Assembly (NCBI GenBank): GCA_037042915.1
Contig: CM073201.1
Location: 1,426,001-1,490,000, forward strand
Origin: Auricularia sp. M13
Taxonomy: Eukaryota; Basidiomycota; Agaricomycetes; Auriculariales; Auriculariaceae
Direction of reading: 5' to 3'
DNA length: 64,000 bases
The position numbers were made by a program, and so were the translations under genes. A model generated the notes under the pieces. It worked only from the letters and a program-made list of their open reading frames with translations. It had not been told where the DNA came from and made no database searches. Each line of letters begins with the position of its first letter. Within the stretch, counting starts at the first letter, position 1. Shown piece after piece: positions 1-64,000 of this stretch.

Positions 1-200
1 CCTGCATCGGCATTCACGTTTCGCAGCAAACTGTGGTTGCCCGCGTTGTCCACAGTCGCGCCCTGTCGCTCGAGGTCATCGAAATCCCAACCACGACGGA
101 CGACGATACTTCGGCCAAGGCGAGTGTCGGCCAGAAGCGTTTCGCAGTCGCCCCGCTGAAGATGGAAACACGGCCCGCTAAACGTCCCAAAACTGCTTAG
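1..200 (+). CDS. 3' end of an unrecognised gene
   Basis: An open frame enters from the left edge (codons start at base 3) and ends with TAG at 198-200, giving about 65 residues. The end is rich in Lys, Arg and Pro (it finishes AKRPKTA), preceded by an acidic/Thr patch (TTTDDDTS). I recognise no domain. A T-rich, AT-richer stretch follows the stop, as expected of a 3' UTR. The start and most of the gene lie outside the window, so the function cannot be judged. Confidence 0.4.
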   Translation, partial: CIGIHVSQQTVVARVVHSRALSLEVIEIPTTTDDDTSAKASVGQKRFAVAPLKMETRPAKRPKTA

Positions 201-593
201 ATATTTCACTAGACTATGCTCCCCCTCATCATGCTGCTTGAATTTTAATCTCCATCTGTGTTCCATATCTCAAATGCTCGTCATCCTGATTTGGTCTTTC
301 GCATTATCCCGGATCGACAAATGATAATCTGTGCCTGCCGATCATGTATCCCGGTGGCTGTGCACATGTTTACTGAGATGTTCATCGTCGTCTCGCACGT
401 CCGAAACCCATGAAATGTACGTGCTTTGGGTGTTCACCGCATCGCGTTGCGGTGAACTACTTAGCATTGTCGAATGGCTGATGCTTGTTTGCAGATCGCC
501 GTACTGAGGCTAAGGTTCCCAAGCATCGGAAAGCCGAGGCCGCGCATGCCAGTCCAGAGGCAGGTAAGCTCTCGACCGTCAGCATTCGGCATT

Positions 594-655
594 GAAGTGA
601 GATTAGCTCGCGGTGTAAATGCAGCAGCGTTTGCACTGCGTGCTAATTTCACTTC
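594..655. repeat. Near-perfect inverted repeat (29-nt arms)
   Basis: Arms 594-622 and 627-655 are separated by four bases (AGCA). On DNA 24 of 29 positions pair. Four of the five differences become G-U pairs in RNA, so a transcript would form an almost unbroken 29-bp stem. As a result, short peptides read from the two strands are nearly the same. Confidence 0.8.
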
Positions 656-1310
656 TGTCGCTGAATGGACTGTTTAGTAATTACTGCTCAGCAAAGGTTC
701 AGTGCTAACATACGTCGTGCAGCACGTCTTGCATTTGCACGATGGCCGCATGCTCATATACGAACCAAACATACAAAGGTAAGTTCGACTGCTGCAACGC
801 ATTCGCCGAGTACGTGTCTCAGCCGCACGACGTAATATCTGCATGTTTGCATCGTGCGGTTTGGACACCTATTCGATTTTGAATGCGTCGTTTCATGCGG
901 GTTTGCTCAGCCAATGCACGGGCTGACGTGATTTCTGCAGCGGAGATCGTCCTGTCGGGCACTGTTCCGTCATCGGTGAGCGCTTACCAGCTTTGCGTGC
1001 CTGTAACTGATCCGTCCCAAAGGTCCGCCATCTACCCCGGATTCACGAATAGCTGCTCTCGCTTACCGCGCACGAACATAACCCGGCAGCAAACTGCGCG
1101 CATCGGGCGCATATCGCTGGCTTGCATTGCGCCCGGGCGCCCAGCTGCTGGTACTGTAACGTTGGCGGAGTTACGTTTCGGGACTGTTCCCGGTCATCCG
1201 AATCAACCGGCAACTTCCGCATCTCTTTCCGCACCGTCGTCCAGCGCGTAGACATCGCGCCGCCGCGCCTCTCGTTCCATCTCCACCCCCCCTCCCAACG
1301 GCACTGTGCG

Positions 1311-1339
1311 GAGGGAAATTGCAGTCGTGCAATTCCCTC
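1311..1339. repeat. Short inverted repeat
   Basis: Arms of 13 and 12 nt (gagggaaattgca at 1311-1323, tgcaattccctc at 1328-1339) with a 4-nt loop and one bulged A. Confidence 0.6.
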
Positions 1340-1451
1340 TGGACTTTGCCTGTTGCTTGTGACTACGTGAACTGTACAGTCGTGTACTTCGCGAAGGACT
1401 CGCAACTTCGTCCCCATCCACGCTGCGCACGTCGCCGCTTGACCCATCACG

Positions 1452-4400
1452 ATGCTCGAGGAGAACAGTCGTTACCGCCAGATGCAGGGGCCAGGTACGT
1501 CCGTTTGATCCTCTAGATAGTGCATGATCTGACGATGATCTTGCACTATCTAGCACGGATCGGGCGTCATCGCCAACGGCGGGTGCGACGCAGAGGCGCG
1601 GGTCGCAACGCGACCCACGCCTGAGGATGTGAGTTCTGTTCACTTTTGGTGAAGTGATTAGGTGCTCACTACAGGCAGTTCCATCCCTGAGCGGCGCGTC
1701 ACACCAGGGACGCCGTGGACGTTGACGATTCCCAATGGCTTGACGCCGTAAGTTCTTTCTCCTGCGGTCGCGCGATACGCTTCTGATCAGGCACATCAGT
1801 GAAGAGTACTGGCTCAATTCCCCCCCGCCTTCGCCCCAGGCCGACTGGGAACCGTGCGTACCTCGGACCACCATGATGTCTCGAGTCTGATATTCATCTA
1901 GATTCTTCAACTACAACGACACCCGGGACAAGTTGCTTTCGTCGTCAGGCCCCGTTATGTTGGAACCAGCACCACTCTACGAAGACAAATACAGGTGGTA
2001 TCTGATGATGAAGCACGCCCTGCGCATCGACGAGGATATGAAGAAGATTCGTCGCGAGTTGCGCAGGCCCTCCGTAGTGCGGGCGCGACATGCCTTACGC
2101 TTGGAGCTCGCACCCAGGCGTCCGAAGATCTATGTCGTGCCTGGTTTTAAGGAGTACGCGGCTGCATGGTCCGAGCAGTCCTCCATGCCCGGCCAGCCTG
2201 GCACCATTCCTCACGACGCCAGTAAGACCACAGAAAAGGCGTTCTTCTCCAAGCTGGGAGAATGGTACCTTGCAGCCCAGATATGGTGCAACTGGCGCAA
2301 CCACGAGAACGTCCTAGTCCGGCTCATGCTTGGCGCAGAGGAGGCACGCGAACGCAGCCAGCTCCCGCCGTCCACAACAAACGCCGACGTTCTGCGCACC
2401 TTCATCCCGTTTCATATCGATGAGAAGATGTACGCTGCAGATCCGACCGCACCCCCGATTGGTCGTCATCATCGTTGGTGGACCTATACGCATTTGCCGG
2501 CGCCGCCGGGATATAATCCGCGTCACCGCATCCTCATTCTCAGCAACGTCGACTACATCCCACCGTTGCCGCCCCGCACTCGACCGAGAATGCGCATCGA
2601 TGGCCGGTACGGTCCTCACGAGGAGACCCGATATCCCATGTTCCATGAGCCCACCAGGTGGCACATGGCATTCATCCCGACCGAGAAGGATGGCCGCGTC
2701 GAACGGCGCGTGCACTCAACGCTTACCCCCCGGGACATGGAGTTCTACGAAGTCGACTTCGACAACCACTTCATGACGTTCGACTTCGGCAGGACCTACC
2801 GCCCGACAAGGGCGCTGCAGAACGCCATGCGCAAGTCCTGGGAGAGATTCGGCGACGTCGAGGAGGATCCCGAGCTGCAGTTGCCGGCGAAGTTCGTCGC
2901 GCAGCGCCCCTTCAAAGCGGTGTTAACTGGCCGCCAGGCCATGCAGTTTCTCTTCGACCATAACCTGACGCAGCGCGACGTCAAGGAGACTTTGGCGGCT
3001 TGGCAGCGAGCACTCGCGGAACTGCGCGGCTGGCATTCGTACGCGTCGAGTCGCGCTTGGCTCGCGCGGTTTCTGGCGATCAACAAGCGCATGGTCCCGC
3101 TCGCTGCCGACCTTCGCATCAGCAACTACCGCAAATACGCGCGCGGAGTCTTTACCGACAACGAAACGGTCGCGCGCCAATATGCGCAACTCTGTGTTCC
3201 GGTCTTCTTTGTGACCACACCGCTCACCCAGTACTGGACAGCAGACCCCCAGCACGACCAAATTGAGGTGTCTCCGCCGTTCCCCTGCGAGACCCGAGCC
3301 TACGATGAAGGTCAATACGGATACCAGCCCGCGCACCTTGTGGCCAGTCAGGACTACTACGGTGGAGGAAACACGTATTCCGGGCGGCGTACGGGGATGA
3401 TGCCATGATCGAGCAGAATGACATAGACTCTGGTGGATACCAGCGTGAGTGCACATCGTGCGTTTCCCCATTGAGCATGCAGCTGATTATCCACAGCGGC
3501 TGTTGAGCAGGCAGGCGCGTCTTCGTCAGCAGTAGCCGGCCAAAAACGCAAAGGTACATTCAGTCATGAGATGCGTGCGACACCGACTAATGACTTGCGT
3601 ATGCAGCCAGTGCGATCGAGAACGCCGAGACTCAGTCGACGAAGAGCAGCAAGAAAAACAAGAACAAAAAGCATCCACAGGCGATAGGACTGCCGAAGCG
3701 TCCTCGATCCACGAAGCCCGAGAGCTACCCATCTTGGTGGCCCGCTGAATGGCCTGTCGCGCTTGATGCATCGCAAGCCAACTTGGAGCTCGACCGCATG
3801 CGCGCTCGCACACTCAAGAAGGCCCAGGATTATCCCGTCCCTGACTCGAGATATGCGGCGGCGGTGTTTGCCTCTCCTGTACTTGAGCACTTCGGAGCCA
3901 GCGCTAACGAGATGAACCGCTCGCGGCTCTTCGCCTCGTATGTCCTCCTGCGGCCGCACCTACTCTACTCCTTGGCAACGACACCAGTTCGTGAGCTTGT
4001 GGTATTCAAGGCCTGGGAGTGGAAACAAATCTTGAACGGCCACCTTGCGTATGCTCAGCAAGCAGCGTATATGAAACGCCTCGGCTTCCGCGACACGCCC
4101 GAGCCCGCAATTGTTGAAGTCGACGATGCTGCTATCGATCACGCATTCCCGTCTGTCATCGACAATGTGCTGCAGGCGGCTGCCGCTACATCGACCGCCA
4201 CTTCGCAGACAACTACACCGTCATCGGCTGCGTCGCAGCTCCCGACGTCGACTTCCGCATCCTCGCGCGCATCCACTCCCGGTGCTAGTGATGACGACGA
4301 CAGCGATATCGACATGGAACCCGTGCACGCGGCCGATCCACCTCCGGCAAGATACTTCGAGCCGTACGAAGCGGTGCTCGAGCGGAGCCTTGCCAGGGAG

Positions 4401-5741
4401 GACGAGCGATATCTCTACGAGCCTTCTGCGTGGCGGCACGTCAAAAAACGCCAGAGCCGCGCCATGAAGACTTTGACTTGGTGGCAGGAAATGGACTCGA
4501 ACCTTACCGAAGACGACGTCCTGGAGTTTGCTGCAGTCGGCGAGACGAGGCGAACAAGGATGCTGGACGAGATGGAAGATTGCGATATCTGGTGGGATTA
4601 TGAGCACGGTTGGGTCTTCGTCTTTGAGAACGCTCCGATGGCGCACGAGGGTCCTTTCATTGGAGAGCGACTGACGAAGCCTGTGCGACTGTGGGACGGC
4701 AACCGGACTAACCCCAAGTACATTCGCGGTACATCCGCGACGCAGACAGTGCAGTTGCGCTTGTGGCACTCGCAGAACTGGAGCACAAGGTCAGTTTCTT
4801 TCTACTCATGCCCATGAAGCTAGCTCACTCTGTGCAGCGTTCTAGTGCCAATGATGCCGCTAGGTGCAGTTGGATGTCGCTCGAAGTTGGGGTGGGACCT
4901 CAACGACGACGACTACTACTTCTACTTCCCGTCGGTGCCGCGCCGCGCATATCAGCAACCGGACGAGAACACTTCGTCTGCCACTGCTGCTGCTGCGCCG
5001 CCACAGCCTGCTGTCGCACTTCCTCCGCCGCCGCCTGTCGTCGCCGCTGCCTCGCAGCCCGCACCGCCCGCTGCTCCTACTCCAGTCGCACTGCCTCCGC
5101 CGCCGCCTGTCGTCGCCGCTGCCTCGCAGCCCGCACCGCCCGCTGCTCCTCTCCTGCCGCCGCCGCCTGCTAGCAATGTTGCGCCGCCACCGTCTGCTAA
5201 TCCGGTCGCGCCGCAGGGCATTTCGAAGCCGCTGAACGACCTGTTGTCGCCGCAGCGCATCATGCGGTTCAACGACATCGAGCTGACAGAGTGGAACCCT
5301 TCGGACGGGGATAAAGAGTACTCTTGGCCCAGTGACCAGGAGCGTCGTCTCATCGTCTGGGACATTGCTGAGCTCTCGTTCCGGCTGAGGCTCTTCCAGT
5401 TTGACGATAAATTGCGGACCATGTACCCGTCCGATCCGAAGCTGACTGCTCAGTCCAACCTGGAGCGGTCTCAGATGATTTGCGCAATCTGGGACTCAGA
5501 CTCATTTGTGCCCAAGTCGGCAAGCCCGCTGACATCGCCTGAATGGACACAGCGGATCGAGCCCGTGTTGGCATTCCATACCATTGTCTCCAGCTGGCCG
5601 CGCGTCGAGCTCCCTTCGAGGCAGCAGGTATTCGACACAGAAGACAAGTTTGTTGAGTTCGAGAAGGCGGTTTGGAATGCGTACGCGCACATACTCGGAC
5701 TATTGCTTCTGCGAGGCTCCTGTTCCGCTGCAGTACCCTGA
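1452..5741 (+). CDS. Long unrecognised protein with proline-rich repeat
   Basis: I do not recognise a family. The best model starts at ATG 1452 (MLEENSRYRQ). Short introns lie at about 1500-1553, 1628-1679, 1750-1799 and 1853-1900, then a long exon (1901-about 3370) follows. Downstream introns fall near 3434-3489, 3555-3606 and 4791-4838. The long exon has many Tyr/Trp/Pro residues and aromatic clusters (EDKYRWYLMMKHA; DNHFMTFDFGRTYRP). The middle is Lys-rich (SSKKNKNKK). The C-terminal third carries an Ala/Pro repeat (5013-5156). The long frame stops at 3408, where the stop overlaps another ATG (3405). Either two genes overlap by ATGA, or a very short intron (about 38 nt, near 3379-3416) joins them; the joined protein reads naturally, so I favour one gene. 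The last exon may instead end near 5748 after a final intron. There are no signal peptide or membrane segments that I can see. Confidence 0.5.
1513..1553. repeat. Inverted repeat within the first intron
   Basis: Arms 1513-1529 and 1537-1553 (17 nt, 16 matching) with a 7-nt loop. The right arm ends in the intron's acceptor TAG, so a hairpin in the pre-mRNA would bury the 3' splice site. Confidence 0.7.
5013..5156 (+). repeat. Two 72-bp direct repeats, coding Ala/Pro-rich
   Basis: Copies at 5013-5084 and 5085-5156 are almost identical and encode a 24-residue unit of five Pro followed by VVAAASQPAPPAAP. Being in frame (72 = 24 codons), the duplication lengthens a disordered linker without breaking the gene. 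Confidence 0.8.
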
Positions 5742-6410
5742 TGATGTTCTTTGATAGATAGGACTGCCTGTACTTCGGTTTGCATGTCTCGGTGTCACTC
5801 AATGAAATGTTTGCCTGCTTACAGTGCTTGTTCACGACTTGGACTTAGTGCAGTTCAAACACTTGGAAGTCTTGGCACCGGCATGCCATCGCCGGCATAC
5901 CCCAGTCACCGGCATGCATCGCATTGGCATGCCACCCTTACCGGCATGCCGCACCGGCATTCTTACCCCACTGGCATGCCGGCATGCCGGAGCAATCATT
6001 AAGTTGCCCGTCTGAGACTCAGCGCAGTATTGTACAAGGGCCTGAGGTAGAGTCTGGGGCCCCCTAAGGTAGGGGCCCCTAAGCTATAGGGGTACCCCAT
6101 ATGTGGGGGGGTTATACCAGAAACGCGACCCTATGGTTATCCGGTTAGAGCCGCGAAGCTTTTATGGGGTTGACGATCGTAATGACGTCGGTGGCATGGG
6201 AGCACTCCTCCCAGTGCCTCCAGGCGGCTCCTCATGAGATCACCACCCAGGCCTAGAGCTTAGCAATACTGGCACTTGACAGGGGATCAGCCAGGCTGGC
6301 CATGTGTAGGGTTTCGTGGTACATACATTGATAAACTGTTCGTTACAGATATCGATACAGTCAAAGCAGTTGCAGAACGTTTCGAGTTTGAGAAACAACA
6401 AGCCGCCGTG
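5742..6410. other. Intergenic, palindrome-rich
   Basis: No gene is visible between the convergent stops of the long + gene and the - PH-CNH gene. The stretch holds the GGCATGCC cluster (5878-5990) and, at about 6056-6113, further G/C palindromes (GGGGCCCC twice, GGGGTACCCC once). Confidence 0.6.
5878..5990. repeat. Cluster of CCGGCATGCC-type palindromes
   Basis: Within about 110 bp the palindromic core GCATGC, or its close variant (ccggcat), recurs about eight times, often with the 10-mer CCGGCATGCC. Spacing is irregular (about 8-22 bp), unlike a simple tandem repeat. Confidence 0.7.
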
Positions 6411-8386
6411 TCACGACTGCGCGACGATGGGCTGCAGGAGCATGACATCGTCGTTCGAGTTGACGAGCAGCGGATCCTCCACAACGGTGTCGCCGGCAGC
6501 CTGGCTGTACGGCGGCGGCGCGGCGTCCCCGATCGACGCCGTGCCGCGCAGCTCGCTTGGGAGCGTCAGACACTTCATATGCGCGCCGTGGATTGTCTGC
6601 ACAAGCTCGCCCGTCGTGACATGCCGGATTTCGACGAAGGTCGCGCTGAACGCGAAAATGTACGGCGCACGCAATGCTGCATACATTCCGAGCCTCAGTA
6701 GATGGTCGACTTCAGACCACACGAATAAGGACTGACCAAACGAAGTCGGCTCCCCTTCCCAGTAGATCACCACCTGCCCTTTGTCCGCTGGGCCGCCCGC
6801 CGTGTTGATATAAAACGCGAGCGCTGTAGCAGGCTGTCAATTACCAGAGACGCGGATCCGGTTGCCCGCACACGCACTCTCGTAACAAAGTAGGAACTCA
6901 TCGTCAATGCGGAACATGGCCAGCGACTTGCCAGCGTGTGCCAGAGGCGTCGCAGGGGCGTACATCGGGTCGATGACATCCTGCGTGACGAGCGTCTCGA
7001 TATCGACGACCGAGATACCCTTCGCGCAGCTGATGCATAGCTTCGACTGGCCCAGTCGTATCCACGTTATCTCGAGCGGGTGCTCTATGCGCTGCAGCAC
7101 ACCCCGTGTCAATGTTTGCCGCGTGCAGACTGAGAAGAGCAATAAGGCCGACCTTGAACGGACGAAGCACCATGTCCGCGGACTCGACAAGCAGATCCTC
7201 CGCGCCGACGGAGACGGATATCTTGCGGTTGTGCATGCGCGCGGCCTGCGCGGGGTCGATGATGTCGAATAGCTTGACGTGGCTGTTGAGCTGCCGGCTG
7301 CGCACGACGGCGAGCACGACGCGTCCCATCACGTGGCCGAGCTGGAAGAAACTCGCCATGTTGGACACGATCTGCGCGCGTTTGTGCGGCGCAATGGGCT
7401 CGGCGGCGGAGAGCGCGTCGAGCGGGAAGGCAGAGACGCAGTGGTCTGTCGGTGGGTCAGCGGCCGCAGAGTATACTGTCTGTGCTCGAAGTGCGCACTG
7501 GAAAGCGTGAACAGGAGCTGCCGCTCCTCCGTCACATCGATGGAGGTGACGCCCTCAATGGCAAGCACCTTGGCCGGCCGCGTCCTCGAGGGCGAAGCGT
7601 CCGCGGGCACAACGTCGCCGCCATGCGCGTAGATGCCGTCGGCGGTGGCGAGCAGGACCTTCGTCCCGCCCTCGATCGGCGCGACACACCGCGCGCTCTG
7701 GCCGCTCGCACGGCTGAAGAAGCCGTCTGCGAAGCGTACGAGGCGGAACGTCGCACGCTGGTTCCAGACGTGCGCCTGCTGCGTCGTGATGCGGTTCAGC
7801 AGCGCGCTGCGCTCCGCGGCCGAGCGTGCGTAGAGCGTGAACGACGAGCCTTTCTGGCCGCGATGGATGAACGTGATCGGCGTGCCCTGCCGGTGGTTGT
7901 GGTCGTGCTCCGTCTCGGGCGGGATCAGCAGTAGGTCGAGGGGGATGGGCTGCCACAGCGTCAGCTACTATGGGCATCTGCGCTCGCACGCGAGTAGGTG
8001 CGCACCGGCTTGTACAGCTCAAAGACGCCGTCGCGCACGTTCTCCTTGGCAAAGAGCAGCACGCTGTCGAGCAGAAACAGGTCGATGGTGGGCCCGCCGT
8101 TGCCGTCGTCGGGCGGTCGCGGCCAGCGCCGCTGCTCGCGCAACACGGAGTGGTCCACCATGACGCGCCCAGGCGCCGTCAGCCGCAGATTGTGCTGGTC
8201 CTGTGAGCACGGGCACTGGCGTCAATGCTGGGGTTGGCGGAGAACGACGGTGGCACATACCCGCCATCGACGCGAGACGAGCCGTTTCGCCAGATCCTCG
8301 AGCGTGATCTCGCGCGGGACATCCCTCCACGACACTGGCGCGGGAGAACACGAATTGGAGCGGGAGACGCCTTCGCGCCGGCTCAT
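6411..8386 (-). CDS. PH-CNH protein, RhoGEF (Rom1/2)-like but lacking DH
   Basis: Exons 8386-8261, 8200-8006, 7964-7499, 7445-7153, 7091-6878, 6823-6737 and 6676-6411 give 548 residues. Residues about 43-110 resemble the start of the PH domain that follows the DH domain in fungal Rho exchange factors (HNLRLTAPGR, IDLFLLDSVLLFAKE). The remainder reads as a citron homology (CNH) domain, with typical segments such as NMASFFQLGHVMGRVVLAVV and CISCAKGISVVDIETL, and ends with FSATFVEIRHVTTGE. In the family the CNH/PH part binds Rho or membranes and the DH domain performs GDP/GTP exchange. Here the start codon lies only 136 bp beyond the atg27 stop and no DH-like sequence precedes it. It is a truncated paralogue or a DH-less regulator. 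Fold confidence is high; activity is unknown. Confidence 0.8.
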
Positions 8387-8522
8387 ATGGTGTCAAAAGA
8401 GGAAGTAGTAGTACGTGGTAAGCAGCGGGCCTGCACCAAGCCAAACAGTGCTCTCATCCCTGTCTATCGATGCGAAATTCAATCCCCCGTCCTCTACGTA
8501 CACCAAGATGCAGAAAACGAGA

Positions 8523-9552
8523 CTAGACAGCGACATACCCGCCCCGACTGCGGGGTTGGAAGGCAGAGCATAAATGGGATGCTAGATCACGAAGCAGATA
8601 CGGGAGTTCTCGCCAAAAGTCCTTGTGCCTGCGAGCATGATTAGTATTAAGCATACAGATCAATACGAGCAGGAGGACGCACGGTATGACGTCCCATCCC
8701 GAGGCGCCGTATGTGTTGTAGTTGTAATATGAGCCGATGGCAAAGTATGCGACGAAGGCAAGGACGAATCTGTTCCCGCAGATCTTATCAGATGATCAAT
8801 TACTCCCGACAGCTCTCGAGTGCTCACAGAAGGAAGAACATCCGCAGGCTTCCGCCGCTGGACCCTGTGGGTGGCTTGGGGGTGTCCTTGTCGCCGCCAG
8901 TATCACCGTCGGAGCGTTTCTCGCAGCCGGCAGGCGTCTTCCATTCGACCGTCGCAACGTTATGGGTGTAGTCACCGAATTGAGGGTCCGAGGCCTCTTT
9001 GGAGCAGAGCAAAGTGATTTTGAACGACTGTGTGTTCTTGACGTATGCGCCACCGGGCATCGTTACTTCCAGCCCTTTCGAGTCTGGCGGACTGCACCGT
9101 CAGATGCGTCGTGTCTCGTACCGCGCGGAAAACGGGCAACGTACTCTGTAAAGGCGCATACTCGATCTTGTTCTTGTCGTCCGGTAGGCCGACGGGGATA
9201 ACGGCGCTGATGAACGTCACGTCGTCCTTGACGTACGACTCGACGAGACACGCCCGCGTGCCCTCGGGACACTGCGCACGGCGCTCAGAACCAGCGCAAG
9301 CAATGAAGCGAGGCTCGCCCGTACCTGGTCTTTGTCGGCCAGTTTTTCGTCCTTGGGCAGCGGTGCGCACAGGTCAAACGAGATGGTCTCGTGCTTGGTC
9401 GACGGCGGGTTCTCGCTCTTGCGCGTCACCGTGCGCACACCCGCAGGAAACTCGAACTGCGCCTTGCCCGAGGACACAACGCAGGTGTCGGCGCCGTGCG
9501 CGACGGCGCAGCCGAGGGTCAGCAAAACGAGCGGCAGCGGCAGGCCGCGCAT
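8523..9552 (-). CDS. ATG27: Atg27 autophagy membrane protein
   Basis: Exons 9552-9325, 9271-9145, 9083-8828, 8769-8683 and 8628-8523 encode 267 residues. The N-terminus (MRGLPLPLVLLTLGCAVAHG) is a signal peptide. The lumenal part is a Cys-containing mannose-6-phosphate-receptor-homology domain (FDLCAPLPKDE; MPGGAYVKNTQSFKITLLC). A single membrane span follows near residue 205 (FVLAFVAYFAIGSYYNYNTY). The tail HKDFWRELPYLLRDL...RGGYVAV has the conserved Atg27 ending and a Tyr-based sorting motif. Family members cycle between Golgi, vacuole and autophagosome precursors and help traffic Atg9. An upstream in-frame Met would precede the signal peptide, so 9552 is preferred. Confidence 0.9.
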
Positions 9553-9646
9553 TAGTGGCAGGTGCAGGAAAAAGCAAGCGCAAGTGGCTGAGCCGGGTCG
9601 GAGTGACGCGTTGTCTTTTCCCGCCACACTCACCGCGTTCTGCACC
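9553..9646. promoter_or_regulatory. Very short divergent promoter, ATG27 / ataxin-3
   Basis: Only 94 bp separate the start codons of two divergent genes of proteostasis (autophagy and deubiquitination). Any shared control elements and both 5' UTRs must fit here or overlap the genes. I see no TATA box. Confidence 0.5.
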
Positions 9647-11625
9647 ATGGCTGGCCTCGAACTGCTCGTCCCATATATCTACCATGAGTACGCTGCCGCA
9701 GATACTGGCCTCCCGCCGTCGCTCGCTCACGCGCAGTGGCCTTGTGCAGGCGCCAGCAGCCAGGCTCCATGCTCTGCGCCCAGCACGCGCTCAACAGCCT
9801 TCTGCGTGCGTTCGCATCTTACCATCGCGTTGTCCGCGCCACGCCCCTTGCTGACTGGCCCCTGCAGAGGGAAACTACGTCCGTGGCGCGAGCGCAACGA
9901 GCTGGACGGCGCGCCGCTGACACGAGCCGCAGTTCACAGCACCCGATCTGGCTGAGATCGCCCGCAACATGGACGCGTTGGAGCAGTCTGTCGACGAAGG
10001 CCGCGCCGACAGACAATCGACCAACATGGACGACACCGGTGCGCCGCGCGTCCAGCTATCTCCTCCCGCTTCACGCGCTCACGCTACGATCAGGCTTCTT
10101 TTCCGTCCAGGTCCTCGAGGAAGCCCTCAAGGTCTGGGGACTGCGTCTCGTACGCTGGCGCAGCGAGGAGATGCTCGCATTTCAGGATAGACCTACGTGC
10201 GTTATCGTTCACACTAGCCACAACGCACGTGCGCTGACACGATGCAGCACGCAGCTTGCGTTTATTCTGAACCTCGAGCTTCATTGGTTCACCATCCGTC
10301 GGTTTGGACCTGCAAAACCAAATCCGTATGAGGATCCCGGCGAAGGGCACTGGTGTGTCGAGCCATTCCGCGGAAGTCTCTACTGCAGGTGCTTATAAGG
10401 CAAATATTTCGCAGGTTCAACCTCAACTCGTTCCTCGAGTCACCGGAGTGGATCTCACATACTTACCTGGGCATGGTGCTCCAGCAGGCGGAACAAGAGG
10501 GTCAGCGCTTACCGCATACAACCCTGATTATCATCTTCCCTGAACCCTGGCTTCTCCACAGGATACTCGGTCTTTGCAGTCTGCCAAATCGACCCTGACG
10601 GAGAACTCGCCCTCGCACGGACGGAGGCGGACACATTGGCGGGCACACTCCCGCAGCCCACGTCCTCCGGCAGGTCGCGTCTCAACACGGCTCGCACGCG
10701 CCAGGCCAGCGCGTCCGGCTCTTCCGCGTCTGCGCACAACCCCGTGGCCGGGGCCGAGGATGAGGACATCATGCTTCAGGCGGCGCTGCAGGCGTCGCTC
10801 ATGGGCGATGCGGCGTTTGGTGAGGGCGGCGAGCTGCCCGCGTGGCTGCGCGACCAGGACTTCTCCGCCTTCGGGCACGGGCCCGCGCTCCCTCACGCGC
10901 CTCCCGCCGCACCGCTGGACATGGAGGGCCTCGTCGGGCCGAGCGCAATGGACGTCGACGAGGACGACGCGGGCGCGGACCCCGTCGCGGCCAGCATCGC
11001 GCGCAACCGCGCGCTCATGGACCGCATGCGCCGCGAGCAGGAGTTTGCGATGCGCGGCGCGATCGACGACGACATCCGGCAGCACATCCAGCGCGCGCGC
11101 CAGCTGCACGCCAACCTAGACCCGAACCCCCCGGCCGCGGCCGCGCAGACGGGCGACGAGGACGAGGACGCGCAGCTACAAGCGACGCTCGCCGCTAGTC
11201 GGCACCACATCGTCTTCGACACGCCGCCGCGGCAGAACCGGTTCACCGAGCTTGCCGCGGGAGACGAGGACGACGATGCAGCTGGGTCTGAGGCTGAGCC
11301 GTCTGTACCCCCGCCGCCTGTGCCACGACCGGTTGCGGACCAGCACGTCGTGTATGACGATGACGACGCCGCTCTGCAGGCCGCATTACGCGCCAGCTTA
11401 GAAGGCTTACCAGAAGGGTTCATGATGCCGCCTTCTCCCAAGCCTGCGCCTGCACCAAGTGGCTCACGTCTGGACCCACCCACGCCAGTATCACCACAAG
11501 CTGTCCAACACTCGCAAGCAGGCAAACGCAAGGCAAACGACGAGCTTGACGAGGAGGAATTGCCTGCGCCCGAGGAAGTCAGCGCAGAAGAGATGCGCAG
11601 ACGACGGTTGGCGCGGTTCGGGTAA
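9647..11625 (+). CDS. Ataxin-3-type Josephin deubiquitinase
   Basis: Eight exons (9647-9687, 9750-9805, 9868-9878, 9933-10038, 10094-10196, 10248-10352, 10415-10500, 10562-11625) give 523 residues. The Josephin domain covers about residues 1-180. The catalytic Cys is in GSMLCAQHALNSLL, the His in LHWFTIRRFG and the Asn in WFNLNSFLE. Three ubiquitin-interacting motifs follow, each with the ALxxS pattern: IMLQAALQASL, AQLQATLAAS and AALQAALRASL. The C-terminus is EEMRRRRLARFG, a basic patch like the VCP/Cdc48-binding motif. It cleaves ubiquitin chains and probably works with Cdc48 in the nucleus and cytosol. Exon 3 is only 11 nt long. An insert of about 14 residues lies between the catalytic His and Asn. 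Confidence 0.93.
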
Positions 11626-11816
11626 AGGACAAGGCTCGCGCTCCCTTGAATGATAGATTGGCGGTGAATTTTTATCAAGCATTATTCTCGAGCAGCGAGA
11701 GTATAACGAAGCAGCAAAGCGTGTAAGAAAGCAAAGGAACACTACAACAGGACGCAACGGGAACGTAATGGTACAAGACGGCAGCAAGAAACTCCAGCGT
11801 TCATACGCTTTCTTGC

Positions 11817-12803
11817 CTATTCGGGGACATGCTCGTCGGGCACGATGGAGAGCGGCAGACCCGTAGCCGGGTCGGTGGGCGGGACGAGATGCTGGAGCGC
11901 AGAGCGGACTCGGAAGAGGATGATGCGGTACCAGTCCTGGTCGACGCCGTGCTTCTCCTGCTCGGCGGTCCAGATGCGCAGGCGGATGAGCTCGTTGAAC
12001 CAGATGTTGCGCCAGATGTATTCGCCGTTCTCGTCCATCTCGGCGACCATGCCGTCAGACGGACCCTGGACCTGCTTGCTGGTGGAGCCCTCGGACGAGC
12101 CGTCGTTGTCGAACGGGTCGGTGTCCCTGACGCCGACCTGGTGGCCGCCGCTCTTGCCCGCCTTATGGCGCTTGCGGATGCGATGCACGCCCGTGCGCGG
12201 GTCCACGTTGTCGTCGACGGTCCAATACGAGCCTTTGCCGCGGTCGGTGAGGGGGCGCGGCACCTTGATGAAGCAGGGGTTCAGGGAGAGATTGTGCCTG
12301 ACCGAGTTCTGCAGCCGGCATGTCAGACGTCTCGAGTGGCGAAGGCAAACGCGGCCGCGGGTGGAATGGCGCAGCATTGTGGCAAGACATCCATCGGCTT
12401 CGAGCGGACGCTTACCTTCCAGCCTGCAGGCGCCGTCCTGAAATACGGAAACTACAGCCGCATCAGGGGGCTGCCTCGCTCCTAATGACTGTCCAGAACT
12501 TACTCGGGACTCGATAGCGTAGTAAATATCCTCGAGCAGCAGCTTATTGTTGGGCGAGCCTTTAATTGCGTAGCGGATGAGGGTCGAGTACGGGTAGAAC
12601 CTGGATAACAGATGAGCCAAAATGGCCAGCGTAACCCGTGTGCAGGCTACGTACGGCTTGCTGCCTGGGGGCCCGTCGCGCAGCGAGTCTAGGTTGATGG
12701 GCTGCCCCGCAAGCTCGGGGTCGGCCTCATGGTAGTAGGCGCCGGCGTTCATGTCGTTGGGGTCCATGACCTCTAGAGGCAATTCGGTGGGCGGAAGGGC
12801 CAT
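11817..12803 (-). CDS. Forkhead transcription factor
   Basis: Exons 12803-12655, 12600-12504, 12451-12416 and 12308-11817 give 257 residues. The forkhead domain spans about residues 48-135: [17 protein letters not shown], then the 12-residue exon [12 protein letters not shown], then [19 protein letters not shown] and [16 protein letters not shown] is the DNA-recognition helix. A basic stretch ([10 protein letters not shown]) follows as a likely nuclear signal, and the C-terminal part is an unrecognised region rich in Trp ([18 protein letters not shown]). The canonical KPPYSY start is changed to KPFYPYS. The intron just upstream of the recognition exon is long for this window. The protein is much shorter than Fkh1/2 or Fhl1 and has no FHA domain. 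Confidence 0.88.
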
Positions 12804-13235
12804 GGCGGTCGCTGCGCTGGTGTAGGGGGTGTCGCGGGCGGTCGGTTGGGGGGAGCACAAGAAAAGGGCCGCTATTGAATCTCCGCGCTGCCAATTCGCC
12901 TCAGATCTGGCTGGCGGCACAGCGCTCTCTGGGCGCGGGCGGGCATGGCGATGGCGAGCATGCTACGACGGGCCGTGCGCAGGGCGGGAAGACAAGAAGA
13001 GTGTAAACTGCATAAAACAAACGGTGTTGCGCACAATTTTTGTTTGTTGTCGACAACACGAGAAAACATCGCATAAAATACACCCACCAAATTTATGGCT
13101 GGCCAGCTCAGTGCTCTCCACGGCGTGCGGGGGCCTGCCCTTCAGTTCTCTGCGAAAGACATGCTTGCGCGCTGAGCGTGGCCGCTTTCCACAGCGAGGC
13201 GGCGTCGGCCGGCTCAGGGATTGTCGCTGCTTCCC
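12804..13235. promoter_or_regulatory. Divergent upstream region, forkhead / KTI12
   Basis: 432 bp lie between the two start codons. No further gene is visible. The middle is AT-richer (about 13000-13095, with aaattttt- and aaatttat-like stretches), fitting a shared nucleosome-poor promoter. Confidence 0.4.
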
Positions 13236-14372
13236 ATGGCGCTCGTCACCGTCTCCGGCTTCCCCTGCTCTGGAAAATCGACGAGGGTCCGCGAACTGCG
13301 GTCCCACCTCGATTCTGTGCTGTCGCACCCGGACTACGCGGGTCCCAAGTACAAGATCGAGGTTATCTCGGACCAATCGCTCAATCTCGCACGGACTGTC
13401 TACAATGGTGCGCACCAGAACCTATATCCATCCTCAATAATCGACTAACGGCACGTTCCTACCTTGTCATTTATTTAGACAGTCGAGCCGAGAAGCCAGC
13501 ACGAGGAGCGATATTCGCCGCCGTCCAGCGCCAGCTGAGCAAGAACACCATCCTCATTGTCGACTCTTTGAACTACATCAAAGGGTTCCGATACCAAATG
13601 TTCTGCGCTGCAAAAGAGGCTGGCGTTCGCGTCTGCACAGTAAGCTCGAAGGTCACATTCGCCTATCTCCATGCCTGAAACTTCAAGTGCTAGATCTTCG
13701 TGGTCGCGCCACCCGACAAGTGTAAAGAATGGCATTTGGCACGGCCAGAAGGCGACCAGTACGACGCTGCAACGTAGGTCACGCTCAGCGCTGTCTACGC
13801 TATCTCACAAGTCTGACTCGCGTGACGAAGGTTCGACAATCTATTGATGCGTTACGAAGAGCCCTCGTCCATGGTGCGCTGGGACTCGCCGCTGTTTACG
13901 ATTCCCTGGGACGACGAACGCGCGCCATGGGACGACGTTTGGAAGGCGATTTCCATCGGCCAAGTGCAGGTTGCCAACTCAGGAACAGCGGTCGTGCGTC
14001 GCGCGCGGATGGGGCTGCGATGCATTTATGCTCACGGTCCTACAGGCACCCAAAGCCCCGACAGACGCCCTTCAGACATTGGAGACGACGGCAACATCGC
14101 TCGTCTCGTCTATCATGGCAGAACAGGCCAACGCAGGCGGGCTCAGCGGCACAATATCCCTGGCTCTACCATCAGGTGGTGGCCGCGTCTCCCTCATCCT
14201 CCCACCGCGTAATGTCACGCTATCCGAGCTTCAGCGGCACAAGCGGCAATTTGTCACTGCCCATCGCAAGGCTATCACGCAGGGTGCAATAGAAAAGAGC
14301 AATGTGGATTGGACAGAACAGAGCATCGCGGAGAAATTTGTAGCCCATTTGCAGCAAAATCTACAGGCGTAG
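13236..14372 (+). CDS. KTI12: Kti12, Elongator-associated P-loop protein
   Basis: Exons 13236-13407, 13479-13639, 13694-13773, 13831-13963 and 14046-14372 give 290 residues. It opens with MALVTVSGFPCSGKST, the Kti12 Walker A motif. VDSLNYIKGFRYQMFC is the family's Walker-B-like segment, followed by VCTIFVVAPPDKC. YEEPSSMVRWDSPLF is the conserved middle, and the C-terminal helical part ends FVAHLQQNLQA. Kti12 binds and hydrolyses ATP and cooperates with Elongator in modifying wobble uridines of tRNAs. The length matches fungal orthologues. The last intron (13964-14045, 82 nt) is the longest in the gene. Confidence 0.93.
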
Positions 14373-14513
14373 TGTCCGTTCTTATTGTCGTGCGTCTATA
14401 AAACCCGTCTGAGATGACAAAATTTACTCAAGAGCTCGAGGCCTTGTTTCAGTTTGGTTTTGTGATGCGGCCTCCGCCACGATCGTGACAGGTTCCAGCC
14501 TGGCCCTACGAGC

Positions 14514-15182
14514 CTACATTTCTATCGTCGCAATAGGTTGGTTCATAGCCATGGCTGCTGGCTTTTCGTGTCTTTTACGCCTGATCTGCACCATCTCCAT
14601 GTAGTCGGCCGCGTACATCGTGCCTTGAATTGCCCGGACATGAGCGCGCTCGCAGTCCGGTTTCTGCGCCCAGTGACCTTCTCGCGCGTCCCTCTTCTTG
14701 TACGACTTCTGGCACGGGCCAAAGCACTGGCTTCTCTCCCTTCGGCCACCATTGTGCAGCCAGATGAGTCCCTGCCTCATCAGCTCTGGAGGCGCGGATG
14801 CCACGAGTGACGTTGTCTCTGCCCTGGCCCGTACTCTGGGTCCAACGCGCGGCCGTCTTGGCTGAGGGATGTGCACTGCTTTGAATAGGACAGGTGCAGG
14901 CTCGGTCGACGTTGGTACTGCAGAAATGGTTAGGTCGCCAGCGCGGTGGTGCGACGATGCCGTCGGATGGGTGCCCGATGTATTGGCTGCGCGCGACTTG
15001 GCACTGTGCTTCAGACTTAGGAGGCCCATAATTGCGTCCTGCTCGTCTATCTCCTGCGTCAGACTTGGCGCACCGTTCATTTGCTGTGGGTGTGCACGCC
15101 AGGCGGACGTTGGCCGCGCGGTACCCTCTCCGGGTTGCTCGGCGCGGCGTAGAGGGCCCTGGACGTCTTCGGGGAACTTCAT
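14514..15182 (-). CDS. Hypothetical protein, 222 residues
   Basis: A single open frame starts at ATG 15182 and ends in TAG 14514-14516, convergent with KTI12. I recognise no family. The N-terminal half is low in hydrophobics apart from the short helix-like EQDAIMGLLSLKHSA. The middle is rich in Pro, Arg and Ala. Near residues 160-195 Cys and His are clustered (CFGPC, then HW, then DCERAH), which could bind a metal ion but fits no pattern I know. The end is basic (QIRRKRHEK). It may have introns I did not detect. Confidence 0.4.
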   Translation of the reverse strand: MKFPEDVQGPLRRAEQPGEGTARPTSAWRAHPQQMNGAPSLTQEIDEQDAIMGLLSLKHSAKSRAANTSGTHPTASSHHRAGDLTISAVPTSTEPAPVLFKAVHIPQPRRPRVGPRVRARAETTSLVASAPPELMRQGLIWLHNGGRRERSQCFGPCQKSYKKRDAREGHWAQKPDCERAHVRAIQGTMYAADYMEMVQIRRKRHEKPAAMAMNQPIATIEM

Positions 15183-16135
15183 CGTCGACTCTCGGTGGTG
15201 GTGGTGGCTGCCATATTCACACTCCGTTCATAGCTTGCGTCCTCGACGACGATCACTAGGCGCCTCAGGCAATGACGGAGCAACTGTGTTTTGCTCAAGT
15301 TCACCCTCTGATTATGCACCAATTGAGTGGAATATGCACCAGGCTCTTCTCCTCCTGCCATGTCTGACAGCTACTACATGTGCACCGTGGCCACTTGACC
15401 AGCTCATCTCCACGACACCGGGTGTCGCAATTCTTGATCCAGCATATCACCATGTCGACTGCGGGCTACCTCCATGCCTCTATCCGATACTCCCGACTGC
15501 GAATTTATTGGGCACCTCCTCCCCGTCGATGCTTGTATTGATCCTCTAGCTTGCGCGGCTGGGTCTTCATCTGGACATCTAGTCACAGCAGGCGAACAGG
15601 CACCTTTTACAGGGAAGTTCGATCTTTCGCTTCCTTCCCATCGTTGGCACGATTTGAGCCTTTACCGGGAGAAAATGCTTGTCCCTTGCTGCGTGAGGGA
15701 TGCGAGAGTCTTGAAGTGCTCTGGCGCCTTGCTGATCGCGCGCCCCGTCGCTCCTACTTTTCCCTTCACAATCAACGGAGATATGTCGGTGCTAGTTTTC
15801 GAGGACCACGGTCAACTCGTATACAACTTGAATTCCGTGGTCATGTTATTGATACCAGGATAGGATAGGTGATAGATCATTATTCTCTTGATGCCAGCTT
15901 CGAACGCGCAACAGAAATTTCGGCCCCCACGAGGCAAGTTCATGACCCAAAACCCTGTGGATTTTCTCCCAGGTACTACGTAGTTGTGCATTCTGTCTAT
16001 AGAGACACCCGATAGATAAGCTAGATGTGGAAGGTCTGTGTGGCAGTAAATGACTGAATTGCCAGTGTACACGGGCAGAAGCCAAGTGAACAGAAAAAAC
16101 GGAGCTTCGGCGGCCAGGAGGGCTTGCGGCTCTCC
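15183..16135. other. No confident gene; one 129-codon open frame
   Basis: An ATG-started open frame runs 15474-15863 on the + strand. It has no recognisable domain or obvious introns and no clear coding bias, so I leave it as a possible small gene. The rest looks like the upstream region of the - hypothetical gene and the 3' flank of BTA1. Confidence 0.3.
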
Positions 16136-19046
16136 TCATGCGACCAAAGGCTTTACCGCGCTCCAAAATGATGCATACCTGTTGCACATCAGTTCCTCGC
16201 ATCTCTTTCGAGGTCCAGAGGACTTACATGTTGACGCGATCAATAGCAGTATGTGCGTCGCGCACGGAGATGCGCTCGACTGTGAAACCATGCTCCTGAA
16301 ACCTGCAGGAAGCTTCAATATTCCGACTCAGTGCTACAACCGAAAGCGCAAAGCCGGACCTTTGTGCATACCACGGCATCTTGGCCGCAGAGCGCCACAG
16401 CACCTTTCCGCCAGGCGCCAGCGCACGATACAGCTGCTTCAGTTCCTCGTCGACCTCCGCTGACCCCGGCGCGAACCAGTCGAGGTGGTCCATAAGTACC
16501 GCGCGTGTCAACTCGCCGCGACGCAAGCCGGACAGGACGCTGTGTGCCGTTGTCAGTGCGCGGAAACAAAGCATAAGATGCATACTTTACGATCGAGTCG
16601 GTGTGCAACCTAAATGCGTCCAGCACCCTGCCATCGTCCGCCCTCAAGGTGTCATACCCGTGCTGCGTCAAGTAAGCGGGGCATGACTCCGGCAGATAAT
16701 GCCCAAGCAATGTCTACGACGGCATTCAGCATTCCAATGAGCGTAAAGTCTCAGGCGCGTAGAACATACGAGGAGGTAATGGTACGCCCCCCGCTTTAAG
16801 AGCGCATAACCAGGCACCGGGTCAAGGGTATCGCGCACAAACTCATAGGCGCTGCCCTCGGCCAAGAACATCGCACGCTGTGCTCGTGGCACACCCAGCG
16901 CGTTCCAGCAGAACACGGGGTTCTGCAGGAAAGCGACGACGACGGGGTTGAGAAGAATGGGCCGAATACGAGTCTGCCAGATGGTCTGCTGCACCTCCAC
17001 GGTGTCGGAGTCGCAGAGGGCGCGCACGGCGCCGCGCGTACCCGTGAGAGCGAAGATCCAGCGTGCGAGACGTAGCGCCCAGCCGGCGTACCCGCACAGG
17101 TAGAAGGAGCGTGCGAAGGCGTTGGAGTTGATGCGCCAGAACTGGTAGGCCGTGGACGACAGAAAGGGCGAGATCTTCTCGTCGAGTAGACGACGGAAGG
17201 TGGAGTGCTTGCCGTATCCGAAGAGAGCGAAGAAATTTTCGAAGGAGAGCGCTTGGACTGCACCCAGCTTGAGTTCGAGAAGATGTGCTTGGCTGAAAGT
17301 TGCTGTCAGCAGTGGGGATGGGCAACTGATGTGTAGTGGACGTACCAGGGATTCATGTCGACGCAGTGAACTCGCTTTGGCTGGGCGGCAATGGCATAGT
17401 GAAGCGCATTATCTCCAGCTGAAGTAATGACCAGCATCGAGTCGTCAGAACTCAGGTCGAGGTGCTTCATATCTTCCTCTGGATCCTCCTGTAGCAACTG
17501 TTCAACAAATCTCTGGCGTCTGCATGATGCGGGACATACCCAAGTGAAGGAATAGATGAAGGTTCTGAATTCCTTGTGCACGGGCGACTGGTAATACGGA
17601 AGCCTGTACGGATGTTTGATCTGATAATGGAATGAACTGAGCGGTGACGTTATGTCGACAATAGTGCTGGACATCTTTCTGCAAGGTGCAATGTTTTGCA
17701 TAGGTTGGCCGATATCGAGCGGGGGTACGGCTCCCGAATGGTCCACGATTGCAAAGCCGCGAGGCGTGTTAGCCGGAGAGCCATTGCCCACGTAGTTGCC
17801 TCCTTCGACCTCGAACGCATGGCAGAATCGCGACACGTCGCACGACCGCGCACGACCAAGCCAGATATAGTACGGACTAATCTGGGGAATGAGTACTCCA
17901 TGCGGGACGCTAATAGAGCATAGACGCGACAAACATTCTGACAATGAACGGGAGCACAAACTTGTTGCGACCGTTGTAGCTTTTGATCTGCAATCTGGGC
18001 GTGAGACAGATGCCTGAAAGCATAGCACTGCGCAAAGCGGGGAAGGACTGACAGTGCCAAACTTGTGCTCGAGATACTCGCGCCGCTGCGAGAGGTAGAC
18101 CTTGTCGAACTCGAACCAGATCTGCCAAAACCAGCGGCTGAGCCAGCCGCACTCCTTGCGCTCGCCCCCGATGGCACGTTCGTGCAGCGAACCCGTCTTC
18201 CCGGAGGTGTAGAAGTCCACGACGCCAATGAGGCCATCCTGCGGATCCAGCACGTGGTCAATCCTATCGAGAAGCGTGAAGAAGCTAGGGATCATCGACA
18301 GGGCATAGGACATGGTCACAAAGCCGACGGAGCCACGGCGGAGCACGCCGTCCTGCCATTCGGGCAAGGTGAACGTGCTTGCATCCTGGCAGAGGACAGT
18401 GACATTCTTGAACCCGAGTTTGGCGAAGCGCTGGCGTGCTACCTGAAGCAGCGGTTCACATAGGTCGATCAGATAGACCTGACAGCGTCGGCGTCAGTGG
18501 ACGGTTTCAGAAGGGGGAAATAGGGCGCCTGCCGCGCACGTGGTCAAACTCGGAGACCGGGCAGTAGTTGCGGTGCATGAGTTCGATGTTGTAGCCTGGT
18601 CGTCAGTGAGGGGGCTCTCGAGGGAATGGAATGCGCAATTACCTGTACCTCCGCCGATGTCTACCCATACCAGCTTCTTTCGGGGGTTGGCGGCGCGCAG
18701 AACGCGCAGATGCGCGGCACAGAGGCTTAGCATAGTGCTCCTGCCACGAAGAAGCCCGCTGCGGGTCTGGTCGTACACGTCGGCCTGGCCTGCATAGAAC
18801 TGTGTGCACTCTTAGTTGCGGGCAGAAGGGTTTCTCATGCGTTCTCACCTGCTCAAGATGTGACTTTTGGTCTGTGGCACCGCCGATGGGACGGAGAAAG
18901 CAATGCCATGCAAATCGGAGCACTGCATTCAGCTGCGGCCAGAATACGCGAGCGAGAGCGAGCACTGAGAGTGCGGGGAGGACAGTCCAGAGGTAGGGGG
19001 AAGCATTGTTGCTGTTGCCAACGGAGAGCCAGATGAGAAGGGCCAT
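16136..19046 (-). CDS. BTA1: Betaine-lipid (DGTS) synthase
   Basis: Eleven exons (19046-18849, 18799-18643, 18595-18540, 18478-18053, 17987-17943, 17881-17540, 17497-17346, 17292-16770, 16713-16586, 16539-16228, 16178-16136) give 793 residues. A membrane anchor lies at about residues 15-45. The N-terminal half is the SAM methyltransferase (VWVDIGGGTGYNIE, then VYLIDLCEPLL). The C-terminal half is the DUF3419/BtaA 3-amino-3-carboxypropyl transferase (SAGDNALHYAI, VHCVDMNP, LLELKLGAVQAL, AVLMDHLDWF). The enzyme adds the aminocarboxypropyl group of SAM to diacylglycerol and methylates it three times to make betaine lipid. Fungi use such lipids to spare phosphate. The domain order (methyltransferase first) is the fungal fusion. 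The second intron-flanked exon 5 is the least certain join. Confidence 0.93.
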
Positions 19047-19353
19047 GTTGGACGCTGTCGATTCGCACCAGAGACATGGCCGAATAAAAGGGCAGGGTGC
19101 CAGGACGCACGTGCAGGGCGAGAGACGTTGGCGGGCATTCCGTCGCACGTTGTTGGCCTGCGAATATTACTGTATGGCTGGCGTGAGTCGGAGTCGGCCG
19201 CGGGAGTCGAAGGGCGGACGCGGAAGCAGAAAGAGACGCCCGCCTCTTTGTTCCCGCCACGACCCACTGGCACCCGCGCGCGCGTAGCTGGGCTGCTGAT
19301 AGCCGACCATCGCTAGCCCCGACCTGAACAGAGGATTATAACCGCCAGCCGCC
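19047..19353. promoter_or_regulatory. Divergent upstream region, BTA1 / ELL-like
   Basis: 307 bp separate the start codons of divergent genes. No further gene and no clear motif are seen. Confidence 0.4.
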
Positions 19354-21561
19354 ATGCCGCTGCAACTCGACGGCCAGCTGCCGCTGACCCCGATGCCCGC
19401 CGTGGGCTCGTCCGGCATGAAGCGGGCGATGATGGTGCGCCTGACCGAGGACTCGCTCGACGCGCTCTCCGCCGGCCTGGGCTCGGGCAAGTACCCCCAG
19501 GTCCTGTTCCAGTTCGACGGCACGCCCGTACGTCCGCTCTGGCCTTGCTGTCTTAGCGCGTTCTGACCCTATCCCTATTGTGCACCACAATAGGCCATCA
19601 CCATCGGAGAACATGTCTTCCCACTCACCCCCCAGCGCGAAACCAGCGCGCACGAGCTCTACCGACGAGCCATCAACACCCGCGGGCCCTCGGGCCTGCG
19701 CATGTTCGGCAATGTCACGGGTAGCTTCCGCGTCCAGCAACAGGACGTGAGCACACGCGCACAAGAGAAGCTGCGCAACAGCACTATAGCCGCGGAGCAG
19801 AAGAAATCCGAGCGGCACACGCTGTTCATCGACGCCGATCTGGACCCCAAGACTGCCGTCAATGGCAAGAAGGGCAAGATGTCCCTGGGCGACAACGCCG
19901 TGAACCGACTGGCTGCGACCAAAGACGCTCGCGCCCAGCAGCAACGCTCCTCCATGTCAACCCCGGTCCCCTCTTCTAATGGCCCCTCGTCGTCCTCTGT
20001 CCTTGCCACAACACGGATCCCTCCTAGCCGCGCCGCTGCAGCGGAGCAAACACGTCCTAGCTTGCCCTTGCCGCGGCCAAAGCTTGCAAAGAACGCTGGA
20101 GCTCCTCCGCTGCGTAGCCACGATGGCGAGACACTTACGTCGACCTTCCGTGGCGGCATGCTCACGAAGGAGACGAAGAAGCCCGTGGCGAAGGCTATCA
20201 AGGACAGGCCTGCTACCGCAGATGCCGCAGCGCCCAAGACGTCCTCATCCAAGGCGAAGATGGCTGCGAGGGACTGGGATGGCGAACCCGACGATTTACC
20301 ACTCGCCATCACGACACGCACCGCCGGTGTGGCTAAGACCGCCAACGGCAATGCTCGTTCGAGCCTTACAGGCACTTCAGCAGTTGCGAAGTCGCGAGAG
20401 TCTACCAACGGAACACCTCTCGCCAAGGCTCGCGACTCTGCCTCAGGCGCTCCCACTAGGAAGGCGGCGAATGGCCACAGCACCTCATCATCCGGACCTA
20501 GTGCCGCCGTTGCGCTGGCGAATGCCATCGCTGCCGCTTCATCTGCGTCCACAGCGTCCGCACCAGCAGCGAAGAAACTGGCGCAGCAAGACTCTGCTAA
20601 ACGGAAACGCGCGATAGACGACGAGGATTACCCCGCCCCCGGCTCGAAGAAGAGCGCTCAGAAGAGCGCCCAGAAGACCGCGGACTCCCCTGCTGCCAAG
20701 CGCAAGCGCCCTGTTGACGATGAGGAATTCACCGTCAGCACTAGCAAGAAGCCGCTGGCCTCAGAAGCTGGAACTATCAAGCGCAAACGTGCGCTTGCGA
20801 ACGACGACGATGAATACGATGGCCCGGGAGTAGCCAAGAAGCGCAAGAGCGCAGCTGCATCGGCTACTCCGCTCGCCTCAGAGCGGCCTCCGGTGCCAAA
20901 GGCGTTGAACGGAATTCTGAGGAAGCCTGCAGCGACGGCCCCGAAGAAAGAGCCCTCTCGTTCACCCAATCCGCCCCCAGCCGCTCCCGTCGCACCCGTA
21001 GTCACCAAGCTTCCTCGAGCCAACGACGAGCCGACGCTCTCCAAGAGCCTGCGCTTCAAGAAGGAGGAGCGCAAAGTCGAAATTCCCACACCGAACACAT
21101 CTGCGTCCTCGATCTCAGTCAAGGGCGGGCCTATCAATGGAGCATCGCGCCGACGCAGTACGCCCACCTTCACGTCGTCCGAGGATGAAGACGAGGAGGC
21201 CGAAGAGGGCGAGCTGCGCCCTGCGAAGAAGCCAAAGCTTGGCCATTCGACCAAGCCGGCACCGCCCAAGAAACCGGTCAGGACGTGGTCTCCCAAGCCT
21301 CTGCCAACCGACCACACGAAGCTCCGCGCGCGGTATCACACGACATATGTCGAGTACACGTACTGCCAGCATGTTTTCGCGACGCAGCGAGACCTCGTCC
21401 AGCGCAGGCTCGAGCGGTCCGATGGCGCGCAAACTGATTCTTCGGACTCGGAAATCATCGGCGAGGACGAGCTCCAGAAGATGAAGCTCAGGTACTCCCA
21501 GGTCACCGACGAGCTCACGCAGATCCGCAAGATCCTGTACCCTGAGGTGAAGAAGGAGTAG
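19354..21561 (+). CDS. ELL-like RNA polymerase II elongation factor
   Basis: Two exons (19354-19527, 19594-21561) encode 713 residues. The N-terminal about 110 residues resemble the fungal ELL N-terminal domain (KRAMMVRLTEDSLDAL, FQFDGTPAITIGEHVFPLTP). The centre is a long disordered region with alternating Lys/Arg and acidic clusters and repeated KRKR-type nuclear signals (SAKRKRAIDDEDY, AAKRKRPVDDEEF, TIKRKRALANDDDEY), a repeat of about 35-55 residues. The C-terminus (LRARYHTTYVEYTYCQHVF ... YSQVTDELTQIRKIL) is helical and resembles the occludin/ELL domain. ELL proteins stimulate Pol II elongation. The ELL call rests on family resemblance seen by eye and could be another nuclear scaffold. 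Confidence 0.6.
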
Positions 21562-22241
21562 AGGCCCTGCGCTAGTATGTAGTTTTCTTTTGGACTGTCG
21601 GGTCAGTTTGCCTGTGAAAAATGGTTCGTGTTCTCTGTGGTTACAGTTTGTTTTATTTGGTCCTGTTGCTCGCTTACGATTGTATTTTCGCACTTGCTCA
21701 GTTGCTGTGGTCTTGCTCTGTACTTGCTCTGATGTATTTCCGGGAGTAACACGCCTGCTGTGGTTTTCGAGCTGGAGCGGACAGGCCCGGACATGTGCTG
21801 CTCCAAGGGCTTCCAATTCCTTCGGAACATCTTGTCGTTCTCCTATCTGCCTTCCTGTCAGCCGTTGTGCCCTTAATGCTTGAATCCTCGCCTCACGCTC
21901 TTCAAACAAACTACGATCCGGGGATCGCTAGGGTTCAGTCAACGACAGCATTTTGTTGGAGAATGCCCTGCTCGGTGCCGGCATCAACTTGAAGCTTGTG
22001 GACGACTTGAATCACTTTCCCGTAGCTGTCTGGCAGGCCTCTACCCGCTCTGCTCTCATTCAGCCTGGCGCGCGCGTATCGGATGGGACTCGGATGTGAT
22101 ACGAGCGTCGCATGGGGCAACAGCGTCTAAACGACACGTCCTAGAGTACCTGACAAGGTCACTTTACCTCCAGGACCAGCTCATAAAGGCGGGTTGAGCG
22201 CCGCTGAATGGCGTCTCCCAGCTTTTTCAGCCAAGCACGTC
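21562..22241. other. Intergenic, nothing recognised
   Basis: 680 bp between two + strand genes. The first part is T-rich, as in a 3' UTR/terminator (about 21575-21740). No conserved frame is seen. Confidence 0.4.
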
Positions 22242-22671
22242 ATGGGCGTCGTCCTCGAGTACAAAGCTCTCCCGCAGGAGATGCCTCTCCCATGCAACAC
22301 GCCGCGCGTATCGACAGACCGTGGCAATCGCTCGCCGCGCTCGGCCCTTGCCACAACACGAAACGCTCTCCTGGTGGTTCTCATCGTCTTGCTGTTCTCC
22401 TGGCTCCTGGTGTCAATGTTCTCCAAGGACGGCCGCCTCTTCGAGTTGGTGCGTTCGTAGCTCGAGTGCCGAGTCCTTACCCTCATCGCTGTATCACTGG
22501 CTGCAGCACTTCTCTGTCACTGTGGCTGGTCGACGCGGAATGAACTTCGACATGGACGTGCACAACAAGGGCGGGGGTGCCGGGCGCTCGATCAGCGATG
22601 CTCCGCGAGCGGCGTGGGACGCGGCGCGGTCGTATTGGAGTAGTGTGAATCATGGTGTCCACTCTGCATAA
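22242..22671 (+). CDS. Small single-span membrane protein
   Basis: Exons 22242-22448 and 22507-22671 give 123 residues. Residues about 50-68 (ALLVVLIVLLFSWLLVSMF) form one strong membrane helix, preceded by a basic/polar N-terminus (RSPRSALATTRN) and followed by KDGRLFEL. By the positive-inside rule the N-terminus probably faces the cytosol. The C-terminal part is Gly/Arg/Asp-rich (NKGGGAGRSISDAPRAAWDA) and polar. An upstream TTG in the same frame is not needed. I do not recognise a family. Confidence 0.55.
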
Positions 22672-23012
22672 CCCTGTCTTGCGCATTTCGTGAAACTTTT
22701 CCTGTAACAGTACTGTGTTGAGTGTATCGATTACCTGACGGCGCACTTGCATGATGCAATGAATCTTGGTTCTCGCTCAGCAGACATACATTAGAACGAC
22801 TGAACCGGTGATGAAAGGGCTCGACGTCGAGGCCCGCGCCTAGCGAGTGCACCAACAGGCGGAATGATCGTCTTGAAGTGACGCCGCAGGAGTCACAGAG
22901 AGCAAAATTTACAGTATATGAGGTCTATGATGCGTGAAGTTCAGTATACAAGAATCAAAAGCAAGGTCGACAGCAAGACGAGTGGCGGACGGAGAACAGC
23001 GGCGCGAGGGCT
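22672..23012. other. Intergenic between convergent genes
   Basis: 341 bp between the stops of convergent genes, AT-richer around 22680-22800 and 22905-22960. It probably holds the two 3' UTRs. Confidence 0.4.
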
Positions 23013-23408
23013 CTATTTGCCGCCCTTGACGTCCTGGGCGTCGGCGCCTTTGCACGCGACGATCTTGACGCGGGGCGCGGTGACGACATCGTTGCCCTCC
23101 ATTTTGAAGCTAGCGTCGGTGACAACAAAGGTCCACACGTCGTCGAGATGGCGATATGTGTGCAGGTGGCCCTTGAGCGTCGTCTTGCTCTTGACCGTCT
23201 TGTTCAATGCGTCGGCAAGGCTTCTGTCGTATTGCTGCAAGACCTTCATCGCAAGCTGCGGCGAGATCTTGCCAGCAGTGATGAGCTCGTCCAGCGCGTC
23301 AGTGAGCGCGACGCCGAGCCTAAGCTGACTCAGTGCGCGCACGGCGCAACCCAAATGTGATGCCTACGACGAGCCGCGATAAAATTCGTAGTACGTTGGC
23401 GTCGACAT
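23013..23408 (-). CDS. TOA2: TFIIA gamma (small) subunit
   Basis: Exons 23408-23368 and 23319-23013 give 115 residues, the usual size. The protein begins [16 protein letters not shown], the TFIIA-gamma signature. [20 protein letters not shown] forms the helical bundle part, and [19 protein letters not shown] is the conserved beta-barrel part. With the alpha/beta subunit it stabilises TBP on promoter DNA. The phase of the single intron requires the acceptor at the second of two close AGs (cttag). Confidence 0.95.
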
Positions 23409-23931
23409 CTTCGCAGCGTGCGGACCAGACGGCGCAGGCTCGTGGTCGGTGGCAAGTTGCGGGGTTTCCCTGAATCCCTCGGAGCTCTTGAAACTCGAGC
23501 TCAGATATTTATTTTTGGATTCTTCCTACTTTTCTCCACGCCCCTCGTATAGAGGCAATGATTTTTGCTCGTCCGCTTCAGGATAGCCGACGAAACCGTG
23601 GCTGCTTCAGTCATCAGCTTGGCTATTGAGTCGCTGAGGATACGTCCCGTGGCAAGTCAGCGAGTCTCTGCCTGCATTCGCTGCGCCACGCACAGTGATG
23701 AGCTGCAGGGGAGCAGGCCCGCGGCGACGCGACACCACCCGAGAACGGCTGAAACAAGCGTGAAGTGGATGCCTTGCTTGGAATAGTTGCGTTTGCCGTT
23801 GGCGCATGCTCTGCAATGCAGCCGGATAGTGTACGAGGAGGATAAGATACAAGCCAGTAAGAGGAATGATGAGCGAAAGCGCGACGAACTGTTCTACAGT
23901 ATTTACAAAGACCCAACCGAGACCAGAGCAT
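23409..23931. other. TOA2 upstream region and ISWI 3' flank
   Basis: 523 bp with no gene. An AT-rich patch at 23500-23535 (atatttatttttgg) lies about 100 bp upstream of TOA2 and is a candidate promoter element. Confidence 0.35.
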
Positions 23932-28318
<4,387 letters not shown>

Positions 28319-28697
28319 CGGTGCCGATATGGGATACAGGTGCTGGTGGTGTGGAAGAGAGCGAGTTCCGGCAAGACCCGCACGAATGCAGACCAATCTT
28401 TCAGCTCCGCGCCACAACATTGCACCAATCCGCAAACACTGAGCGAAACTGAGACTGGTTGTACCGAACTACGATGTAATGCCCGGCGTTGATCTCAACC
28501 TGTCGAGCGCGTACAGGCACTGGAGTTTTCGCGTGGTCTGTAGCAGGGCCTCATCTTTCCATGAGTCGGCAGGGCGTGGTTCCCGTTAGAATAGGTGAGA
28601 AAGACACGCCGCACCCTTCGAGTTTGTGACTCTTTGAATTGTCAGCAACATCGCCATTGTACATCGAGATCATCAAGTTTGTAACACCCTATAAAGC
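28319..28697. other. Intergenic, GH16 3' flank to ISWI 5' flank
   Basis: 379 bp between two - strand genes. No gene is recognised; it must hold the ISWI promoter. Confidence 0.35.
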
Positions 28698-30383
28698 TCA
28701 TTGCATCTCCAGACCAATGGATGCGTCAAATTCGTCCTGAGAATTGTCGGCCAGGGGGAACGGCGCGTTGAAAGGCGTGTAGACGCGGAGGGAGTTGATT
28801 TCCCAATACGCCTCAGTAAAAGCGTTTGGGTTGTTGTTTACGTCTGTGCCATTACCTTATACGTTAGCTGGCCGTTGAACACTTGCTGAGAAGTCTCGAC
28901 TCACAGTCTTCACACTTCCCGGGACATCCCATGGCACCTATTCCGGTCAGTAGGTCGGCAGCCAAACCGAACAGACGCACTGTAGACTGCCCCAGCATAG
29001 TCCCCACAGAACGTGAGGTCGAAGACAATACGATGAGGATCGAAGTGTGCCGCAAGGTTGCATTGGTCAGGCAGAAAGATAGCGTCAGGAGTGCCCCATC
29101 TGGCGTCCGGTCGAACAGCAGGAGACGCGTACTGCACATCGAGAGGCACATCTGGGTCGTCACTACTGATCTCAGTCTCATGGTGGTAACGGGAGATCGA
29201 ATCGCGCACCGGCCCCAGAACCATATTTTGATAGCGCAACGCGCGTTGCGTTCCATGGCGTACCAGCCGCCGCCAGCGATGTTGAAGGGCTGACCATACG
29301 AGGCAGGTGTGGTGAATGACACGCCGCATCCCTGGTTGTAATTAACGCGGGTGTCGCAATTGGTTGATGTCGTAGACCTTCGTATTGACAAGGAAGTTTG
29401 TCATTGCCAGGGCGAGAGCTACAGTAGTTCGAGGCTAGCGCACCCAGTCATGGGACGAGTTGTATTCATCGTGCATCCAGGCGATGTGTGCAGTGAAGCC
29501 AGATTGGCTGCTGCGTTGTTGACACCTGAAGAATTTAGCATAATAATTATTGCGTTGGCCGGATACATCGCCGACCTTCAATGATGTCGATTTCGCCACC
29601 TTTGGCTGTCCAAGACGGGCAGTTAGTGCACTGGCCGAGCGATAAATATTTGAAGAGCTCTAAACAAACGTACGCCACGGCCCTTTCTTGCTCAACGTCC
29701 AATACGCCGGCCACGTCCTGCCACCAAGAAAGGATGAGACTCTGGATCTCAACGAGCCTCTAGGCCAGACGTACGCGCATCCTGTCACTGGGGGTCAAGT
29801 TCAGCCTTGGCACCGTTGGAATCGCACCTTCTGGCATATGAGCAATGTCGAGAATCAGAACTGACTACGAACACATTGTTACTTGCATGGTTAAAGGTAA
29901 TAAGGCCAACTCACGTCACGATATGCCTGACGGGAGGTGATACGGACGCTGTCCCTCCCCCGCGCCTCAGGAGGGACAATATTTGTCGAATCAGCGCGCA
30001 TGAAGAATTTTCGCCGCGTGACTGCAGAGATGGGTTACAACGAACGCAAGCTGTTCATGTGCATGCAACGTACAGTATGTCAGGTTCCTTGCGAATGCAG
30101 TATCCATATCCACATACTACAGCGGTTGAGTTCCCTTACCCCGTATAGATTTGTTGACAGCACTTGCATTCACCCTTCCGTGCGTCGGGTCATCCTGGTC
30201 TTCGAACTTGAAACCCTGGACGAAGCCCGGTCCACGATACTGGTCCTTCAGGATATAAATATGGCCGAAGTCACAGGAAGCGTTTGAGCCTGCGGAAATG
30301 GGCAACACGTGCAGGAGGGTAGTAGCCGTCAGGATGGCGGCACGACCTGAGTAGACCGCATGGCAAATCTTCGTGAAGAGCAT
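28698..30383 (-). CDS. GH16 family endo-beta-glucanase
   Basis: About a dozen exons give roughly 375 residues. The start MLFTKICHAVYSGRAAI with a hydrophobic stretch is a signal peptide or anchor. The fold shows the GH16 landmarks: DDPTHGRV/NYVDMDTAF, LDIAHMPEGCATWPAYWTLS, the catalytic GEIDIIEG (two Glu and the Asp between them, about residue 157), GGGWYAMER, KIWFWGR, and FDLTFCGDYAGAVY. Relatives are secreted laminarinase-type glucanases acting on beta-1,3(4)-glucan, used in wall turnover or on wood. The intron at 30117-30167 appears to use a GC donor (gcaagt), since only that join gives the family's NYVD. The exons are short (about 30-200 nt), as in basidiomycete GH16 genes. Confidence 0.9.
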
Positions 30384-30643
30384 CGGCGAACGTGAACTCG
30401 AGGGGGTCGCGAGTAAAGGGGCGCAACTCAGGAGATCAAATGGCGCTCCGAACCAGAGGAGACGCTCTGCGAGGGTGCAATGGTTAGCCATTCTATGGCA
30501 GTCTTCAGGCGCGCATTGGAACTGTCACAGTTGGAAGCTCTAAGCATCCAACGACCCAAGATCTGTTCTGGTTCAGTGAGCGTGCAGCATCTCCGTTGGT
30601 CAAATCTTCTATTAGCCGATCTATGCTTTTACAGTATTGCCCA

Positions 30644-31817
<1,174 letters not shown>

Positions 31818-32606
31818 GCTTGCACACCTGGTAGGAAGAGGGCAACCCGGGTTGTCGCTTACTGAAAATTAACCGAGTCTGGCCACTCGGCAGGAGGAGC
31901 GCGTAAATAGCGCCCGATATTATTAAGAACAGTAAATTAGAAAAAAAGTGTTTACATATGTTCAGTTGGCAATATTCTGTCATGGAAGAATTAAACGGTA
32001 ACGCGCGCTCTAGTCTCACGCGATGCGGTGAACGCGTATGGCCTGATGTTGCAGAGCGGGATGAACGCAAGCTGTCATACCGGTTGCATACCACGCAGTT
32101 CACTCATGTCAAGGCACCTCTTCTTCAAAGGGAACCGCGTTTATGTCGCGCGTGCCTCAGTCTGGGCGTATATCGTCGCTCGAGAGGTTCCATTTCAGAC
32201 CTCAAAGCTTTGGTTCAGGACGGTCCCTTACTCGTGGTCCCGAAGGCGGGCGGCCTCCGAAACGACTTCAGCATTGACGGTTCGTGCATGACGAGCGAAA
32301 CGCGTGTCACAGCGCTTGGAGCATTGAACCACAGGATTCAAGGGGGGGGGGGTAGATGATGACAGACCTCCGGCGAGTGCATGCGGAATAATCCGGTCCC
32401 CTCTCAGTCTCTTCTCCTCGAGCTGCTTTTGGCTAGTTATTCAGAACGATATAAGACTGAATAGAGTGCTCATCTCCTCGTTCACTATCGTCTACAGGCC
32501 AATCGGATGTGTCAATTTATCGCTTCTGAAGGCATCTTCGGACTACACCGATAGAGCTTGCGGTCGTTCTTCCTGCTTTGTGCCGGGCATCCAGTGCTTG
32601 TAAGCC
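31818..32606. promoter_or_regulatory. Divergent upstream region, CBR1 / CTK3
   Basis: 789 bp between two divergent starts. AT-rich just upstream of CBR1 (31915-31985). A run of ten G's occurs at about 32342-32351. No third gene is evident, although short open frames exist. Confidence 0.4.
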
Positions 32607-33637
32607 ATGGATCCATTCGAAGTGCGAATGCAGTTCCTTTCCTTGCTGCGAAAACTAGACGCGTGAGTCATGCTATGTGTTTCTGATTTCTCACTGAACG
32701 TCTTCATAGGAAGCAGCAGACGATCCAGAAAGTCGTGGCTTTTGCCCTAAAGCACTTTGCACGATGCGGCGAGGACCTCTGGGATTGCATAATCGAGGAA
32801 TGCACGCGAGGCTCGATCCACATGCGCATCAACATACTCTACATGCTCGACTCCCTGTGCGAGACGAGCTTGTTAAACAGGCACCTCGCGCCTGCTAGTC
32901 CATCTCGAACTTCTCCGGCGAGCAAGACTACATCTACAGACACCCAGCCTGCATATGTAAAGTATGTTGCTCGGGATGTCGATATGATTGTGGACTTGGT
33001 TGTGCCCGACGAGCAAGACGGTCTACTGAATCTGATGAGCACGCGTCAGGTGAAGCGCACATTCTACCTTGCAGAACCCGAGGCTAATGATAAGCTTCAA
33101 CTTCAGATTCTAGAGACTTGGCGCAATAAACGCATCATTGACCCTCAGATTGTGGATAAAGTGCTGTCCAGTCTAGACGAACGCAAAAATCGGTACTTCA
33201 AGCTTCACATCTCTTTGCCAAATGTTGTCGAATCTAACACGGGGCATAGATTATACGAGTTTGCATCTGCATCGTCCAAGACGTTTCATCGAGCCGATAT
33301 CCTCTCGCGGATTGAAGAGGACCGCGAACGAGTACGTGCTGAACTGCGGCTGTTATTCCCGTATTGCTGACGCCAGCTCACGCAGCACAAACGCCTACGC
33401 GAACGTCGCTGGGTTCAACCAATTGACCAAAACCACGCGCCTACGCTCGCCGCCTTCTCGCGCAGCGAGCATGACCCACTAGACATCGAGTTCTCTAATG
33501 AGTGGGAAACGACGAGCGATTGGAATGAGGACGACGACGAGGCCGCTGTGGAAGAGAACGCGCTCTGTTTTCCGGAAGATGTTAAGCCATCGAACGGTCA
33601 ACGCGGGCGTGACGATAGGATGCAAGTCGATTCCTAG
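32607..33637 (+). CDS. CTK3: CTD kinase subunit gamma
   Basis: Exons 32607-32662, 32710-33331 and 33386-33637 give 309 residues. The N-terminus is the CTD-interacting-type helical domain (MDPFEVRMQFLSLLRKLDA, FALKHFARCGEDLWDCIIEE, RINILYMLDSLCE). A linker (SPSRTSPASKT) and ARDVDMIVDLVVP follow. The last third has LETWRNKRIIDPQ and an Arg/Asp-rich tail (RHKRLRERRWV, then DWNEDDDE). With the kinase Ctk1 and cyclin Ctk2 it phosphorylates Ser2 of the Pol II CTD. It ends in VDS and a stop within an AT-poor stretch. Confidence 0.92.
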
Positions 33638-33808
33638 CTTTTCGCCATCTCCTACTGCACGCGAGTCCGGTGCGAACATAGCGGGACCTAACCTTCAGTG
33701 CATGGGTTCAGAACAGTCCACAAGACAGTACTCGGCGCGCAATGTTTTCGTAACTGAATGATACTGATGTACAGAATTATATTAATACATGGACAGGCAA
33801 GGTCACTA

Positions 33809-35677
33809 CTATGGCTGCTCGTCCCCTGCTTCAACCTCGTACGCGCAGCAGAAAACATCCTTGTCAAGGGCAATAATTCCTTTGCCGTCCGATGCCCAGC
33901 GGACCTCGCGGGCAAGGAATTTTTCTGACATCAAGTGCTAATTAGTTTCTTCTGCGCTGTCCACCCACAAGGAACACGCACTTGCAGGGATCGCAATGCA
34001 TTCCGCAATCTCGTTGACGTCGTCGTCGCCAACCCAGTCATCATTCCATGTGTACAGCGCCCCATTGTCACACGATATGCACAGGTGCCCCGCCTTGACG
34101 GGATTCCATCTAGCATACGAGACTGGTCTTGTTTGCAACAACACCGTCCGAAGAGTGACAGTGAACGGCTCGCCCGGTGCCGGAAACGAATAGATGAACA
34201 CAACCGTCGGCGCTTGCTCTATGGCGCTGTCAGCGACAGCATCCTGCTTGATGATACCACACGTACCGAATCGCACGAGCAGCAACGTGCCATCGACGTT
34301 CCATGTCAACTGAACCACTCCTATGCGTGGGTGCGGCTTCGACGGATCAGGTCGCTCGACGGGGAGCGCGACCGGAAGAGACGCTCGGTCGTCTACATAC
34401 GTTGCTGTGAGATGGAAAGCTAGCGTACTACATATGACTGACAGGCAAGAAAGCCGCGGCCATTTGTGGACTGTAACCAATTGGGTGGCTCTCGCCAGAC
34501 ATGCTGAGCAGTAGATTAGCTTGTCCGGCATTGCAGAGGGTCCATCTTACCGCGGCCGACGTAGCAGGTATTCGATGGCTAAACTCGACGACAGCGACGG
34601 GTTTCCATGTCAGATTATTCAGAATGTATATCTATTGGTTCATTAACACTGATATCGAGGTTCAGCTGGTAGGACAATACCTTGTCGTCCCAGCCGCCAA
34701 CACCGAGGAAAAGTCCGCTTCGATGCCATGTTACGCAGCGAATGCCGAGGCCGGGGTCGATATCTGGTGTAAATGTTGCAATATGGTCCCCCGCGAGTGA
34801 AACTATGCATAGCTTGTACTGCAATGGCTCTTAGTCGCATTTCACTGCAGCTGAGTAGCTAACGACGACCTCGATGGGACCCTCCCACATGGCAAGCTCT
34901 GTGCCCTTTGGTGACATAGCGAACGACGCCATAGACGTCGTAGGCGCGGAATAATGCTGCATAGCCTTCAGCAAAGGTGAGCAGACCAAGAGATTCAGGA
35001 CGCACGCGAACAAGCTTGTAGCCATCCCCAGCATCGTACACGCCCACCGTGTCTTTCGACTTGTGGCGCTCGGCCAGGATGAAGTACCGGCCATCCGCTC
35101 TGAACGTCCAGCCCTTGTCGGGATACTTGGGAAACTGGATATACGTCGCCGTCCCTGTGACGAGCGACCAGATCGTCACGCGCAGCTATGGGACTTTGAG
35201 CCGGTTGGACGAGCCTAGATGCGCGCAACAAAGACGACGACGTACGCCCCATTCCGAGAAGCAGAGTATATGACGGCCGTCGGGGGCCCATTCGGCCTTC
35301 ACCAGGCCTTCCACGCCAGCCTCGATGCGGGCCGACCAATCTTCGTCGCGCAGCTTGTAGACGTTGACGACAGAGCGCTTCGCACACGCAGCAAGGATGT
35401 ACTCCGAGTCGCTCGACCAGCCAATATGCGTTATCCATCCATGGCTCGGTGCATCAGACGCGCGCGAGCCCGGCGCCTGCTGCGACGACGGGCCAGACTG
35501 AGACAAGACGAGCGCGGACGGCGAATGGGAATTGTCCACGAGCCAGGTGCGCGCAATCTGGAAGGACTCCGTGCGGCGGACGATCAGCCTGTCCTCGACT
35601 GCGGTCAGCACGAATTGCGTGCCCGGGCTGATTTGGACCAGTCCCAACGTGTGGCGGTAGAGCTCTGTGAAGTCCAT
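33809..35677 (-). CDS. WRAP73/WDR8-like WD40 protein
   Basis: Starts MDFTELYRHTLGLVQISPGT and ends GEQ P-stop at 33809. The beginning matches the family start (tELYRxTxgLvxfSP). Segments such as YILAACAKRSVVNVYKL, AEWAPDGRHILCFSEWG, VTIWSLVTGTATYIQFPK, FALSPKGTELAMWEG, CVTWHRSGLFLGVGGWDDKV and GHLCISCDNGALYTWNDD read as successive WD40 blades. The last part, REVRWASDGKGIIALDKDVF, is the family's C-terminal block. In yeast-like fungi the protein works at spindle pole bodies/microtubule ends with Msd1-type partners. The protein is about 520 residues with at least seven short introns; exact joins near 34420-34880 are the least certain. Confidence 0.85.
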
Positions 35678-36003
35678 CGTCGTGATCGCCGAGGGGCACG
35701 GACGCGGTTGAAAGCGTGTCACTCCGCTCGGAGGTAACCGGATGCTTACCAGATGCTGACACATGCCCGGTCATCCGCGGATTCCGAAGTCACCGGTCGA
35801 GCATCATCATGCACTGTCATCCTCACGCATTTCCAGTCACGAGAGTCCAGTTAATCCATCTCAATTTCGGGGTTTCGAATTCGCGTTGGCTCGTGGCAAA
35901 GCAGCAATAGCATCGTGTAAAACGCAAGCGGCAGACATCTCCAGAGGCAGATCCAGAAGCAAAGAATCTAAACTACTATACAACATCCAACGCCAGTTCA
36001 CTC
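35678..36003. other. Intergenic, nothing recognised
   Basis: 326 bp between the start of the WD40 gene and the stop of the - strand BTB gene. It would hold the promoter of the WD40 gene. A + strand open frame here (from 35763) overlaps the BTB exons and is treated as a shadow. Confidence 0.35.
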
Positions 36004-38413
36004 TCACAGCCCCAGGGCCAGAGTTTTCCGCTTCGGCGGCTCGTTCTTCAGCGAGCAATACAGGAAGTGTCTCCGTGGACCAGACGCGGCGCCGGGCACG
36101 CGAGGTCCCAGGGGGGCCGTCGTATCCAGAGAAAACATGCGATCGAACACTTCGCACGTCAGGACGACAGTTAGAAACTATGCGAGACGACTTACGCGTC
36201 GCGACCCAGCTCTTTGCGTGATTCTGGCACGCAAGATGCGTGAGAGCCAGCGGCGGGCTCACGCCCTCCAGTAGGCGCAAATACCGGTACACCATGGAGG
36301 GCTGAGCGGGTCCTGTCCGTGAATAAGCTCTCAGTAACGGCCCGAGGAGAGATCAACCTACCGAATCGGAAGGAGGCTTGATAGCCGGCCCTCCACTTCT
36401 CCTCAACTGCGCGTGCACACTGCGTAGGATCAGGACATGTCGTGCACTGCCGCAGTCAGTTGTATATTGTATCTCATGCTGAGTGGATGTTGAACATACA
36501 CATGTGTACTGTCCGGGCGTGAGATTGGGTCGTAGCTTCGCTTACAGACCGGCAGAACGCACCTGAGCCGCGATGCTGGATAACCCCAGCTTGAGGAGAC
36601 GTTCGAGGAACCAGTTCCTCCTGCGATGAAGTCAATTCCTTTCTGCCGTCGCGTCGAGCGTGCTAAACCGACCGTTTCTCAAGCTTTAAGAGCGTATCGG
36701 CAGACAGGGTCTTGAGCTCATCATCGCTCCTAAAAATGCCATATCAGTTCAACTGTCCCGCCCTCAAGCGATTACTCTTACCATCCACCTTTGAGATCAG
36801 TCAGCAGATTTCTAAAAAGCTGGGCATCCCTTGTTTTATGGACTCACCAGGATTATCGAGCACGAAGCGGCTTGCTTCGCGATACAGCTCTTCCTCCTCG
36901 AATAACTCCGCAATACGCATAGCTTTGATCGGTTTACCAGCAGCATGTGTCAGCAGGAAATTGAGACAGGCGGACTGCAAGGAGGGCACAAGCAGCTTTT
37001 TGGAGATGTTCATCCTGCCCGGGTGTAAGCCGCGAAAGTCAGAACGATATCTCCTGTGTGCACTCACAATCCCTCTACGTTGTTCCACGCAATGGTGCAA
37101 TCAAGACTGTTTCCCAAGGTGAGAACGACGTCAGTCGTCCAGGCAAAAACGGGGTAACTCACTGAGGATAGATGAACTTCAAGAAATCATGGAACGTGCT
37201 GGCCTTCTCCTCCCTGAGCACAACGACGGCCTCGGCGGGCTTACTTTTCATGCGCGACGCGGCGCCGCCGAGGCCCAGGCCGGCGGTGCGCAAGGGGTGC
37301 GGGACGCGCCTGTCCTTACCCTTGAGGCTGCTCCCGCTACCAGCGCTCCCGCCGCCGAGGCGCTTAAGGCTCTTGAAGCGCTGCTCCTCGCGCTTGCGGC
37401 GCTTCCGGCCCTCGTCGCTGCTGTCGCGTGTGGCGTCGGCATCGCTCACGCTGAACAGGTCGAGGTCGGTGTCCGTGTCGGGCGACGAGTCGTCGCTCGT
37501 CAGCTGCAGCCGCGTCGGAGGCTGCGCCGGCACCGGCGCTGGCGCTGGCGCTGCAGCATCCTCGTGCTGCTCGTGCGAGTTGGGCAGGCTCGAGACGGAG
37601 GCGTTCGAGCCCTCAGAGCCGGGCGCCGCGGGCGCGGTAACGGTGCGCCGGACGGACGCGGAGAATGTTGAGCTGCGCGGCGTGCCCGATGCGCCGCCCG
37701 GGCCCTGGTCGCCTGGCACGGAGGGCGGCTGGGAGATGGTGATGACGCTCGAGATAGACGTCCGGTTGCCCGCGCCCGTTTCGGACCAGCTGCATGCGTG
37801 TGAGCGTGAGCGAGGCAGGGCGGATACGCGGCCGCACGTACTGCCCGCTGAGCGCTGCCTCAAAGAACGGCGAGGCAAAGTGCAGCACCTCCTTATGCGC
37901 CCTAGACAAAATCGCGAATAATGAGCCACAAGAGCGCAGAACGCGGACAGCGCGCGCCGCGCACCAGAACGTGGTCGCCTCGACAATGATCTTGACCGTG
38001 CCCGGGAAGGCGGCGTTTGGGCTGAAGGTGGGATGGATCTCGATGGGCGAGGCGCACTCTGAGTTGGCGTCCTCGCTGTTACTCGTCTGGCTCGTGCGCC
38101 CTGTTGTCGGCGGGCCAGAGTGCCCTGACACGACGCGCGACTGCCCGTTGTCGTCCACGTCGGCGTCGGCGTCGTTTTCGTGCAGAGGCTGCTGTTGCGC
38201 AAAGTTCGCAGTCCACGACGCAGATGGCGGAGAAGTGGAAGGCGGGACGTGGCTTGTGCTCGGCCCTGCGCTCGTGTTGCGCGACAGCACCCGGGGCAGA
38301 GTCGCCGACGCCGTGTTGGGCGGTGTGTCGATGGTCGGCGGCGACGCCGCACGCGGAGACATCATCGTAGACGTAGAGCGCTGCCCAGAGCGGGAGCCGT
38401 GGCCTGCAGACAT
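36004..38413 (-). CDS. BTB/POZ domain protein
   Basis: Starts at ATG 38413 and ends TGA 36004-36006, with about nine introns. The N-terminal about 130 residues are Ser/Pro/Thr-rich and disordered. Then comes a BTB domain in two parts: AHKEVLHFASPFFEAALSG, an unusually long acidic/Ser-rich insertion (about 170 residues with DDSSPDTDTDLDLFS and RKRRKREEQRFKSLKRLGG), and REEKASTFHDFLKFIYPQ. The BTB/BACK-like part continues as LDCTIAWNNVEGLMNISKK, LLTHAAGKPIKAMRIAELFE. A Cys-containing C-terminus (CTTCPDPTQCARAVEEKW) follows. BTB proteins usually dimerise and serve as Cullin-3 adaptors. The insertion with a nuclear-signal-like cluster suggests a nuclear member. I do not recognise the exact subfamily. 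Confidence 0.82.
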
Positions 38414-38686
38414 AGATAATAGCTGCACTGACGTCCGAGGGGAAGCCAACCTCGGGTGGTTACTGCTTGCGGATCCGGAAATCTCAGATTGCCGATTACA
38501 CTGAGGTATCTGAGCCCGGCAGCGAATAATTTGAATTGTGGGCAGAAATACAAGTATTGTATATGAGATATGCAGAAGTGCGCGACAACAGACAAGCCAA
38601 CGAGACGACAAGGGATATACACGGAAAGCGGACCCACACAGCGACAACCGAGCGGAAGGAACACATTTTTTTTTTTTCTTTGGGTT

Positions 38687-39573
38687 TTATGAGGCGTCGT
38701 CCTTGGCCGAGAGGGCAGAATTGCCGGACAGCTGGTCGTGCTTTCGCTTCGAAGCGGAGTCGAGGCCCGGGATGTTGCTGGGCAGCGGGGGGAGCGGCGC
38801 GAGGCCGTTGTTGATGGAGGCCGAGGACGGCTGGGCGTATTCTGCGGCTTGGGCCTTGAGAGCGGCAACCTGTGCCTGGAGATCGGCTAGCGGACGAGAG
38901 GCGTCGCGATTTAGATGGGGAACGGCTGCCTGGGCTGCGGAGACTGCACCGAGTGCTGCACGCAGCGCCGCGTTTTCGGCGCGAAGCTGGTCGACGAGGT
39001 TGCGGCATTCCTCCCAGCGGCGGTTGGCCTCTTCGGCGCTGGCGAGCGCGGCGTCGACGAGCTGGGCGCGGCTCTCGAGCGACTTGACGTGTCTGCGGCG
39101 GGCACGCACGGGCTGCCGTCAGCGCGAGCACTGTATCAGCCGACCGAATACACGCACTGATCGCGGCGCTCGCGGAATGCGCGCTGGGCCTTGCGGTTCT
39201 GCTCTGCGCGCTTGCTGGTGCTGAGCTGGCGGCCCTGGGCGCCGGAGCTGCCCTGGCCGTCGGGCGCGGGCGACGGGCTCGCCATCGACGCCGGCTGCGG
39301 CTGGGGGGGCGGCGGCGGCGGCGGATGGTCTGCGAGCGGGGGCGTCTTGCGCTTGCGGGAGCCTGCGGAGCCGGTGGGGGCGCCGGCGCTGGGCACGGGA
39401 CTCGGGGCGGGCAGATGCTGGAAACCCTGAGGCGTCGGGGCTGCAGACGGGCACGGTCAGCGGGCCGCGGAGGCAAATTGTGGGGACGGACAGCGTGAGA
39501 CGGCCCTGCGCGGCGGCGCGGGCGGGCCTGGCGGGGGCGCTGGGGGATGGGACGGCGGCGGATAGTGCGACAT
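38687..39573 (-). CDS. Yap/AP-1-like bZIP transcription factor
   Basis: Starts MSHYPPPSHPPAPPP; end TAA 38687-38689. The basic region STSKRAEQNRKAQRAFRERR is the AP-1/Yap type (NRKAQRAFRxR). An intron splits it from the leucine zipper (VKSLESRAQLVDAAL, then NLVDQLRAENAALRAALG). The N-terminal 110 residues are Pro/Ala-rich. I see none of the Cys-rich domains that mark the oxidant-sensing Yap1 class. The tail after the zipper is Ala-rich and ends in SALSAKDDAS. The protein has about 250 residues. The first intron boundary is uncertain (39510-39440). Confidence 0.85.
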
Positions 39574-39928
39574 GGCAGGGCGACGGAGGACCGTGGGCGG
39601 CAGGGAGTGCTTGGGTTCTTATAACAGCCCCCGGCTTAGTCAATTGTCTCCGCGGCGGTAAGAGACTGCTTGCGCATCATGACAAATCCCCGCCCTCCGG
39701 TAAGTCATCCGCCACAGTCACAGTCACTCCGCGGCCCACGACGACGCCGGACGGTCAGAGAACAGTAGCCAGAGAACGAGAGCCGCATAATCCGGGCATA
39801 ATCCCGAGCGATCCCCGTCGCGGCCGCGCTGCGCTGGGACGCCCGGCGGCTGAGGACCCAATCCCCGCCCGGGACCGGACGCAGTGTGCCGTGTCTGCTC
39901 ACCGCGCCCCCATATTTTATTTACTGCT
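39574..39928. promoter_or_regulatory. Divergent upstream region, bZIP / phosphatase
   Basis: 355 bp between divergent starts, GC-rich, with a TATA-like cattttatt (about 39913-39921) some 10 bp before the phosphatase ATG. Confidence 0.4.
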
Positions 39929-41881
39929 ATGCCGCCGTCCGACGCGCCCCTGCCGGCGTCGCCGCCCCCGCCCGCGGAGAATGCCCCGTCGCCGCCGCCA
40001 GCCGCCGCCCCGCCGCTGCCGCCAGCCTCGGGCGTCGGGTCCAGCCGGCCGCCGTCGCGCACATCGTCGAAGCGCAAGCAGAAGCAGGCCGCTGCCAGCT
40101 CCGGCCAGTCCAGCGACGCGCGCGATCCCGGGCAGGGCGCGGAGGGCGCACGCGGCAGGCAACGCGGCAGCCAGACGGTACAGCATGCCACGCCGCAGCC
40201 GCGAGCCCAGGTGCGCGTCTGTGCGGGACGCGCCAATCACAGGGCTGCCCGCTTTGTCTCTGCCCCCCACTGTGAATCGTCACTGACCAATGTCCTCCTC
40301 GACGCTGCAGGACGCGAAGCCCAACGCCCGCCGCCCCAAGAAGGGCTTCCTCGCCGCGCTGCTCGCCGCGCTCGGCGCCTGCGTCCACCCCCAGGACGCC
40401 CACGACACGACGCCCGACCCGAAGCAGGCGCTCCCGCCGCGCCCGGACGACCGCTCGGACGTGTCTGATGCCGCGGCCCCCGCCAAGGAAAAGCAGCCCC
40501 CTGTGCCGCCGCGCGCCGAGTCCGCCGCCGCCGCCCGCCACGCCCCAGAGCTCTCGTCGTCGAGCACAGTAGCCGAGCCGCACCGCGCCAGCAAGGAGCC
40601 CTCCGATGCCACCGTCACGCCCGCCCACCGTGACCCAGCGCCCGCGGCCCCCGCAGCACTGGCGCCGCCCGTCCTGGCCCCACTCTCCACGGCGCCGCTG
40701 CCGCCTACGCCAATAGAGCCCGATATCATCAGACCGCCGTCGCCCAAGCCGTCCCTGCTTCCCGACGACGAGACAGGCGGTCTCACGTCCGGCGCCGTCG
40801 TCCCGCCCGGCGCGACCGCCTCCTCCAGCAGCACGACCAACGACGACGAGTCCAGCGATGCCACCGGCTTCACAGACGATGACGGCGAACAGCACGCCGA
40901 CGACGCTGACGACGAGGAGGACCGCATCATCATGAACGGCGGCCTCGGCATTCCCATCGGCCCCGTGCGTCAACCTTCCTTCCTTCCTTCCTCGCCTTCC
41001 CATCGTGCTAACGCGCCAGCCTGCCATAGGACGGCCAGCCGCGGCCTCTGCTCCCGCCCGTACTGCCCGCCCATCAGGGTCGCAAGTGTCTCGTGCTGGA
41101 TTTAGACGAGACCCTGCTGCATTCGTCCTTCAAGGCGAGTCCGGACTCACATCCGACCCTCCGCTCTGCTGACAAATTCTGACCCATCCAGCTGATCCCA
41201 CAAGGTGCGTTGCAGCACACTCGCCCAGTGTAAGACGCGCCCTGACATAAGCATTATTCCAGCCGACTATGTCATCCCGGTTGAGATCGGTGCGTCTGCT
41301 TAGACTCTGAGAGTTTGGTGGTCTGATGCTTATCGAAATCGCCCGTGAATAGAGTTTTCATGGCACTCGGTATATGTGATCAAGCGACCGGGAGTCGATG
41401 CCTTCCTCAAGCGTATGGGCGAGCTCTACGAGATCGTCATCTTCACGGCAAGCTTGAGCAAGGTCCCGTTCATCCTTTTCATGTTGTAATTTGTGCCTAA
41501 TAATCTGAATCTTTGCAGTACGCCGACCCCGTGCTGGACAAGCTGGACATCCACAAGGTCGTCACTCACCGGCTATTCCGCGAAAGTTGTCATAACCACC
41601 GCGGGGTGTATGTCAAGGTCGGTACCACTCTTACACTCGTGCTGGGCTCGCTAAACCGCGTCAATGTCCATTAGGACCTGTCACAACTGGGCCGGCCCAT
41701 CGAAGACACGATCATCCTGGACAACTCGCCCGCGTCGTACATCTTCCACCCGAACAACGCCGTACCGGTATCGAGCTGGTTTAACGACCCGCACGACACG
41801 GAGCTGACCGACTTGTGTCCATTCCTGGACGATCTGCGCATGGTGGACGATGTCCGCGGCGTCTTGGACGGCGGCCGATGA
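39929..41881 (+). CDS. PSR1: SCP/Psr1-type CTD phosphatase
   Basis: Exons 39929-40210, 40311-40964, 41030-41134, 41192-41204, 41263-41289, 41353-41462, 41519-41617 and 41675-41881. The first about 330 residues are low-complexity Pro/Ala/Asp-rich. [18 protein letters not shown] is a short hydrophobic patch and the region may be palmitoylated as in yeast Psr1. The C-terminal HAD domain has the catalytic [13 protein letters not shown] (DxDx[T/V]), then [27 protein letters not shown] (motif II), RLFRESC, and [12 protein letters not shown] (motif III). Relatives dephosphorylate the Pol II CTD or, in yeast, act in the salt-stress response. Exons 4 and 5 are only 13 and 27 nt. The third intron (41135-41191) begins GC (gcgagt). 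Confidence 0.92.
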
Positions 41882-43140
41882 TGACGTGCTCGTTAATGTG
41901 TGGGCACCGACGCCCGGCCCCGCGCAGGCGCTACGTCCACGTACGAGCGCAATACATTTACCCTGTTACGGTATATATATCCCTCTCGCAACATGCTGCA
42001 CTGCTTATACCCATCTCAGTCAATCCCCCGCCACCGCACTCCTTGAAATCCCCTTGTTCCCTTTTCTTTCTCGTTTCGTTTCGTCCGGCTCTCTGCTGTG
42101 TGCATCTTGCCCGTGTCTCCTCTTGTCCAGTGTCTGTCTGTCTGTATGTGTCTATCCACGCAATAGCCCACCTTCTCGCTGCATGTTTTGTCTCCTCCCC
42201 ATCCCCATCCCGTTTCCCGCCCTTCCATGCATCTAGTTAGTCCAGCTCCGTCGGTGTCCCACTTGTTCTCAACCCTCCCACTCCTACTTCCCGGCTCCCG
42301 ACCGTACCTCACGCAAAAGTAAGCCTCCCACCCTTACTTCGTCCTACCCCCCCTTAGGTTCCGTTTTCCCTGCAGCAGCACGCGTATTCCCTTGTCGGCT
42401 CAGTTATTCCCCTCACGAACTCGTTATGACCGCACGCACGCCGCCCACGAACGCTCCCGGACCATCCTACCCTGCTCCTATGTATTTAGGCCCGTCTTGT
42501 GTACATAGCAGCTCTGGGCAACTGGGCGCTTCTCTCAGACTCCTGCTCCCATATGGTGCTTGTGCATCGCTATTCCCTTCGCCCCCTTCGCCGCACTGCG
42601 GTCCGCGAAGGTCGAGCCGACGGGATTCTCATATGCACTCTCCTGCCACTGATCATAGCACACTGGAGCCGACGGCATATTGAACTCTATGCGTGAGCCA
42701 GTGAGCGACCAAGAATACCTTCGGCGGCCGGCTGAGGCGTCCTGCCAGGGCTTCATTCACGTCAGGCCTGCGATAGCAAGCAGTTGCCCGCAATCCCGAG
42801 TGCAGAGCCACATTCTGCCCCCACATGCTCTGCGCCGTCAAGCGGTCGCGGGTCCAGTACCTCATCTACTCTTAGCCATTGACCACGATGATCTTACCCG
42901 CCGCTCCCGCACCGCGCCTTGTCTCCTTGTCTTCATACTTGTGCATCGCGGAGAAGAAAAAGGTCGTTTCATTTATGTTCCAATACTTTGGTTTCGTAGA
43001 CTGCACAAGCACAACCCTGCGCCCACCATGCACCCCACACAACCGTCCCCCCCCACCTCCTGCCTTCTACTCCTGCTACTGCCACTACCGCCGTCCAAAA
43101 CAAAACAATGCAGGCACGCACAGCTCGCTGCATCTCTAGA
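41882..43140. other. Long 3' flank, C/T-rich
   Basis: 1.26 kb between two convergent stops. The + strand is strongly pyrimidine-rich from about 42040 to 42350. Short open frames exist (e.g. 42426-42683) but show no domain or splice pattern. I see no tRNA or snRNA signature. Confidence 0.4.
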
Positions 43141-46107
43141 TTACGCACGGCCCCCGCTGCTGCCGCTGCCCTCGGACGGCGCACGTCGCGAGGGCTCAGC
43201 GGAGAGCCTGACCCGGCTCGTCTGCGGCGGCGCCCAGTGCGACGGCGCGGCATAGAACACAGGCGGCGCGGACACCGGCACGCTGCTCTCGAGAAGCTCA
43301 GCCGTGACGGTGTACGTTGGCGGCGCGGTGGGCGCGCCGACGAGGCCCAGCGGCCCGAGCACGCGCGAGAGCGCCTCACGCTCCGCGGGCGACGGCGCAA
43401 AGGCGCGCAGCGACGAGAAGAACGTCCCGCTGCCCGCCTCGTCCGCGCCCGCGCCCGCGCCCACTGCAGGAGCGCTGTACGGGACGTTCGGCGAGGGCAT
43501 GCGCGACGAGACGTTGGAGGACGAGGTGCCAATGCCAGTGCCGGTGCCGGAGGAGGCGAACATCGAGCTGGGCCGGCCGCCGCTCACGCGCGACGGCGGG
43601 TTGAACACCTTGGCGTCGGGATTCAGACCGGTCCGGGAGCTGCGCGACGTCGTCGAGCCGTCCTGTGCGGCAGGCGCGGTAGTTCTCGGCAACGGGCCAA
43701 AGGGTGCGAAGTCCGCTGCGTCTGGGTTTGCGCCTACGGGTGGGAACGTGCGGCTCCTGAGAGTTGCAGTGCCACCGAGTGCGGATTGCCATGCATCGTT
43801 CTTGGCCAAGATAGAAGCGCCTTGCTTGGGCTCGTGCGAATCGGCCACGGGAGAATCCAGCGGATTGAACAGCGACGACGGCAGGTATGTACTGGGCGTG
43901 CGCGGCTGCACGGCGAAGTCATTGCTGCCGGCGTTGTCGAAAGGCGAGAACGACGAGCTGGTGCTATTCGTGTTGACTCCAAGCGAGGCGAGTTCCTGGT
44001 TGAATATCGAGTAACCTTTACTGACAGAGATTTTGTTGTCGTGCAGGGGCAGCAGGCTAGCGCTGGCAGTAGCAGCTTGCGCAGCAGCAAACGCCGTCTT
44101 GTTAAGGCTATTGGCTCGGGACATCTGACCTGGTGCGCGACTTCTGTCTGCAGTTCTGCTGGCGGGCGCGACGATGGGATCGGTGGAAGACGCAACGGGC
44201 GGTCGTCGCAAGATTGTCCGTACAGAGGGGTCAACCGAACCAGTTGGTGTGTGCGTGGCAGTCTGATGTCCAGAGGAGAGGGCAGGAGGCCATGACGCAG
44301 TCTCGCGCAACCCTTTGGGCGAATCGTGCAGAAGGGAGTCGCCGTCGTCCAAGAACGGCAACCGCTCCCTCTGACGCTTGGCCTCCACGTCTGCAGAGAG
44401 TCTGTCCAGCTTCTCGACTTCTGGCGCAATGCTGTCTTCGAGCTCCCGAGTGCGTACGTTCAGCGAGGCAATGAGGTCTTCTGCGACGCTTATCTCCCGC
44501 TGATAGCGTTGCTGTTGTTGCGTTATCTCCTCGAGCGCTAAAGTGGTGTCGGTCGCGCTGCGCTCCTTCCGTTGCCGATCCTGATCCATGCCAGCGCGCA
44601 AAGCATCGAGTTCGCGCTGCAAGCGGGCGATGCGTGCAGAAGAGCCGTCTCGCGCAGCACAGGCGGCCTTGAGCCGCTTCTCAGCCTCGCGTTTGGTGCT
44701 GTCCGTATGCCGTTTCGAGTCTTCCAGGGCCTTGGTGCGCGTCTTGAGTTCAGCCCGAGTCGCGTCCTCGCGTCGCTTCTGCTCGCGTTGCGCGTCCAGC
44801 TCACGCTGCAACGCGGCCTTACTGGCGGCACCGGAGCTTTCGAGGTTGGCGAGTTTGATGCGCGAGTCGGATACCTGTGCTTGCGATGCGCTGAGCTCCT
44901 GTGCGAGTTCCTTCAGGACGAACGCGTTCTCCGGCGTGGGCGGTGCGGATGCCGCTGCGGACGGCTTCTCCGGGACGGACGCCGCAGACTCCACAGCGGG
45001 CAATTTCGGGCGAAGATCCGTTGGGAAGCGCTTCGCGCTCACGTTACCGCGTTTCGTGTCATGCAGCGGGAGCGAGGCTGATTTGGGGAGGGGCGGCGGT
45101 GTCGACGGGCGCGGCGGGTGTTTGGGTGCGGTCGACCGATCGCGCAGCGACGATGGCACAGCACGCGCGGAAGCCTTGACCGGTAATCCTGTTAGATGAT
45201 AACGTCGTCAGCGGATGTCAAACGGCAGATCGATGATGATGAGACGAGGGCATCGCCAGGGTGTGACAAAATAAGGTGCGGTGCATTGTGGGCGTACTGA
45301 CCGTCGAGCTGGGCGGGCTGCTTGACGGCGCCCATGGCAAGCACGCCGGAGCGGGGGTCGTCGTCGTCGCGCGCGAACAGCAGGCTGTCGAAGGGGAACG
45401 TGCCGCCTGGCCACCACCTGCCGAAGATACCCACGAACCAGGACGCGCGGACGAGCGACTGGATCGCCGCGGAGCCGGGACGCGGGCGCGTCTTGCACAC
45501 TGGCGCGGCCAGCCACGGGTGGGCGTCCGCGGGCGTGACGGCGGCGATGGTCAGGACGGCGAACGAGCGTATGAAATGGGGTGGCGTCCGGAGCGAGATG
45601 GAGGCGTGGCCGTGAAAATGCAGGCGGTTCGGCGCGGTGTTGGCCTCTGGCGGGGCCGCCGCGGGCGATGCTGACGAAGGCTTGCCGGCGACGGCGCTAG
45701 AGGCGTTGGCCGCGCGCGTGGCCGGAGCCGGGAGCCGGTCGAGCGTGCCCTTTGGCGGTGTGCTGAGTGTTCCGACGGCAGCAACGGCGGGGCCGTCGTC
45801 GTCGTCGGTGAGGTCGTCGTCGATGCGGCTGAGATGGCGGCGGAAGGACTGTTCTGTGAGATACTGTCTGAAGGAGGCCTCGCTAGGGTTGGTGCGATAG
45901 GCTGGGCGGGTGGCACGCAGACGGATTAGCGGGATCTCGGGCAGCCGCAATACACAGCTCGTGCTCACCGATGGCCAGAACGGCGACAAGGACGAGGGCG
46001 ACGAGGAGCGCGGTCTGGACGCCACGGGCGACGTCGTGCCAGGACCTGTTCGCGAGGATAGAGTGCGGGATGGAGAGAAGGCCCAGTCCGCCAATGGCGG
46101 CGGCCAT
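43141..46107 (-). CDS. Membrane protein with long coiled coil
   Basis: The start is taken at the ATG 46107 (MAAAIGGLGLLSIPHS). A further GTG-started extension to 46224 also has a hydrophobic stretch, so an upstream exon is possible. One or two membrane spans follow (VQTALLVALVLVAVLAIG). After an intron (donor about 45955) comes LTEQSFRRHLSRIDDD and an Ala/Pro/Ser-rich region, then HFHGHASISLRTPPHFIRSF and SWFVGIFGRWWPGGTFPFDS. At 45199 an intron joins this to the second half (LPVKASARAVPSSLRDRS). There a Lys/Glu/Gln coiled coil (about 300 residues, LQRELDAQREQKRREDATRA, then SARIARLQRELDALRAG) precedes a Ser/Pro/Gly-rich tail ending GSSGGRA. I recognise no family; the layout suggests an organelle-anchored tether. 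Confidence 0.6.
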
Positions 46108-46365
46108 GAGCACCACGTTGCGAATCGCGTCGGTTGCAGGCAGGGCCGCTGGGTGCGCCGCGGGCGGGCAAAGAGCGAGGGCGGAGGAAAGAACGGTCAA
46201 AGAGCGTGCCAGCCAGATTTTCACCCTTTGACTCCGATCCGAATCCGAACGAGCGACTGACTGCAGTGACTCTGGGATTCTCTTCTTCTATCGATACATG
46301 CGGCGTCCGCTCCAGAAGAAAAAGGAAAAAAAAATATAACTAGTTATAAAATCGATTAAAATGCC

Positions 46366-47044
46366 CTATGACGAGGAGCCCGGCGGCGACGGCGCAGTCT
46401 CCTCTGGCGGCGGCGCGGACTCGATCTCGCTCGCCAGCTTCGCCTCGGCCTCTATCCGTTCTCGCGCCCGCACAATCTTGGACTGGATGTACGCAGAGCT
46501 GTAGCGCTGGCCCGCGCCGCGTCCCGTGAAGAATTTGGCGTTCTGCGGCGCGGCGCCCTCTGCGGGCTTTGCGCTCTCGGCCACGGGCGGAGCATTGGCG
46601 CGGAATAGGTGCTCGTAATGCTGTCCAGCGAGTCAGCCGCGGGTCGCCCAGCTGCAGGCTTGGTACGGACCTGTATCACCTTCTCCGCAGGCTCGCCGCC
46701 TTTTAGGTTCAGAATCAGGCGCGCCTCGTCCAGCGTCATGAGGTGCTCGCGCGTTAGCCGGTCCGTCACAGAGCCCGACCGCGCAGTCGTCACGCCCGCA
46801 GCGTCGCCCACCGCACCCTGTGGCCGGTGTTTTGCATCTGCGCGCGTAGCTGTCAGCCTTGCCAGACTCTAGAGCCATACGGCGACGCGCACTTTTCACG
46901 GCTTGCCGGCCGGCCTCGAGGAATGCCTTGCCCAATATTCGCGTGCTCGTGACAATAAGTTGGATGAGGGCCTTTGGCGACGACTGCCAGAACCTTCCGT
47001 TAGACCCAAGAAGCACTACACGCGGCGCTGGTGCTGCTGACCAT
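46366..47044 (-). CDS. PAM16: Pam16/Tim16, J-like co-chaperone of the import motor
   Basis: Exons 47044-47042, 46983-46881, 46837-46671 and 46620-46366 give 175 residues. The first exon contains only the start codon ATG. The next starts SSPKALIQLIVTSTRILGKAF, the Pam16 N-terminus. TREHLMTLDEARLILNLK is the degenerate J-like segment, where DEA replaces the HPD of active J proteins. HYEHLFRANAPP and SKIVRARERIEAEA form the conserved end, with a Pro/Ser-rich tail. It binds Pam18 and regulates mtHsp70 at the TIM23 channel. The exon-2 donor was chosen at gtatgg (46880) because it alone keeps the frame through the third exon. Confidence 0.93.
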
Positions 47045-47125
47045 TGTGAAATGCTGAACGCGCAAGAGCCGAGAATTTGTTAGTCCCTAGCGGATTTCAG
47101 GCTCCGGTCGCTGTAAGTACCACCC

Positions 47126-49186
47126 ATGTCCGAGAACAACAACTACAACCAGGGCCCGTACGGCGGGTACGGTCAGCATCAGTACGGTGGTCCGTCATTC
47201 CAAGGCGGGTACGGCCATCCTCATTACGGTGGCCCGCCGCTCCAGAGCGGGTACGCTCAGCAATACAACGCCCCGCCACCCCAGAGCGGGTACGGTCAAC
47301 AGTACAATGCCCCGCCGCCTCAGAGCAGGTACGCTCAGCAGAACAATGCCCCGCCCAGAGTACGGCCAACTTCAGTACGGTGCTCCGCCGCCCCAGAGCG
47401 GGTACGGCCAGTACGGTGGCATGCCATTACAGGGCGGGTACGGTCCACCTCAATACGGGTACATTCCTGCTCCGTGCGATGGCTCGCCCTGGAACGGCGG
47501 GTACGACCCGGCCGTGCAGCAACGTCTCCACCAGTTCTACCTTCAATCTTGGGGCGAAAAATGGCGGACGAGCCTTGTTACAGTCAAACGGAGAGAACTG
47601 GGTCACTACAGCGATGGTTGGCACGCTAGGCCGAGTACCAACGAGGATGACGAGGATGACGAGGAGCAGATCGGCACGAACATGTCCAGCGTACGCAACT
47701 TCGAGTGTCTCGAAGGGATCCACTCGATCGAAGCAGCCATCGGCATCCTACGCGAACGATGTTCAGGTCATCCTCGACGACTTCCCTCTGCTCCTTGAGG
47801 CAATTGCATCCACCTTTGCAAGTGCGCGCGCTGTCTTAGTGACGGGCCACCCGGGTATTGGTGTGTCCGCCCTTTTTTTTTGGTTTATGCAGGATCTTGG
47901 CCCATGTTCCCCCGCCATCCCGGCAGGCAAGACCACCTTTCTTTACTATGTTCTAATATATCGCCTGCAGCGTAAGCTGCCGACGGCGATACAATTTGAT
48001 CCATATTCCTATACCCTGTTTACAGCGGACGGCGTCGAGAGAAGGAGTGCTATAAGTCTCGCTGTTCTGCCGGATGCTTGCTGGGCTCTTATCGACAGAA
48101 TACTTCTCCATCCCGTCCATAGCATTCGCTGCGCCCACAGTGCGAAGCATCCTCGCATCGTCTCCCCGGCCCGACCGGTGGAAGGAGTGGGACAAGCAGT
48201 CCAACGCTGCCATTCTTGTGATGGAGCTACCGAGCACTTACGAGATAGCGGCAGTCGCGTGAGTTTACCGTTACTACCATACTCCCAGGCCTATATTGAC
48301 AATATTCTCCTGCAGTCGTGCAAACAAGATGAATGCTACTGACGCGGCCGAGCTTGTTCATCGTTGGGGCCCTTGCATCCGCACTGTCCTGGCGATTCTC
48401 TCGCGTCCGGATATGGCCAAAAAGACCGAGCTGGCTGCAAACGAAGCCGCCAAACTGATTTGCAAGCAGCCCGATTCTCGGACAACACTGCGCTTTCCCA
48501 ACAGCGAAGGATCTACGGTCCTAATATTTATTCGCCCGTGTCGCACATTCGATCAGCGTGGCCGTATCCTCGATTCCATGATATGCTCAGGCGTCATTCC
48601 GACTGATTTTCTCGGCGACGTTCTTGACGGCTACGTCCGGCAGCACTCTGATGTCCAGGTCTTGGACCTTTTTCAGGTCCTCAGCACCCATTCCCTCACG
48701 AGGCAAGCTGCTGGGTGGGCTTTCGAGAAGCTGATGTACTCTCGTTTTGTCGGCAAGCGAGACCGAGCACTGAGCATCTCGAATCTGGACAACCTGGAAT
48801 CCCGCAATCTCCCGCCGGCGGGCAAACTGCTCCACGGAACTCTAGATGCCCTCAAGCACGTTACGATGTTGGAGACCGTCTACTGGATGCCGTCTGTTGT
48901 CAATTTCCCGGGCATCGACAGCGTCTTCATAGACAACGACAACATCTACGCCCTCCAAGCCACAACCGCTGAGGAACACGTAGAACCCTCGAGTGGTCTG
49001 CGACTGCTCTGGAAGACCTTGAAAAAACCAATGAAGACGACGCGAGCCTGGCATTATGTTGTTGTCGCCAGTGACCGCGCGCTGGCCGATCGGCTTGCCA
49101 ACGAATTCGCGATGGCACTTGCAACGTTCACTCTTGGCATATCTCGCATAAAGGTACAGATTTGGTCGTGTGCTCTGACGGGTTGA
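47126..49186 (+). pseudogene. Crinkler-like NTPase/REase-fold protein, frameshifted
   Basis: The N-terminus (from ATG 47126) is a tandem Gly/Tyr/Gln repeat (QSGYGQQYNAPPP). It is followed by ALDDDE-type acid-rich and EGIHSIEAAIG sequence, then a P-loop ATPase (VTGHPGIG/KTTFLYYVL, Walker A crossing an intron). RWKEW, RWGPCIRTVLAI, FPNSEGSTV and SHSLTRQAAGWAFEKLM follow, as seen in fungal Crinkler-type proteins. The C-terminal REase-like part has YWMPSVVNFPGIDSVF and IYALQATTAEEH. Three single-base frame changes, at about 47358, 47740 and 48118, split it into at least four frames that otherwise continue into one another. Crinkler-family proteins are effector-like NTPase/nuclease proteins common near transposons in fungi. 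This copy looks decayed unless the shifts are sequence errors. Confidence 0.75.
47180..47500 (+). repeat. Imperfect 33-42 bp repeats (Gly-Tyr-Gln units)
   Basis: Successive units of GGGTACGGTCAGCA-type DNA encode SGYGQ...YNAPPP-like peptides, about eight copies. One unit near 47358 carries the first frameshift. Confidence 0.65.
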
Positions 49187-49437
49187 GCTGCACTGTGACC
49201 CTGTCAATATCATGGTTTTGGCCGCGTCTTTGAGGGTCGACCTGCATGAACGACAGTTTATAACATGCAAGCGCCTCCTGATATTATTTACAAGCATTAT
49301 CGCTTTGCGCAGCGCTCCGCGACACAGAACCCGAGTCGTAGAGGCCAAGAACGTGGTGCGAAGAGGAAATTCGCGTTCTTATGGTGACAACGCAAAACCG
49401 ACTCGACGTCGATTGCGACGGTGAGTCAAGCTCCTAC

Positions 49438-49543
49438 CCAGCGTTTGGGTCCTCGACTCTACTAGGTATGAGGAGTCGGAGGCGGCGTCAAATCCGCGGG
49501 CCGAAGATCCGAAAGTGGGCGAGTCGAGGACCCGAAACGCTGG
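49438..49543. repeat. Inverted repeat A, 22/23-nt arms
   Basis: Left arm 49438-49459 and right arm 49521-49543 (core gggtcctcgactc / gagtcgaggaccc) match except for one extra base. They enclose 61 bp. Confidence 0.8.
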
Positions 49544-49891
49544 CAAAGATTGTTGTCACGTCACGCTGGCTCTGCAGCCATGACCTCTCCTCCCCTTCAT
49601 TCCCACTGGCATATAGGCACTCTTAAGCCCTTTTCTTGTTGATTGGCACCATCTTTTGGCTCAAACGGCCGCGGGACGGTGCTAAACGAGCAAAAAGCAC
49701 GGAACCGGACCGTTCGGATGTATATCCGGACGGCCAGAACATCGCACCTAGGGGCAAGCAACTTCAGACAAGCACTCAGCACGCATATTGGAGCTCATTT
49801 GAGTTGATTTGAGCGCTAAAACAGGCCTTTGAAAGGGAAAAGTTGTTTCAGCTGAAGAGGCGAGCGTGACGTGACATCAATCTTTGCCAGC
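49539..49891. mobile_element. MITE-like inverted-repeat unit, 353 bp
   Basis: Terminal arms 49539-49567 and 49863-49891 (29 nt, 28 matching, starting gctggcaaagattg) point inward around a non-coding core of about 295 bp. This is the architecture of a miniature inverted-repeat element. The left arm overlaps the right arm of the repeat at 49438-49543 by five bases. I could not identify target-site duplications with certainty. Confidence 0.55.
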
Positions 49892-50227
49892 TGTTCGTGT
49901 GCTCACTCACCCGCTCTTTCGGATAAATCTCGGAACACGCATTTGCCTCCGACTTTTGAAGGGCGAGCGTGAGCACACAACCGCTGGGTAGGAGCTTGAC
50001 GGTGAGTGCGGTGACGTACAGATAGGCGATTGTTTGAAATTGGGGTTAGTCTTGCTTTCTCTGGGCAGGGCGGCTGTGCCTTATTCTGTCGGGCTACAGT
50101 ATTTGTGCACGCAATCGTAGCGCCGCTGGATTCGCGGCAGTCACCGACTCCTTGGTCGGTAATCTTAGTCCTTTTCCCGGGCTCAGCGTACAATGTGGAG
50201 CATAGGATTAAGGCCTGTATATTTAAG

Positions 50228-51540
50228 CTATGTGTTAAATAATTCAGCTTCATCTGCAACAGTCTCGCTATGAATGAAATCCGTTTTGACGAACTTCAGG
50301 CGATTATCTACCAGGCTACCAATCCTATGAAACTTCCAGAATTCGCCGTACATGGAAGCACGATGCGTGATGTATCTAAGTATCCGGCGGTAGAACAAAT
50401 CAGCTTCGGCGTAGCTGAAAGCTAACGAGTCGTGCAAAACTAAGTCGCAGTCCATACTCGGCACCCATATACTTTGCATACTGCTGCTGGTCAACGGTCC
50501 TTGAGCGCGAAGGACACGGAATAGAAATCCGTTCATCTCGTAGTTATATCCCGATGGCACCACCATTGAAGCGTCGCAACCCAGTAGCGGGTCGTAGTCA
50601 TATAGAACGCCGGTGGTACTGAGATCGATGGACAAGCACCGCTCGTCGCCCACCCAGCGATAGCGCCGGCGGAGAGAGTCCTCGATGAGCAGAGTGGACG
50701 ACTCACGGCAATCCATCAAGTCGAAGCCGCGATCCTCGTACTTTTTGATGGCGATGCGGGTGCGATCGTTGTTGATACGCATGACCACACCGCGGCTGCG
50801 GATAAGGGTGTCGAAAGGGAACATGCAGTACGCCTTGTTCCAGGTAATGAAGTTCATGACTACCGCTGGTAAAAGTCAGACAGCGCGAATGACGAACTGT
50901 GCACGATGGACGCACTGGAGTGGAAGCTGAAGACGCAGTACACGGGGGTGGCGGTGGTGCAGACAACGTCGATGTGGCGATTACCGCGTTCAAAGCGCAT
51001 GACGCGCTCAAACGAGTCGTCGGGGATAGAGGCGCCCAGCGGAGCCCTCAGGCTGTCGGAAGGCGGGTTTTCAAACTTGCAGATGAGCTCGTAGCCTTCG
51101 ATCTCGAGGTGATTGCTGAGTTCCGCAGCGAACGGCCATTCGAGGAACAGGTCGAGGTCGGACTCGGGTGCCACGATCGGCTTGTCGTTCGAATCGAGAT
51201 CACCGAAGAAGGCTAGGGCGAACGAACCGGAGATAAGGATGTTGAGCTCGGCTTGAAGACGACGGAATGCAAGGACGTTGTCGGCACGGCGCGAGGGCGC
51301 GATCGATGTTGTAGAACGCTCGGAGACAGCGAGTGCAAGGGCCGTACCATGCACGACATACAGCCCTAGAACTACGGTGCGTTAGTACGCCAGCAGTGTG
51401 CATAATCGTGAGTCGCACCTTTGCAGCTGACCAGCGTTCGGAAGGCACTGGACAACGTATAAGACGATATCGGCGAGGTTCATCGCCCTGGCCGCCGCGG
51501 AAGGCGCATCAAGCGTCGTGGAGACTTGAGCGGGGGGCAT
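50228..51540 (-). CDS. Nucleotidyltransferase-fold protein (F-box-like N-term), frameshifted
   Basis: Starts MPPAQVSTTLDA at ATG 51540. An F-box-like helix pair reads DIVLYVVQCLPNAGQLQSS, then RAVCRAWYGP...CLRAFYNIDRALAPC. After a single-base frame change at about 51285-51295 come DNVLAFRRLQAEL and the nucleotidyltransferase motif ISGSFALAFFG plus PESDLDLFLEW (GSxxL...DxD). After an intron (about 50883-50932) it continues STVVMNFITWNKAYCMFPF and ends AELFNT. This family is widely expanded in Agaricomycetes; its substrate is unknown. A 45-nt intron (gtatgt...gag) could also bypass the break but would lose the family-like segment, so I prefer a frameshift. Confidence 0.55.
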
Positions 51541-51782
51541 TGTGGGTCCGAGGTGCAATCGTTTCCGTGTGGATAGATATACAACGTCCGGGCGTTACAT
51601 CCGTCACACACACGACCTCACGTTAAAATCGCATCCCGCGAGTTTCCCTACCTGCGATTTGCATTGCATAAGTTCGTGATGTCGGGCCATGATGGCATCT
51701 ATTTTGTCCGTATGTCAACAGTATCTCGGCGTGCCGTCGAGGGACAGAAAGACCTCGTGCAGGGGGGTCAGATCCTACAACC

Positions 51783-53070
51783 ATGCATGAATCTCCCCGT
51801 CAACGCGTCTTTGCGACGCCCGAGCTGCGCGACATGGTGTTCAAGGCCATTAGATGCCCGCGGACATACTTCAGGCGCATACTCCATCGTATTCTCAGCA
51901 CTCTCAACTCATCGTATTGCAGAATGCGTGCCGTCTCGCACGAGTTCGACAATTTCTACGCGAAAGCCGTCAACAGCGTGTACAAGCCCGTGCTTTTCGC
52001 GCGCACCTACTTCGACGATCCGGCGGGTGCCATCGACTTTGTAACATCAACATCCTCGATTATGACCGGTTCAGGAGTGCGCCAGTTTATGTACGATTTT
52101 GCGGTCGACGATGGGTGGCTAGTCATCATTGTCAACGACGCTGATGTCGATACCATACTGACAATTCTGCGCAACAACGGCTACGTCGGCTACGACGTCT
52201 TCATACCGACGGACTTGAAGCGTCTTTGCCGTCTACCAACTGCAAGTCACCGCTTTCTGCGCATCGTCAATGGTCGGGAGCGATTGGTTTCTGTACAGGT
52301 TGCAGTGCACGATCCCATGCGAGTTTTGCTCAGCAACACAGAACGTAAGTTACAACTCATGTACCCGCACATAAACTGACTTTCATGCCCAGCGTACGCA
52401 ATGCAAGCATGCGACGGCCAGCGCTTCTTCGACCTGTATCCTCGGCTGGGACCGGACGGCCCGCGCGCCGTGACAGCAGATGGCAAGCATCCCCATCTTC
52501 TTACGCCGGACGAATGCAGGCGCTACTTGCCTATCGGCACCTTCTCTCTGGAGCGCAACGCCCTTCGAGTTCCTATTTCGTCGTTCATCGAGCGGTGGAT
52601 TGGCGACACCAGCTCGTGGGTGGTACCTGCTGCATCGCCCGGCACCTGGCTCGATTGTCAGGGTTGGACTGTGCGTCTTAATGTGCGGCGGTTGAACAAC
52701 ACCCCCTACCTCCAATTCTGGACCGACACGGCTTGCCGCTGTCTTCATCATTCCCTGCTGTTGGACAGTTACGTTGCACCGTCGCCCGCTGTTGCATATG
52801 CCACACGAGTTTTTGACCGAATGTTCAACTGTCTCGCCGCTGGAGTAGGCGCTGCGGTTTTGACCGGAGAAGGTCGAAGCATAACCCAGTAAGCAGGGAC
52901 ATGCACTCGAAGTAACGTTGGACTCATAGTAAATGCATAGATTCGACTGCGAGGTTGGCGCAGTGTTTGCATCGTATCGTGCCGGCCGCCCATACAGTTT
53001 TGTTGTGAGCGGAACGGAATACATTGTCGAGCTCACGGGATGTAACTACAACGAATGGGGCGCGTCGTAA
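51783..53070 (+). CDS. Nucleotidyltransferase-fold family member, degenerate
   Basis: ATG 51783 (MHESPRQRVFATPELRDMVF). Two introns are clear, at about 52347-52393 and 52892-52942. RMRAVSHEFDNFYAKAVNSV and YFDDPAGAIDFVTSTSSIMT match the family's N-terminal plan. TGSGVRQFMYD stands where GSxALxFF is expected. The acidic DxD is replaced by GWLVIIVNDADVDT, so catalysis is doubtful. The C-terminal half (LGPDGPRAVTADGKHPHL, then SFVVSGTEYIVELTGCNYNEW) is a compact beta-rich domain I do not recognise. This is a second copy near the first (50228-51540) on the other strand, but the two share only a general plan. Confidence 0.6.
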
Positions 53071-53186
53071 TTCTTCCAATACAGCTTCTTGTGATTATCA
53101 GAAATCCTCGTCGAGCTCAATGTTGGCGGCGAATTGTTGCGAAAAGCGTGGTGGCACAGGGGCCACCACGTATCGCGTCATTGAGG

Positions 53187-54113
53187 CTACACGCAGCATT
53201 TAGACAGAGTAGCGTGAGTGGGAAGCTGAAACATCGCACTTTGTATTGTCTCACGAATGTTCGTCAGCGAGGGAGGTACGGTCAGCAATGGAGACTGCCG
53301 AGATGGATGAGTGTCGCCGAGTCGCACATGAAACAATTGGCTTTACCTGCATAATTGTGTAGCAATCATGGTGAATCGGCTCGACCAGTTCAGCAAGGTC
53401 CTCGGCAGAGATCATGCGGTACGTGGCTACGAGGAAGAAAGTAAAGCTGGCAAAGATAGATGCATCACGCTCGATCCTGAGCGCCATCTCCTTGAACGCG
53501 ATGGAGTGAGGGAAACGGCCAATTGCAGCGGTCCAGATCTTGGCATAGCAGTGTAGAAAGACGACAATGCGCAGGTCGCGGACGCCACGATTCTCATCTG
53601 ACTTGAGCCAGTCAGCAAGAGATGCGAGATATCCCGGAGCGACCGGAGGATCACACGCGGTATCGTCCAGCTGGCCATCGTATCCCAATATGGATGCGAT
53701 AGTTTCCATATGGACGTACTCCCTGCGTCGGAATTCAGCAGGAACAATTGATTAATGGCATGGACGTACTTCGCAACCTGCATACCTGCGAAACAGCCGA
53801 TCTCGCCCTCTGAATGCGCACTCGAGATCCACTCAGCACTGCGAGAGTCACGCAACACACTGGCGAGACTGAACAAGTGGACCGTATGTGCACGAACGTC
53901 GTCCGGCAATCTCGCCGCAGTGAGAGCAGGATCGAGAAAGATAGTTGCGGTCGACCATACGTCTGACTGCAAGTCCTTGTAGTATTTCCAGTACTGAGAC
54001 TCGATGGTTAACGTTCAGCATTAGCACACCGTGCAACTGGTTCTTACAATGGGGTGTTCGATAGGAAACAGCACGTATCGTTTAGCGTTCGGCCCCACTG
54101 TTGTCGATGACAT
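53187..54113 (-). CDS. Ribonucleotide-reductase R2-like protein, degenerate
   Basis: ATG 54113. KRYVLFPIEHPISQYWKYYK matches the R2 start (RFVLFPI...W). Next come LFSLASVLRDS and EIGCFAGMQVAKEYVHMETI, which aligns with R2 CFYGFQIAxENIHSE and keeps the first ExxH pair. Then come DLRIVVFLHCYAKIW and RDASIFASFTFFLVATY, in the place of R2's RDEGLHCDF but with Glu and His replaced by Ala and Phe. The fifth and other ligands also appear lost. R2 carries the di-iron/tyrosyl-radical centre for deoxyribonucleotide synthesis. This copy could not hold a normal centre and may have another role. Introns: 54046-about 54002 and about 53742. The last exon (after about 53350) is inferred. Confidence 0.5.
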
Positions 54114-54208
54114 GGGGAATAGTGCACGACGACGGATAGGATGATAGGGCAGTACGACTTTTAATATGATTTCTGTGGCATAAAGCTATATACGGTATTA
54201 TCAAACTC

Positions 54209-55322
54209 TCATTCATTTCCAACCATGGAAACGTCCTCGAGGCTCATTGATGCAGGTTTAAGCATCTTGCAGGGACCCCCCGCGGGACCGTCATCGTCCA
54301 CGGCATCGAACGTTCGCTTTTTTGATCGTCGAGTCGGAGTGGTGGTACGGGGGGCCTCTACAACACGACCCGGACAGAGATATTGGGCAGCGTCGAAGTA
54401 GATCTGGAAGGAGCGCACAGGAGGTCGTCGTTCACCCTTCCTTTTACGGATAGGCACCTCGGAAGTGTCCCACCTGGACTGGATCGTTAGCGCACTCAAT
54501 AAACATGAACATCAAGCTCACATTTTCAGGGTACAGAAGAGCTCAACCCATGACCCAGGACGGAACAGCGTAGGGGCGTCCTCCATGGAGACTGAGCGGC
54601 CGTCAGCGCCATGTAAGTCCAACGGCCGAACGACGACGCGGTCCTTTCGTTCGTCGATGGCGTCGCGAAAGTAGTGGTGAGGGTCGGGCCAGTCGCTGCC
54701 ACTCGTTTCATCGTTAGCAGGCACAAGACTCTCACGGTAGATGCTCTCGGAGTAGGCGGTAATGCGTATGTCGCGCGGTCCGCGATGTACGAACGAGGAA
54801 GCTCGAATGGTCCCTGCTATGACGCTGTGAGGAATGGATCACATGACGATGAAGAGCATGCGTACCTTTCACGGGAGACAACGTGCAGCTTTTGTCTTCT
54901 ATCTGACGCAGAAGTTCGGCCTGTCGATAGAGAGCGCCGCTCGCAGGTGTGTCACCAGCGTCGACCGGGAGGACCAGGGCGATCTTCCATTTTGCACGCA
55001 TGAGAGCACTGAAGGAGATGGGCTGCGACGGGTCGTGAAAGGCCAGCTAGTGTATAGTGAGCACATGCATAGAGCTCAAGAGAGCGCATACCAAGTCGCC
55101 ATAGTCGCCGAGGAAGGTATGATGGGCAGAAACCTGGCCCAGCAGACTGAAAGTGAATTCAGCCTCGTCCAATGCCCACATTCCAGTCATAGGCTCGTGA
55201 ACGGCGTGGTAGGGCTCGTGATAAGAGAGGTCGTCCGTGGCGAAGTTGGGGGCTTGAAGGGCTTCAACATCGAGAGCAAGCTTGTCGAGTCGCGCTGCGA
55301 CGATCGCAGGTACAACGACCAT
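54209..55322 (-). CDS. Hypothetical multi-exon protein
   Basis: ATG 55322 (MVVVPAIVAARLDKLALDVE). Four exons are joined by phase: ...FTFSLLGQ/PISFSALMRAKWKIALVLP, SPVKAGTIRASSFVHRG and FCTLKMWDTSEVPIRKRK. It ends with KKRTFDAVDDDG...MSLEDVSMVGNE. A middle block reads GPRDIRITAYSESIYRESL and APTLFRPGSWVELFCTLK. The basic cluster RKRKGERRPP and KKR suggest nuclear location. I do not recognise a domain. Other multi-exon genes of the accessory cluster have a similar layout. Confidence 0.5.
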
Positions 55323-56067
55323 GGGTTGGAAAGTCTCGAAGGTCGTGGCCAGAGGGAAAAAGTAAAGTACGGTCAGATTACCATTTTCCTTGTGACCAAA
55401 CCGCATGACTCACTAGCAATATCAATTTGAGGTTCCTTGTGCTGATTCAGAACCGGAAGCCGTATATTGGATCACGGGCCATGGACTTCCACGGAAATAT
55501 ACGGCACTCGGCCATTAGCGCATAACTGAGTCACGATGGCAACCGCAGCTGCTTTATCGCCGGAGCAGCAACACCCAGCGAGGCACGCTCACTGTACGAA
55601 GTGCTAATGTGACAATTGCACGAAAAAGTCAGCATTCCACATTGGCGCTGAGAAAAATAAAGGCTTTACCCGGATCTCATTACAGACCACCGGTAGCGCG
55701 CAACTGAGGCACAAAAACGGAATAAATATTGTACGGTATTGACGCGTTCGTGCGAATTGACGCGCTGCGGGGCTGCGTTCTCTGTGGCTCAAGGCACACA
55801 CCGGGATAATCCGAGGGAGGATTATTGGTCAGATACCCAGGCTATTCAAGACACAAGACAGAATCAGTTGCTTCGGATTATCAAGTCGTGTCGATGGCCC
55901 TGCTCAAGAAGTCTGGGCCCATAGCAAATGAGTAACCGGGCTTCCACGTTGTGTGTTTGGTGGCATGTGCGAACGCAACACAGGGGCGCAGCAAATGGCA
56001 AAGGACCCGCACATGATCCAAGCAGCCTGCATATAATCGTGCTGTGGTGAGATGAACGGAGGACGAT
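55323..56067. other. Upstream region between divergent genes
   Basis: 745 bp, divergent between the two hypothetical genes. AT-rich near 55600-55760; a small hairpin ATAATCC/GGATTAT at about 55805-55825. No gene recognised. Confidence 0.4.
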
Positions 56068-57394
56068 ATGTCTTCCACTCCTACCGCCGTTCCGCAGGCC
56101 GTGCGCGACGCCTACAACGCCGTGCGCGACCATCCGAACAGCCTGCTCGGTTGCAAGTCGTCCGACCTCGATCGCTTTCGCTTTGTCTGTCCGGAGCTCG
56201 TCGACCCCGTTACGTCCGAGGTCAAGTCGAACCCGAAGGGCACTGCGCGAGGTGTCTGGCGCGACTCCGAGGGACGCAAAGTCATCTTCCCCCTCATCGG
56301 TGTGGTGGACGTTGCAAACTCCAAGATCGGGCCGTACGGTAACCTGGACAAGAATAACGAGGTTGGTAGTGCTCAACTATTTGCTATTTACCACTGCTCA
56401 CCGTGTTTCACAGCCCACTCTGAAGAAACTCAAACAGTGTAAGTTCATAGTTGCTCTGAAGTTCCCCGATTTTAAGGAAGGCCACCCGGATGTCGACATT
56501 GCCGAGGGTATTATCAACCAAATGGTTCGCCTCTCCGACCTCCAAAAGAAGGTCAACTCCTGCACTCCGGAAGGTGAGCAGTGCATCTTGTCGTGAGCGG
56601 TCACTTACTCGGATTTCCGCAGTTGTGCGTTACAACAACGCTGTGCGGTTCGCGGAGAAGAACGGCGAAATGACGGGCTGCATCGTCACTACGCTGGGTG
56701 TCGTGTACATCCCGCTCGCAAAGGAGGCCAGTGCTGAGGATTTTCTTAGTAAGTTCGCAGTCGTTTAGGTGCACTATCACTGACACAGTCAAATAAAGAG
56801 CGCAGCCCAACCAAGAGGCAGGCAGCTGTTGGTGCTGCACCGGCTAGCATTGTATGCGACCCTAAGTACCATACACATACCGTAGAGGGCGCCAACGCCT
56901 TGAAGCACAACGATCAGCTCCCCATCCGACACGCTGATGGCACGTTTGTTGGCAGAACCGGAGATGATCTCACTCGCGAACTCACCGAGGGGCGCTGGGT
57001 TCGCGTGGACTGCGAGATGATTGTGTACGTCCTGCCTTGCTCTCGGTGAGATATTGTCCTTATACCATTTAGCTGGAACATCACGGACGACGCCGGCGCT
57101 GTACGCACGTTCCAGTTGATGGTGGACAATATGGTCGTGTTCCCCAGACTGCCGCCACCAGCTGGGCAGGCCATCGGTGGGCCTGGCATGGCATACGCTC
57201 CGATGTCGGCCAGTGCATACAAGACCATACCGCCGGTGGACGATGGTGCGAAGGATGCGAGCCATGCAGACGTCCTCGAGGATTCCGATGCAACGAGCTC
57301 CACGTTGTCATCTGGCAAACCCGACAGCTTGAAGCGCCGCCTCTCCGCATCGAAAGAGGAGGACGGTGCCAAGAAGTCCAAGATCTCGAAGTAG
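56068..57394 (+). CDS. Hypothetical multi-exon protein
   Basis: ATG 56068 (MSSTPTAVPQAVRDAYNAVR). Exons follow through LKQCKFIVALKFPDFKEG, QKKVNSCTPE, VVRYNNAVRFAEKNGEMTGC, EDFLKRSPTKRQA, LTRELTEGRWVRVDCEMIV and NITDDAGAVRTFQLMVDN. It ends in a charged tail (DGAKKSKISK). The repeated pattern of short aromatic/charged blocks is typical of Agaricomycete-only families; I recognise no domain. A putative nuclear signal (KKSK) is at the end. The acceptor before SPTKRQA was chosen at ataaag, since the upstream tag of acacag would read into a stop. Confidence 0.45.
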
Positions 57395-57578
57395 TAGGCA
57401 CATTGTGCGTTTTCCCATATGTTTAATATGTGTGTTCGCCGTGGTAGAAAATGCAGTCGCGATGTTGCTTCTGTTTGAGGAGCATCGTGGTCTTCAGCAA
57501 CCTGTGCGATATGTGAGCCCGGAGATGTGAATGACGAGAAAGCAGCGGTGACACCACGTGACTCGTACTTCCGATTGG

Positions 57579-60065
57579 ATGTTCGGATCCTTCCGGTGGA
57601 GTAGCGCGTCTACTTCCGCTCAAATTTCTTTCTCCTTCACCACGCTGAACGTGGAACCGGGCGGCGGGTTCAGTGTGTTCGACGTACGGATGTGCGCGAG
57701 TGCGGAAACCGTCTGCAACGACCACGAGGATTCCATAATATCCACATGCGACTCATTCGACCGTGACACTGTCGACGCGGACGACGCCGAAATTGCGGCA
57801 GCTCGATCCTCGGCCAACGCGCTGGCCGACTTGTGCGTACAGCTCCGTGCTCATGCAGATGAAACACTGACATGTGGATAGGTTTCCACTGTCTGGGCCC
57901 TGTGCCACCGATGAGAGCGTTCGAGTGGGAAACGTCAGCATACTCGACGTCATTGTGGCACGAGCGTTGAGCGCATTTGACGACAATCTGAATCCGGACC
58001 CCTTGCTGGTCGTGCCGGATCGTGTTGCACGCCGCGTGGTTCAACGTTCGCTGGCTGCTGGCTTCCCGACCTCGCGGGGCCGCAAGCGACGGTCCGACAT
58101 CGACAACGATCAAGACCGTGATGTTATACTGCGTCGCAGCCGCCGCATCGCGGGTCAGGCGGCGCCTCTGGTTATCGACGCGCCTACACGCGCTCCAACT
58201 TCGAACAAGCGCCATAAGGTCGAACGGTCAGCACCTGCGGCGACGCTCCGGCCACCGCAGCTGCAATACCAGCCTACCGTCTTGGCGATCGACGCAGCGC
58301 ATGTCGAGCAGGAGCCGCCATCACAGGGCGCGGTCCAAGAGCATAAAATTGCTCCTAAGGTTCGTCGCACGGTTCGGATTGATTAGAGCGCATACTGATC
58401 ATCGTGTAGCGGCCAAGTCGACGCACGCTGCGCAACGCAGCGGCGAAGAGGAAGCGGGATGCTGCAGCGCGTGCGGCGGATTCTGTGCCGTCTGATGGTA
58501 TGCCCTTGCCTGAGGTGTCGGGCACGCCGCCCTTGCCTGTGTCCGACTTCTCGTTCTCGTTTCGCCCGGTGGATTTTACACGCGCTGGCTTGAAATATGA
58601 ACGACCAGCCCAGCCGGTCAATCCGACCTTATCCGCCTCGCTGGAATGGACCTCGCCACCGTCGAAAGACCCTGCTTTGCCCGTTGAAGTCATTGGCCAA
58701 AGCATGCCCAAGCAGGCGCGACGCCACCACAGCGCCCACTTCTACCAGAAGCGCAGTCGGGTTTATTATGCAACTCTGAGCACTGAGGCTTACCACCCGG
58801 TTGGAGCTGTTGAAGGCAAGATCGCCGTCGAGCAAGTGAACAGGAGCGCTCCGGGCTGGCAAGGTGCTATTAAACGCAAGCAAATTCGCGACGTTCTATG
58901 TCTCTGGGGTACACCGCGGCTCACTGCTCTTCTGGAAGGCATGTTTCTAATTCCATATCGCGAGCGCAACACCGTGATCTGTGACATGAACGGCCGATGC
59001 ATCGTATTCCGCTCGACAGTTGTGCCGCCTCGAGATGGCGTTGACCAAGTGGATCTCTTTGCGCGTGAGGCCTTCCAGCTTTCGCAAGATTGTCCCGTCA
59101 AAGCGGGAGACCGATTGGCCAACCCACGCGGCGACCATTGGTATGGCATCGCAGGAACGCATCGTCAGTATACGAAGGTAATGCATTAATCAAATTTCGG
59201 AGCACAGCTGACAGGCCCATAGACTGCACATCAGACGAGCTTTCAGAAGCTATACGACCAGGAGATCTCGCGTTTTTTCCGCCCGAAGGGTCCCGCGGCT
59301 CTATTAACGTGCGTGCATACAGCATATCTCGATTACTTAGTTAACGAAGGAGCGTATAATCCCACAGAGAATATTTGACCGTGATCATGCGCGCCAGGTT
59401 TCCTGCCATCGTCGCCCGTATGGAGCGTAATCACAAGTGGCACTTCGATAACACGAAGCATTTGGCCGAGCCCACAGTCCCCAAGTTCGGACTGTTTTGG
59501 AACTTTTGCCTCAACGTCCCGTCTCCCAACTCGGGAGTCGAACGCGTGTTCTGTCGACCACATGCCGATCAGAAGAATTGTGCAGTGCTGGTATGCGCCG
59601 TCTTGCCGTTTTGGCCGAAAGGTGAGTTCCGGCTGCATGCTGCCATCGAGACTGACAACATAAAAGGTCTCGTAACAGAAGAGGAATGGTCATGGCTCGT
59701 GATTTGGGAGCTGGGAATTATCATGCAGTGTCCCCGCGGGTCCTTCATCATATACCCTTCGGCCTTGCTCTTCCATTTCAACGTGCGCATCGTCAAATGC
59801 AAGAAAGGCGAGACTCCCACCCCGGAAAACTCGGAGGAAATCAAGCTAGACGGCATTGGTCGCGGCAGCGCAGTATGGTACTCGCAAGCGTCCATGTTTT
59901 CCGTGACCGACGAGCGGGATCGCAAGACGGGGCGGCTCCCGGACTACGAAGAGCTTGCGCGCCGCTGCTTTCCTCAAGTTGTCACACCCGGTATGTTGTC
60001 TATTATGGCCCATGCCCGGGCTAATGATCCTTGTTTAAGAGGACTTGCCGAACGTCGATATATAG
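57579..60065 (+). CDS. TET/JBP-like 2-oxoglutarate/Fe(II) dioxygenase
   Basis: Start taken at ATG 57579; upstream exons possible. The N-terminal about 250 residues are Arg/Asp-rich with nuclear signals (RGRKRRSDIDNDQDRD, RPSRRTLRNAAAKRKRD). The catalytic part begins HFYQKRSRVYYATLSTEAYH. It has TEYLTVIMRARFPAIV, the HxD iron site in FGLFWNFCLNV then RPHADQKNCAVLVCAVLPF (His-Ala-Asp), and the second His in IIYPSALLFHFNV. The WSWLVIWELGIIMQCPRGSF block precedes it. This is the arrangement of the fungal TET/JBP family, which oxidises 5-methylcytosine (or related bases) and is expanded with transposons in basidiomycetes. The C-terminus probably ends VVTPEDLPNVDI after a last intron (60010-60048). 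Confidence 0.65.
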
Positions 60066-60248
60066 CTGGATCTTCAAGCTCAAAAGAAACGTGCTCGCAA
60101 TATTGTACATAATTATTGGGCATCGCATCTAGCGAAGTTTCATTTAATCCATGCAGTTGGCAGAAGTGATGCAATTAGCATTTGAATGTGCAAGGTCCAG
60201 AACGAGATAACGAAAAAAAATATGCAGCAAATGAAAGCTGGAGATAAA

Positions 60249-62320
60249 CTAAAGCTTATGGAATACTTTTCTGGAGGACCTGCTTTGCCTACCGGACGAG
60301 AGCAGAGCTGCTCTGAGGTTGTTCCTCTCCACAGTCAAATGATTGACCTCCCGTTTCAGCGAACGATTGTTGGCCTGCAATGCACGATTCAAGGCTTGCA
60401 ACTCTGCAAGTTGATGCTGCAAGTCGCCTGCTCCAGCAGCATGGCAAGGGCGATCACGGACGGGCACAGGCTGTGAATAAATTCAGCACTTGCATATCGA
60501 TGATGACAGGTAAGATACCTTTACGTCGCGCGATTGTGGTGCGGTATGCGTCACAACAGCATCCACGGACTGGACTGTCATCGTATGATGAGCACAAGCC
60601 ATCTCGATTTAAGCCATACACACCTTTTGATCGCGTAGAAACCTGCGAGGCCTTGCGGTGCGAGCGAATTGCCTGGTCAGCAGGCGCCGCCTGGGGCAGA
60701 ATGGTTGCGTCGTCGTCACCACGACGAAGATCACGAGCTCGCGACACCCGAGCCATGGTTGCCGGATGAGCGTTGTCATCGGTCGCACAAAGAGGCACAA
60801 TGTCCTCGTCAGAGCCGTCGTCGGCAGCTGCGCCCGCGCCGGTCGTGGTATGCGGTAATACATGATCATCCGTCATGTGTACGTCGAGAGTGTGGCCTTG
60901 CAACGTCAAAATAAAAACCACATTAAGGATCTTCGTGAATCACAAGGCGTATTACATACCGTCAAGCTCCATTCTGTCGGTCTTCAAGCGACCTTGATGC
61001 GATGCCTTGCCATCCCTGCTGTCTGCAGCATGGAATGCAGGGCATAAATCCGTCAAATTAGAACGGGAGCCAGAGACTGGCCGAACGCACCCTTGGATGA
61101 AAAAGCAGGCATGGCATTGGTCGTGGAGCGATCGAAAGACCCGGCGTTGAGGGAAGGTCTAGCGTCGTCGTTGCATATGTCGGTGTCGTCGCCTGACTCG
61201 ACGTCCAGCTCGATCTTGACGCCTCCCGCTGGCATCACATGCAGTTCGTTCTTGACGCCGACCGCAGGCTTGACGTCCGGCTCGTTCTTGACCCTGACCG
61301 CAGGTTTGACGTCCTGCTCGAGCTTGACGTCTACTGCTGGCTTCGCGTCCTGCTCGAGCTCGACGCCGAGCGCTGGCTTCACGTCCTGCTCGAGCTTGAC
61401 GCCGAGCGCTGGCTTCGCGTCCTGCTCGAGCTTGACGCCGAGCGCTGGGCCGAGCGCTGGCTTCGCGTCCTGCTCGAGCTTGACGTCTACTGCTGGCTTC
61501 GCGTCCTGCTCGAGCTCGACGCCGAGCGCTGGCTTCACGTCCTGCTCGAGCTTGACGCCGAGCGCTGGCTTCGCGTCCTGCTCGAGCTTGACGTCTACTG
61601 CTGGCTTCGCGTCCTCCTCGAGCTTGACGTCGAGTGCTGGCTTCGCGTCCTGCTCGAGCTTGACGCCGAGCGCTGGCTTCGCGTCCTGCTCGTTCTCGAC
61701 GCCGACGGCGGGCTTGACGTCCAGCTCGACCTTGATGCCGACCGCGGGCTTGAGATCCTGCTCGCCCTTGATGCTGACATCGGACTTGGAGACCTGCTCG
61801 TCTTTAACAGCGACGGCAGGCTTAGCTAATAAAGATGAGCACGCGGCATAACGAATCGGCGGCGTAGCGGCTTACCGTCTAGGTCTTCAGCGCGGCATCG
61901 CGCATTTTCCACCCCGGCCTTCTCGCGGGACGAAGCAGCATGCTCAAAACTATAACCAGGCACGCGTTCAGCAAAGTCACAATACAATCCGTTCACTTAC
62001 CTCGATTGGTGGTCAAACTTGACATAGCGTGGCCGCGCGCAATCTTCCTCGCGCGCGAACGCGACACCAGCTCGCGCAGGTAAGGCTGCGTTTGGAAATT
62101 AGTACGCGAATGAGTATACATAAACTATAAAAGGCTCACGATCCGCATTATGATGCTTGCGATGACCTCCGTGGTCGAGTCGCGGGTTGACGACAGAAGC
62201 GTCCCGCCCGGCCGACGGAGCAAAATTGGAGCAGCGCGATAGGGAATAAGCACGAGCGTTTGTCGAGGTCGAACGGTGGTATGGCTTGGGGCGCGCGCTA
62301 TGCTGCGGCTCAGCGCGCAT
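60249..62320 (-). CDS. Protein with about 17 SUMO-consensus repeats and coiled coil
   Basis: Eight exons (62320-62140, 62085-62001, 61949-61876, 61825-61091, 61022-60960, 60896-60624, 60574-60525, 60470-60249) give 560 residues. Start MRAEPQHSARPKPYHR; residues about 115-320 are 12-residue units of the type KPALGVKLEQDA. Of about 17 units, roughly 14 contain psi-K-x-E (e.g. VKLE, IKVE, VKNE, VKIE), often followed by Q-D or E, the acid-extended SUMO acceptor consensus. After an acidic linker, DGSDEDIVPLCA (about residue 410) has the form of a SUMO-interacting motif. A basic/Asp-rich part follows. The C-terminus LQHQLAELQALNRALQANN...LKREVNHLTVERNNLRAAL is a leucine-rich coiled coil. The stop at 61053 in the longest frame is bypassed by an intron (61090-61023, gtgcgt...gcag) that keeps phase throughout. 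I know no named family. Confidence 0.65.
61195..61825 (-). repeat. 36-bp minisatellite, coding, about 17 units
   Basis: On the coding strand the unit (about 36 bp, GCGAAGCCAGCGCTCGGCGT then AAGCTCGAGCAG) varies at a few fixed bases; some units have Val-Glu in place of Val-Lys (no acceptor). One unit is shortened by an ALGP insertion. Copies cluster into alternating types (GVKLEQ and DVKLEQ), suggesting higher-order duplication. Confidence 0.85.
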
Positions 62321-62655
62321 AGGGGATGTGTCGTGCCAGACGACGCGGAGGACAAGAGAAAGCGCGGCACCGGTTAATCCCGCACAAGCGTGCTGCAGTA
62401 CGCAGTCTTCTTACATTAATTTATAATCCAGCTCGCCTACTAAGGGATTAAGTATCCGTGAACCGGAGGTAGATGTGCTTTTAAAACTACAATACTTATG
62501 CTAAATAAATAATGCATACGACCAGAACCTGATCGGCGACTGGTTCACCGCTTATCAGTCCGAGCGCACCCGCGCACAGCCCTCCGAGCGGCAAAGGATA
62601 CCAATTCTGCAATATTCAGGTGACAACTATAAAGGTAGATGCACTAGATTTGTGC
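62321..62655. other. AT-rich gap before the Helitron-like gene
   Basis: 335 bp. The middle is AT-rich (62410-62520). A GC-rich patch near 62560-62590 (cgagcgcacccgcgcac) can fold back and lies on the 3' side of the Helitron-like reading frame, a possible element end. No gene seen. Confidence 0.35.
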
Positions 62656-64000
62656 TTAGGACTGCAACGCGTATATAAATGCGGACGCGGTCGTGTGCTC
62701 GCAAACGCTCAGATCCACATTCGCGGTGTATTTGAGCTCGTACTGCGGGATCCCTTCATGCAATTGACCATCGTAAAGCCAAACATCATCTTTCTTGAGT
62801 ATTCTGCAGGAGAAGTGCCTGGCATTTACATCGCTCGTGCTGTAGATGACACACGTTAATTGGTAAATAGCACCTGCTAATACAATCTTCAGTTCGGGAC
62901 GAATACGAAAAGGGGGTAACGAATAAAACACCAGGATGGGCTGAAGTTTATCAGCTTCTGGATTGAGGTTTGTTTGAGCACAGCATGCGGAGAGCAAGGA
63001 CAAGTCTCTGCTAATCTCTGTGTCGACGCGCGTGCCCGAACCCAGTCGGTCAACAAGAAAGTTGTACTTCCCTGCAAAGAGTCTATATAGGCCGGAAAGT
63101 AAATCTCACAATCCAAGCGGATCGAATGGCAATGGGTGCAGTTGATTTCGACGTCGATCACGTGATCACGTAGCGTAACGTCACGTGAAGATCGACTGCA
63201 TAACTGCAGACCGGCGATCAAATCAGCCTGATGCTGTGGCTGCAAAGGAAACGATACTGGATCTGCTTGTGTCATCATGGACCGAATGTGATCTCGCAGA
63301 ACGCACACGGAGGTGGAAGTAGGCTCTTGTGCTGAAGTCAAGAGTTCATAGGCCTCGTTCAGATAGGCTGAGTACGGCGAATGGGACGCCCATGCGCCAC
63401 GTAATGCGGCGCTAAGCTGGCACCAAGCCGATAAAAGGCCCATAAAAATGGAGTCGTATGCACAGGACCAATGTACTGAATCCCATTTGGGTCCAGGATA
63501 AAAGCGCGGTAACTGAGCCGCTGCACGCAGACGCAGCGCCTCGCGATTAAGAGCTAAAACAGTGTTACGCTGATTGGTGCGAACTAGAGATTCACGTGTT
63601 TGCTTACGTTGATTTGATCGCTGCCGTTTGTTTGGAATATCTGTTATATGTTCGTCATCGCGTGTTTTCCGTTTTAAGTTGCTTGAATTTGTGTTGATCA
63701 CTCGCACGCGACTGCCACGTGCTTTCTCCATCTCATGAACAGGGACGTCCATCAAGGGTCCCGCAATGTCCTCACAGTTCACAGCGGTGTTGTGAGCAAG
63801 AATTCGCAACCTCATCAACTCGAAACGCAGAGCCTGAGGAAGAGGTTCGTTGAGGTCGGACAGAGCGAGATCTCTCACGAATGCAATGTCGTTTAAGCTC
63901 CGTGCTCGAGAAATGCTGACATATGAATAAAAACCGGATCTACGCGCCGCGGGATCTGACACAACCTTCGGTAGTGTTCTTCCTTGCGCGATATGACCTG
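62656..64000 (-). CDS. Helitron-like PIF1 helicase end plus C19-like protease, partial
   Basis: The frame enters from the right edge. The first visible residues GHIAQGRTLPKVV and SGFYSYVSISRARSLNDIAF are motifs V-VI of a PIF1-type helicase, as in Helitron proteins. A Lys/Arg-rich linker (NLKRKTRDDEHITDIPNKRQ) follows. Then comes a cysteine-protease-like domain: WDSVHWSCAYDSIFMGLLSAW, with Cys in SCAYDS, the usual start of the protease-like module appended to Agaricomycete Helitron helicases. A CxxC pair lies in NCTHCHSIRLDCEIYFP. At about 62980 the frame changes by one base. The continuation (PILVFYSLPPFRIRPELKI..., FSCRILKKDDVWLYDGQ) runs to the TAA at 62656 and contains the family's later part. 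The N-terminus and any Rep domain lie outside the window. Confidence 0.7.
62656..64000 (-). mobile_element. Partial Helitron-like element
   Basis: Inferred from the helicase/protease gene. Its 5' end is outside the window and its 3' end lies somewhere below 62656. I could not fix a terminal CTRR or hairpin with confidence. Confidence 0.5.

Follow-up and report, generated by a model that had tools for sequence, protein, structure and literature searches.

PML is a scaffold for multiple SUMO attachment which combines a SUMO-interacting motif (SIM), several acceptors and a coiled coil, and the wider PML/TRIM family is characterised by a RING, a B-box and a coiled coil. In bZIP proteins, a basic region is joined to a leucine zipper. 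At the level of the single site, the available text of PMC12630355 gives psi-K-x-E/D as the SUMO consensus, and the available part of PMC3554661 describes synergy control motifs, in which proline or glycine residues flank a SUMO motif; the transcription factor Nurr1 carries one such motif, at lysine 91 (PMC3554661). Among the matches listed by a search of open-access literature with narrow terms (titles and the starts of abstracts), no protein with a tandem array of psi-K-x-E sites is described, which is weak evidence of absence.

Here we describe a gene model from Auricularia sp. M13 whose product, like PML, would unite several candidate acceptors with a SIM-like motif and a coiled coil. Unlike PML/TRIM proteins, it gives no RING or B-box match (Pfam, E up to 10) and its candidate acceptors lie in a minisatellite array. 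Positions are those of the window, i.e., the whole stretch of 64,000 nucleotides that was analysed (C9:1426001-1490000), and the genome searched comprises 52.1 Mb in 14 contigs.

Very probably, 62320-60249 is a gene and not just repeat DNA. The original prediction of one spliced product with consistent exon phases is borne out, except that the eight-exon model (Table 1) yields 562 residues and not 560. All seven introns are of the GT-AG type and measure 48-68 bases, and the phases agree across the eight exons. Such short introns, taken with the neighbouring genes, suggest a basidiomycete. Exon 7 (60574-60519) is needed to keep the phase since direct splicing of 60623-60471 runs into a stop (by eye). 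The GC content is 0.44 in introns vs 0.61 in exons, and length-matched random stretches outside the array exon were equally GC-poor in a fraction of only 0.0012 of 5,000 trials. A CT-N-A-Y motif occurs in five of the seven introns, one of them with the motif misplaced (in an intron of 48 bases, it lies 44 bases ahead of the acceptor), and is absent from the other two. Because the splice sites were picked by eye, the gene model is a fit rather than a blind prediction.

Table 1. Features of the gene model and of its predicted product, in window coordinates.
Feature	Positions	Strand	Remarks	Basis
Whole gene model	60249..62320	-	ATG to stop, 8 exons, 562 aa	GT-AG introns, phases, GC
Exon 1	62140..62320	-	start codon inferred	gene model
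Exon 2	62001..62085	-		gene model
Exon 3	61876..61949	-		gene model
Exon 4	61091..61825	-	contains the array; GC3 0.82	gene model, GC3
Array	61185..61808	-	17 twelve-residue units, four extra residues between units 10 and 11	TRF, unit alignment
Intron 4	61023..61090	-	takes out the stop at 61053; CTAAT 39 bases upstream of intron end	gene model
Exon 5	60960..61022	-		gene model
Exon 6	60624..60896	-	encodes the SIM-like motif; in-genome protein match to itself only	gene model, genome search
SIM-like DEDIVPL	60790..60810	-	residues 409-415	motif pattern
Exon 7	60519..60574	-	phase depends on its inclusion	gene model
Exon 8	60249..60470	-	encodes the zipper; in-genome protein match to itself only	gene model, genome search
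Leucine zipper	60300..60422	-	six Leu at heptad spacing	heptad count, shuffles, fold prediction

The junction between the array and the downstream exons could also be read as the boundary of two genes, the first coding for a repeat protein that terminates at the stop at 61053 and the second, starting near 60876, for a protein with the SIM-like motif and the zipper. The array frame is indeed open as far as this stop, an ATG at 60876 lies in the later frame, and intron 61090-61023 has a GC content of 0.54, which is not low. However, the same intron has GT-AG ends and the CTAAT listed in Table 1, and its removal keeps the phase with the later exons, so that we regard a division into two genes as distinctly improbable.

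The array occupies residues 120-327 of the product, a typical unit being VKLEQDAKPALG. TRF applied to its DNA reports a period of 36, 15.7 copies and a score of 586; the array is a genuine DNA repeat, beyond chance. A recount agrees with the 17 twelve-residue units, about 14 of them with psi-K-x-E, that had been claimed: [VI]-K-x-E, and with it the psi-K-x-E form of the SUMO consensus, is present in 14 of the 17, and K is changed to E in units 4, 9 and 13. These 14 motifs do not count as 14 independent events because the units arose by copying; the 17 units comprise 13 distinct DNA sequences. One extra psi-K-x-E (LKRE) lies outside the array, within the zipper. As in the synergy control motif of Nurr1, psi-K-x-E is found near prolines, which flank 11 of the 14 array sites on both sides (P-x0-4-[VI]KxE-x0-4-P); unlike in Nurr1, there are 14 motifs in tandem and no DNA-binding family is found (Pfam). 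In synergy control motifs the far proline is spaced one residue closer than in 10 of the 11 matching array sites, and a single site matches when the far-side spacing is set to 0-3.

Besides the proposed frame, three frames of more than 200 codons are open across the array, and an open frame is consequently weak evidence here. Long antisense ORFs on the plus strand, at 61048-61851 and 61197-61829, span the array; they arise because the repeat has no stops in those frames. The several open frames would fit a non-coding minisatellite mistaken for a protein, an explanation that we nevertheless consider very improbable in view of the GC-poor introns (P 0.0012 against length-matched random stretches), of a zipper exon that is in phase, and of a frame-specific pN/pS. 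Among the units, this ratio, for which there is no significance value, is 0.61 in the proposed frame and 1.03, 0.86, 1.30, 1.13 and 0.98 in the other five, a variation that does favour the proposed reading frame as far as copies within one gene can tell.

How the motif itself fared among these copies was assessed against a star null, in which the observed number of changes of each unit is scattered over the consensus and the units are treated as independent, although they share descent. Under this null, psi-K-x-E is kept in 14/17 units vs 7.8 expected (p 0.0004), in 11/13 distinct units vs 4.9 (p 0.0004), and in 7/7 units with at least six differences vs 1.4 (p 0.0002), the latter subset having been picked post hoc. 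The original prediction called for Lys and Glu to be maintained at the acceptor positions across strains. Among copies in this one gene, the expectation holds in full for the Glu at position 4 (17/17 units vs 12.0 expected, p 0.002) and in part for the Lys at position 2, which is replaced by E in three units and is not kept above the star null (14/17 vs 12.0, p 0.19; distinct units 11/13, p 0.11). Constraint is not confined to psi-K-x-E; the figure is 15/17 units for each of Asp 6, Lys 8, Pro 9 and Ala 10.

The 13 distinct DNA units were also placed on a neighbour-joining tree, and amino acid changes were counted along it for each column. By this count psi changed once, K twice and E not at all, and x, with six steps, is the fastest column. 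The three steps of psi, K and E together compare with a mean of 8.5 per column triplet, and only 5 of 220 triplets total three or fewer; with conservative amino acid groups, 6 of 220 are as low as psi+K+E. Columns 6, 8, 9 and 10, with two steps each, change almost as rarely as those of the motif. The pattern of change thus fits some constraint on psi-K-x-E, with moderate support for selection on the motif among units and clear support for an x column free to change.

The same data can be explained by a charged, flexible or weakly beta-forming spacer within a zipper protein, in which an early VKxE was multiplied by copying and selection acted on composition. We hold this view to be about as likely as that of a multi-SUMO acceptor, each falling somewhat short of an even chance. 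The array is of mixed charge (30 K/R and 45 D/E in 209 residues), K 2 is no better kept than Asp 6, Lys 8, Pro 9 or Ala 10, and each of the three K-to-E changes abolishes an acceptor. In the single-sequence fold of the array piece, 242 residues long, 16 short strands are seen; confidence is low, with a mean pLDDT of 53.3 (50-70 in 170 residues and <50 in 71). A spacer with incidental motifs accounts less readily for an x column that changes fastest while psi and E remain nearly unchanged.

The C-terminal part of the product fits the coiled coil that had been claimed. When the sequence after the array was shuffled 20,000 times, its six heptad leucines were never matched, and the single-sequence fold of the exon 8 piece (73 residues) consists of one helix over residues 14-60, with block-mean pLDDT values of 96-98 over residues 21-50. 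The six Leu heptads and the Asn at two a positions (register set by eye) are reminiscent of bZIP proteins; unlike in these, the residues preceding the zipper are not basic-rich and form no basic region (by eye), and there is no Pfam bZIP match. The predicted SIM-like motif, DEDIVPL, is likewise present and has an acidic SIM-like pattern. Its shuffle P rises from 0.0018 when the acidic flank is defined strictly to 0.0072 when it is relaxed, and to 0.20 when the hydrophobic core is taken alone, values that refer to a single match and to patterns defined after DEDIVPL was known.

Searches of the genome, which score best candidates only, returned nothing but the query itself for the zipper exon (E up to 0.001) and the SIM exon (E up to 1), and the query and its own antisense for the array (E up to 1). 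No Pfam family matches the protein above the cut-off. At E up to 10, where the HMMER filters discard most matches above E ~0.1, six sub-cut-off matches are obtained, among them coiled-coil families, Erp_C, DUF2996 and Ribosomal_L6; none of the six is a RING, B-box, bZIP or DNA-binding family, and the last three named are judged to reflect chance composition. A sequence search of the PDB gave one marginal match, to the uncharacterised chain 5vj4_A (E 0.0098), and Foldseek found no match to the exon 8 model. Phage records searched with a shortened array gave no match, nor did viral contigs searched with the array contain a relative.

The neighbours named in the original prediction, a Helitron and a TET/JBP-like enzyme, were recovered with different degrees of support. 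The Helitron adjoins the gene at 62892-63998 of the window and extends over C9:1488892-1495834 (L019) on the minus strand in three separate frames, of which the first searched matches PIF1 in Pfam, the second no family, and the third DUF6570 and Helitron_like_N. Its end has five relatives with 35-46% identity, each in a single open frame of 2,347-2,431 codons. The dioxygenase-like gene (58410-60109, plus strand) consists of two long open frames; a genome search gives 10 matches to it at exon level, self-matches counted. Three aligned genomic copies have H68, D70 and H139 in common, a pattern resembling the HxD...H triad of TET/JBP enzymes as given in the available part of PMC12730594. The gene has no Pfam match and the TET/JBP label is therefore without Pfam support; with the HxD...H pattern kept, it is probably a diverged TET/JBP-type enzyme.

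TET-like matches are found at six other places in the genome. The N-terminal, array and C-terminal parts of the product were compared by tblastn (1e-3) with five of these six (L022, L026/L027, L028, L029 and L030; C6:696801 was left out), and no relative was found at any of the five. As the gene is not a constant companion of TET-like matches there, its being transposon cargo was rejected; with no relative found at these five places, its neighbourhood is probably coincidental. An unnamed protein family with no Pfam match is represented at 50231-50875 of the window (minus strand) and at L022:3116-3745 (33% identical, BLASTP 2e-26); on C10 it is flanked by a Helitron-like frame on one side and a TET-like gene on the other, an arrangement not seen in the window.

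SUMO is encoded in the same genome, as judged from sequence matches. Two near-identical genes on C3 (L036 and L037) are read as SUMO in two exons, the GG ends not being seen, and the first exon of L036 matches SMT3/SUMO chains (best 4bkg_A, 5.4e-8). A Rad60-SLD match at C3:3049630 is weakly similar to SUMO2 (4bkg_A, E 4.9e-6) and reaches a stop without GG; it may represent a SUMO-like domain protein whose end could sit in another exon. Among the best Rad60-SLD matches on C5 and C9 are pairs with a spacing of 228 bases, which suggests a polyubiquitin-like arrangement.

We tentatively prefer to read the gene as coding for a dimeric multi-SUMO acceptor or SUMO-dependent assembly platform; SUMO attachment itself is plausible. 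The self-assembling poly-SUMO scaffold suggested in the original prediction is partly supported, in that one plausible gene model brings together its acceptor consensus, SIM-like motif and coiled coil. The spliced gene would be transcribed into the message for a protein that dimerises via its leucine zipper and displays SUMO acceptor sites along a long, flexible array. Several of the 14 psi-K-x-E lysines would then be modified simultaneously by the Ubc9 pathway, dimerisation would double the sites, and the SIM-like motif would bind SUMO attached to other copies or to partners, giving rise to a SUMO-dependent assembly platform. Alternatively, the protein could act as a repressor if joined to a DNA-binding partner. 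A bolder and rather unlikely version is a dedicated dimeric platform for SUMO loading that arose when one acceptor unit expanded, with the number of repeats, and so of acceptor sites, tuning SUMO-driven assembly. If the sites are used, the repeat number would set the SUMO valency within one protein, and a simple set of deletions would allow this valency to be varied, with assembly or repression as the readout.
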